From Ramlibacter sp. (GTDB lineage Bacteria; Pseudomonadota; Gammaproteobacteria; Burkholderiales; Burkholderiaceae_C), in contig JAQGMS010000087.1 of the NCBI GenBank assembly GCA_028292245.1, positions 1-37,520 on the forward strand: DNA of 37,520 nt, read 5' to 3'. Positions 1 to 37,520 of this stretch are shown here, piece by piece. The stretch's first letter is position 1; each line of letters starts with the position of its first letter. Under the pieces are notes generated by a model. It made no database searches. It saw only the letters and a program-made list of their open reading frames with translations, and was not told the origin of the DNA. Made by a program: the position numbers and the translations under genes.

Positions 1-447
1 TTCAGCGCCAAACCCGCTGACGTGGTGCACGAGTGGTTTGTGATTGACGCGACCGACAAGGTCCTCGGACGAGTAGCCAGCGAAGTTGCTCTCCGTTTGC
101 GCGGCAAACACAAGGCCATTTACACGCCTCACGTCGACACCGGTGACTTCATCGTCATCATCAACGCTTCGCAGATCCGGGTGACCGGCACGAAGAACCA
201 GGACAAGGTGTACTACCGCCACTCGGGTTACCCGGGCGGCATCAGCGCCACCAACTTCCGCGACATGCAAGCCAAGCACCCCGGCCGCGCGCTGGAAAAG
301 GCCGTCAAGGGCATGCTGCCCAAGGGCCCGCTCGGCTACGCGATGATCAAGAAACTCAAGGTGTATGGCGGTGCCGAGCATCCCCACACCGCCCAGCAGC
401 CCAAGCTGCTGGAACTGCCTGATGCCCAGATGGGAGCGAGATCATGA
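1..447 (+). CDS. rplM: 50S ribosomal protein L13 (5' end outside window)
   Basis: Large-subunit ribosomal protein L13, an early-assembling 23S rRNA binder. Frame 1 is open from base 1 and begins [12 protein letters not shown], which matches L13 from about its fourth residue, so only the start codon and two or three codons are missing. The core ([45 protein letters not shown]) is intact. The C terminus is odd: from memory L13 of this group ends shortly after the AQQPK motif at about 142 residues, whereas here it continues with [13 protein letters not shown] to about 151. The extension carries the frame into the next gene, so that the stop overlaps the rpsI start as ATGA. Confidence 0.97.
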
Positions 448-836
448 TCGGTGATTGGAACAATGGCACTGGCCGCCGCAAGAGCAGCGTCGCCCGCGTG
501 TTCATGAAAAAGGGCACGGGCAAGATCACCGTGAACGACAAGGACATCCAGGAGTTCTTCGGTCGCCAGACTTCGATCATGATCGTCAAGCAACCCCTGT
601 TCTTGACGAATCACGTCGAGACCTTCGATATCAAGATCAACGTCCACGGCGGCGGTGAGTCGGGCCAGGCCGGTGCGGCTCGCCACGGCATCACGCGCGC
701 GCTGATCGACTACGACGCGGCCCTCAAGCCCGCGCTGTCGCAAGCCGGCTTCGTGACGCGCGACGCGCGCGAAGTGGAACGCAAGAAGGTCGGCCTGCAC
801 TCCGCACGCCGCCGCAAGCAGTTCTCCAAGCGCTAA
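444..836 (+). CDS. rpsI: 30S ribosomal protein S9
   Basis: Small-subunit ribosomal protein S9, 130 residues, the usual length. It starts [20 protein letters not shown] and ends with the conserved basic tail [10 protein letters not shown], whose last residues reach the ribosomal P-site tRNA in known structures. The ATG overlaps the rplM stop by four bases (ATGA), and a GGGAG Shine-Dalgarno sequence lies inside the rplM 3' end at about 431-436. The rplM-rpsI pair is a conserved bacterial operon, and translation is probably coupled. A strong hairpin terminator follows. Confidence 0.98.
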
Positions 837-862
837 GCCAGGCAGCTTTAGGCTGCCGATAC

Positions 863-900
863 AAAGCCGCACAAGTTCGCTTGGTGCGGCTTTGTTGTTT
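863..900 (+). terminator. Rho-independent terminator of rplM-rpsI
   Basis: Left arm AAAGCCGCA (863-871) pairs with TGCGGCTTT (885-893). The stem continues inward as CAAG/CTTG (872-875 with 880-883) across one bulged G at 884, closing on a TTCG loop. A T-rich tail (TTTGTTGTTTT) follows. A second small hairpin, GGCAGC/GCTGCC at 841-857, lies between the stop codon and this terminator. Confidence 0.9.
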
Positions 901-938
901 TAGGGCAGTATTGATGAGTTGACACTCCTGATGCCGAA

Positions 939-1649
939 ATGCGTTTCAGACTCCTTCGCCGCCGCCTGACCATCAGCGCGCCGCGCATGGCGGTGCGCAG
1001 CGCGATGCCCTGGCCGCTGCGCTGGGCTAGCGCCGCGATCGTGCTGGGTTTCTGCGCCGCCATCGCCTTGTGGGCGTTCGAATTCGGCAAGGACATCGCG
1101 GGGCTCGACACCGGGGCCAAGGAGGAACTGCTGCGCCTGCGCATCGACATGGCCAAACTGCGCGAGGAGCGCGACAAGGCCCAGTCGATCTTCAACACGT
1201 CGGCCAGCCTGATCACCGCCGAGAAGGCGACCCAGGAACGGCTGACCGCCCAGGTCAAGGCGCTGGAATCGGAGAACCGCGCGCTGCGCGACGACCTGGG
1301 CTTCTTCGAGAAGTTGATGCCGGCGAGCGGCGCCGAGGGCGTGACCATTCGCGGCTTGCAGGCCGAAGTGGTGGGCGGCGGCTCGCAGTTGAAGTGGCAG
1401 GTGCTGGTCATCCAGCCGGTGAAGAACGCCCCGGAGTTTCGCGGCAAGCTTGAAATGAGCATCGCCGGCACCCTGAACGGCAAGCCCTGGATGATGGAAT
1501 TGCCCGGTGGCGCGCAGCCGCTGCGTTTCAGCCAGTACCGCCGCGTCGAGGGAATGGTCGACTTGCCCCCCCAGGCCGTGGTAAAAAACGTATCCGCCAA
1601 GCTGGTGGAAGGGACGGCCACTCGAGCCGTGCAGAGCATAAAGCTGTAG
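939..1649 (+). CDS. DUF6776 family membrane-anchored coiled-coil protein
   Basis: Protein of 236 residues recognised as DUF6776; its biochemical function is unknown. A basic N terminus is followed by one transmembrane segment at about residues 27-46 (SAAIVLGFCAAIALWAF). A predicted coiled coil spans about 58-125, rich in E, L, K and R heptads (LLRLRIDMAKLREERDK, LTAQVKALESENRALRDDL). A beta-rich C-terminal domain (about 130-236) would lie in the periplasm. The start was chosen because the basic stretch MRFRLLRRRLTISAPR is familiar from homologues. The bactofilin gene follows 23 bases downstream, so a shared role in envelope or cytoskeleton organisation is plausible but is inference. Confidence 0.8.
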   Translation: MRFRLLRRRLTISAPRMAVRSAMPWPLRWASAAIVLGFCAAIALWAFEFGKDIAGLDTGAKEELLRLRIDMAKLREERDKAQSIFNTSASLITAEKATQERLTAQVKALESENRALRDDLGFFEKLMPASGAEGVTIRGLQAEVVGGGSQLKWQVLVIQPVKNAPEFRGKLEMSIAGTLNGKPWMMELPGGAQPLRFSQYRRVEGMVDLPPQAVVKNVSAKLVEGTATRAVQSIKL

Positions 1650-1672
1650 CAGGCAGTACTTCAGGAGCATCC

Positions 1673-2065
1673 ATGTTCGGCAAGAAGGCGCAACCCCCCA
1701 TCAAGAGCCTGATCGCTCAAGGCAGCCGCATCGAAGGCAACCTGAAATTCACCGAGGGCCTTCGCATCGACGGCGAGGTGATCGGCGATACCCGCGCCAG
1801 CCCCGAGCAGCCCAGCATCCTGGTCATTTCTGAAGCGGCCATGGTGCAAGGCGAGATTCATGCCGACCATGTGATCATCAATGGCACCGTGCGGGGCGCC
1901 GTCTACGCCAAGGAATTGCTGGAACTGCAGCCCCGCGCCCGGATCGAAGGGGATGTGAACTACAGGGCGCTTGAAATGCACCAGGGCGCGATGATCACCG
2001 GCCAGTTGAAGCCCCTCGAGGACGAAGAAAAGCCCTTACTCAAGCTGGCGTCAAATAACCCGTGA
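1673..2065 (+). CDS. bactofilin (polymer-forming cytoskeletal protein)
   Basis: Bactofilins polymerise without nucleotide through a right-handed beta-helix and scaffold cell-shape or envelope enzymes. This 130-residue protein has the typical short N-terminal tail (MFGKK) and a beta-helical core with repeated G-x-[IV] turns: [40 protein letters not shown] and [20 protein letters not shown]. The tail is short and charged. The gene has an AGGAGCATCC leader (SD AGGAG) and is close behind the DUF6776 gene, consistent with one operon. Bactofilin genes often neighbour M23 peptidases; here one lies about 1.6 kb away. Confidence 0.93.
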
Positions 2066-2090
2066 CCTGAATTCCCGACCAATTTGCAGT

Positions 2091-2108
2091 ACTATTAGTC
2101 GAGATAGT
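2091..2108 (+). promoter_or_regulatory. inverted repeat upstream of erpA
   Basis: ACTAT (2091-2095) and ATAGT (2104-2108) are perfect inverted arms separated by 8 bases, about 18 bases before the erpA start. An Fe-S-responsive regulator would be a natural candidate because of the target gene, but the sequence does not fit the IscR consensus I remember. It may be chance. Confidence 0.25.
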
Positions 2109-2126
2109 CATTCCCCCGGAGTACCG

Positions 2127-2492
2127 ATGAGCGCAGTTGCCGAAAACCTACAGACCGAAATGCCCGCCCCGCTGGTGTTTACCGACAGCGCGGCCGCGAA
2201 AGTCGCGGACCTGATCGCCGAAGAAGGCAATCCGGACCTGAAGCTGCGCGTGTTCGTGCAAGGCGGCGGCTGCTCCGGCTTCCAGTACGGCTTCACGTTC
2301 GACGAGGTCACGAACGAGGACGACACCGTGATGACCAAGAACGGCGTTTCGCTGTTGATCGACGCGATGAGCTACCAGTACCTGGTCGGCGCCGAGATCG
2401 ACTACAAGGAAGACCTGCAGGGCGCCCAGTTCGTGATCAAGAACCCGAACGCCACCAGCACTTGCGGCTGCGGATCGAGCTTCTCGACCTGA
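2127..2492 (+). CDS. erpA: iron-sulfur cluster insertion protein ErpA
   Basis: A-type Fe-S carrier that delivers clusters to apo-enzymes in the cytoplasm. It has 121 residues, with the three conserved cluster cysteines at C49 ([11 protein letters not shown]) and C113/C115 ([10 protein letters not shown]), and the family signature [18 protein letters not shown]. An SD-like CCGGAG precedes the ATG. The gene is convergent with anmK, with only 11 bases between the two stop codons. Confidence 0.97.
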
Positions 2493-2497
2493 GCCTG

Positions 2498-2512
2498 CCG
2501 GCCTTAGGCCGG
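2498..2512. repeat. hairpin across the erpA/anmK stop region
   Basis: Perfect inverted repeat CCGGCC-TTA-GGCCGG, whose loop is the anmK stop codon. It lies six bases after the erpA stop. It has no T tract on either side, so it may act as a 3' end protector rather than a terminator on its own. Confidence 0.5.
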
Positions 2513-3613
2513 ATAGATACAACCCAACACACGGGCGCCTCTGGCGCCCGTTGTGCTTTGCAGTTCCAGCTTTTCGCGCCGTATCGTCTTGCGCGCAAGC
2601 CACGCAAATGCCGTGGCCTCGACTTGCAGCGGCGGCAGGCCCCATTCGGCGCTGGAGGACACGTGTGTGTCGGGCAACAAAGCCTGCAGTCGCTGCATCA
2701 GGTAGCCGTTGAGCGCACCGCCGCCGCACACCACGAGGCGGCGCAGTCCCGGCTCGTGACGCAGCACATCATCGGTGCAAGCACGAGCCGTCAATTCGGC
2801 GAGCGTCGCCTGGATGTCGGCCGGCGAGGCGTTGCCGAACGCGTTCAGCTGTCCGCTGAGCCATGCCTGGTTGAACAGGTCGCGGCCGGTGCTCTTGGGC
2901 GGCGGCTGGCTGAAATACGGCTCGGCCAGCAACGCCGCCAACAGTGGCGGCAGCACTTGGCCGCCGGCGGCCCAAGCACCGCCGGCGTCGTAGGCTTGGC
3001 CCATGTGCTGCACGCACCAGCTGTCCATCAAGCCATTGCCCGGGCCGCAGTCAAAGCCCACCATCGAGCCATCGGCCCGTAGCAGCGTGAGATTCGAAAT
3101 CCCGCCGATGTTGAGCACGCCCACGGATTCGCCGCTGCGACCGAACCAGGATTGATGGAAAAACGGAGCCAACGGGGCTCCCTGGCCACCGGCCGCGACA
3201 TCGCGACTGCGGAAATCGGCCACCACGTCGATGCCGGTCAGCTCGGCGAGCAACGCGGGCTGGCACAGCTGCAAGGTGTAGCCGGTGCCGTCGAACTGCT
3301 GGGGCCGGTGGCGTACGGTCTGGCCGTGTGCGCCGATGGCGGTGACAGTGCTGCCCGGCACCCCGCCGCCGGCCAACAGCTCGGCAACGACCTGCGCATA
3401 GACCCGCATGAGCGCATTGGCCGCCAGTGCGGCGCGATGCAATTCGTCGGGGCCCGAGGTGTTCAGGGCCAGCAACTCGGCGCGCAAGCCGGCGGCGAAC
3501 GGCGCAGTGGCGTGCCGCAGTACCAGCGGCGTGGCCGGCGCGAAGTCAGCCAGCACGCCATCCACGCCGTCGAGCGACGTGCCGGACATGAGACCGATGT
3601 AGAGGTCAGGCAT
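2504..3613 (-). CDS. anmK: anhydro-N-acetylmuramic acid kinase
   Basis: Cytoplasmic murein-recycling enzyme that hydrolyses and phosphorylates 1,6-anhydro-MurNAc to MurNAc-6-phosphate. The protein has 369 residues, normal for the family. It opens with the hallmark YIGLMSGTSLDGVDGVLADF phosphate-binding region and has GAHGQTVRHRP, FRSRDVAAGGQGAPL, NIGGISNLTLL, DCGPGN and VVCGGGALN motifs. It is read after the M23 peptidase gene with a 42-base gap, so the two probably form a murein-turnover pair. The start is supported by family length; no clear SD is present, but a TAATAT hexamer ends six bases before the ATG. Confidence 0.96.
   Translation of the reverse strand: MPDLYIGLMSGTSLDGVDGVLADFAPATPLVLRHATAPFAAGLRAELLALNTSGPDELHRAALAANALMRVYAQVVAELLAGGGVPGSTVTAIGAHGQTVRHRPQQFDGTGYTLQLCQPALLAELTGIDVVADFRSRDVAAGGQGAPLAPFFHQSWFGRSGESVGVLNIGGISNLTLLRADGSMVGFDCGPGNGLMDSWCVQHMGQAYDAGGAWAAGGQVLPPLLAALLAEPYFSQPPPKSTGRDLFNQAWLSGQLNAFGNASPADIQATLAELTARACTDDVLRHEPGLRRLVVCGGGALNGYLMQRLQALLPDTHVSSSAEWGLPPLQVEATAFAWLARKTIRREKLELQSTTGARGARVLGCIYPA
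2531..2560 (+). terminator. probable terminator of erpA (inside the anmK 3' end)
   Basis: ACGGGCGCC (2531-2539) and GGCGCCCGT (2543-2551) form a perfect 9-bp stem with a TCT loop, followed by TGTGCTTTG. The T tract is weak. The hairpin is read through as the last codons of anmK on the other strand. Confidence 0.45.
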
Positions 3614-3619
3614 GCGGCG

Positions 3620-3625
3620 ATATTA
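3620..3625 (-). promoter_or_regulatory. -10-like hexamer before anmK
   Basis: TAATAT on the minus strand, six bases before the anmK ATG at 3613. This would give a transcript that begins at or next to the start codon. No convincing -35 box is seen. Confidence 0.3.
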
Positions 3626-3655
3626 GCGGGCTCGCGCCACGCCGCGAAAGAGGAC

Positions 3656-5014
3656 CTAGTCCGCGCTCGCGACCACGTTGGCCGAGGCGGCTGCGTCCAA
3701 CTGGACACGCATGGAGCGCGCGACGCGGTCGAACTCGGGCCTGGCGGCAGCGCTCAGAGGCGCCGCATCGTTGCGCCTGGCGATCGCCGCCGGATCCTGG
3801 TGGACGCCGTTGACGCGAAATTCGAAGTGCAAGTGCGGCCCGGTGGCCCAGCCGGTCATTCCCACGGCGCCGATGTGCTGGCCCTGGTTCACGCTTTGGC
3901 CGGCCCGCACGTCGATGCGGCTCAGGTGCGCGTAAACCGTTTCGTCGGTGTTGTTGTGCTTGACGATCACCACGTTGCCGAAGCCGTTCTGCTCACCGGC
4001 GAATTCGACCACGCCATCGCCGACGGTGCGAACCGGCGTGCCCATCACCGCGCCGTAGTCGGTGCCCAGGTGCGCCTTCCACTGATGCAGCACCGGGTGA
4101 AAGCGCATCGCAAAGCTGCTCGTCACCCGCGAGAATTCCATTGGCGACGCCAGATAGGAAGTGTCCAGCGCCTTGCCGTCCGGCGTGTAATAGGCGCCCT
4201 TGCTCCCCGGCTCCTGGAACCACATGGCCTGGTGCAATTTGCCGTTGTTCATGAATTCGACCGACAGGATGCGGCCGGTACGCATCGGCTCGCCGTCCGC
4301 TTCGAGCGCTTCGTACACCACATTGAAGCGATCGCCGCCGTGCAGCGAGCGATGGAAATCGATGTCGCCGGAGAAGATCTGGATGATCTGGCCGATAACG
4401 CTGTCGGGAATGCGGGCCTCGTCGGCGGCAGCGAACAGCGAGGTGCGGATCGTGGCGCTGCCCATGCGCGTTGCCGCCACCAGCGGCGCGGTTTCGATGC
4501 GTGAAGCGAAATGGTTGGCGGCAGTACGCTCGATCACCAGGCGCTTGAAGGTGCCGTCGTCCTCGGGGGCCCAGCGCGCGCTGAGCTTGTCCAGCGCGTG
4601 CGTGTCGTTCGCTTCCGCAGTGACAGCGCGGCCCGCGCGGCCCATCAATTGGGCGCGGAATGTCGCATCGCCGCGCAGATAAGCAGCAGCCTGCGGGTCA
4701 TCGACGCCGAGACGGCCGAGCAGCGCTTCCACGGTGTCGCTGGCGCGAGTGACGTCCGAGCGGAACAGGTTGAACCTGTGAACATCGAGCGCCTGCAATT
4801 GCTCGGTCAGGGGCAGCGGCTTCACCGCCTCCAGGACCTGGCGCACGGAGACGCTCGAAGGATCGGGATCCAGCGAAGCGACGGCGAAGGCGCCGCCGCC
4901 GCCGCAAAGCAGCAGCGCGGCGATCAGGGCCGTGACGTGCTTCGGGTGGTGTTCGAGCGCATGCGCCGCGCGAGACAAAAGCTGTTCGCCGGCGGCAACC
5001 AAACCGTTCTTCAA
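3656..5014 (-). CDS. M23 family metallopeptidase (murein endopeptidase)
   Basis: Predicted zinc endopeptidase that cuts peptidoglycan cross-bridges in the periplasm, 452 residues from the chosen start. Order: basic amphipathic N terminus, one membrane segment (VTALIAALLLCGGGGAFAV), a middle region similar to the OapA/SpoIID-like domain of MepM/YebA proteins (IPDSVIGQIIQIFSGDIDF, GDRFNVVYE), then LytM/M23 with zinc and catalytic residues in RFHPVLHQWKAHLGTDYGA and GPHLHFEFRVNG. I chose TTG at 5014 because TAAGGA lies seven bases before it and the protein then begins LKNGLVAAGEQLL. The longer open frame to 5131 has a poor N terminus and no ribosome site. It is probably co-transcribed with anmK. 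Confidence 0.92.
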   Translation of the reverse strand: MKNGLVAAGEQLLSRAAHALEHHPKHVTALIAALLLCGGGGAFAVASLDPDPSSVSVRQVLEAVKPLPLTEQLQALDVHRFNLFRSDVTRASDTVEALLGRLGVDDPQAAAYLRGDATFRAQLMGRAGRAVTAEANDTHALDKLSARWAPEDDGTFKRLVIERTAANHFASRIETAPLVAATRMGSATIRTSLFAAADEARIPDSVIGQIIQIFSGDIDFHRSLHGGDRFNVVYEALEADGEPMRTGRILSVEFMNNGKLHQAMWFQEPGSKGAYYTPDGKALDTSYLASPMEFSRVTSSFAMRFHPVLHQWKAHLGTDYGAVMGTPVRTVGDGVVEFAGEQNGFGNVVIVKHNNTDETVYAHLSRIDVRAGQSVNQGQHIGAVGMTGWATGPHLHFEFRVNGVHQDPAAIARRNDAAPLSAAARPEFDRVARSMRVQLDAAASANVVASAD

Positions 5015-5070
5015 TGCTGCGTCCTTACAGGGGATCAGGTTTGTCCTACATCCGGGCGGGCAGTTCCCCC

Positions 5071-5084
5071 ACGTTTGCACGTGA
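5071..5084. repeat. small inverted repeat in the M23/tyrS divergent region
   Basis: CACGT-TTGC-ACGTG, located 57 bases upstream of the M23 peptidase start. It could be an operator or a leader hairpin. Nothing else in this 169-base intergenic region is distinctive except the weak tyrS promoter. Confidence 0.3.
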
Positions 5085-5124
5085 GGCCCGGAAGCGGGGA
5101 AAAATGCCGGAACTAGAATCGGCT

Positions 5125-5151
5125 TCGACAAAAACTGGCGCGAGTATACCG
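5125..5151 (+). promoter_or_regulatory. possible tyrS promoter
   Basis: TCGACA (5126-5131, five of six matches to a -35 box) and TATACC (5146-5151, four of six to a -10 box). The 14-base spacer is short, so this is a weak candidate. Confidence 0.3.
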
Positions 5152-5183
5152 ACGACGCATGCGCCGATCCAGAAAAACTCCTT

Positions 5184-6416
5184 ATGAATCAAGCCTCTGT
5201 TACAAAATATCCGGTAACCGATCGTGCGCGCGAAGCGCTGGCAATTTCGTTGCGCGGGACCGAAGAGCTGATTCCGCAAGAAGAATGGCTGCAGAAGCTG
5301 GCGAAATCGGAAGCAACCGGGATTCCGCTGCGCGTCAAGCTCGGACTTGATCCTACAGCGCCCGACATCCACATCGGGCACACCGTGGTCCTCAACAAGA
5401 TGAGGCAGTTGCAGGACCTGGGGCACACGGTGATCTTCCTGATCGGCGACTTCACCTCGATGATCGGCGACCCTTCGGGGCGCAACGCGACACGCCCGCC
5501 GCTGACGGCGGAACAGATCAAGTCCAACGCGGAAACGTACTACAAGCAGGCCAGCATGGTGCTGGACCCGGCAAAGACCGAGATTCGCTACAACAGCGAA
5601 TGGAGCGACCCGCTCGGTGCGCGCGGCATGATCCAGTTGGCCGCGAAGTACACGGTGGCACGGATGATGGAGCGCAACGACTTCCACGAGCGCTTCAAGG
5701 CCGGCAGCTCGATCAGCATCCATGAGTTCCTTTACCCGCTGATGCAAGGCTATGACTCGGTGGCGCTGAAGAGCGATCTGGAACTCGGCGGCACCGACCA
5801 GAAATTCAACCTGCTGATGGGGCGTCACCTGCAGCAGGAATACGGGCAGGAGCCGCAATGCATCCTGACCATGCCGCTGCTCGAAGGCCTGGACGGCATC
5901 GAGAAGATGTCCAAGAGCAAGAACAACTACATCGGCATCAACGAGGACGCGAACACGATGTTTGCGAAAGTGCTTTCGATTTCCGACGACCTGATGTGGC
6001 GCTGGTACACGTTGCTGAGCTTTCGCAGCGAGGCCGGGATCGCCGCGTTGAAGAAGGAAATCGAGGCAGGCCGCAACCCGAAGGACGCGAAAGTGATGCT
6101 GGCCAAGGAAATCACGGCGCGCTTCCACGACGCGCAGGCGGCCGATGCCGCGGAGCAGGACTTCATCAACCGCAGCAAGGGCGGTGTGCCGGATGACATT
6201 CCCGAAGTGAAACTCAGCGGCGCGCCGCTGGGCATAGGCGCGTTGCTCAAGCAAGCTGGCCTGGCACCTTCGACCAGCGAGGCCAACCGCCTGATCGACG
6301 GCGGCGGTGTGCGCGTCGATTCCAGCGTCATAGGCGACAAATCGCTGAAGCTGGCCGCCGGCACTTACATTGTTCAGGTCGGCAAGCGCAAATTCGCCAA
6401 GATCACCTTGGCGTGA
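5184..6416 (+). CDS. tyrS: tyrosyl-tRNA synthetase
   Basis: Class I aminoacyl-tRNA synthetase charging tRNA-Tyr, 410 residues. The HIGH motif is at residues 63-66 (DIHIGHTVVLNK) and KMSKS at 241-245. The tyrosine pocket (GDFTSMIGDPSGR, GGTDQKFNLLMGR) is present. A C-terminal S4 RNA-binding domain runs from about residue 345 (SEANRLIDGGGVRVD). Length and motifs fit the TyrZ-like subgroup common in Proteobacteria. There is no clear SD before the ATG. The gene is divergent from the M23 peptidase and convergent with a cupin lipoprotein, 12 bases apart. Confidence 0.98.
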   Translation: MNQASVTKYPVTDRAREALAISLRGTEELIPQEEWLQKLAKSEATGIPLRVKLGLDPTAPDIHIGHTVVLNKMRQLQDLGHTVIFLIGDFTSMIGDPSGRNATRPPLTAEQIKSNAETYYKQASMVLDPAKTEIRYNSEWSDPLGARGMIQLAAKYTVARMMERNDFHERFKAGSSISIHEFLYPLMQGYDSVALKSDLELGGTDQKFNLLMGRHLQQEYGQEPQCILTMPLLEGLDGIEKMSKSKNNYIGINEDANTMFAKVLSISDDLMWRWYTLLSFRSEAGIAALKKEIEAGRNPKDAKVMLAKEITARFHDAQAADAAEQDFINRSKGGVPDDIPEVKLSGAPLGIGALLKQAGLAPSTSEANRLIDGGGVRVDSSVIGDKSLKLAAGTYIVQVGKRKFAKITLA

Positions 6417-6428
6417 CCGTGCGGCGCG

Positions 6429-6851
6429 TCAGGGAGCCGGCGAGGCGAGCGGCTTGCCCTTTTCGACGACGTACACGCCAACCAGCTTGATCGGCGCATT
6501 CGAGTCGTTGTGCGCATCGTGGACCACGCCCGCAGGGATGACGAACGATTCGCCGGCCTTCACCTTGCGCGGCGGCTGGCCGTCGACCAGCAGCGTGGCC
6601 TCGCCTTCCATCACATAGCTGATTTCGTCGCCCGGATGGGTGTGGCGGCCCGCCTTGGCGCCCGGCGCGACCTCGACGCGCGCGACCACCGCTTCGCGCC
6701 CCGGCACCGAAACATCGGCCCTGCCGACCAGAACACGCGTGAGGCCGGAAGCGCCGGCCGCCGGAGCTGGTGCTTGAACGGGCATGGAGCATGCGCCCAG
6801 GATGAGCAGGCCGCCAAAGGCCAGGAACAGGGTTTGCGCTGGTTTCTTCAT
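6429..6851 (-). CDS. cupin-domain lipoprotein
   Basis: Protein of 140 residues with a lipoprotein signal peptide. The hydrophobic stretch LFLAFGGLLI is followed by the lipobox LGAC, giving the lipidated Cys at residue 21. A small cupin barrel follows (about 40-130): RHTHPGDEISYVMEG carries the first metal motif (H-x-H and E), and VIPAGVVHDAHN carries the last histidine. The substrate is unknown; the family includes small periplasmic cupins annotated as quercetin-dioxygenase-like. An AGGAT ribosome site lies close to the ATG. It may belong to a small accessory block with the downstream vapBC and cation transporter. Confidence 0.85.
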   Translation of the reverse strand: MKKPAQTLFLAFGGLLILGACSMPVQAPAPAAGASGLTRVLVGRADVSVPGREAVVARVEVAPGAKAGRHTHPGDEISYVMEGEATLLVDGQPPRKVKAGESFVIPAGVVHDAHNDSNAPIKLVGVYVVEKGKPLASPAP

Positions 6852-6954
6852 GAGGATCCTCTTTGGGTATGGGCGCGAAGGCCGCGCCTCTGGATGCTAG
6901 CCAGCGCCACCTGGGCCGGAGTCGGGATCAACCCTTGCTTGGACCCAGGTCGTG

Positions 6955-6982
6955 TTGCTATTTTGTACATAACTTGTACAAT
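6955..6982 (+). promoter_or_regulatory. vapBC promoter with overlapping operator
   Basis: TTGCTA (6955-6960) and TACAAT (6977-6982), 16 bases apart, make a plausible sigma-70 promoter. Two TGTACA palindromes (6964-6969 and 6975-6980) lie exactly 11 bases apart, one helical turn, and the second sits in the perfect palindrome TTGTACAA (6974-6981) that overlaps the -10 box. This is the arrangement expected for autorepression by a dimeric VapB antitoxin. The start codon follows the -10 box by only seven bases. Confidence 0.7.
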
Positions 6983-6989
6983 TGCAGCC

Positions 6990-7295
6990 ATGATCACCAA
7001 CATCGATATCGATGAAGACCTTGTCGCGGAAGCGATCAAGCTGTCGGGCGCACGCAGCAAGCGCGAGGTGGTCGATCGCGCCCTGCGCGAAATGGTAGCC
7101 CGCGCGCACAGGCCGCGCTTTCGTGACTTCATGGGCGTTGGCGACATCGATCCCGAATACGACCCGAAGGCGCCCGAAGCGCGCGGCGACGAAGTGGGGC
7201 GTTACCGCGTGGAGCAAGGAAGGGCCGCGTACAAGGTCACGCCGGCCGCTCCGGCAAGGAAGGCGGCCGTGAAAAAGCCGGGAAAGAAAACCTGA
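6990..7295 (+). CDS. vapB: type II antitoxin, VapB family
   Basis: Antitoxin of 101 residues that would bind and neutralise VapC and repress its own promoter. The N terminus (NIDIDEDLVAEAIKLSG, KREVVDRALREMV) is the ribbon-helix-helix DNA-binding segment of the DUF2191-type VapB family. Residues about 44-70 should be the toxin-binding part. The last 20 residues are an unusual Ala/Pro/Lys-rich basic tail (PAAPARKAAVKKPGKKT). The ATG at 6990 was chosen because homology starts there; upstream codons in the frame cross the operator. There is no SD, and the message is probably leaderless. The stop TGA overlaps the vapC ATG by one base. Confidence 0.88.
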   Translation: MITNIDIDEDLVAEAIKLSGARSKREVVDRALREMVARAHRPRFRDFMGVGDIDPEYDPKAPEARGDEVGRYRVEQGRAAYKVTPAAPARKAAVKKPGKKT

Positions 7296-7702
7296 TGCTG
7301 CTGGTCGATTCCTCGGTCTGGATCAACCGTGCGCGCAACATCGAAACCGACTCGACGCGTTTCGTCGATTTCCGGGACGGCCAGGAAGAGATCGCCGTCA
7401 CCGGTATCATCGTCCAGGAAATCCTGCAAGGTGCCCGCTCCGATGCCGGCTTCGAGAGCCTGAGAAACCTGTTGTACGCCATGCCCTTGCTGGAGCCGCG
7501 GGAGTTCTCGACCTACGAGATCGCGTCGATCCTTTATCGCCGCGCGCGGGCCATGGGCCTGACCATCCGCAAGTCCACGGACTGCCTGATCGCAGCCGTC
7601 GCGCTGGAGCATGGGGCATTGCTGGTCCACAACGACCGGGATTTCCTGGCGCTGGCGCAGGTGGAACCGTCGCTGCTGATCTATCCGGGCCGCCCCCATT
7701 AG
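7295..7702 (+). CDS. vapC: type II toxin VapC, PIN-domain ribonuclease
   Basis: PIN-domain endoribonuclease toxin of 135 residues, complete. The four acidic metal-binding positions can be assigned: D5 (LLVDSSVWI), E42 (VQEILQG), D96 (STDCLIAAVA) and D114/D116 (HNDRDFLAL). The family typically cuts tRNA or rRNA; the target here cannot be read from the sequence. Translation is coupled to vapB through a TGATG overlap. No truncation or frameshift is seen, so the pair is probably functional. Confidence 0.93.
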   Translation: MLLVDSSVWINRARNIETDSTRFVDFRDGQEEIAVTGIIVQEILQGARSDAGFESLRNLLYAMPLLEPREFSTYEIASILYRRARAMGLTIRKSTDCLIAAVALEHGALLVHNDRDFLALAQVEPSLLIYPGRPH

Positions 7703-7706
7703 CACC

Positions 7707-7712
7707 GACAAT
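7707..7712 (+). promoter_or_regulatory. -10-like hexamer before the cation transporter
   Basis: GACAAT, six bases before the ATG at 7719, in the 16-base gap after vapC. It would let the transporter be transcribed separately from vapBC as a leaderless message. No -35 box is evident. Confidence 0.35.
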
Positions 7713-7718
7713 GCGCGC

Positions 7719-8636
7719 ATGGCGCTGAGAGATACCGCGAGATCCATTCCGCCCCGCACATTGCTGCGGGTCTCGATTGCCGTCGCCGTCCTCACCATCG
7801 CGCTGAAAACCCTGGCCTGGTGGATCACCGATTCGGTCGGCCTGTTGTCGGATGCGATGGAATCCGTCGTCAATCTCGCCAGCGCGGCTTTCGCGCTGTT
7901 GATGGTCACGATCGCCCGGCGTCCCGCCGATGCCGATCATCCGTATGGTCACCACAAGGCCGAGTATTTTTCGTCCGGGTTCGAAGGCCTGATGATCTTC
8001 GTCGCGGCGCTGGGCATCGTCTGGGCCGCCGTGCAGCGGATCTTGCATCCGCAGGCGCTCGACCAGTTGGGTTGGGGTCTGGCGTTGTCCGTGCTGAGTT
8101 CGGCTTTCAATGGCGCGCTGGCCTGGGTGATGCTTCAGTCCGGGCGCGAGCATCGCTCGATCGCACTCGAAGGCGATGCGCGCCACCTCATCACGGACGT
8201 CTGGACCTCCGCCGGCGTCGTGGTCGGCATAGCGCTTGTCGTGTTCACGGGCTGGGGATGGCTGGATCCGGCCGTCGCCATCGGGGTGGCGCTGAACATC
8301 CTGCGTGAAGGCGCGGCCCTGATGTGGAAGTCATCGCAAGGCCTGATGGACGAAGCGCTGGAGCCCGAAGTGATGGCCGAGATCGACAAGACGCTGGCGT
8401 CGTTCAAGCACCATACGATCCGCTTCGACCACATCTCCAGCCGCCGCTCCGGCCAGCGGCGCTTCGTCGACCTGCACATGCACATGCCGGCGAGCTGGAC
8501 GCTGGGCCGCGCCGCCGCCGTGCGAGGCTCAGTGGAGCAGGCCCTCATGAGCGCCGTCCCCGGGTTGCGCGCGACCATCCAGTTGTTGCCCACCGACGTG
8601 GAAGCGCATTTCGACGATGAAAAGGACCTGATCTGA
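7719..8636 (+). CDS. cation diffusion facilitator family transporter
   Basis: Inner-membrane divalent metal/proton antiporter (Zn, Fe, Mn or Co), 305 residues with about six transmembrane helices and a cytoplasmic C-terminal dimer domain. Metal-site features: D45 and E48 in helix II ([11 protein letters not shown]), the [10 protein letters not shown] loop at 74-83, and H156/D160 in helix V ([11 protein letters not shown]). The FieF-type second Asp of helix II is Ser49 here, as in a large CDF subgroup with the DAMES form. The C-terminal domain ends with acidic residues. The stop codon overlaps the start of dtd by four bases (CTGA). Confidence 0.93.
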
Positions 8637-9073
8637 TCTCGCTGATCCAGAGGGTGAGCCAGGCGCGCGTCGAAGTCGGCGGGCTGACCATCGCCGAAAT
8701 TGGCGCGGGCTTGCTGGTGCTGGTGTGCGCAGAGCGCGGCGACAGCGAAACACAGGCCGACAGGCTGCTGGCAAAGATCCTGAAGCTGCGCATCTTCAGC
8801 GACGACGCCGGCAAGATGAACCGCAGCGTGCAGGACATAGCCGGCGGCATGCTGGTGGTGAGCCAGTTCACGCTGGCAGCCGATACCTCCGGCGGCAATC
8901 GCCCCAGCTTCACCAACGCGGCGGCGCCGGGCGACGGGCGGCGGCTGTACGACTACTTCGTGGCCCAGGCCCGCGCAGCGCATCCCGTGGTGCAGACCGG
9001 CGAATTCGCGGCCGACATGAAGGTGCACCTGGTCAATGACGGGCCAGTGACGATTCCGCTGACAGTGCGTTGA
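8633..9073 (+). CDS. dtd: D-aminoacyl-tRNA deacylase, with a CTG start
   Basis: Proofreading enzyme that removes D-amino acids from mischarged tRNAs, 146 residues. Active-site motifs are present: SQFTLAAD and the Gly-cisPro loop NDGPVT near the C terminus. The family begins with a conserved strand, M-I-x-L-I-Q-R-V. That strand is encoded here directly after a CTG at 8633, with AAAGGA at 8621-8626, six bases upstream. No ATG, GTG or TTG lies at that place; the first standard start, GTG at 8654, would remove the conserved strand. I therefore place the start at CTG. It overlaps the transporter stop as CTGA, the usual ATGA junction with A changed to C. Confidence 0.88.
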
Positions 9074-9077
9074 CCAT

Positions 9078-9527
9078 TCAATACGGGTTGGCGAAACCCA
9101 GTGATCCCAGCAGCAGGATCTCCAGCGTCTCCATCTCCAGCGCGTCGCGCTCGCTGGTCTCGTGGTCGTAGCCCTGCGCGTGCAGCGCGCCATGGACCAG
9201 CAGGTGAGCGTAGTGCTCTTCCAAAGTCTTGCCCTGCTCGCGTGCTTCCCGCTCGACCACCGGCCCGCAGAGCACCAGGTCGGCCTCCACCCAGGGATCG
9301 CGCGCGTAGTCGAACGTCAGGACGTTGGTCGCATAGTCGCGTCCGCGGTACTGAAGGTTGAGTGCCCGCGCTTCCTCTTCACCGACGATGCGCACGGCAA
9401 TTTCAGCCGGATGCTTCAGGGCCGGCTCGATCCATGCCGCCACGCGAGGCTTGCGCAGCAGCGTGCGATGCGATGCGGCGTTCGGGAAGCGCCCGAACTG
9501 CAGGACGAGATCCAGCGTCAGGTGCAT
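9078..9527 (-). CDS. ybeY: endoribonuclease YbeY (rRNA maturation)
   Basis: Zinc-dependent single-strand endoribonuclease in 16S rRNA 3'-end maturation and ribosome quality control. It has 149 residues from the ATG at 9527. The H3xH5xH zinc site is intact in LLVHGALHAQGYDH. Other family motifs are VGEEEARALNLQYRG and ATNVLTFDY. The gene starts four bases after the phoH stop, consistent with the widespread phoH-ybeY operon. The longer frame to 9563 would overlap phoH and is not supported. Confidence 0.96.
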   Translation of the reverse strand: MHLTLDLVLQFGRFPNAASHRTLLRKPRVAAWIEPALKHPAEIAVRIVGEEEARALNLQYRGRDYATNVLTFDYARDPWVEADLVLCGPVVEREAREQGKTLEEHYAHLLVHGALHAQGYDHETSERDALEMETLEILLLGSLGFANPY

Positions 9528-9531
9528 GGCC

Positions 9532-10479
9532 TCATGCCTTGGGGTCGCTCTTGCGCGCCGCATCGTAGGCGTCGACGATGCGCGCGACCAGAGGGTGCCG
9601 CACCACGTCCTTGCTGGTGAAGCGTGTGTGCGCGATACCCTTGACGCGCTTGAGGATGCGCTCGGCCTCCACCAGGCCCGACAGGTGGCCCTTGGGCAAG
9701 TCGATCTGGCTGACGTCGCCGGTGACGACCGCTTTGGCGCCGAAGCCGATGCGGGTGAGGAACATCTTCATCTGCTCGGGCGTCGTGTTCTGCGCCTCGT
9801 CCAGGATCACGAACGCATTGTTCAGCGTGCGTCCGCGCATGAAGGCCAGCGGTGCGATTTCCAGCGCCTGCCGCTCGAAGGCCTTGGTGACCTTGTCGAA
9901 ACCCATCAGGTCGTACAGCGCGTCATACAGCGGCCGCAGGTAGGGATCGACTTTTTGGAGCATGTCACCGGGCAGGAAGCCCAGCTTCTCGCCCGCCTCC
10001 ACTGCCGGGCGAGTCAGCACGATGCGCTGTACCGCGCTGCGCTCGAGCGCGTCGACCGCGCAGGCGACCGCCAGGTAGGTCTTGCCGGTCCCGGCCGGCC
10101 CGATGGCGAAGGTGATGTCGTGGTGCGCGATGTTCTCGAGGTACACACTCTGGGTGGGTGTGCGCGCCTTCAGGTCGGTGCGGCGGGTGTGCAGCACCTG
10201 CGCACCATCCTCGTCCTGCGACAGCGGGGCCTCGTCGGCCACCATCAATTGCACCTTGTCTGCGGAAATCGGGCGTCCCGCCATTTCGTAGAGCGCTTGC
10301 AGCACTTCGAGCGCGTGCTGGGCTTTCGCCTTGGCCCCCTCGATCTTGAATTGCTCGTGCCGGTGGGCGATCTTCACCTGCAACGCCATCTCGATGGTGC
10401 GCAAGTGCTCGTCGGTGGGGCCGCACAGGTGCGCCAGGCGCGTGTTGCTGGGCGGGGAAAACGTATGTTTGAGAATCAA
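9532..10479 (-). CDS. PhoH family P-loop ATPase
   Basis: PhoH/YbeZ-type ATPase with a predicted RNA-helicase role, a partner of YbeY in ribosome maturation. It has 315 residues. Walker A GPAGTGKT is at 127-134 and Walker B lies in AFVILDEAQN; NTTPEQMKMFLTRIG and VTGDVSQIDLP follow. I place the start at TTG 10479 because family homology begins with ILKHTFSPP; the upstream open frame runs antisense into ruvA. The gene is divergent from ruvA with about 50 bases between the start codons. Confidence 0.94.
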   Translation of the reverse strand: MILKHTFSPPSNTRLAHLCGPTDEHLRTIEMALQVKIAHRHEQFKIEGAKAKAQHALEVLQALYEMAGRPISADKVQLMVADEAPLSQDEDGAQVLHTRRTDLKARTPTQSVYLENIAHHDITFAIGPAGTGKTYLAVACAVDALERSAVQRIVLTRPAVEAGEKLGFLPGDMLQKVDPYLRPLYDALYDLMGFDKVTKAFERQALEIAPLAFMRGRTLNNAFVILDEAQNTTPEQMKMFLTRIGFGAKAVVTGDVSQIDLPKGHLSGLVEAERILKRVKGIAHTRFTSKDVVRHPLVARIVDAYDAARKSDPKA

Positions 10480-10504
10480 GCTGATAATTCCGGAGAACTG
10501 ACAA

Positions 10505-10519
10505 CGGCCCGAGGGGCCG
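10505..10519 (+). repeat. GC-rich hairpin in the ruvA leader
   Basis: CGGCCC-GAG-GGGCCG, a perfect 6-bp stem whose base lies nine bases before the ruvA ATG. GGGACCCC follows. It could limit ribosome access. A GATAAT hexamer at 10483-10488 might be the -10 box, without a clear -35. Confidence 0.35.
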
Positions 10520-10528
10520 GGGACCCCA

Positions 10529-11104
10529 ATGATAGGCAAATTGACTGGAACGCTGGGCGACAAGAACCCGCCGCAGGTGCTGGTGGACTGCAACGGTGTC
10601 GGCTACGAGGTCGACGTTCCGATGAGTACCTTCTACAACCTGCCGGGCCTGGGCGAGAAGGTCACGCTGCTGACCCACCTGGTCGTCCGCGAGGACGCGC
10701 AATTGCTCTACGGCTTCGGCTCGGCTGGCGAGCGGGAGGCCTTCCGCCTGCTGATCAAGATTTCGGGCGTCGGCCCGCGCACGGCCTTGTCCGTGCTGAG
10801 CGGCATGAGCGTCGCGGATATTGCCCAGGCCGTGACGGCGCAGGATGCCGGCCGGCTGGTCAAGGTACCGGGTATCGGCAAGAAAACCGCCGAGCGCCTG
10901 CTGCTCGAACTGAAGGGAAAATTCGGTGCCGACCTGGGCGCTGGAGCGACTGGTGCGGGCGGCGATGCCCAGGCCGATATCCTGCAAGCCTTGGTCGCGC
11001 TGGGCTACAGCGACAAGGAAGCGGCTGCTTCGCTGAAGGTGCTGCCCAAGGACGTGGGCGTGAGCGAAGGCATCAAGTTGGCATTGAAGGCGCTGAATAA
11101 ATGA
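10529..11104 (+). CDS. ruvA: Holliday junction branch-migration protein RuvA
   Basis: Tetrameric junction-binding subunit of the RuvAB branch-migration complex, 191 residues. Domain I is an OB-fold ([17 protein letters not shown]), domain II holds two helix-hairpin-helix motifs ([13 protein letters not shown] and [19 protein letters not shown]), and domain III is the RuvB-contacting C terminus ([13 protein letters not shown]). A Gly/Ala linker separates II and III. The stop overlaps ruvB by four bases (ATGA). Confidence 0.98.
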
Positions 11105-12159
11105 CGATCCAGACCGACGACTTCGAAGTGCCGCCGTCCAAGCGGGTGGTGTCGGCCGCGCCTGTCTCGCCGAACGAGGAAGCGATCGAGCGCGCGCTGC
11201 GGCCGAAGCTGCTGCAGGAATATGTCGGCCAAGCCAAGACCCGCGAGCAGCTGGAGATCTTCATCAGCGCGGCAAAAAAACGCGGTGAGGCCATGGACCA
11301 CGTGCTGTTGTTCGGCCCGCCGGGCCTGGGCAAGACCACGCTGTCGCACATCATTGCGCACGAGCTGGGCGTGAACTTGCGGCAGACCTCAGGCCCGGTG
11401 CTGGAAAAGCCGAAGGACCTGGCCGCGTTGCTCACAAACCTCGAGAAGAACGACGTGCTGTTCATCGACGAGATCCATCGGCTGTCGCCGGTGGTCGAGG
11501 AAATCCTGTACCCGGCGCTGGAGGACTACCAGATCGACATCATGATCGGCGAGGGGCCGGCGGCGCGTTCGATCAAGCTCGACCTGCAGCCCTTCACCCT
11601 GGTGGGCGCGACCACGCGCGCGGGCATGCTCACCAATCCGCTGCGCGACCGGTTCGGCATCGTCGCGCGGCTGGAGTTCTACACCGCCGAGGAACTGGCG
11701 CGCATCGTCAAGCGCAGCGCCGGCTTGTTGAAGGCGCCGATGGACGATGAAGGCGGCGTCGAGATCGCCAAGCGCTCGCGCGGCACGCCGCGAATCGCCA
11801 ACCGGCTGCTGCGCCGCGTCCGAGACTACGCGGAGGTCAAGGGAAACGGGCAGATCACCCAGGAGATCGCGAACAAGGCGCTGAAGATGCTCGACGTCGA
11901 CCCGCAGGGCTTCGACGTGATGGACCGCAAATTGCTGGAGTGCGTGATCCACCGCTTCGACGGCGGGCCGGTCGGCCTGGACAACATAGCGGCCAGTATC
12001 GGCGAAGAGCGCGACACCATCGAGGACGTGATCGAGCCCTACCTGATCCAGCAGGGCTACCTGCAACGCACGCCGCGCGGCCGGATCGCCACGCTGGCGG
12101 CGTTCCGTCACCTGGGTGTGACGCCGCCGAAGAGTGCGGGCGAGCTGTTCGCCGACTGA
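11101..12159 (+). CDS. ruvB: Holliday junction DNA helicase RuvB
   Basis: AAA+ motor of branch migration, 352 residues. Walker A GPPGLGKT is at 72-79, Walker B is in [10 protein letters not shown], sensor 1 in GATTRAGML, and the arginine region in PLRDRFGI. The winged-helix C-terminal domain binds DNA. Translation is coupled to ruvA. Its last 52 bases overlap, tail to tail, the end of the membrane fusion gene on the other strand. Confidence 0.98.
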
Positions 12160-13892
12160 GTTGCCGCAACGGCGCCGCCGGGCTTGGCATTGCAGGCGAT
12201 CAGTATCTGGGCCACGTAGTAAGTGGCCAACACCGAGAACTGCGCCATCGGAAACGGGAAGGCGAACCTGTTGGTGGCCAGCAGCGAATCGCTCAGCATG
12301 AAGAAGCCAGCGCCGACGGCGACCGCGATCGACGTGCGGTCACGCAGCACGACGGCACGGCCGATCGCCTGCGCCGCCATCAACGCAATCACCGCGACGT
12401 AAGCAGCCACGGCGACCTTCAGCACCGGGTCCAAGCCATTGAACAGGAACGCGTACATGGCCGCGCCGAGCGCGACGGTGATGAACAAGGCCCTGCGGCT
12501 TGGGAACCACGCCATGCCCTGCCGGAACAATGCGATGTAGAACAGGTGCGCGATGAGGAATGACACCAGGCCCGGGATGAAGAAGCCGGGGAACATGAGG
12601 AAGCAGTCGCCCGCCAGCGAAAAAGCCAACCCGGCTACCAGCAGCAGCCCGAACCGTGCCGGTGCACTCCGCAACTGCAGGCGCTGCGCTACATAAACGA
12701 TAGCAAGCAGCATCGCCAATGGCTTGAAGACACGGTGCAGTTCCACCAGCCCTTCGGCCCCGGTAGCCGTCGCCAGCGCGGCTGCCTCGACCAGCAGCAC
12801 TTCCAGCATGAAGAGACGTCCCTGCATCACCGCCCCGACCGCCCACAGGCCTGCGGACAACGCTGCCAGCCACACTGTCGATCGCGACAGCGGCATCTGG
12901 TCGGCATGCCAGAGGAACAGCGCCACGCAATGCAGCAGCACGACGAACTGGATCGCGCCGAACCAGGCCACGTTGCGAGTGACCGGCGGGTGGAAGCGTC
13001 CTGCTTTCGCGGCATCGAACGCCGGCTTGGGAAAGCGTGCCGCGACATCGGCGGGGCGCCAGCCTGGCGGCTTGAACCAGACGCGCAATTTGTCCAGCCA
13101 GTTGCGGGCGTGCCATGAGTCCTTGGCCAGCCCCCAGTACACCTCGGCGTTGGACCACAGCGGGTCCCAGCTGTTCAAGGGACTGCGCGTGCCGTAGACG
13201 CACTTCTCGTCTTCTTCCTTGAAGCTGCCGAAGATCCGGTCCCAGATGATCAGCACGCCGCCGTAGTTGCGGTCCAGGTAGTGCTCGTTGATGGCATGGT
13301 GCACCCGGTGGTTGGAAGGCGAGCAGAACCATCGGTCGAACCAGCCCAGCTTCGGCACATGTTCGGTGTGCACCCAGAACTGGTACAGCAGGTCGATCAA
13401 CGCCACCACACCGAAAACCAGCGGCTGCACGCCGGCGATCGCCATCGGCAGGTAGAACAACCAGCCGAGGAACGCGCCGGAACTGGTTTGCCGCAGCGCC
13501 GTGGAAAGGTTGTAGTCCTGGCTCTGGTGGTGCACGACATGCGCGGCCCAGAACACGGCGCTTTCGTGGCCCGCGCGATGCAGCCAGTAGTAGCAGAAAT
13601 CGTAGAACAACAGCGCGAGCAGCCAGCCATACCAGGTGGTCCAGAACTCCTTGGCCAGGTCGATCGGAACCAGCGACACGGTGGTGTAGACCGCCCCGTA
13701 GATTCCCACGCGCAGCAGCCGGGTGAACACCTTGCTGGTTTCGCTGAGCATGCCCAGGCTGATGCTGTTGATCGCGTCGTTGAGCCGGTAGGTGTTGCGC
13801 TTGCGCGCCCAGCCCCAGGCGAACTCGATGCCGATCAGCAGGAAGAAAACAGGCGTCGCGAAGACGATGATCTGGAATGGTGACAATGCCAT
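12108..13892 (-). CDS. fusion: fatty-acid hydroxylase/AGMO-like domain + lysoplasmalogenase-like domain
   Basis: Polytopic membrane protein of 594 residues with two recognisable halves. Residues about 1-290 are a sterol-desaturase/fatty-acid-hydroxylase domain with the di-iron histidine clusters HRAGH (105-109), HVVHH (118-122), HTEH (175-178) and HRVHH (195-199); [22 protein letters not shown] resembles alkylglycerol monooxygenase. Residues about 385-570 are a YhhN/TMEM86 domain: GDCFLM (D429), [12 protein letters not shown] (H449) and [13 protein letters not shown] (D535). About 90 residues with extra membrane helices link them. One half would oxidise the glyceryl ether bond, the other would hydrolyse the vinyl ether bond of lysoplasmalogens. 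Substrate and pterin use are inference. The frame is continuous with no sign of frameshift. It starts 23 bases after the phosphatase gene. Confidence 0.85.
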
Positions 13893-13898
13893 CCCCGG

Positions 13899-13904
13899 AT
13901 TGTC
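13899..13904 (-). promoter_or_regulatory. -10-like hexamer before the fusion gene
   Basis: GACAAT on the minus strand, six bases before the ATG at 13892, in the 23-base gap after the phosphatase stop. It suggests an internal promoter and a leaderless message in addition to any read-through. Confidence 0.35.
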
Positions 13905-13915
13905 ACGCCAAGGGA

Positions 13916-14560
13916 TCAGAAACTGGTGTTTTCGTCGGCGGCTTCGTGGTCCAGGTGCTGGGTGTCGGACCAGCCTACCAGGGTGAAGCCCTCGGGAGTC
14001 CACAGCAGCCGGTTGATGGCGCCGTTGGGCAGTTCCCAGGTGCGGGGTGAATTGACTTCCTGCCCGGTCGCCACGCGATACAGGCAGTCCAGCACGCCGC
14101 CGTGAGCAACCACCACGATTTGCTCGCCCGGATGGCGCGCCGCAAGCTCCTGCATGGTCCGCGTCACGCGTTCGCGCAGTTCGAGCAGCGATTCGCCGCC
14201 GTCGGGGGGCTGCCACTCGGGAATGCGTTTGCGCCAGTTTTGCGCATGGTCCGGCCAGGTCTCATGGATCTCGTTGAAGGTCTTGCCCTCGAAAATCCCG
14301 AAGCTGCGCTCGCGCAAGCCCTCATCGGCGACCACCGGGATGCCGGTGGTCTCGGCGATGGATTGCGCCGTTTGATGCGCGCGGCCCAGGTCGCTCGAAT
14401 AAACGGCGGTGATCGGTTCACTGGCCAATGCTTCGCCAACCCGGCGCGCCTGCCAGCGGCCGGTATCGTTCAAACCGATGTCCAACTGGCCCTGGATGCG
14501 AGCGTCGACGTTCCAGGCCGTTTCGCCATGGCGTACGGCAATGATGCGGGTGGCTTCCAT
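13916..14560 (-). CDS. histidine phosphatase family protein (GpmB-like)
   Basis: Cytoplasmic phosphatase of the phosphoglycerate-mutase-like superfamily, 214 residues. The catalytic motif RHGET is in IIAVRHGETAWN near residue 10; the second catalytic histidine is in VVVAHGGVLDCLYR. SSDLGRAHQTAQ and ERSFGIFEGKTF are typical. Substrate is not evident; true phosphoglycerate mutase activity is unlikely for this subgroup. The ATG at 14560 begins the homologous region and has AAGG close upstream. A TAGAAT hexamer lies eight bases before the ATG. Confidence 0.92.
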   Translation of the reverse strand: MEATRIIAVRHGETAWNVDARIQGQLDIGLNDTGRWQARRVGEALASEPITAVYSSDLGRAHQTAQSIAETTGIPVVADEGLRERSFGIFEGKTFNEIHETWPDHAQNWRKRIPEWQPPDGGESLLELRERVTRTMQELAARHPGEQIVVVAHGGVLDCLYRVATGQEVNSPRTWELPNGAINRLLWTPEGFTLVGWSDTQHLDHEAADENTSF

Positions 14561-14568
14561 TCGCCTTG

Positions 14569-14574
14569 ATTCTA
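14569..14574 (-). promoter_or_regulatory. -10-like hexamer before the phosphatase gene
   Basis: TAGAAT (five of six matches to TATAAT) ends eight bases before the ATG at 14560. An AAGG between them could still serve as a weak ribosome site. Confidence 0.35.
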
Positions 14575-14619
14575 GGGGGCAACCCGTGAAAATTGCCACC
14601 CACAAGGCGTACCCAAGTG

Positions 14620-15213
14620 TTAGGAGCTGACCTGGATATTGACTGTGCGCGGGCCCGCGGGCGGGTTCGGAAAGCCTTGCAGAGCTGCTTCGAACATGGC
14701 CGGGAAGACCTGTGCGCTGCTCGACCATGGGCCGTCGTTGGCCGCCTGGCTCTCGAAAACCACCTTGTTTGAAGCCAGTTCACGCACGATGACACCCACT
14801 TCACGGTGATACCAGGGCGATTCCATGGTGGACAACCGTCCGCCGATTCCAAAGCCGAAGCCGTGGCGCCTCATCCCGAGGCCGACGCCAAAACCGTCCC
14901 ACGGGCTGGCCCAGGGCGACAAGACCGGCTGCAGGCGCGCGGTCACCTGCACGCTGTAGCGCGGATTCGCGTCGTCACGCTGCAAGCCCGCCTTGTGCAG
15001 GGCAGCATCGGCCAGAGCTTCGAGTTCAACCTGGGCCGGCGCTTGCTGCGACGGCAGCCGCTCGAACCGGTAGGTTGGTTGGGACGGCAAGGCCGGCAGG
15101 CTGGAAAATGACTGCACGCTGTTGTCCAGCAGATAGCTGGTGGCGCAGCCCGACAACAGCAGCAAAACGATTGCCAAGCCCGAAGCGAGCAGCCCAAGCA
15201 CAGAACGTTTCAT
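14620..15213 (-). CDS. DUF4136 domain lipoprotein
   Basis: Outer-membrane or periplasmic lipoprotein of 197 residues, function unknown. The signal peptide MKRSVLGLLASGLAIVLLLL is followed by the lipobox LSGC with Cys at residue 23. The mature protein is a DUF4136-type domain (YRFERLPSQQ, ALADAALHKAGLQRDD, YSVQVTARL), with a glycine-rich insertion (GFGVGLGMRRHGFGFGIGG). GGAGG lies five bases before the ATG. It sits 27 bases after ttcA in the same direction. Confidence 0.88.
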   Translation of the reverse strand: MKRSVLGLLASGLAIVLLLLSGCATSYLLDNSVQSFSSLPALPSQPTYRFERLPSQQAPAQVELEALADAALHKAGLQRDDANPRYSVQVTARLQPVLSPWASPWDGFGVGLGMRRHGFGFGIGGRLSTMESPWYHREVGVIVRELASNKVVFESQAANDGPWSSSAQVFPAMFEAALQGFPNPPAGPRTVNIQVSS

Positions 15214-15240
15214 ACACACCTCCCAGGAGGCGAAGCCGCC

Positions 15241-16161
15241 TCAGACCTTGATGACTTGCAGGCCCGGCAGGGAAACAGCAGCCGAAAAGTCCGGAGGATC
15301 GAACGCTTTGTCGCCGTTCTCGTTTGCCACGCCATGGGCTGTAAGACCCTTGAAATCGTAGTGTGTTCCGTCGGCCAGGTGTGAAGGGACAACGTTTTGT
15401 AACGCGGTGAACATGGTGTCCACCCGCCCCGGGTGTTGGCGGTCCCACTCGCGCAGCATGGCGGCCACCTGCTTGCGCTGCAGGTTCTCCTGGCTCCCGC
15501 ACAGCGTGCAGGGAATGATCGGGAACTGGCGATGGCCGGCCCAGCGGACCAGGTCCTTCTCGGCGACGTAGGCCAGGGGCCGGATCACGATATGCCGGCC
15601 GTCGTCGCTCACCAGCTTGGGCGGCATGCCTTTGAGCTTGCCGCCGAAGAACATGTTGAGGAAAAAGGTCTGCAGCATGTCGTCGCGGTGATGGCCCAGC
15701 GCGATCTTGGTGGCGCCCAATTCATCGGCGACCCGGTACAGGATGCCTCGGCGCAGCCGCGAACACAGGCTGCACATCGTCTTGCCCTCGGGAATCTTGT
15801 CCTTGACGATCGAGTAGGTGTCCTGGCTCTCGATGTGGAACGGCACGCCGATGCGAGACAAGTAGTCAGGCAGCACGTGCTCCGGAAAACCGGGTTGCTT
15901 CTGGTCCAGGTTGACGGCGATGAGTTCGAACTCCACCGGTGCGCGCTGCTTCATCTTGAGCAGGATGTCGAGCATCGCGTAGCTGTCCTTGCCGCCGGAC
16001 AGGCACACCATGACCTTGTCGCCCTGCTCGATCATGTTGTAGTCGGCGATGGCTTGGCCCATCAGCCGGCACAGGCGCTTCTCGAGCTTGTGCGTTTCAC
16101 GCTCGATCTTCTGTTCCCGGGCGAGGGGGGTCACTTCGCTGTTGGTCCAGACTGAACTCAT
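15241..16161 (-). CDS. ttcA: tRNA 2-thiocytidine(32) synthetase
   Basis: Fe-S-dependent tRNA thiolase that makes s2C32. It has 306 residues. The PP-loop SGGKDS is at 55-60, C130/C133 lie in [11 protein letters not shown] and C218/C221 in [13 protein letters not shown]. These provide the cluster and catalytic cysteines of the family. [13 protein letters not shown] is also typical. It lies between the pterin genes and the lipoprotein in a minus-strand run and has its own -10-like hexamer. Confidence 0.97.
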
Positions 16162-16169
16162 AGGCCGTC

Positions 16170-16175
16170 ATTGTC
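16170..16175 (-). promoter_or_regulatory. -10-like hexamer before ttcA
   Basis: GACAAT on the minus strand, eight bases before the ttcA ATG at 16161, in the 49-base gap after the FolB/FolX gene. Confidence 0.3.
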
Positions 16176-16210
16176 GCACCGGGCGATTGCCCCGTGCGCG
16201 GCCACAGCGG

Positions 16211-16579
16211 CTACCAGAGCCCGGTCTCGACCCGGATCGCCACTTCGCAGTCGTCGAAGATTTCGAGCTTGACGATGCGCACCCGCACGCCCAGCACGCC
16301 GGGCAACTGCATCAACCGATGCGCCAGTTTGCCGATCATGCTTTCCAGCAGGTTCACGTGCTCGGCCGTGCACTCGTCGATGATGATCTTGCGCACTTTG
16401 CGGTAGTCCAGCACGTGGCCGATGTCGTCATCGCGCGGCAGCAGCGGCTGCGTGCCCAGGTTCAGCTCGGCGTCGACCATGATCGGCTGCGGCGAAGTCT
16501 TCTCGTGATCGAGGATGCCCAGGTTGGCGTCGAAGCGCAGCCCGGTGAGGGTGAGGATTTGTGTGCCGGCTTTTGACAT
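16211..16579 (-). CDS. dihydroneopterin aldolase / FolX-type epimerase family protein
   Basis: Pterin enzyme of the tunnelling fold, 122 residues. Family features: LTGLRFDANLGILDHEKTSPQ with the pterin-anchoring Glu, and VLDYRKVRKIIIDE, LLESMIGKLAHRLM. The lysine region reads VKLEIFDD, whereas classical FolB has a K-P-x-A sequence. A K-L at this place is closer to FolX, which epimerises dihydroneopterin triphosphate toward monapterin. I therefore leave FolB versus FolX open. It begins immediately after the pteridine reductase stop codon (TAG then ATG), so both enzymes act in one pathway and are translated together. Confidence 0.85.
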   Translation of the reverse strand: MSKAGTQILTLTGLRFDANLGILDHEKTSPQPIMVDAELNLGTQPLLPRDDDIGHVLDYRKVRKIIIDECTAEHVNLLESMIGKLAHRLMQLPGVLGVRVRIVKLEIFDDCEVAIRVETGLW

Positions 16580-17368
16580 CTACATCAGCGAAAAATCGCG
16601 GTCGAACTTCATCAGGTGCTGGCCTCCATCGACCAGCAAGGTGGTGCCGGTGATCGAATGGTTGTCCAGCGCGAATTTCACGGCTGCCACCACGTCCTGC
16701 GGCGTGGACGAGCGGCCCAGCGGCGAGAGCCGGTGCAATTGGTCGAATTTTTCCTGCGACAGCAGGTGGCTGGTGAGAGTGAGGCCGGGCGCGACCCCCA
16801 CCACGCGCACCTGCGGCGCAAGCGCAATGGCCAGCATGGTATTGGCCGCTTCCAGCGCGGCCTTGGACAAGGTGTAGCTGAAGAAGTCGGGGTTCTGGTT
16901 CCACAGCTTCTGGTCCAGCAGGTTGATGACGACAGCGTCCCGCGCCGCAGCGGCGGGGTCGCGCGAACACACGTGCTGGTGCAGCGCCTGCGCCAGCAGG
17001 ACCGGCGCACCGGTGTTGGTCCGCAGGTGCGCCGCCAATGCGTCGTAGCCGAAGCTATTGACACCGTCGTGCTCGAACATCGATGCGTTGTTGATCACCG
17101 CGTCCACAGACCCAAAGCGTTCGATCACGCGCGGCAGCAGGGCGCGAGCCTGCGCCTCGTCGCCCAGGTCGGCCTGGAAGCTCTCGATCAGCGCGCCGCT
17201 GGCGGCGGCTTTCCTGCAATCGGCCACGGTCTGTGCGGCCTCGGCGGCCGATCCGCGGAAATGGACTGCCACCTGCCAGCCGGCCGCGGCCAGCGCCAGC
17301 GCGACTTCGCGGCCCAGCCGCTTGGCGGAGCCGGTGACCAGCACGGTGCGTGGAGGGGGCGAACTCAT
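16580..17368 (-). CDS. SDR-family pteridine reductase (FolM/PTR1-like)
   Basis: Short-chain dehydrogenase of 262 residues, predicted to reduce dihydropterins or dihydrofolate with NADPH. The cofactor motif is TGSAKRLG (12-19), where the Arg is characteristic of PTR1/FolM enzymes. NNAS is at 93-96. The catalytic pair is Y165/K169 in SYTLSKAALE, preceded by D152 in NLLDQKLWNQNP, again PTR1-like. ATG 17368 was chosen because the Rossmann fold starts ten residues in. It is the first gene of the minus-strand run and has its start only 17 bases from the divergent methyltransferase start. Confidence 0.87.
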   Translation of the reverse strand: MSSPPPRTVLVTGSAKRLGREVALALAAAGWQVAVHFRGSAAEAAQTVADCRKAAASGALIESFQADLGDEAQARALLPRVIERFGSVDAVINNASMFEHDGVNSFGYDALAAHLRTNTGAPVLLAQALHQHVCSRDPAAAARDAVVINLLDQKLWNQNPDFFSYTLSKAALEAANTMLAIALAPQVRVVGVAPGLTLTSHLLSQEKFDQLHRLSPLGRSSTPQDVVAAVKFALDNHSITGTTLLVDGGQHLMKFDRDFSLM

Positions 17369-17385
17369 TCGGGGACAATTGCCGG
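17369..17385. promoter_or_regulatory. 17-base divergent start region
   Basis: The whole space between the SDR ATG (minus) and the methyltransferase GTG (plus). It holds GACAAT (17374-17379), which ends six bases before the GTG, around a CAATTG palindrome (17376-17381). On the minus strand the equivalent hexamer AATTGT is a poor match. Promoters for both genes must reach into the opposing coding sequences. Confidence 0.35.
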
Positions 17386-18480
17386 GTGACGACAGAAGCA
17401 ACAAGTTTAACGAAGGCCTTGCAGGCGCTGCTGGAAAAATCGATTCGCCGGGCCGGCGGCTGGCTGCCGTTCGACCGGTTCATGGCGCAGGCGCTGTATG
17501 CGCCGGGGTTGGGCTACTACGCCAACGACTCGCGCAAGTTCGGCCGGATGCCCGGCTCCGGGAGCGATTTCGTCACCGCGCCGGAGATGACACCCCTGTT
17601 CGGCCAGGCCCTTTCGGTCCAGGTGGAGGATGCCTTGCGCGCCACCGGCACCCATGATGTGTGGGAGTTCGGCGCCGGCTCCGGAGCGCTTGCGCTGCAA
17701 TTGCTGCAGGCTTTGGGCGGCCAGGTGCGGCGTTACACGATCGTCGACGTCTCGGGCAGTTTGCGGGAGCGGCAGCGGGCGACCCTGGCGGACTTCGCGG
17801 CAACGGTCGAGTGGGCAAGCGAACTTCCCGATTCCATCAGAGGCGTTGTGGTGGGCAACGAAGTGCTGGACGCGATGCCGGTCAAATTGGTGGCCCGCAG
17901 CGGCGGCACTTGGCACGAGCGCGGCGTCACGGCGGTGGGCAGCGCCTTCGCTTGGCTGGACCGCGGGACCGATCTGCGCCCACCGGTCGAGCCGGAAGGC
18001 GCGCACGACTACCTCACCGAAATCCATCCGCAAGCCGAGGCGTTCGTGCGGACGCTGGCCGACCGCCTGGTGCAGGGCGCTGCGTTCTTCCTGGACTACG
18101 GTTTCAGCGAAGCCGAGTACTACCACCCGCAGCGCCACATGGGCACGCTGATGTGCCACCGCGGCCACCTGGCGGATACGGATCCGCTGAGCGACGTCGG
18201 CCTCAAGGACATCACCGCGCACATCAATTTCACCGGCTTGGCGCTGGCAGCGCAGGAGGCCGGGCTGCCTACCCTCGGTTACACCACGCAAGCACGATTT
18301 CTGATGAACTGTGGGCTGGTGCCCCTGCTGGCACAGGCGCCGCTGGCACAGCGGATCGCGGGGCAGCGCCTGATCGCCGAGCATGAGATGGGCGAACTCT
18401 TCAAGGTCATCGGTTTTCACCGGGGCGAGTTCTGGGACGCGGTGGGATTTCGCGAAGGCGACCGCACCCACAGGCTCTGA
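17386..18480 (+). CDS. class I SAM-dependent methyltransferase, COG1565 (MidA/NDUFAF7-like)
   Basis: Protein of 364 residues in the family whose mitochondrial members methylate an arginine of complex I subunit NDUFS2. The bacterial substrate is not established. Motifs: SDFVTAPEMTPLFGQ, the SAM-binding loop VWEFGAGSGALALQLL, YTIVDVSGSLRERQ, VVGNEVLDAMPV and GAAFFLDYGFSEAEYYHPQR. The start is taken as GTG 17386; the in-frame GTG at 17350 would overlap the divergent reductase. Length is typical. Confidence 0.9.
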   Translation: MTTEATSLTKALQALLEKSIRRAGGWLPFDRFMAQALYAPGLGYYANDSRKFGRMPGSGSDFVTAPEMTPLFGQALSVQVEDALRATGTHDVWEFGAGSGALALQLLQALGGQVRRYTIVDVSGSLRERQRATLADFAATVEWASELPDSIRGVVVGNEVLDAMPVKLVARSGGTWHERGVTAVGSAFAWLDRGTDLRPPVEPEGAHDYLTEIHPQAEAFVRTLADRLVQGAAFFLDYGFSEAEYYHPQRHMGTLMCHRGHLADTDPLSDVGLKDITAHINFTGLALAAQEAGLPTLGYTTQARFLMNCGLVPLLAQAPLAQRIAGQRLIAEHEMGELFKVIGFHRGEFWDAVGFREGDRTHRL

Positions 18481-18520
18481 ACGCGCCCTACACTTAGTCG
18501 CCCGCACACTTCATCGCCTC

Positions 18521-18715
18521 ATGATTCGCTGGATCATCGTCATCTTCCTGGCCCTGATGCTCATCAACTGGTTCTCGCCATTGCTGCAGCGCATCGGTTT
18601 CGGCCGGCTGCCCGGCGACCTGCGCTTCAAGGCTTTCGGGCGCGAATGGTTCATACCGCTGACCACCACCATCGTCCTGAGCCTGGTCGTCGGCGTCATC
18701 TCCAAGTTCATCTGA
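18521..18715 (+). CDS. DUF2905 small membrane protein
   Basis: Protein of 64 residues with two membrane segments (IIVIFLALMLINWF and FIPLTTTIVLSLVVGVI) around a short basic loop containing GRLPGDLRF, the signature of DUF2905. Function unknown; the fold suggests a small integral inner-membrane protein. It ends 16 bases before the ROK kinase gene and is probably transcribed with it. Confidence 0.85.
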   Translation: MIRWIIVIFLALMLINWFSPLLQRIGFGRLPGDLRFKAFGREWFIPLTTTIVLSLVVGVISKFI

Positions 18716-18731
18716 AGCGGAGCATTCCGGC

Positions 18732-19655
18732 ATGAAAGCCTGCATCGACATCGGCGGCACCAAGGTGGCGGTCAGCCTGAACAGCGGCGCCGGCCTGGAA
18801 CTGCTGGCGCGGCGCAGTGAGCCCACCGCCAAGACCGGCCACCACGACGCTTTGGCGCGGCAGGTGCTGCGCATGGTGGACGAGGCCTGCGCCGAGGCCG
18901 GCGTCGCGCCCGCCACCGTCGAGCGCGCCGGCGTCTCGTCGTGCGGGCCGTTCGTTCTTCGCGCTGGGCTGGTGGAAGTCGCGGCGCCCAACATCTGCGG
19001 CGGCATCGCCGGACCGGCCCGCGGCCTGCCCAACAACTGGGAAACGGCGCTGCTCGAGGCGCCGCTGGGCGAGCGGTTCTCGCAGGTGCGGGTGGAGAAC
19101 GATTGCATCGCCGCGCTGGAAGCCGAGCGCCGCTGGGGCGCGTTGCAAGGGTTCGATCATTGCGCCTATGTGACCTGGAGCACCGGGATCGGTGTGGGCC
19201 TGTGCGTCGATGGCCGGATCTTGCGCGGCAAGAACGGCAACGCCGGGCACGCCGGCCACATGTTCGTTTCCGACAACAGCGACGCGCTGTGCGGCTGCGG
19301 CAACATCGGCGACGTCGAGGCGCTGGTGGCCGGCAACGCGATCGCAAGGCGCTTCGGCTCCGATGCCGCAACCTTGTTGCAGCGAGCGCAAGCCGGCGAT
19401 GGTGCGGCCGAAGGCGTGGTGGACGAACTTTGCCGCGTGATGGGCCGCGCGCTGTACAACCTGGTTGCCACGCTGGACCTGCAACGGATCAGCCTGGGCG
19501 GCAGTGTCTTCTGGAATCACCGCAGCTACCTGCTGCCGAAACTCCAGGCGCAGGTGGCCGGAAAGCTGCCCGCGCTGACCGCGGGTTGTGAACTGGTGCC
19601 GGCAGGGTTGGCCGATCGAGTGGGCGACTACGCGGCCCTCGCCCTGCTGGTGTAG
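18732..19655 (+). CDS. ROK family sugar kinase
   Basis: Predicted hexokinase-type enzyme (fructokinase or glucokinase-like), 307 residues. The N-terminal phosphate motif is IDIGGTKVAV, the catalytic Asp is in RVENDCIAALEAE, and the ATP loop is WSTGIGVGLCVDG. The zinc region has the histidines GNAGHAGHMF and then LCGCGNIGDVEAL. The ROK zinc motif is C-x-C-G-x-x-G-C; here the third cysteine is Asp, so zinc binding may be altered. Sugar specificity cannot be decided. The gene is convergent with cca, ten bases apart. Confidence 0.88.
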   Translation: MKACIDIGGTKVAVSLNSGAGLELLARRSEPTAKTGHHDALARQVLRMVDEACAEAGVAPATVERAGVSSCGPFVLRAGLVEVAAPNICGGIAGPARGLPNNWETALLEAPLGERFSQVRVENDCIAALEAERRWGALQGFDHCAYVTWSTGIGVGLCVDGRILRGKNGNAGHAGHMFVSDNSDALCGCGNIGDVEALVAGNAIARRFGSDAATLLQRAQAGDGAAEGVVDELCRVMGRALYNLVATLDLQRISLGGSVFWNHRSYLLPKLQAQVAGKLPALTAGCELVPAGLADRVGDYAALALLV

Positions 19656-19665
19656 CCGGCTTGCG

Positions 19666-20892
19666 CTAGCCGCCCAGCGCGGCCGCCACGGCGTGAACCC
19701 GTGCCTTATGGATCATGTCGCCGATCTTGGGGCCGTCGAGTTGCTGCTCCTGGGCCCGGGCTGCGATTTCATGCGTTGCGACTGACTGCGCGGCAGCCAA
19801 TGCCGCCAGCATCCGATCGCGCTGCGGATACGGTTTTTCCTCCAGCCCCAGCCGGCCGCGCGCGTCGCATTCGCAGGCCAGCAAGACCATGTCGAACCGC
19901 TGGGGCTTGCGGAACGCGTCGCAGCGCTCCAGCAGACGTACCACTGCGGCTGCCCCGAATTCATTGCTGCGGTGGATGTTGCCGTGTTCGCGCGCGACCA
20001 CGTCCGCCAGCTCGCGGCACTCGGTGGGCACCCGCAGGCGTTCGCAAACCTTCTTGAGCAGCTTCGCGCTGCGCTCTTCATGGCCGATGTGCTTGGGCAG
20101 GATCTCCACGGGCGTGGTGCCCTTGCCGAGGTCGTGCGTCAGGCAGGCGAAGCGTACCGGCAGCGGCGCCTTCAAACGGGCGCTCATGTCCAGCACCATC
20201 ATCAGGTGTACGCCGGTGTCGACCTCGGGGTGGTAGTCCGCGCGCTGCGGCACGCCCCACAGTCGCTGGACCTCGGGCAGCAGCCGCGCCAGGGCGCCGC
20301 ACTCGCGCAGCACTTCGAACATCCGCGAAGGCTTGTCTTCCATCAGGCCGCGCGCCAGTTCCTGCCAGACGCGCTCGGCCACCAGCGCGTCCACCTCGCC
20401 GGCTTCGACCATTTCGCGCATCAAGGCGAGCGTCTCGGGCGCCAGGCTGAATTCCGCGAAGCGCGCTGCGAAGCGGGCGATGCGCAGGATGCGCACCGGG
20501 TCTTCGCGAAACGCTGGTGTCACGTGCCGCAGCACGCGGCTCTTGAGATCGGCTTGCCCGCCGAAGGGGTCGATCACCTGGCCGCCGGGCTCCTGCGCCA
20601 TCGCGTTGATGGTGAGGTCGCGCCGCGCAAGGTCCTCTTCCAGCGTGACGTTCGGCTCCGCGTGGAAGGCGAAGCCGTGATAGCCGCGCGCCGTCTTGCG
20701 TTCGGTGCGCGCCAGGGCGTACTCCTCGCGCGTCTGCGGATGCAGGAACACCGGGAAATCCTTGCCCACCGGCAGGTAGCCGCCGGAGATCATCTCTTGC
20801 GGCGAGGCGCCGACCACCACCCAGTCACGGTCGTTGACGGGCAGCCCCAACAGGGCATCGCGCACCGCACCGCCGACCATGTAAGTCTCCAT
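19666..20892 (-). CDS. cca: multifunctional CCA tRNA nucleotidyltransferase/phosphohydrolase
   Basis: Adds or repairs the tRNA 3' CCA end. It has 408 residues. The nucleotidyltransferase head has GGAVRD at 7-12 and the catalytic DRD at 21-23; the template-reading region (RRDLTINAMAQEP, RILRIARFAARF) follows. The C-terminal HD domain (YHPEVDTGVHLMMVLD, LTHDLGKGTTP, HIGHEERSAKLL) carries phosphohydrolase activity in the long bacterial form. It is the third gene of a GST-dapA-cca run. A TAAACT hexamer lies seven bases before the ATG. Confidence 0.97.
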   Translation of the reverse strand: METYMVGGAVRDALLGLPVNDRDWVVVGASPQEMISGGYLPVGKDFPVFLHPQTREEYALARTERKTARGYHGFAFHAEPNVTLEEDLARRDLTINAMAQEPGGQVIDPFGGQADLKSRVLRHVTPAFREDPVRILRIARFAARFAEFSLAPETLALMREMVEAGEVDALVAERVWQELARGLMEDKPSRMFEVLRECGALARLLPEVQRLWGVPQRADYHPEVDTGVHLMMVLDMSARLKAPLPVRFACLTHDLGKGTTPVEILPKHIGHEERSAKLLKKVCERLRVPTECRELADVVAREHGNIHRSNEFGAAAVVRLLERCDAFRKPQRFDMVLLACECDARGRLGLEEKPYPQRDRMLAALAAAQSVATHEIAARAQEQQLDGPKIGDMIHKARVHAVAAALGG

Positions 20893-20941
20893 GGCGCTGA
20901 GTTTACGGTGCTTGTCTCCGCGTGGGGAGTTGCAGAATGAC

Positions 20942-21850
20942 TCAGGAATTCAACCGCGCCCAGACCTCCCGCGCCTGCTGGGCGACTTCCGGCGGCGTGG
21001 GCGGCAAGGGCAGGCGGCACTCGCCGGCCTCTTGCCCGAGCGTGCGCAGCATGGCCTTGATCGACATGGGGACCACCGACGTCTCGCTGTTGATGAAGTT
21101 GAATGAATCGACCAGGCGGGCGTTGATCGCGCGGGCCTCGCCCACGTCGCCGCGCTGGAAGGCCGCGATCATCCGCCGGAACTGCGGCCCGGCCCAATGC
21201 GTGCTGGTGCCGACCACGCCCACGCCGCCAATTGCCAGCAGAGGCAAGGTGTAGGCATCGTCGCCCGAGTACAGGTCGAAATGCTCGCCGGCTTGCGCGA
21301 CCAGTGCCGCTGCCGCGGGCGGGTCGCCGGTAGCGTCCTTGAACGCGACGATATTGGGCACTTCGCGAAACAGCCTCAGCAACACCTCGTGGCCGATGCG
21401 CCGGCCGGTGCGCAACGGCACGTCGTAAACCATCACGGGCAGATCGGTTGCTGCTGCGACGGCGCGGAAGTGCGCCTCGATGCCGGCTTGCGGCGGCCGG
21501 CTGTAGTACGGGGCCACAACGATGACGCCGGCGGCGCCGAGTTCGCCGGCCATCCCGGTGAGTTCGATGCTGTGCCGCGTGTCGTTGTTGCCCGTGCCGG
21601 CGATGACCGGTATGGTCACGGCCTCGGCCACCGCCCGGATCAGGTCGCAGCGCTCGGCGTCGGAAAGCGTCGAAGCTTCACCGGTCGTCGCCGCCAGCAC
21701 CAGGCCATCATTGCCGCGATCGGCCAGCCAGCGGGCCAGACGGCACGCTGCGTCCAGGTCGAGCCGGCCGCGCGCGTCGAACGGCGTGACCATCGCCGTC
21801 AATACGGCGCCCCAATGCCGTGGCGCGCGAACCGCGGGTTCGCCGCTCAT
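20942..21850 (-). CDS. dapA: dihydrodipicolinate synthase family protein (DapA)
   Basis: Aldolase that condenses pyruvate with aspartate semialdehyde in lysine and meso-DAP synthesis, 302 residues. Schiff-base lysine K171 (VAFKDATGD), T55-T56 (AATTGEAS), Y142 (VMVYDVPLRTGR) and R147 are all present, so activity is likely. The sequence differs from the usual betaproteobacterial DapA: AMVTPFDARGRLDLDAA, GNDGLVL, PYYSRPPQAG and YDVP rather than YNVP resemble actinobacterial enzymes from memory. It may be a second or acquired copy. Its ATG overlaps the GST stop by four bases. Confidence 0.85.
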   Translation of the reverse strand: MSGEPAVRAPRHWGAVLTAMVTPFDARGRLDLDAACRLARWLADRGNDGLVLAATTGEASTLSDAERCDLIRAVAEAVTIPVIAGTGNNDTRHSIELTGMAGELGAAGVIVVAPYYSRPPQAGIEAHFRAVAAATDLPVMVYDVPLRTGRRIGHEVLLRLFREVPNIVAFKDATGDPPAAAALVAQAGEHFDLYSGDDAYTLPLLAIGGVGVVGTSTHWAGPQFRRMIAAFQRGDVGEARAINARLVDSFNFINSETSVVPMSIKAMLRTLGQEAGECRLPLPPTPPEVAQQAREVWARLNS

Positions 21851-22530
21851 CGTGAAGTGCGGTACGGTTCGTCGAAATCGACGAAGCTTTTCTCCACCAG
21901 CGCATCTTCGATCCAGGCCTTGACGCCGGGCAAGGCGCACAGCCGCCGGATGTAGTCGGTGATGTGGCCGGGTACCGGCAGCGCGTAGTTCTTGATGCGC
22001 ATGGAAACCGGCGCGAAGTAGGCGTCGGCGATGGAGAACTCGCCGAACAGCATGGGCCCCTTGTGCTGCTCCAGCAGCTCGGTCCACATGCCGATGATGC
22101 GCTGCACGTCGGTGCGAACGCCGGGCTGGTCGCGCCAGACGATCGCGCCGGCCTGGGGCAGGGATGCTTCGACGTTCATCGGGCAATGGCTGCGCAGCGC
22201 CGAGAAGCCGGAATGCATCTCGGCGCAAATGCTGCGCGCGCGCGCCCGAGCTTTCGGCTGCTGCGGCCAGAGCTGCTTCTCGGGGAATTTCTCGGCCAGG
22301 TATTCGGCGATCGCGAGCGTGTCCCAGACCGCGAACCCGTCGTCCGTAAGCACCGGCACCCGTCCCACGGGGGTGACAGGCCGCAGGGTGTCCTTGAAGG
22401 TGGAGTCGCCATCGAACGAGTCGAAGCGCACCATGACTTCCTCGAACGGGATGCCGGCCTGCTTGAGCAGCACCCACGGCCGCATGGACCAGGAAGAGTA
22501 GTTCTTGTTGCCGATATAGAGCTTGAGCAT
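21847..22530 (-). CDS. glutathione S-transferase family protein
   Basis: Protein of 227 residues with an N-terminal thioredoxin-fold GST domain (MLKLYIGNKNYSSWSMRPW, VGRVPVLTDDGFAVWDTLAIAEYLAE) and a C-terminal helical domain (MLFGEFSIADAYFAPV). The SSWS region supplies a serine near the usual zeta-class catalytic position; the substrate is unknown. GGAGG lies close before the ATG. It is the first gene of the run with dapA and cca. Confidence 0.88.
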   Translation of the reverse strand: MLKLYIGNKNYSSWSMRPWVLLKQAGIPFEEVMVRFDSFDGDSTFKDTLRPVTPVGRVPVLTDDGFAVWDTLAIAEYLAEKFPEKQLWPQQPKARARARSICAEMHSGFSALRSHCPMNVEASLPQAGAIVWRDQPGVRTDVQRIIGMWTELLEQHKGPMLFGEFSIADAYFAPVSMRIKNYALPVPGHITDYIRRLCALPGVKAWIEDALVEKSFVDFDEPYRTSR

Positions 22531-22559
22531 GGACGGGCCTCCGTTGCGAAGACCCGGAT

Positions 22560-22580
22560 GCTACCGGCGCCACCGGTAGC
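22560..22580. repeat. inverted repeat in the GST leader
   Basis: GCTACCGG (22560-22567) and CCGGTAGC (22573-22580) form a perfect 8-bp stem with a 5-base loop, 30 bases upstream of the GST start. It could be an operator or leader hairpin. No T tract follows on the plus strand. Confidence 0.45.
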
Positions 22581-22589
22581 GATTGATGC

Positions 22590-22614
22590 AAAAAAGCCCG
22601 GCCATTGATGCCGG
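22590..22614 (-). terminator. Rho-independent terminator of slt
   Basis: On the minus strand CCGGC-(7 bases)-GCCGG is followed after one G by CTTTTTT. It begins 15 bases after the slt stop. The stem is short, but the T run is good. Confidence 0.7.
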
Positions 22615-22628
22615 ATCGGAGCGAGGGC

Positions 22629-24620
22629 CTAGGGCAGGTCGCGGTTCGGCTCGGGCTGGCTGGTGTCGCGCGGCCCCACACTCCCCAGCCGCGCCTTGAG
22701 CGACTGCGGTTGGCCGCTCAGGATGGCGGCATAGGTGGTGGTGTTGGACAGCACTTTCTTCACATAGTCCCGGGTTTCGGTGAACGGCACGTTCTCGGCC
22801 CAGGCCGCCGCCTCCATCGACGGCCCATTGCGCCAGCTGCGCGGCCGGCTGGGCCCGGCGTTGTAGGCTGCCGCGGCCAGCGGCATGGAACCGGTGAAGT
22901 CGTCCAGTACCAGTTTGAGATAGCCGGTGCCGATTGCGATGTTGGTCTCCCGGTCACCCAATTGGTCGGTCGTGAAATTGGCCAGGCCGATCTTGCGCGC
23001 GGTCCAGCGAGCCGTCGCGGGCATCACCTGCATGAGACCCGAAGAAACGACGCTGGAGCTGGCATCCATCACGAAGCGGCTTTCCTGGCGGATCAGGCCA
23101 TAGACATAGGCCGGCTCCAGGCCGATCTCGCGGCTGCGCCGGACCACCGATTCGCGAAAAGGCATCGGGTAACGCTGCTCGAAATCGAATTCGGCCTTGG
23201 TGCGTTCGCTGGTGTTGATGCAGCGGTCCCACACTTCGCGATCGCAGGCGAACTGCGCGGCCGCCAACAGTTCGCGGTCGGCCATGCCGCCCGATCTGGC
23301 CAGGTTGGTGCCGTAATTCCATTCGCGCACGCCCTCGGGCCGGATGCCCAGCGCGATGGCGTACAGCGCGCGGTTCAGGCTCGGGTTGGCGCGGGCCGCT
23401 TCTTTCTCTTCCGCCGTCAAGGGCGCCGGACGTTGGGGCACGGTGATCTTCTGGCCCAACTCTTCCAGGGCCAGCTGTTCGTAGAAGCCGCGCGAAGAAG
23501 CAATGGATTGCAGCAGCTTGTGGGCGTCAGCCCGATGCGTATCCCCGCCCTGAGCCAGCAGGGCGCGCGCTTTCCAGTAAACCCATGTCGGGTCCATCCG
23601 GGCTTCTTCGCTCATCGCGTTGACTGCCTGCAACACGGCGGGCCATTGCGGCCCGCGTACGCCGCGCAACGCGGCGCGCGCCTTCCACGCGAGCATGTCG
23701 TCGGTCAAGTCGCCGTCGCGGCTGACTTTGGCGAAGTACTCCAGCGCATCGTTGCCCAGGCGCTGTGCGGCCTGCTTGCCGATCACGCCCCAGACCCAGT
23801 TGCGCTCTTCGGGCGTGAGCTGCGGGCCCCACTTGTTTTCGAGCTGGCCGGCCGCGTTGTCCGCGTCGGTGGCGGCGAACTTGATCAGCGCCAGCACGAT
23901 CATTTCCTTGCGCGCTTTGGAGGCCACCACCACCCGGCTCGTCAGGTAGCGTGCCGGGCCGTTGTTCAGTTCGGAGAACTGGGGGCTCGAGTCGGGCGCC
24001 ACGATTTCGATCGCGGCCGCCGCGGCGCGTGGCCGGCCTGCCTCCACTGCGAGACGCGCCTTGCGCCAAGCATCGTTCGCGGTCATCCGCTTTGCGCCCT
24101 GCGTGTCGCCGATCAGCCGGGACGCCGCCTGGGTGCAGCCATCGTCCACGTCGCGCTGCGCGAACCAGTTGCGGCGCACTTCGTCGGCGAGTCCGGCCGG
24201 GGCAGACGGTCCTTGCGCCACATGCATGACCAGCAACGCATAGCAGCGCACTTCGCGGTCGTCGTTCATGCGGAACTTGGGATATTCGGCCTCGAAATTG
24301 GTCCAGTCGCGCCGCTGGCCCAGCAGCAACAGCCAGTCGTTGCGCAGGCGGTCTTCCTGGTAGGTGCCCGGATAGCGCGCGAAAAAGTCCTGCACTTCCT
24401 GCGGTGAAGCCGTGTCGAGCCGGCTCTTCAGTTCCCAATAGGCCGCCCACGGCTCCAGCGCGTGGCCGCGCGCCTGGGGCAGCAGCAGCGCGAGCTTTTG
24501 CCGGTTGCCCTGGCGATATGCCTGGTTCATCTCCAGGATCAGATCGTCCCCCCGGGGCTGCGCTTGCAACTGACAGGCGACCGGCAACGCGATCAGTGTC
24601 AGAATTCTTAACAATCTCAT
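22629..24620 (-). CDS. slt: soluble lytic murein transglycosylase
   Basis: Periplasmic exo-lytic transglycosylase that cuts glycan strands and releases 1,6-anhydromuropeptides, the source of the AnmK substrate. It has 663 residues. A signal peptide (MRLLRILTLIALPVACQLQA) is followed by a long alpha-superhelical domain with repeated tetratricopeptide-like helices. The C-terminal Slt domain has catalytic E513 in LIRQESRFVMDA, then GLMQVMPATA, IAIGTGYL, AAAAYNAGPSR and ETRDYVKKVL. Its ATG is nine bases from the divergent cyclo-ligase ATG. Confidence 0.95.
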   Translation of the reverse strand: MRLLRILTLIALPVACQLQAQPRGDDLILEMNQAYRQGNRQKLALLLPQARGHALEPWAAYWELKSRLDTASPQEVQDFFARYPGTYQEDRLRNDWLLLLGQRRDWTNFEAEYPKFRMNDDREVRCYALLVMHVAQGPSAPAGLADEVRRNWFAQRDVDDGCTQAASRLIGDTQGAKRMTANDAWRKARLAVEAGRPRAAAAAIEIVAPDSSPQFSELNNGPARYLTSRVVVASKARKEMIVLALIKFAATDADNAAGQLENKWGPQLTPEERNWVWGVIGKQAAQRLGNDALEYFAKVSRDGDLTDDMLAWKARAALRGVRGPQWPAVLQAVNAMSEEARMDPTWVYWKARALLAQGGDTHRADAHKLLQSIASSRGFYEQLALEELGQKITVPQRPAPLTAEEKEAARANPSLNRALYAIALGIRPEGVREWNYGTNLARSGGMADRELLAAAQFACDREVWDRCINTSERTKAEFDFEQRYPMPFRESVVRRSREIGLEPAYVYGLIRQESRFVMDASSSVVSSGLMQVMPATARWTARKIGLANFTTDQLGDRETNIAIGTGYLKLVLDDFTGSMPLAAAAYNAGPSRPRSWRNGPSMEAAAWAENVPFTETRDYVKKVLSNTTTYAAILSGQPQSLKARLGSVGPRDTSQPEPNRDLP

Positions 24621-24626
24621 TGGGCG

Positions 24627-24632
24627 ATTATG
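24627..24632 (-). promoter_or_regulatory. -10-like hexamer before slt
   Basis: CATAAT on the minus strand, six bases before the slt ATG at 24620. It overlaps the divergent cyclo-ligase start codon, so the slt promoter must lie in that coding sequence. Confidence 0.4.
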
Positions 24633-25217
24633 GACAAGTCACAAGAAAAAAGGGCTTTGCGCAAGGAGCTCGTCGAGCAGCGGCTGAACATGCCGGACCG
24701 CGTGCAGCGCTGCGACTTGCTGCAGCGCGTGATGCGCATCTGGCTGGTCAACCGCCCCGACATCGTGATCGGCGCGTACTGGCCGATCAAGGGCGAGTTC
24801 GACCCCCTGCCGGCGCTGCACCGCTGGAAAGAGGACGGCGAACTGCTGGACGAGCCGCAACCGCGCCGCATCGGCCTGCCGGTCGTCGACAAGCTCCATA
24901 AGACGCTGAAGTTCCACGCATGGTTCCCTGGCTGTTACATGGAAGAAGACGCCTACGGCATTCCGAAACCCAAGGACACCGAGGTGATCGTGCCGACGCT
25001 CCTGTTCGTGCCGTGCGTGGGCTATGGGCCCGGCGGGTTCAGGCTGGGCTACGGGGGCGGCTTCTACGACCGCACGCTGTCCGCGCTGCAACCGAAGCCC
25101 TACACCGTGGGTCTGGGCTTCACCAACGGCTTCATCGGCGACATGGAGCCCGAGCCGCACGACGTGCCGCTGGACGCGATCCTCAACGACAACGGGGTGG
25201 TGTGGCCGATCAACTAA
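24630..25217 (+). CDS. 5-formyltetrahydrofolate cyclo-ligase
   Basis: Converts 5-formyl-THF to 5,10-methenyl-THF with ATP, 195 residues. The N-terminal SQEKRALRKELVEQRLNM helix and IGAYWPIKGEFDPLPAL are typical; the nucleotide/substrate loop GFRLGYGGGFYDR lies at about 136-148. There is no SD and only nine bases separate it from the slt start, so its promoter lies within the 5' end of slt. The hairpin repeat follows directly after the stop. Confidence 0.94.
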   Translation: MDKSQEKRALRKELVEQRLNMPDRVQRCDLLQRVMRIWLVNRPDIVIGAYWPIKGEFDPLPALHRWKEDGELLDEPQPRRIGLPVVDKLHKTLKFHAWFPGCYMEEDAYGIPKPKDTEVIVPTLLFVPCVGYGPGGFRLGYGGGFYDRTLSALQPKPYTVGLGFTNGFIGDMEPEPHDVPLDAILNDNGVVWPIN

Positions 25218-25220
25218 GAC

Positions 25221-25272
25221 CCCCACGGGCTTCGCCCTGCCCCCTGAGGGGGCGCCGCCGGCTAGGGGCGGC
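25221..25272. repeat. hairpin-rich intergenic repeat (Comamonadaceae type)
   Basis: Three successive inverted repeats fill the space between the cyclo-ligase and mdlA: GGGC-TTC-GCCC (25227-25237), GCCCCC-TGA-GGGGGC (25239-25253), and GCCGCC-(7)-GGCGGC (25254-25272). I recognise the CCCCTGAGGGGGC...GGCGGCCCG pattern as one often dispersed between genes in Comamonadaceae genomes. It may work as an attenuator or mRNA end. Only one copy is seen in this window. Confidence 0.7.
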
Positions 25273-25281
25273 CCGTCGCCG

Positions 25282-27024
25282 GTGACGCTCTACCGCCTGA
25301 TCGGGCAGTTCCTGCGGCGCCACAGCGCGGCTTATGCCGCGTCGGGGCTGATGCTGGCGGGGATCGCCATGCTGATCGTCTGGATTCCAAGGCAGATCGG
25401 CCAACTGGTCGACGGCCTGGTCGGGCACCGCTTGGGCGGTCAAGCCCTGTTGCGCGAACTCGCCTTGCTGGTCGCTGCAGGCGTCGTCGTGTATTTCCTG
25501 CGGGTCGGCTGGCGGCTGAAGCTGTTCGCCGCGGCTTACCGGCTGAGCGTGGAACTGCGCGAGCGGCTGTACACCCGCCTGGCGCTGCAGGGCCCGCACT
25601 TCTACCAGGGCCAGCGCACCGGGGACCTGATGGCGTTGGCCACCAACGACGTCGACGCGGTGGAAATGGCCGTAGGCGAGGCGATGCTGGCCGGGTTCGA
25701 CGGATCGCTGACGCTGGTGCTGGTGGTGGCGATGATGTCGCTGGGCGTGGACTGGCGGCTGGCCGCGTTCGCGCTGCTGCCGTTCCCGTTGATGGCCCTG
25801 AGCTTCTGGTGGATTTCGCGCCATGTCCACGAGGCGTGGCGCCTGTCGCTCGATACTTTCGGCGCCTTGAACGACCATGTGCAGGAGACGCTCTCGGGCG
25901 TGCGCACGGTGCGCGCATTGGGGCTGCTGGCGCGCAGCGAGGCGCAGTTTTCCAACCTGGCCGCGGCCGCCTCCAATGCCAGCTTCGATGCGCAGCGCTG
26001 GGAAGCCTCGTATGAGCCGGCGGTCGGCTTCACCCTGAGCGCCGCGACGGTGTTGACGCTGGGCGTCGGCGGCTGGCTGGTCTGGCACCAGGAACTGACC
26101 ATCGGCCAGCTCACGAGCTTCAGCCTCTACCTCGGTCAATTGATCTGGCCGATGTTCGCGGCCGGCTGGGTGCTGTCGCTGCTGGAGCGTGGCAAGGCGG
26201 CCTGGAGCCGGCTGCAGCCGGTGCTCGATGCACCGCTGAGCGTGGACGACCACGGCACTGTCGTTTATGTCACGCCAGGACCCGTCGTGACGCAGGCGGT
26301 GCGCTTCAGCTACCCGGGCCAGGCGCGGCCTGCGCTGGACGGCGTGTCGTTGCAGTTGGCGCCCGGCCGCACGCTGGGACTGGTCGGGCCGACCGGTGCG
26401 GGCAAGTCCACCCTGTTGCGGCTGCTGCTTCGGCATCACGCGCCGGCAACGGGCGCGCTGCAGTGGAATGGTGTGGACTTGCAGCAGTACACGCTGGCGG
26501 CGCTGCGCGCCGCGATCGCCTGGGTGCCGCAGGAAGCCTTTCTCTTTTCCGCCACGGTTGCCGAAAACATCGCGCTGGCGCGGCCCGGTGCCGGCCGCGA
26601 GCAGGTCGAGCAAGCGGCCCGCCTGGCCGCGGTGCACGAGGACATTCTGCGGTTGCCGCAGGGCTACGACACGCCGGTCGGCGAACGCGGAGTCACGCTG
26701 TCGGGAGGGCAGCGCCAGCGCGTGGCGATCGCCCGAGCCTTGCTGGCGGACGCGCCGCTGCTGTTGCTGGACGATGCGCTGTCGGCCGTGGACACCGATA
26801 CCGAAGCCCGCATCCTCGCGCACCTGCGGCAGGCGCGAGTGGGCCGCACGGTGATCATCGTCAGCCACCGCATCAGCACCGTGGCCGACGCCGACCACAC
26901 GCTGGTGCTGCACAACGGCCATGTCATCGAAGAAGGCGACCACGCATCCCTGGTCGCCAAGAACGGCTGGTACGCACGCCAGTGGCAATACCAGCAACTG
27001 CAGGCGAGTCTCGATGCCAGCTGA
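25282..27024 (+). CDS. ABC transporter transmembrane/ATP-binding protein, MdlA-like half
   Basis: Exporter half-transporter of 580 residues: six membrane helices (about 1-310) and an ABC domain with Walker A GPTGAGKS at 369-376, signature LSGGQRQ, Walker B LLLLDDALSAVD and H-loop SHRIST. The residue after the Walker B Asp is Asp instead of the catalytic Glu, so this ATP site should be weak, as in MdlA-type subunits of heterodimeric exporters. The start is uncertain: GTG 25282 begins the homologous VTLYRLIGQFLRR and avoids the repeat. It overlaps its partner by 11 bases. The substrate is unknown. Confidence 0.9.
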   Translation: MTLYRLIGQFLRRHSAAYAASGLMLAGIAMLIVWIPRQIGQLVDGLVGHRLGGQALLRELALLVAAGVVVYFLRVGWRLKLFAAAYRLSVELRERLYTRLALQGPHFYQGQRTGDLMALATNDVDAVEMAVGEAMLAGFDGSLTLVLVVAMMSLGVDWRLAAFALLPFPLMALSFWWISRHVHEAWRLSLDTFGALNDHVQETLSGVRTVRALGLLARSEAQFSNLAAAASNASFDAQRWEASYEPAVGFTLSAATVLTLGVGGWLVWHQELTIGQLTSFSLYLGQLIWPMFAAGWVLSLLERGKAAWSRLQPVLDAPLSVDDHGTVVYVTPGPVVTQAVRFSYPGQARPALDGVSLQLAPGRTLGLVGPTGAGKSTLLRLLLRHHAPATGALQWNGVDLQQYTLAALRAAIAWVPQEAFLFSATVAENIALARPGAGREQVEQAARLAAVHEDILRLPQGYDTPVGERGVTLSGGQRQRVAIARALLADAPLLLLDDALSAVDTDTEARILAHLRQARVGRTVIIVSHRISTVADADHTLVLHNGHVIEEGDHASLVAKNGWYARQWQYQQLQASLDAS

Positions 27025-28825
27025 TTCGATTGCGGCAGCCGGCCTTCCGTCCGAGCCGGCCGGAGGACGCCGCATCCTGGGCGACGCAGCCACCCTCCTG
27101 TTGCGCGCGGCAGATCCGGAACGCCGGCACATGCTGCTCGGCATGGCCTGGCTGTTGGTGGCAGCCGGCCTGGAGGCGCTGGGGCCGCTGATCGGCAAGA
27201 CCTTCATCGACAACTACCTGCTGCCCCAGCGCGCGGAGCTGCCCGCGATGGCCGGCCTGCTGGTCGGCGCGCTGCTGGCCGGGATGGCGGCCAGCTGGCT
27301 GCGCTACCTGCAGTTGGTGCGGCTGGCCGGTTCGGCGATGCGCTCGGTCCAGCGGATCCGCGAAAACGTCTATGGCCATGTGCTGCGCCTGCCGATGAGC
27401 TTCTTCGACCGCGCCATCACCGGGCAGCTGGTCAGCCGCGTCACCAACGACACCGAGGCGGTGAAGACGCTCTATGTCCAGGTGCTATTCGTGATGCTCG
27501 ACAGCGTGATCGTGCTGGCAGGCGCCATGGCCGCGATGCTGTGGCTGGACTGGCGGCTGATGCTGATCGTCGCCACGCTGGTGCCTGCGGTTGCGCTGAT
27601 CGTCCTGCTGTACCAGCGGCTGTCGGCGCCCGCCGTGACGCGAACGCGCGAGCTGCGCAGCGAACTCAACGCGCAATTGGCCGAGTCGATCGCCGGCATG
27701 GCGGTACTCCAGGCCGGCAATGCCACGAGCCGGTTCAACGAACGCTTCGCCGCCATCAACGAAGCGCACTACCAGTCGCGCCAGCGTGAGCTGCGCGCCA
27801 ATGCCTGGCTGTTGCGGCCGGTGCTGGACCTGCTGAACGTGATGCTGCTGGCCACCGTGATCTTCGTGTTCGGCCTGCGCAGCGAGGCCGTGGCGCTGAG
27901 CGCGCTGGAAGTGGGCGTGCTCTATGCCTTCATCAGCTACATCGCGCGGGTGGTCGAGCCGCTGATCCAGATCACGATGCAGTTCTCGCAATTGCAGCAG
28001 GCGATGGTCGGGGCGGCGCGCGTGCATGCGCTGCTGAAGGAGGCCGAGACGCCGGTGGCCGCGGAACACGGCCGTGTGACCGAAGGCGCGATCTCGATCG
28101 AGCACCTGAACTTCGCCTACCGGCCGGGCCAACTGGTCTTGCATGACGTCGACCTGCGGATTGCGCCGGGCAGCTTCCACGGCATCGTCGGCCATACCGG
28201 CAGCGGCAAGAGCACGCTGCTGTCGCTGTTGCTGCGCTTCTACCCGGCGCCGGCCGGTTCGATCCGCATCGACGGCACGCCGGTGGAGGCGATCGGCGAG
28301 GACCATTTCCGCGACAGCATCGGGCTGGTGCCGCAGGAGCCGTTCCTGCTGGCCGCCAGCGCGCGCGAAAACATCGCGATGGGCCGCAAGCTGACGGATG
28401 CGCAGGTCGAACAGGCGGCGCGCGCCGCGAATGCGCACGACTTCATCGCCGGCCTCGAGCGCGGCTACGACACCCCGCTGGGCGAAGGCGGCGCGCGCCT
28501 TTCGGTGGGGCAGAAACAGTTGCTCGCGATCGCCCGCGCCCTGGCCGGCGGCCCGCGCATCCTGTTCCTGGACGAGGCCACGTCGCACATCGACTCGGAA
28601 ACCGAACAGGTGGTGCAGCGCGCGCTGTCGGCACTGCGCGGCCGGGTGACGATCGTGGCCATCGCGCATCGACTCTCCACCATCCGCGCCGCCGACCGCA
28701 TCGTCGTGCTCAACCACGGGCGCATCGCGGAACTGGGCACGCACACCGAGTTGGTGGCGATCGACGGCGGCCTGTACCAGCGGCTGTTCCTCCTGCAAAA
28801 GCTGGAAGAGGAAGGCGCGGGTTGA
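27014..28825 (+). CDS. ABC transporter transmembrane/ATP-binding protein, MdlB-like half
   Basis: Partner half-transporter, 603 residues, with six membrane helices and an ABC domain. Walker A GHTGSGKS is at 393-400, the signature is LSVGQKQ in place of LSGGQ, Walker B is ILFLDEATSHID with the catalytic Glu, and the H-loop is AHRLST. The LSVGQ form and complementary catalytic site match the MdlB type, so the two proteins form an asymmetric heterodimer. ATG 27014 lies inside the mdlA 3' end; translation is probably coupled. The gene is convergent with lysR, seven bases apart. Confidence 0.92.
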   Translation: MPADSIAAAGLPSEPAGGRRILGDAATLLLRAADPERRHMLLGMAWLLVAAGLEALGPLIGKTFIDNYLLPQRAELPAMAGLLVGALLAGMAASWLRYLQLVRLAGSAMRSVQRIRENVYGHVLRLPMSFFDRAITGQLVSRVTNDTEAVKTLYVQVLFVMLDSVIVLAGAMAAMLWLDWRLMLIVATLVPAVALIVLLYQRLSAPAVTRTRELRSELNAQLAESIAGMAVLQAGNATSRFNERFAAINEAHYQSRQRELRANAWLLRPVLDLLNVMLLATVIFVFGLRSEAVALSALEVGVLYAFISYIARVVEPLIQITMQFSQLQQAMVGAARVHALLKEAETPVAAEHGRVTEGAISIEHLNFAYRPGQLVLHDVDLRIAPGSFHGIVGHTGSGKSTLLSLLLRFYPAPAGSIRIDGTPVEAIGEDHFRDSIGLVPQEPFLLAASARENIAMGRKLTDAQVEQAARAANAHDFIAGLERGYDTPLGEGGARLSVGQKQLLAIARALAGGPRILFLDEATSHIDSETEQVVQRALSALRGRVTIVAIAHRLSTIRAADRIVVLNHGRIAELGTHTELVAIDGGLYQRLFLLQKLEEEGAG

Positions 28826-28832
28826 GGCAACT

Positions 28833-29816
28833 TCAATCCAGGTCGTCGATCGTGTCCGGGTCGGGCACTTCGCCGATGGTCTTGCGGGTCGCCTTGGCCT
28901 GTGCCATCAGCCATTCGCAGAACGCCTTGATTTCGGGGCGCTGCGCGCTGCGCGGGCCGACGATCAGCCAGTAGGCCATCGGGGAGTCCATGCGATGGTG
29001 CGGCAACGGCTCGACCAAGTCGCCGTTGGCCAGCGCCTCCGCCACCATCGGCAACCGCGCCAGAACCACGCCCTGGCCGGTCAGCGCGGCCTGCACCATC
29101 TGGTAGGCGTAGTTGAAATACAGCCAGCGCTTGGGTTGCAATTTGGGCAGGCCGTGCTCATCGAACCAGCGGCGCCAGGTCAGCCACTCGAGGTGCGTCT
29201 GGTGCGCGTCGCCGGCTTCGATCAGGGCGAACTCGGTCAGGTCGGTCGCCTTCTTCAGCGGCGCGCCGCTCTTGAGCAGCCAGGGGCTGGCAACCGGCGT
29301 GAGCTGCTCGCCGAACAGGCGGATGGCATGCGGCGGCATGGTGGCCGTGGGGCCGTAACGCAGCGCCAGGTCGACGTCCGAGACTTCCAGGTCGAGCGTG
29401 GCATCGGAGGCGTCGATGCGGATGTCGATGTCGGGGTTGTCGCGCTGGAATTGCTCGAGCCGCGGAATCAGCCACATGGAAGCGAAGGACGCGAACGTGG
29501 TCAGGGCAACCGCCTGCCGGCCCGCGCTCTGGCGAATCTGCCGCACCGCACTGTCGATGCGCGGCAACGATTGCGCCACCGCGGTCAGCAATTGCGCGCC
29601 GGCACTGGTCAGTTCCACCGCGCGGGTGTGGCGCAGGAACAGGCTCACGCCCACTTCTTCTTCCAGCGATTGGATCTGGCGGCTGACGGCCGACTGGGTA
29701 AGCGCCATTTCTTCCGAAGCGGCGCGGAAATTCAAGTGCCGGGCAACGGCTTCGAAAGCGCGCAGATGCCCGGCCGAAATCGGGCGGGTGCGCAGGTGGG
29801 TTTGGGAGTGCTGCAT
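28833..29816 (-). CDS. LysR family transcriptional regulator
   Basis: Regulator of 327 residues in the GcvA-like style. The winged helix-turn-helix is at about 18-77 (HLRAFEAVARHLNFRAASEEMALTQSAVSRQIQSLE, split here only by family boundaries), and the effector-binding domain follows (FASFASMWLIPRLEQFQ, DLALRYGP). The C terminus is acidic. ATG 29816 was chosen for family alignment. It is divergent from the DUF2917 gene, with a perfect LysR-type box between them, so DUF2917 is the likely target. Confidence 0.93.
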   Translation of the reverse strand: MQHSQTHLRTRPISAGHLRAFEAVARHLNFRAASEEMALTQSAVSRQIQSLEEEVGVSLFLRHTRAVELTSAGAQLLTAVAQSLPRIDSAVRQIRQSAGRQAVALTTFASFASMWLIPRLEQFQRDNPDIDIRIDASDATLDLEVSDVDLALRYGPTATMPPHAIRLFGEQLTPVASPWLLKSGAPLKKATDLTEFALIEAGDAHQTHLEWLTWRRWFDEHGLPKLQPKRWLYFNYAYQMVQAALTGQGVVLARLPMVAEALANGDLVEPLPHHRMDSPMAYWLIVGPRSAQRPEIKAFCEWLMAQAKATRKTIGEVPDPDTIDDLD

Positions 29817-29847
29817 GGTGCCAGTCTTTGTCAGGAGCGATGCCTGG

Positions 29848-29870
29848 ATTGATGCGAATTGGGAATCAAT
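29848..29870. promoter_or_regulatory. LysR-type operator (T-N11-A)
   Basis: ATTGAT (29848-29853), 11 bases, ATCAAT (29865-29870): perfect 6-bp inverted arms with the T-N11-A spacing of LysR boxes. It lies 31 bases before the lysR start and 79 bases before the DUF2917 start, in position to control both. Confidence 0.65.
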
Positions 29871-29949
29871 AGGGTAGCCGGATTTCATTGGACTGCCAAG
29901 CGCCTGTCGACGATCATTCAGTACCGAATCGCCTCAATGGAGAAATCTC

Positions 29950-30471
29950 ATGGCCTCGCAAACGCTCTCGCAAACGCTCTCGCAAACGCAACAATCCTCG
30001 TCCGCCCCGGCACTGCCCGGGACGTGGAAACTGGCAGCGGGCCGCGCCATCACGCTCGAGCCGCGCGAGGCCGGTACGCTGCGGGTCGCGCATGGCCAGT
30101 TGTGGGCCACGTACGACGGCCCCCACAGTGGTCCGCTCAACGACCTGGGCGACCACATCATCGGAGTCGGCGGCCAGCTTCGGCTGCGCGCCGGCCAGCG
30201 GCTGGTGCTCGAAGCCTCGAACGGGCGGGCGCCCTCGTATTTCAGCTGGGACCCGCTGCCGGTGCCCGCCGCGGTGCCGCGCCTGGCTCGCGTGGTTCAG
30301 CCCCTGGCGGACTTGCGGCTTGCCTTGGGCTTGGCCGCAGGCGCCTTGGCGCGGTTGGGTGCCAGCGTCGTGGGTTTGGCCTGGGACTTCGCACTGGGCC
30401 GCGACCGCCTCGCCGACTGCGCCTTCAACGCGCAATCCAGGGCCTGCCGCGCCCACGGCGCCATGAGCTGA
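29950..30471 (+). CDS. DUF2917 domain protein
   Basis: Protein of 173 residues, function unknown. The DUF2917 core (about 25-100) has LAAGRAITLEPREAGTLRV, GQLWATYDGP and GDHIIGVGGQLRLRAGQRLVLE, consistent with a small beta-barrel like a cupin. The N terminus contains the repeat LSQT from a 12-bp tandem repeat. The C-terminal third is Ala/Leu/Arg-rich and is encoded opposite the TfoX gene tail. GGAG precedes the ATG. DUF2917 genes beside LysR genes are familiar from Burkholderiales. Confidence 0.8.
   Translation: MASQTLSQTLSQTQQSSSAPALPGTWKLAAGRAITLEPREAGTLRVAHGQLWATYDGPHSGPLNDLGDHIIGVGGQLRLRAGQRLVLEASNGRAPSYFSWDPLPVPAAVPRLARVVQPLADLRLALGLAAGALARLGASVVGLAWDFALGRDRLADCAFNAQSRACRAHGAMS
29955..29988 (+). 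repeat. 12-bp tandem repeat in the DUF2917 5' end
   Basis: Unit CTCGCAAACGCT at 29955-29966 and 29967-29978, then a 10-base partial copy to 29988. The unit length is a multiple of three, so copy changes would add or remove LSQT without a frameshift. Confidence 0.85.
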
Positions 30472-30755
30472 GGCGACTCCAGCGCATCCTCGGGTGCGCT
30501 GAAGTAATTCATGCCGCGCTCGACGCCCTGCATGAGATAGGTGAAGCGCACGCAACCAGCTTCTTCATAACCGGCGCGTGTCGTTTCATCGCCTTTCAGC
30601 CAGAGCTTTTGCCCGGTTCCCATGTCAGCCACGATCGCGATCGTCAGGCCCACCGTGTCGATGCCCCAGCCGCCGAACATACGGCGTGCGCGGCACGGCC
30701 CCACGCTCGAGAGGAGCTCGCAGCAATAATCGACAAAGCGGGGGTCGGCGGCCAT
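30297..30755 (-). CDS. TfoX N-terminal domain protein
   Basis: Protein of 152 residues. The TfoX_N domain occupies about 1-105 (FVDYCCELLSSVGPCRARRMFGGWGI, IAIVADMGTGQKLWLKGDE, CVRFTYLMQG, MNYFSAPED). The family includes the Haemophilus competence regulator, but most stand-alone members have no known role. The last about 45 residues form a Lys/Ala/Pro/Ser-rich basic tail. The gene overlaps DUF2917 tail to tail by 175 bases. ATG 30755 fits the domain start; the longer upstream frame would run into tetR. Confidence 0.87.
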   Translation of the reverse strand: MAADPRFVDYCCELLSSVGPCRARRMFGGWGIDTVGLTIAIVADMGTGQKLWLKGDETTRAGYEEAGCVRFTYLMQGVERGMNYFSAPEDALESPQLMAPWARQALDCALKAQSARRSRPSAKSQAKPTTLAPNRAKAPAAKPKASRKSARG

Positions 30756-30778
30756 GGAACCGCAGGGTAACGCCAATT

Positions 30779-30815
30779 CACGGTCACGGTAGCCGTGCCC
30801 CCGGGGTGCACCGTG
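30779..30815. promoter_or_regulatory. candidate TetR operator cluster
   Basis: CACGGT occurs at 30779-30784 and 30785-30790. CCGTG at 30793-30797 pairs with CACGG (30785-30789) as CACGG-TAG-CCGTG, and ACCGTG at 30810-30815 is a fourth, inverted half-site. The cluster lies just upstream of the tetR -10 element, over the expected -35 position. Confidence 0.45.
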
Positions 30816-30831
30816 GCATTCCCCCGCCCCG

Positions 30832-30837
30832 CATAAT
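30832..30837 (+). promoter_or_regulatory. -10-like hexamer before tetR
   Basis: CATAAT, six bases before the tetR ATG at 30844, with no Shine-Dalgarno sequence between. No clear -35 box. Confidence 0.4.
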
Positions 30838-30843
30838 TCCCGG

Positions 30844-31443
30844 ATGGCCCGACCCAAGTCATCCCAGCACGAGCTCAAGCGCGACGAAATCCTGGATGTC
30901 GCCGCGCAGTGCTTCGCGGACCGAAGCTATCCGGCGGCCAGCATGAACGACATCGCCGCGGCCGGCGGCACGTCGAAGGCGCGGCTCTACCACTACTACG
31001 AGAGCAAGGAAGCGATCCTGTTCGACCTGCTGGATCGCTACACCCAGCGCCTGCTGGCGGTGATCGCGCAAGCCGAAGCCACCGCGCAGCGCCGCAACCT
31101 GGACGATCGCGCGGCATTGCATGAACTGGTGCGCGGCTTCCTGGAGGAGTATGAGAACTCCGCCACTCGCCATGTCGCGCTGCTGCACGACACCAAGTTC
31201 CTGGGCGCAACGCAGCGCGAGCTGATCCTGAACCGCCAGCGCGACGTGGTTTCCGCCGTCACCCGTTTCCTGCGCCGCGCCTACCCTGCGCGGGTCAGCG
31301 TGGCCAACCAGACGCCGGTGACGATGATGCTGTTCGGCATGATCAACTGGACTTTCACCTGGCTGCGGCCCAAGGGGCCCATGAGCTACGCCGCCTTCGC
31401 CGAGGAAGTGATTGCCATGCTCGATCGTGGCCTGGCCGGATGA
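30844..31443 (+). CDS. TetR/AcrR family transcriptional regulator
   Basis: One-component repressor type, 199 residues. The helix-turn-helix is at about 14-60 (RDEILDVAAQCFADRSYPAASMNDIAAAGGTSK, YHYYESKEAILFDLL, read as two adjoining parts). The C-terminal ligand domain is all helical (FLEEYENSATRHVALLH, MMLFGMINWTFTWLRP). The stop overlaps gntK by four bases (ATGA), so the regulator and gluconokinase are co-translated. The ligand is unknown. Confidence 0.93.
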   Translation: MARPKSSQHELKRDEILDVAAQCFADRSYPAASMNDIAAAGGTSKARLYHYYESKEAILFDLLDRYTQRLLAVIAQAEATAQRRNLDDRAALHELVRGFLEEYENSATRHVALLHDTKFLGATQRELILNRQRDVVSAVTRFLRRAYPARVSVANQTPVTMMLFGMINWTFTWLRPKGPMSYAAFAEEVIAMLDRGLAG

Positions 31444-31946
31444 GCGCGCCGCAGTTGGTCATCATGGGCGTGGCCGGTTGCGGCAAGTCCGCGGTGGGCC
31501 AGAGGATTGCGCGTGCGCTCGCGCTGCCGCTGATCGAAGGCGACCAGTTCCATCCGGCCGGCAACATCGAAAAGATGCGCCAGGGCCTGCCGCTCGGCGA
31601 CGAAGACCGCGCCGGCTGGCTGGCGCGCCTGGCGCAGGAACTGGCGGGCCACCCGGGCGGCGCGGTGCTCACTTGCTCCGCGCTCAAGCGTTCCTATCGC
31701 GATCGCCTGCGGGCCGCGGCGCCGGGATTGCGGTTCGTGCACCTGAAACTCTCACAGGAAGATGCGTTGCGGCGCGTCGAGGCGCGCGGCGGCCACTTCT
31801 ATCCGCCCAGTCTCGTGGCCAGCCAGTTCGAGGCCCTGGAGGATCCGGCCGGCGAACCCGGTGTGGTGGTGGTGGATGCATGCCTGCCGATCGACAACGT
31901 CGCCGCCCAAGCCACCGCGTGGCTGAGTGGAACGGGATTGTCCTGA
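31440..31946 (+). CDS. gntK: gluconokinase
   Basis: Phosphorylates gluconate to 6-phosphogluconate, 168 residues. P-loop GVAGCGKS is at 10-17; EGDQFHPAGNIEKMRQGLPL, CSALKRSYRDRLR and GGHFYPPSLVASQFEALE are GntK-type motifs. No gluconate permease or dehydratase gene accompanies it here; it is tied only to the TetR gene. About 75 bases of AT-rich sequence separate it from the next gene. Confidence 0.93.
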   Translation: MSAPQLVIMGVAGCGKSAVGQRIARALALPLIEGDQFHPAGNIEKMRQGLPLGDEDRAGWLARLAQELAGHPGGAVLTCSALKRSYRDRLRAAAPGLRFVHLKLSQEDALRRVEARGGHFYPPSLVASQFEALEDPAGEPGVVVVDACLPIDNVAAQATAWLSGTGLS

Positions 31947-32021
31947 TTTAACAATCCGTAATTGATTACGATTAGGTAAAATCCGGTTTTTGCGTTTGCG
32001 CCTTCGGGCCCGGGAGAAACG
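31947..32021 (+). promoter_or_regulatory. AT-rich promoter region of the MBL-fold gene
   Basis: Contains TAAAAT (31978-31983, five of six matches to -10) and a small inverted repeat GTAAT-TG-ATTAC (31959-31970) just upstream, which could be an operator. A -35 box at proper spacing is not obvious. GGGAGAA near 32011 is the ribosome site. Confidence 0.45.
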
Positions 32022-33011
32022 ATGTCCAAAGCCTTCGCCAGCCAAGCCGACCTGGCCGACAAGAAAATCACGTTCGAGCAGCTCAGCGCGCATTGCTGGG
32101 CGTACACCGCCGAGGGCGACCCGAACTCGGGCGTCATCATCGGCGAGAAGTTCATCATGGTCAGCGACGCGACCGCCACCCCGGCGATGGCGCAAGACCT
32201 GATCGCGCGCATCCGCGCGGTCAGCGACAAGCCGATCAAGTACGTGCTGCTCACGCACTATCACGCCGTGCGTGTGCTGGGCGCCAGCGCCTACGCGGCC
32301 GAAGGCGCGACGGAGGTCATCGCCAGCCAGGGCACGCTGGAGCTGATCGTGGAGCGCGGCAAGGAAGACATGCAATCGGAGATGGAACGCTTTCCGCGGC
32401 TGTTTCGAAATGCCGAGAGCGTGCCCGGACTGACCTGGCCGACGTTGGTGATCGGCGGGGGAAACCCCGTCAAGGGCGAAGTGCCGGGCAAGCTCACGCT
32501 GGACCTGGGCGGGGTGAGGGTGCAGGTATGGCATCCGGGGCCGGGCCACACGCGCGGCGACACCGTGGCCTGGGTCGAGGACGAGAAAGTGCTGTTCTCC
32601 GGCGACCTGGTCGAGTACGAAGCGGGCGTCTACACCGGCGACGCCCATCTGGAGGAATGGCCCGCCACGCTGGAAGCGTTGCGGGCGTTGCGCGCCGAAG
32701 CGATCGTGCCCGGCCGCGGCGAAGCGATGAAAGGCCTGGCGCAGGTCAACAAGGCGCTGGACTACACCAAGCACTGGGTCGAAACGCTGTACGCCTGCGG
32801 CAAGGAGGCCGCCGCCGCCGACATGGACCTGAAGGCGGCGATGGAGCACACCCGCAAGCGGATGGACCCGGTGTTCGGCCACGTGTTCATCTACGAGCAC
32901 TGCCTGCCGTTCGACGTGAGCCGGGCCTTCGACGAAGCGCGGGGCATCAAGAACCCGCGCATCTGGACAGCCGAGCGCGACAAGGAAATGTGGGCAGCCT
33001 TGCAGGTGTAG
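32022..33011 (+). CDS. metallo-beta-lactamase-fold protein with altered metal motif
   Basis: Protein of 329 residues with the overall MBL layout: GVIIGEKFIMVSDATAT, YVLLTHYHAVRVLGA (79-87 region), HPGPGHTRGD (171-180), LFSGDLVEY (D195) and VPGRGEAM. The H-x-H-x-D-H motif reads H79-Y-H81-A-V83-R84, so the Asp and third His are replaced. That should remove most of metal site 2 and may give a mononuclear or non-hydrolytic protein. I recall a Burkholderiales group with this HYHAVR form, so it is unlikely to be a sequencing error. The function is unknown. Confidence 0.82.
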   Translation: MSKAFASQADLADKKITFEQLSAHCWAYTAEGDPNSGVIIGEKFIMVSDATATPAMAQDLIARIRAVSDKPIKYVLLTHYHAVRVLGASAYAAEGATEVIASQGTLELIVERGKEDMQSEMERFPRLFRNAESVPGLTWPTLVIGGGNPVKGEVPGKLTLDLGGVRVQVWHPGPGHTRGDTVAWVEDEKVLFSGDLVEYEAGVYTGDAHLEEWPATLEALRALRAEAIVPGRGEAMKGLAQVNKALDYTKHWVETLYACGKEAAAADMDLKAAMEHTRKRMDPVFGHVFIYEHCLPFDVSRAFDEARGIKNPRIWTAERDKEMWAALQV

Positions 33012-33076
33012 GCCGCCGCTGACAACCCGGCCGCGTGGTGGACGACACTGCTGCTGTGCCTGGATTGCCTAAGCTG

Positions 33077-33088
33077 GAGGACGTCCTC
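33077..33088. repeat. perfect 12-bp palindrome before the small gene
   Basis: GAGGACGTCCTC, 15 bases upstream of the ATG at 33104 and directly before the AGGAG ribosome site. It may be an operator or may hide the ribosome site in a hairpin. Confidence 0.5.
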
Positions 33089-33103
33089 ACAGGAGATTTC
33101 CCG

Positions 33104-33409
33104 ATGGTTCCCAACAAATCCACGCCGCGCATCCTGCAGCAGCAACCGGTGCGCAGCAGCGACCCGCAACAGCAGCAATCCGGATCGAGCGACTTCCAGC
33201 CCAAGCCGGCCGCACCCAAGGGCGAGCAGCAGATGGGCGAAGGCAGCTACGAAGGCACGCGCGACTACAACAACCGCACCGCGGAATACCTGAAGAAGGC
33301 CGATGTCGAGGCCGACGCAGAGGCGGCGAAGCCGCGTTCCGAAGAGGAAGCGCGCGAGCTGGACGCGGCCGAGGAAGAGGGCAAGTCCCACTCCAAGGGC
33401 GAACACTGA
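33104..33409 (+). CDS. small disordered hydrophilic protein
   Basis: Protein of 101 residues without a known domain. It is Gln/Ser/Pro-rich at the start (ILQQQPVRSSDPQQQQSGSS), then has a short motif GEGSYEGTRDYNNRTAEYLKKADVEA, shown here as one run interrupted by no other domain, and a Glu/Ala/Lys-rich tail (SEEEARELDAAEEEGKSHS). It is probably disordered and soluble. Similar small proteins occur in related bacteria from memory. The start is decided by AGGAG eight bases before the ATG at 33104. It is convergent with the DUF6279 gene, ten bases apart. Confidence 0.75.
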   Translation: MVPNKSTPRILQQQPVRSSDPQQQQSGSSDFQPKPAAPKGEQQMGEGSYEGTRDYNNRTAEYLKKADVEADAEAAKPRSEEEARELDAAEEEGKSHSKGEH

Positions 33410-33419
33410 CGCTTTCGCC

Positions 33420-34292
33420 TCAGCGCTGCGCGGCGAGCTCGCGCAGGTCGCGCTGGTAGGCACGCAGCCGCCGCACCGCCGCGGCGCGCTGGGCGGAGCT
33501 GGTGCTGTTGTGCAGCACCGCGAAGCTCCGGCAACCTTCCTCGATGAGCGCATTCTGGTAGGCGCGGTCGGCCGCATCGGCCGGTTCCCGCAGGCGATCC
33601 ATCAAGCCATGCATCCAACCGCGCGCCTCGCCGAAGGGCAGTGAGGGCGCTGTGATCTTGCGCAGCGTCTGCAGCATGTCGCGCTGCCGTCGCTCGCGCC
33701 CGGCCAGCGTGCGCACCGGGTCGAAAGCGGACTGCTGGAGCTGCCCGCGCAGCGCCAGGCGCTGCGGCTCATCGAGCTTGCCGTAGATCATCTCGCTGCG
33801 CTCCAGGAATTGGTCGAAGCGCTTTTCGGTCCGTTCAGCTGCGGGCGGCCGGATCCATTCCTTGCGAAAGGCGGCGTTGCTTTTCTGGAATTTGCGCTCG
33901 ACCTGCAGCAGTTGCTCGGAGGTGAGGCTGGTGGCGAGCGTGACCAAAGCGGGCTCCGCGCGGTCCGCGATGGCGTCGAGCCGCTCCCTCAAGTGGCCAA
34001 AGAAGGCACAGAACTGCGGCGCCCCGATGTCCCCCGGCGCGGCCTGGTCCATGCTCTGCAGCAGCTTGCCCAACTGCGGCAGTTCATCGGTGCGGTGCCA
34101 TTGGTGCAGCCGCGCCAGGTCTTCGCGCACCCGGGCAGTCTGGTCGTCGTCGAAGTCGACGTAGCCGTCCAGCCACCAGTACGCGACCTCGCCCAGGTTG
34201 TTGTAGCCCAGCTTGATGGCGCTGCAGCCCGCCAGCGCGGCGGCCAGCGCCAGCAGGCCGATAATCCGGCCAAGTCTCGAAGCGATGCTCAT
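33420..34292 (-). CDS. DUF6279 family lipoprotein
   Basis: Lipoprotein of 290 residues, function unknown. The signal peptide (MSIASRLGRIIGLLALAAAL) ends in the lipobox LAGC with Cys23, followed by SAIKLGYNNLGEVAYWWLDGY, the start of the DUF6279 domain. The rest is mostly helical (DDDQTARVREDLARLHQWHR, TSEQLLQVERKFQKSNAAF). The start at 34292 lies 16 bases from the divergent glmU ATG; no SD is seen on this strand, so a slightly earlier ATG at 34310 is possible. Confidence 0.83.
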   Translation of the reverse strand: MSIASRLGRIIGLLALAAALAGCSAIKLGYNNLGEVAYWWLDGYVDFDDDQTARVREDLARLHQWHRTDELPQLGKLLQSMDQAAPGDIGAPQFCAFFGHLRERLDAIADRAEPALVTLATSLTSEQLLQVERKFQKSNAAFRKEWIRPPAAERTEKRFDQFLERSEMIYGKLDEPQRLALRGQLQQSAFDPVRTLAGRERRQRDMLQTLRKITAPSLPFGEARGWMHGLMDRLREPADAADRAYQNALIEEGCRSFAVLHNSTSSAQRAAAVRRLRAYQRDLRELAAQR

Positions 34293-34308
34293 TGAAGAAG
34301 GAAAGTCC

Positions 34309-35703
34309 ATGACAACAGTCGATGTGGTCATCATGGCCGCCGGCAAAGGCGTGCGCATGAAGAGCCGTTTGCCCAAAGTGCTGCATCGTTTGGCCGGCCG
34401 CCCATTGTTGCAGCATGTGCTGGCCAGCGTGTCGGCCCTGCAGGCGCGGCGTGTGGTGGTGATCACCGGCAGCGGCGCGGAACAGGTGGAAGCGGCGGTG
34501 GCGGCGTGGCTGCCGGACGGCCCGGCACCAGCGTTCGTCCGGCAGGAGCCCCAATTGGGCACGGGCCACGCCGTGCAGCAGGCCGTGCCGGTATTGCCCG
34601 ACGACGGCACCGCCTTGATCCTCAACGGCGACGTGCCGCTGGTCGAAGCGGCGACCTTGCAGAAATTGGTGGACACCAGCGGTGGCCGCCGGCTGGCCCT
34701 GCTCACCGTGGACATGCAGGACCCCACCGGCTATGGCCGCATCCTGCGCAGCGGCGACGCCGTCTGGGCGATCGTCGAACACAAGGACGCCAGCGAGGAG
34801 CAGCGCGACATCCGCGAGATCTACACCGGCTTCATGGCCGTGCCCAACGTGCTGCTCAAGCGCTGGCTGGCGCGCCTGAAGAACGACAACGCGCAGGGCG
34901 AGTACTACCTCACCGACATCGTGAAGATGGCGGTGGACGATGGCGCCGACGTGGTGGCCGTGAAGACACAGGACAAGGTACAGGTGGACGGCGTGAACAG
35001 CCCGTCGCAACTGGCGGACCTCGAACGGGCATTCCAGTTGCGCCAGGCCCAGGCCTTGATGGAGCAGGGCGTCCGCATCGCCGATCCGGCGCGGTTCGAC
35101 CTGCGCGGCGAACTGGCCTGCGCCCAGGACGTGGAAATCGATGTCAACTGCATCTTCGAGGGACAGGTTTCGCTGGGCGACGGCGTGAAGATCGGCGCCA
35201 ATTGCGTCATCGCCAATGCCGCCATCGCTGCCGGCGCCGTGATCCACCCCTTCACGCACATCGACGGCGAGAAATTGGGCGTGCGGGTCGGCGAGGGCGC
35301 GCTGGTCGGGCCCTTCGCGCGCCTGCGGCCGGGAGCCGACCTGGGACCGGAAGTGCACATCGGCAATTTTGTCGAGGTCAAGAATGCGACGCTGGCGCGC
35401 GGCGCCAAAGCCAACCACCTCGCCTACCTGGGCGACGCCACGGTGGGCGAGCGCGTCAACTATGGCGCCGGCTCCATCACGGCCAACTACGACGGCGCCA
35501 ACAAGCACCGCACGGTGATCGAGGAAGACGTCCACATCGGCAGCAACAGCGTGCTGGTCGCGCCGGTGACGATCGGCAAGGGTGGCACGGTGGGCGCCAG
35601 TTCCACCATCACCAAGAACACACCGGCCGGCGCGCTGTCGATCGCCCGCGGCAAGCAGGTAAGCATCGCCGGCTGGCAACGGCCGAAGAAGGCCGGCGGG
35701 TAG
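34309..35703 (+). CDS. glmU: bifunctional UDP-GlcNAc pyrophosphorylase / glucosamine-1-P acetyltransferase
   Basis: Makes UDP-GlcNAc, the precursor of murein and lipid A, 464 residues. The N-terminal uridyltransferase has IMAAGKGVRMKSRLPKVLH, QLGTGHAVQQA, LNGDVPL and GYGRILR. The C-terminal left-handed beta-helix acetyltransferase has GPFARLRPGADL, VEVKNATLARGAKANHLAYLGD (two adjoining motifs), NYGAGSITANYDGANKH and GSNSVLVAPV. AAGGA lies before the ATG at 34309. It lies close to glmS, separated by the divergent asnC gene. Confidence 0.98.
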   Translation: MTTVDVVIMAAGKGVRMKSRLPKVLHRLAGRPLLQHVLASVSALQARRVVVITGSGAEQVEAAVAAWLPDGPAPAFVRQEPQLGTGHAVQQAVPVLPDDGTALILNGDVPLVEAATLQKLVDTSGGRRLALLTVDMQDPTGYGRILRSGDAVWAIVEHKDASEEQRDIREIYTGFMAVPNVLLKRWLARLKNDNAQGEYYLTDIVKMAVDDGADVVAVKTQDKVQVDGVNSPSQLADLERAFQLRQAQALMEQGVRIADPARFDLRGELACAQDVEIDVNCIFEGQVSLGDGVKIGANCVIANAAIAAGAVIHPFTHIDGEKLGVRVGEGALVGPFARLRPGADLGPEVHIGNFVEVKNATLARGAKANHLAYLGDATVGERVNYGAGSITANYDGANKHRTVIEEDVHIGSNSVLVAPVTIGKGGTVGASSTITKNTPAGALSIARGKQVSIAGWQRPKKAGG

Positions 35704-35712
35704 CAGCACCGC

Positions 35713-36225
35713 TCACTGCGTACGGGGTGGGGTCAGCGGAACCCGCGGTTGGAACTTGGCACGGCGCACTGAAAAGAAGGCCTTGACGTTGCGCACGTTG
35801 GCGTCGCTCGTGAACAGGCGCTGGGCAAGCGCCAGGTAGTCCGGCATGTCGCGCGCGTACACCACCAGGATGAAATCAGGACCGGGCGAGACGCGGTAGC
35901 ACTGCTGGACGGCATCGTCGCCGGCGACGCGCGACTCGAATGCCTCCTGCTGTTCCTGCCCCTGGTGGTCCAGCGTGATCTCGACGATGGCCTGCAGCCC
36001 ATGCCCCAACAGCGGTGCGAGGCGATCCGCACTGAGGACTGCCACTTGCCGCTCGACCAGGCCCGCATCGCGCAACCGCTTGACCCGGCGCAGGCAGGTC
36101 GGTGGCGAGACATGGACCCGGGCAGCCAAGTCCTGGTTGCTGAGCGAGGCGTCCGTCTGCAGCTGATCGAGCAGGGCGAGATCTGTGGCGTCGAGCGAGG
36201 TTATTGCTTCCGAAATTAATGGCAT
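35713..36225 (-). CDS. Lrp/AsnC family transcriptional regulator
   Basis: Regulator of 170 residues. The N-terminal helix-turn-helix (LDATDLALLDQLQTDASLS, NQDLAARVHVSPPTCLRRVKRL) is followed by the RAM effector domain (HGLQAIVEITLDHQ, QCYRVSPGPDFILVVYARD, AQRLFTSDANVRNVK). The effector is not known. It is divergent from glmS and its promoter contains a 26-bp inverted repeat, so it may regulate itself and possibly glmS. The ATG follows a perfect TATAAT by six bases. Confidence 0.93.
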   Translation of the reverse strand: MPLISEAITSLDATDLALLDQLQTDASLSNQDLAARVHVSPPTCLRRVKRLRDAGLVERQVAVLSADRLAPLLGHGLQAIVEITLDHQGQEQQEAFESRVAGDDAVQQCYRVSPGPDFILVVYARDMPDYLALAQRLFTSDANVRNVKAFFSVRRAKFQPRVPLTPPRTQ

Positions 36226-36260
36226 TCAGGAATTATATTTCTTACCTGAAAATATGTGGA
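36225..36260 (-). promoter_or_regulatory. asnC promoter with overlapping inverted repeat
   Basis: On the minus strand TCCACA (36260-36255) and a perfect TATAAT (36237-36232) are 17 bases apart. TTCAGG (36225-36230) and CCTGAA (36245-36250), read on the plus strand, are perfect arms 14 bases apart that enclose the -10 box. An Lrp-family dimer binding here would block transcription. The ATG starts six bases after the -10 box, so the message is probably leaderless. Confidence 0.65.
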
Positions 36261-36304
36261 AGTTAATTACATACCTATCTGAATTTAGAACGCATATTTC
36301 GAGC

Positions 36305-36316
36305 GTAGGAGCCTAC
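36305..36316 (+). repeat. small hairpin in the glmS leader
   Basis: GTAGG-AG-CCTAC in the 116-base AT-rich region before glmS. A possible glmS promoter (TTAATT 36263-36268 and TAGAAC 36286-36291) is weak. No glmS ribozyme fold is expected or seen. Confidence 0.3.
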
Positions 36317-36341
36317 AGTGCCGCAAAGCAAAGGAGTTCCC

Positions 36342-37520
36342 ATGTGTGGCATCGTCGGCGCCGTCTCTCACCGCAACATCGTTCCCATCCTCGTCCAAGG
36401 TTTGCAGCGGCTGGAATACCGCGGCTATGACTCCTGCGGGGTCGCGGTCTACGCCGATGGCTTGAAGCGCGCCCGCAGCACCGACCGTGTCGCTGAATTG
36501 CTGACCCAGGTCGAACAGGAGCACATCACCGGTACGACCGGCATTGCCCACACACGCTGGGCGACGCACGGCGCACCGGCGGTGCACAACGCCCACCCGC
36601 ACTTCAGCCATGGCCCGGGCAAGAATGCCGCCAGCAAGCCGGGACGCGTGGCCCTGGTGCACAACGGCATCATCGAGAACCACGACGAACTGCGTGCGGC
36701 GCTCAAGGCCAAGGGTTACGAGTTTTCCAGCCAGACCGACACCGAGGTGATCTCCCACCTGATCGACAGCGTCTACGACGGCGACCTGTTCGATGCGGTC
36801 AAGGCCGCGGTCGGACAACTGCATGGCGCTTACGCGATCGCGGTGTTCTGCAAGGACGAGCCGCATCGCGTCGTGGGCGCGCGCGCCGGCTCGCCGCTGA
36901 TCCTGGGCGTGGGCATCGAGGGGGGCGAAAACTTCCTGGCCAGCGACGCGATGGCGCTGGCCGGCGTGACCGACCAGATCGTGTACCTGGATGAAGGCGA
37001 CGTGGTCGACGTGCAGCTCGGCAAGTACTGGATCGTCGACAAGGCGCACAAGCCGGTCACGCGTCCGGTCAAGACCGTGCAGGCGCACAGCGGCGCGGCG
37101 GAGCTCGGGCCCTACCGCCACTACATGCAAAAGGAAATCTTCGAACAGCCACGCGCCGTTGCCGACACGCTGGAGGGTGTGCAGGCTATCGTGCCCGAGC
37201 TGTTCGGCGATGGCGCTTACCGCGTGTTCAAGGAAATCGACTCGGTGCTGATACTGGCTTGCGGCACCAGCTACTACAGCGGATGCACCGCCAAGTACTG
37301 GCTGGAAGGCATCGCGAAGATCCCAACGCAAGTCGAGATCGCCAGCGAGTACCGTTATCGCGACACCGTGCCCGACCCGTCCACGCTGGTGGTCACGATC
37401 AGCCAATCGGGCGAGACCGCCGATACGCTGGCGGCGCTGCGTCACGCCCAGGGCCGGGGCATGACGCAGACACTCACGGTGTGCAACGTCGCGACCTCGG
37501 CGATGGTGCGCGAATGCAAA
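36342..37520 (+). CDS. glmS: glutamine-fructose-6-phosphate aminotransferase (3' end outside window)
   Basis: Makes glucosamine-6-phosphate, the first step of amino-sugar synthesis. The open frame runs 393 codons to the window end, of about 610 expected. The N-terminal glutaminase domain begins [12 protein letters not shown] with the catalytic Cys after Met, and has [20 protein letters not shown] and [13 protein letters not shown]. The linker ([11 protein letters not shown]) and the first part of the isomerase SIS domain ([25 protein letters not shown]) follow. AAGGAG lies five bases before the ATG. The neighbouring glmU feeds the same UDP-GlcNAc pathway. Confidence 0.98.

Follow-up and report, generated by a model that had tools for sequence, protein, structure and literature searches.

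Alkylglycerol monooxygenase (AGMO, also TMEM195; EC 1.14.16.5) is described in the reviews, as far as their excerpts go, as the sole enzyme known to degrade alkylglycerols and lyso-alkylphospholipids. The same excerpts place AGMO in animals, with one AGMO-related bacterial enzyme that carries out a different reaction, and state that human AGMO has resisted purification. The second family of concern here, the YhhN/TMEM86 lysoplasmalogenases (EC 3.3.2.2), has described members in Legionella, M. tuberculosis and human (TMEM86A and TMEM86B), and both AGMO and lysoplasmalogenase are reported, in the excerpts at hand, to act on lyso lipids. Our literature search returned no paper on AGMO and lysoplasmalogenase jointly and none on bacterial AGMO homologues.

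The window, i.e. the whole stretch of 37,520 nucleotides that we analysed, stems from Ramlibacter sp., a soil and water bacterium, and carries at 12108..13892 on the minus strand a gene for a protein of 594 amino acids in which an AGMO-type monooxygenase half is joined to a lysoplasmalogenase (YhhN) half. The single continuous frame of 594 codons described in an earlier, sequence-only reading of this DNA was recovered and assigned to the minus strand, with the ATG at 13892 and the stop at 12108-12110; over this region, the plus strand is interrupted by stops, and the third-position G+C content of the fusion frame is 86%, compared to 60% and 45% in the two other minus-strand frames. As full-length relatives stand in many other genomes, the fusion gene is no assembly chimera. 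Its 3' end overlaps by 52 bases with the 3' end of the tail-to-tail neighbour ruvB (11101..12159, plus strand), and a histidine phosphatase superfamily gene (13916..14728, minus strand; bounds of the open reading frame, the true start of which may be internal) lies directly upstream. Seven genes around the fusion were scanned, and none of them points to ether lipids.

The N-terminal half contains an FA_hydroxylase domain (PF04116, residues 90-223, 13224..13625, minus strand; Pfam E 2.8e-29, 102.6 bits versus a cut-off of 31). The functional residues of AGMO were located in it by matching their spacing to the positions given in the review excerpts, with no animal sequence aligned. In this way, a first histidine cluster at residues 105-122 (13527..13580, minus strand), consisting of H105, H109, E110, H118, H121 and H122, was matched to H132, H136, E137, H145, H148 and H149 of AGMO, where E110 (13563..13565, minus strand) is the equivalent of the tetrahydrobiopterin glutamate E137. 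H175 (13368..13370, minus strand) corresponds to the ninth conserved histidine H201, and a second cluster at residues 195-218 (13239..13310, minus strand) with H195, H198, H199, D207, N209, Y210, W217 and D218 corresponds to H221, H224, H225, D233, N235, Y236, W243 and D244. The eight-histidine motif plus the ninth histidine (H105, H109, H118, H121, H122, H175, H195, H198 and H199) is invariant in all 58 non-redundant fusions, as are the counterparts of the further AGMO-essential residues Q162, D233, N235, Y236, W243 and D244 (Q135, D207, N209, Y210, W217 and D218). Altogether, 16/16 residues whose importance was proven by mutagenesis of human AGMO are present in the window protein and invariant in 58/58 non-redundant fusions. 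The sequence-only reading had listed H178 as a further member of the di-iron set: all positions that it named are histidines in the window protein, but H178 is not conserved, being absent from the invariant as well as the nearly invariant positions listed for the 58 fusions. The counterpart of the ninth histidine of AGMO is H175. Since all 16 functional residues match, including the pterin glutamate, the sequence comparison supports the first half being of AGMO type rather than a generic fatty-acid hydroxylase; the previous assignment to an AGMO-like member of this superfamily is thereby upheld and sharpened.

According to the excerpt of a 2013 review, the glutamate E137 is absent from other members of the family. 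By motif count, a glutamate occupies this position in 58/58 non-redundant and in 100/101 full-length fusions (the 101 may contain one genome twice, from two collections), and in 8/20 AGMO-only genes picked by hand from the same family, or in 7/19 if L209 is left out, which is truncated at the end of its contig and may itself be a fusion. In three separate AGMO-type genes adjoining a YhhN gene (G049, G374 and G392), the position is taken by R or T, which we count against the two-site reading. These data bear on the rather unlikely possibility that the N-terminal half, as an oxygenase resembling AGMO, acts on a non-ether substrate such as a pigment, a hopanoid, an amino lipid or a membrane fatty chain, with an ordinary lysoplasmalogenase attached for the sake of shared regulation or stability. 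The precedent for it is the AGMO-like enzyme of Pseudoalteromonas, which, according to the excerpts, cyclises prodigiosin; moreover, the variation at the E137 position among the AGMO-only relatives suggests that functions may differ within the wider clade, and the scanned neighbourhood gives no hint of ether lipids. Against it stand the nearly universal glutamate in the fusions, the invariance of all six further essential residues and the fact that the recurrent partner belongs to a family of enzymes that act on the sister ether bond. The union of two ether-lipid enzymes proposed in the sequence-only reading is partly supported: both halves retain intact residues, but a bacterial AGMO-like enzyme with another substrate is known.

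With E values of up to 1 admitted, the AGMP_C domain (PF24858) had no Pfam match in the window protein; in the AGMO-only relative L027, it scored 25.8 bits (E 1.1e-5), below the cut-off of 28.3, and it had no match in a second such relative, L028. The di-iron region was modelled with low confidence (block means of 37-60 over residues 181-240), the whole-chain model had no significant match to the PDB in Foldseek, and the PDB sequence search by phmmer or profile returned nothing.

The C-terminal half matches the YhhN domain (PF07947, residues 386-566, 12195..12737, minus strand) with a Pfam E of 6.1e-44 and 150.3 bits versus a cut-off of 25.6. The eight residues tested in TMEM86A/B (K43, G81, D82, H104, G182, S189, D190 and Y213 in TMEM86A) are matched by identity and spacing by K390, G428, D429, H449, G527, S534, D535 and Y558 (12219..12725, minus strand). 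All eight, among them the hallmarks D429, H449 and D535 that had been named beforehand, are present and invariant in 58/58 fusions, so that all 24 functional residues of the two halves (16 of AGMO and 8 of TMEM86A/B) are invariant in this set; in the YhhN half, 31/219 positions are invariant. The model of this half (pLDDT 93.3) comprises eight helices and shows the fold of the family in the C-terminal half; its best match in the viral library was the model of a Tupanvirus lysoplasmalogenase (TM 0.83, E 1.6e-6), and it had no significant match in the PDB. Residues and predicted fold support a full lysoplasmalogenase-type domain, with the activity being predicted.

At the junction, the profiles of the two families overlap. 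A profile of AGMO-only proteins covered residues 7-387 of the window protein with 527 bits and a profile of YhhN-only proteins covered residues 369-570 with 145 bits, both including residues 369-387 (12732..12788, minus strand). The AGMO-type C-terminal helices TM6 and TM7 are retained (residues 306-356, 12825..12977, minus strand), and the last retained AGMO helix, the eighth, seems to double as the first YhhN helix, while the last AGMO helix seems to be absent from the fusion. Homology between the C-terminal helices of AGMO and YhhN was not seen (best E 0.066). Whether both sites face the same membrane leaflet had been raised as a question in the sequence-only reading; the charge pattern suggests instead that the two active sites probably face opposite sides of the membrane.

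Full-length matches were found in 21/37 genomes of the same genus, and the full-length fusion in 40/250 genomes of the same family. In the named collection, 287 stretches matched, and all of the best 80, which were fetched, contained a frame of 559-621 amino acids. In the samples searched, full-length copies were confined to one family of Burkholderiales; 56 plasmid records had a match, none of them with a single place covering 80% of the query. Several lineages are reduced to one half, either AGMO-only or YhhN-only, with the joint undone at the same place. The trees fit one origin, and the fusion looks like one old event that was kept across many genera. Outside the fusion, separate AGMO-type and YhhN genes lie beside an AraC-type gene in G049, G374, G392, G475, G511 and G514, and such neighbours occur in two other families in differing order and orientation, again with an AraC-type gene; in one genome, the two separate genes are one base apart. 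The search of the taxonomic spread suggested in the sequence-only reading thus yielded one origin plus separate neighbouring genes elsewhere.

The two genes also co-occur above expectation, with phylogeny uncorrected. YhhN is found in 23/31 genomes with an AGMO-type gene compared to 81/366 without, and in a second family in 28/31 compared to 23/67, both counts ignoring phylogeny. For this second family, the AGMO query consisted of only 60 residues and may therefore have missed AGMO-type genes; weak matches in frames of 393-482 amino acids (G461, G463, G496, G503, G513 and G535) and shorter frames that matched at E below 1e-3 (G485 and G523) were counted as lacking the gene, and YhhN is present in 5/8 of these genomes. 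An improbable alternative is that two lipid genes were joined by chance, each keeping its separate job, so that the fusion has no joint function. In its favour, the joint was undone several times, and in most genomes with both genes these are far apart (14/17 outside the family of the window and 22/28 in the second family); on the other hand, a single old event was retained across many genera, and the same two proteins adjoin in two other families together with an AraC-type gene.

Directly supported are thus both domains, their invariant catalytic residues, the YhhN fold, trees that fit one origin and the genomic link outside the fusion. From these we infer activity, cofactor, substrate, topology and benefit, and give about an even chance to the prediction that the protein is a membrane enzyme releasing fatty aldehyde from lyso-ether lipids of the alkyl as well as the vinyl type. 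As one inner-membrane protein, it would hold two active sites, one for each of the two sn-1 ether linkages that occur in lyso lipids. On the cytosolic side, the di-iron centre of the AGMO-type half, supplied with tetrahydropterin, would oxidise the carbon adjoining the ether oxygen of 1-O-alkylglycerols or lyso-alkylphospholipids, so that these lipids decay into a glycerol (phospho)diester and fatty aldehyde. The YhhN half, whose pocket would lie in the central to outer part of the membrane, would hydrolyse lysoplasmalogens at their vinyl ether, with the same diester and again fatty aldehyde as products. The halves would work side by side on a pool in which lyso-ether lipids are mixed, and not in sequence; the aldehyde would enter ordinary fatty-acid breakdown, and the bacterium may benefit by detoxifying or using lipids that stem from eukaryotes, myxobacteria or anaerobes.

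A sequential arrangement, in which the di-iron half oxidises or desaturates beside the ether (alkyl to vinyl, as in plasmanyl desaturase, PEDS1) and the YhhN half hydrolyses the product, is chemically plausible, because a vinyl ether made in place would be a YhhN substrate, and fits two halves in one chain. We consider it very improbable, as the residue set is that of AGMO, Pfam finds no PEDS1/CarF domain (PF10520) in the window protein even with E values of up to 1 admitted, the charge pattern suggests sites on opposite sides of the membrane, YhhN-only and AGMO-only derivatives persist, and YhhN is common without AGMO-type genes (81/104 YhhN-bearing genomes). As a plasmalogen desaturase family, PF10520 was also searched for across genomes and matched in 0/80, but no control matched either, so that this says nothing firm on plasmalogen synthesis in the bacterium. 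We give hardly any weight to a main role in protection from toxic lysophospholipids in general, in which ether cleavage would be incidental. The YhhN protein of M. tuberculosis was reported, in the source excerpt, to protect against lysolipids, but the same enzyme was reported there to be specific for lysoplasmalogen. The gene pair of G049 is preceded by a gene with MFS and acyltransferase domains, which also favours such a role and presumably resembles LplT-type lysophospholipid handling.

With regard to the cofactor, pterin carbinolamine dehydratase is encoded in 32/32 genomes with an AGMO-type gene compared to 28/48 others, and phenylalanine hydroxylase (PF00351) in 29/32 compared to 17/48; the 48 comparison genomes were 20 without a match and 28 with YhhN, taken as listed and not drawn at random. 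As these counts are similar, the dehydratase may follow phenylalanine hydroxylase rather than AGMO. The dehydratase is also present in 5/5 AGMO-free genomes of the same family, and in three AGMO-type genomes (G044, G064 and G119) it is present without phenylalanine hydroxylase. Upstream of the fusion gene and on the same strand, the window contains a FolB gene (16211-16579) and a pteridine-reductase-like gene (16580-17404), a tempting neighbourhood because AGMO needs tetrahydropterin. We rejected it as specific evidence: these neighbours are missing from the fetched flanks of several fusions in Variovorax, for example L073, L074, L075, L078 and L079, and the YhhN-only loci L203, L205 and L206 have them, so that the pterin genes form a conserved block of their own.

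Taken more broadly, the locus may represent an AraC-controlled bacterial module of an AGMO-type enzyme and a lysoplasmalogenase that degrades foreign alkyl and vinyl lyso-ether lipids, realised in one Burkholderiales family as a single protein with one site per membrane side, and thus a tetrahydropterin-dependent bacterial AGMO; we advance this tentatively, at somewhat less than an even chance. A full AGMO residue set together with the enzyme for the sister bond makes for a candidate route of ether-lipid breakdown in a bacterium, the window protein is possibly a more tractable relative of human AGMO, and the natural splits (AGMO-only, YhhN-only, fused and neighbouring genes) allow a direct test of how labour is divided between the halves. 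Among known systems, the window protein shares with AGMO, at matching spacing, the nine histidines, the glutamate for the pterin and the six other essential residues, as well as C-terminal transmembrane helices after the catalytic part, but it is bacterial, lacks an AGMP_C match and seemingly the last helix, and continues into a complete YhhN domain. The Pseudoalteromonas rubra prodigiosin cyclase, compared by its excerpted description only, is likewise a bacterial AGMO-related oxygenase, but differs in having prodigiosin as substrate. The ornithine lipid hydroxylase OlsE (NF052566), the only NCBIfam match, belongs to the same superfamily; identity with it was rejected at 49.7 bits versus a cut-off of 475. 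With the YhhN/TMEM86 lysoplasmalogenases, the protein shares a PF07947 score far above the cut-off, the eight tested residues and eight helices with a charge pattern fitting an N-in/C-in topology, the difference being that its domain is fused behind an oxygenase and that its first helix is apparently the eighth helix of AGMO.

The fusion gene lies on the minus strand of the window (12108-13892), where it forms an uninterrupted frame of 594 amino acids with 86% G+C at third codon positions; the plus strand of the same interval is interrupted by stops. Pfam models for FA_hydroxylase (residues 90-223) and YhhN (residues 386-566) matched the protein far over their cut-offs, and the sole NCBIfam match was a weak one to OlsE (49.7 bits versus a cut-off of 475). 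The gene overlaps ruvB (11101-12159, plus strand) tail to tail by 52 bases (12108-12159), and the ruvB end is antisense to the codons for the C-terminal residues of the fusion ([12 protein letters not shown]); similar tails were found in the relatives at loci L032 and L023. A FolB-like gene and a pteridine-reductase-like short-chain dehydrogenase gene upstream on the same strand (16211-17404) were considered as partners of the fusion and rejected, as many relatives conserve this block independently of the fusion.

Published mutagenesis of human alkylglycerol monooxygenase (AGMO) describes nine histidines (H132, H136, H145, H148, H149, H201, H221, H224 and H225) as well as Q162, D233, N235, Y236, W243 and D244 as essential, and an 18-fold higher Km for tetrahydrobiopterin upon loss of E137, a residue reportedly absent from other proteins of the superfamily (PMC3617469, PMC7911779). 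Using constant offsets (27, then 26) from the published numbering alone instead of an alignment, these residues correspond to H105, H109, H118, H121, H122, H175, H195, H198 and H199, to Q135, D207, N209, Y210, W217 and D218, and to E110 of the fusion, respectively. All 16 are invariant in 58/58 aligned fusions, i.e. the window protein and 57 others of less than 90% identity from the best 80 of 287 matching loci. All residues listed by the sequence-only reading are present in the frame, but one of its histidines, H178, is not conserved in this alignment. The 16-residue set is discriminating since a distant superfamily member (the second match in locus L188) lacks the equivalents of Q162, D233, Y236 and E137. 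By its sequence, the first half is classed as AGMO-type. The Pfam model of the AGMO C-terminal domain, PF24858, stayed just under its curated cut-off with the AGMO-only relative L027 (E 1.1e-5), and gave no match in the AGMO-only relative L028 or in the window protein. The whole-chain model (pTM 0.80) has poor resolution around the second histidine cluster (pLDDT block means of 37-60 for residues 181-240).

For the human lysoplasmalogenase TMEM86A, alanine exchanges of K43, G81, D82, H104, G182, S189, D190 and Y213 are reported to affect activity in all cases except G81 (PMC11994398). Based on identity and spacing, the equivalents in the fusion are K390, G428, D429, H449, G527, S534, D535 and Y558, all of which are invariant in 58/58 fusions, with 31 of the 219 positions of the YhhN half invariant overall. 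The model of this half consists of eight helices (mean pLDDT 93.3). In a comparison with viral models, a Tupanvirus lysoplasmalogenase ranked first (TM 0.83, E 1.6e-6, 13% identity), and no other match had an E value under 0.001. A search of the PDB with the same model returned nothing significant, the top rows being designed GPCR-like folds (E 0.25 and 0.39), followed by heme A synthase; a published prediction assigns YhhN a GPCR topology with an additional first helix (PMC4602095). The eight-helix model and the lysoplasmalogenase match bear out the YhhN fold that the sequence-only reading had placed in the C-terminal half, which is a complete lysoplasmalogenase-type domain.

A profile of 30 AGMO-only loci (including a few duplicates) spans residues 7-387 of the fusion (527 bits), and a profile of 23 YhhN-only proteins spans residues 369-570 (145 bits). 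Since the two profiles share one helix and AGMO-only relatives have one more helix at that point, the YhhN domain appears to have taken the place of the last AGMO helix, with the eighth AGMO helix doubling as YhhN helix 1. This matters because a form of Mycobacterium tuberculosis YhhN without helix 1 is described as inactive (PMC9052158).

With regard to topology, mean numbers of K+R per loop in the 58 fusions were high on one side of the membrane (TM1-2, 4.0; TM5-TM6, 18.7; Y2-3, 2.9; Y4-5, 2.9; Y6-7, 1.5; TM, helices of the AGMO part; Y, helices of the YhhN part) and 0.0 to 1.0 in loops TM2-3, TM6-7, Y1-2, Y3-4, Y5-6 and Y7-8. The loop TM7-Y1 and the stretch TM3-TM4 (1.0 each) are less clear and lie inside by the same topology. 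This pattern fits both the predicted N-in/C-in topology of M. tuberculosis YhhN (PMC9052158) and the description of the AGMO catalytic region as cytosolic (PMC3617469). The YhhN residues would then fall between the middle and the outer half of the membrane. The loop charges thus point to active sites that are probably on opposite sides of the membrane and not on the same leaflet, as the sequence-only reading had considered; such an arrangement would make direct hand-over less likely and favour parallel action.

Within the genus, 21 of 37 genomes gave full-length matches to the fusion. In the family of the window, 40 of 250 genomes did so, 9 of them counted by frame length because the match is split or crosses a stop. 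A sample of 398 genomes from the phylum contained 6 such genomes, each of them among the 12 that belong to the same family. The named loci with a fusion include Ramlibacter, Polaromonas, Variovorax, Acidovorax, Hydrogenophaga and Caenimonas. In quick trees, the YhhN halves of 26 sampled fusions formed one clade (SH-aLRT 97, with a long-branch warning among unfused rows), and the AGMO halves fell inside one clade (95) also containing the AGMO-only loci L024, L025 and, on a long branch, L026. The simplest reading is one fusion event followed by losses. Between ruvB and the histidine phosphatase gene found directly upstream of the fusion (13916-14728, minus strand), genomes G013 and G026 carry AGMO alone, and G005 carries YhhN alone, apparently without its first helix. 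YhhN alone adjoins the phosphatase gene in G736, G750, G551 and G541 and lies at a distance of 2.4 kb in G668. The match still starts at residue 292-301 in G668, G736 and G750 (loci L200, L201 and L203), and AGMO-type helices therefore remain before YhhN.

An AGMO-type gene of another family (L118 5854-7038, genome G044) is nested among the fusions on a long branch, and a short similarity to the YhhN start (to residue 411) continues beyond its stop, as if it were a decayed fusion. AGMO-type genes were also seen on plasmids of Pseudomonas aeruginosa (H3, H5), Delftia (H4) and Caballeronia (H1, H2), with about 40-54% identity over residues 4-362; the annotated ones are named sterol desaturase family protein.

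The two families are also linked as separate genes. Among 398 genomes of the phylum, the window genome excluded, a YhhN gene (over the Pfam cut-off) was present in 23/31 genomes with an AGMO-type gene (E up to 1e-70) versus 81/366 without (Fisher p 7e-9), and without the family of the window in 17/25 versus 81/361 (p 4e-6). In a second family, searched for AGMO-type genes with a short query, the numbers were 28/31 versus 23/67 (p 2e-7); all three tests ignore phylogeny. Physical neighbourhood is stronger evidence than co-occurrence. In G049, the YhhN gene (L117 5188-5859) stops one base short of an AGMO-type gene (5861-7078), and the pair is preceded by an AraC-family regulator and, further upstream, by a gene (2150-4090) that combines MFS and acyltransferase domains and that we take to resemble a lysophospholipid transporter-acyltransferase. 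G374 and G392, which are species of two different genera, and their congeners G475, G514 and G511 have YhhN and an AraC-type gene together, faced by an AGMO-type gene; the AraC genes of G049, G374 and G392 were confirmed by Pfam, and those of the other three are tblastn matches. In G519, about 8 kb separate the AGMO-type gene from the others. In G483 (L195 2967-6600), the AGMO-type gene beside YhhN is broken into pieces that are held apart by about 1.5 kb of other DNA. G057 has an AraC-type gene immediately before the AGMO-type gene and YhhN elsewhere. The two genes were neighbours in 3/17 genomes with both outside the family of the window and in 5/28 of the second family (6 if the broken copy is included), two genomes being shared by these counts; in the remainder they are distant or on separate contigs.

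The position of E110 carries E in 100/101 full-length fusions versus 8 of 20 AGMO-only genes hand-picked from the 250-genome list of the family (T in 9, R in 3; one E row, L209, is cut by the contig end). The AGMO cofactor residue is thus more strictly kept in the fusion than in unfused relatives. Of the separate neighbouring genes, that of G049 has T at this position and those of G374 and G392 have R. At least some separate pairs may use the cofactor differently, and this variation is the main result against every pair acting like the fusion. Pterin-4a-carbinolamine dehydratase was found in 32/32 AGMO-type genomes versus 28/48 others, but phenylalanine hydroxylase is distributed similarly (29/32 versus 17/48), so that the cofactor chemistry is available but the distribution is not specific evidence.

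Each half of the fusion belongs to an already described family. Searches of the open PMC library for AGMO and YhhN proteins together, and for bacterial homologues of AGMO, found no paper. The protein joins the two families, and its first half is put forward as a candidate bacterial AGMO. Intact residues, the YhhN fold, conservation and the genomic link were observed, whereas what the fusion reacts with, its reaction, its cofactor and its benefit are our inference. In the strongest rival reading, the substrate oxidised by the first half is something other than ether lipid, as an AGMO-related enzyme of Pseudoalteromonas rubra is described to cyclise prodigiosin (PMC7911779). AGMO itself is reported to cleave alkylglycerols and lyso-alkylphospholipids via a hemiacetal (PMC7911779), and M. 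tuberculosis YhhN to cleave lysoplasmalogens with a required free sn-2 hydroxyl (PMC9052158). We propose that the fusion would be a two-site enzyme acting in parallel on lyso-ether lipids because AGMO and M. tuberculosis YhhN, as described in these reports, alike take lyso lipids as substrates and release a fatty aldehyde.
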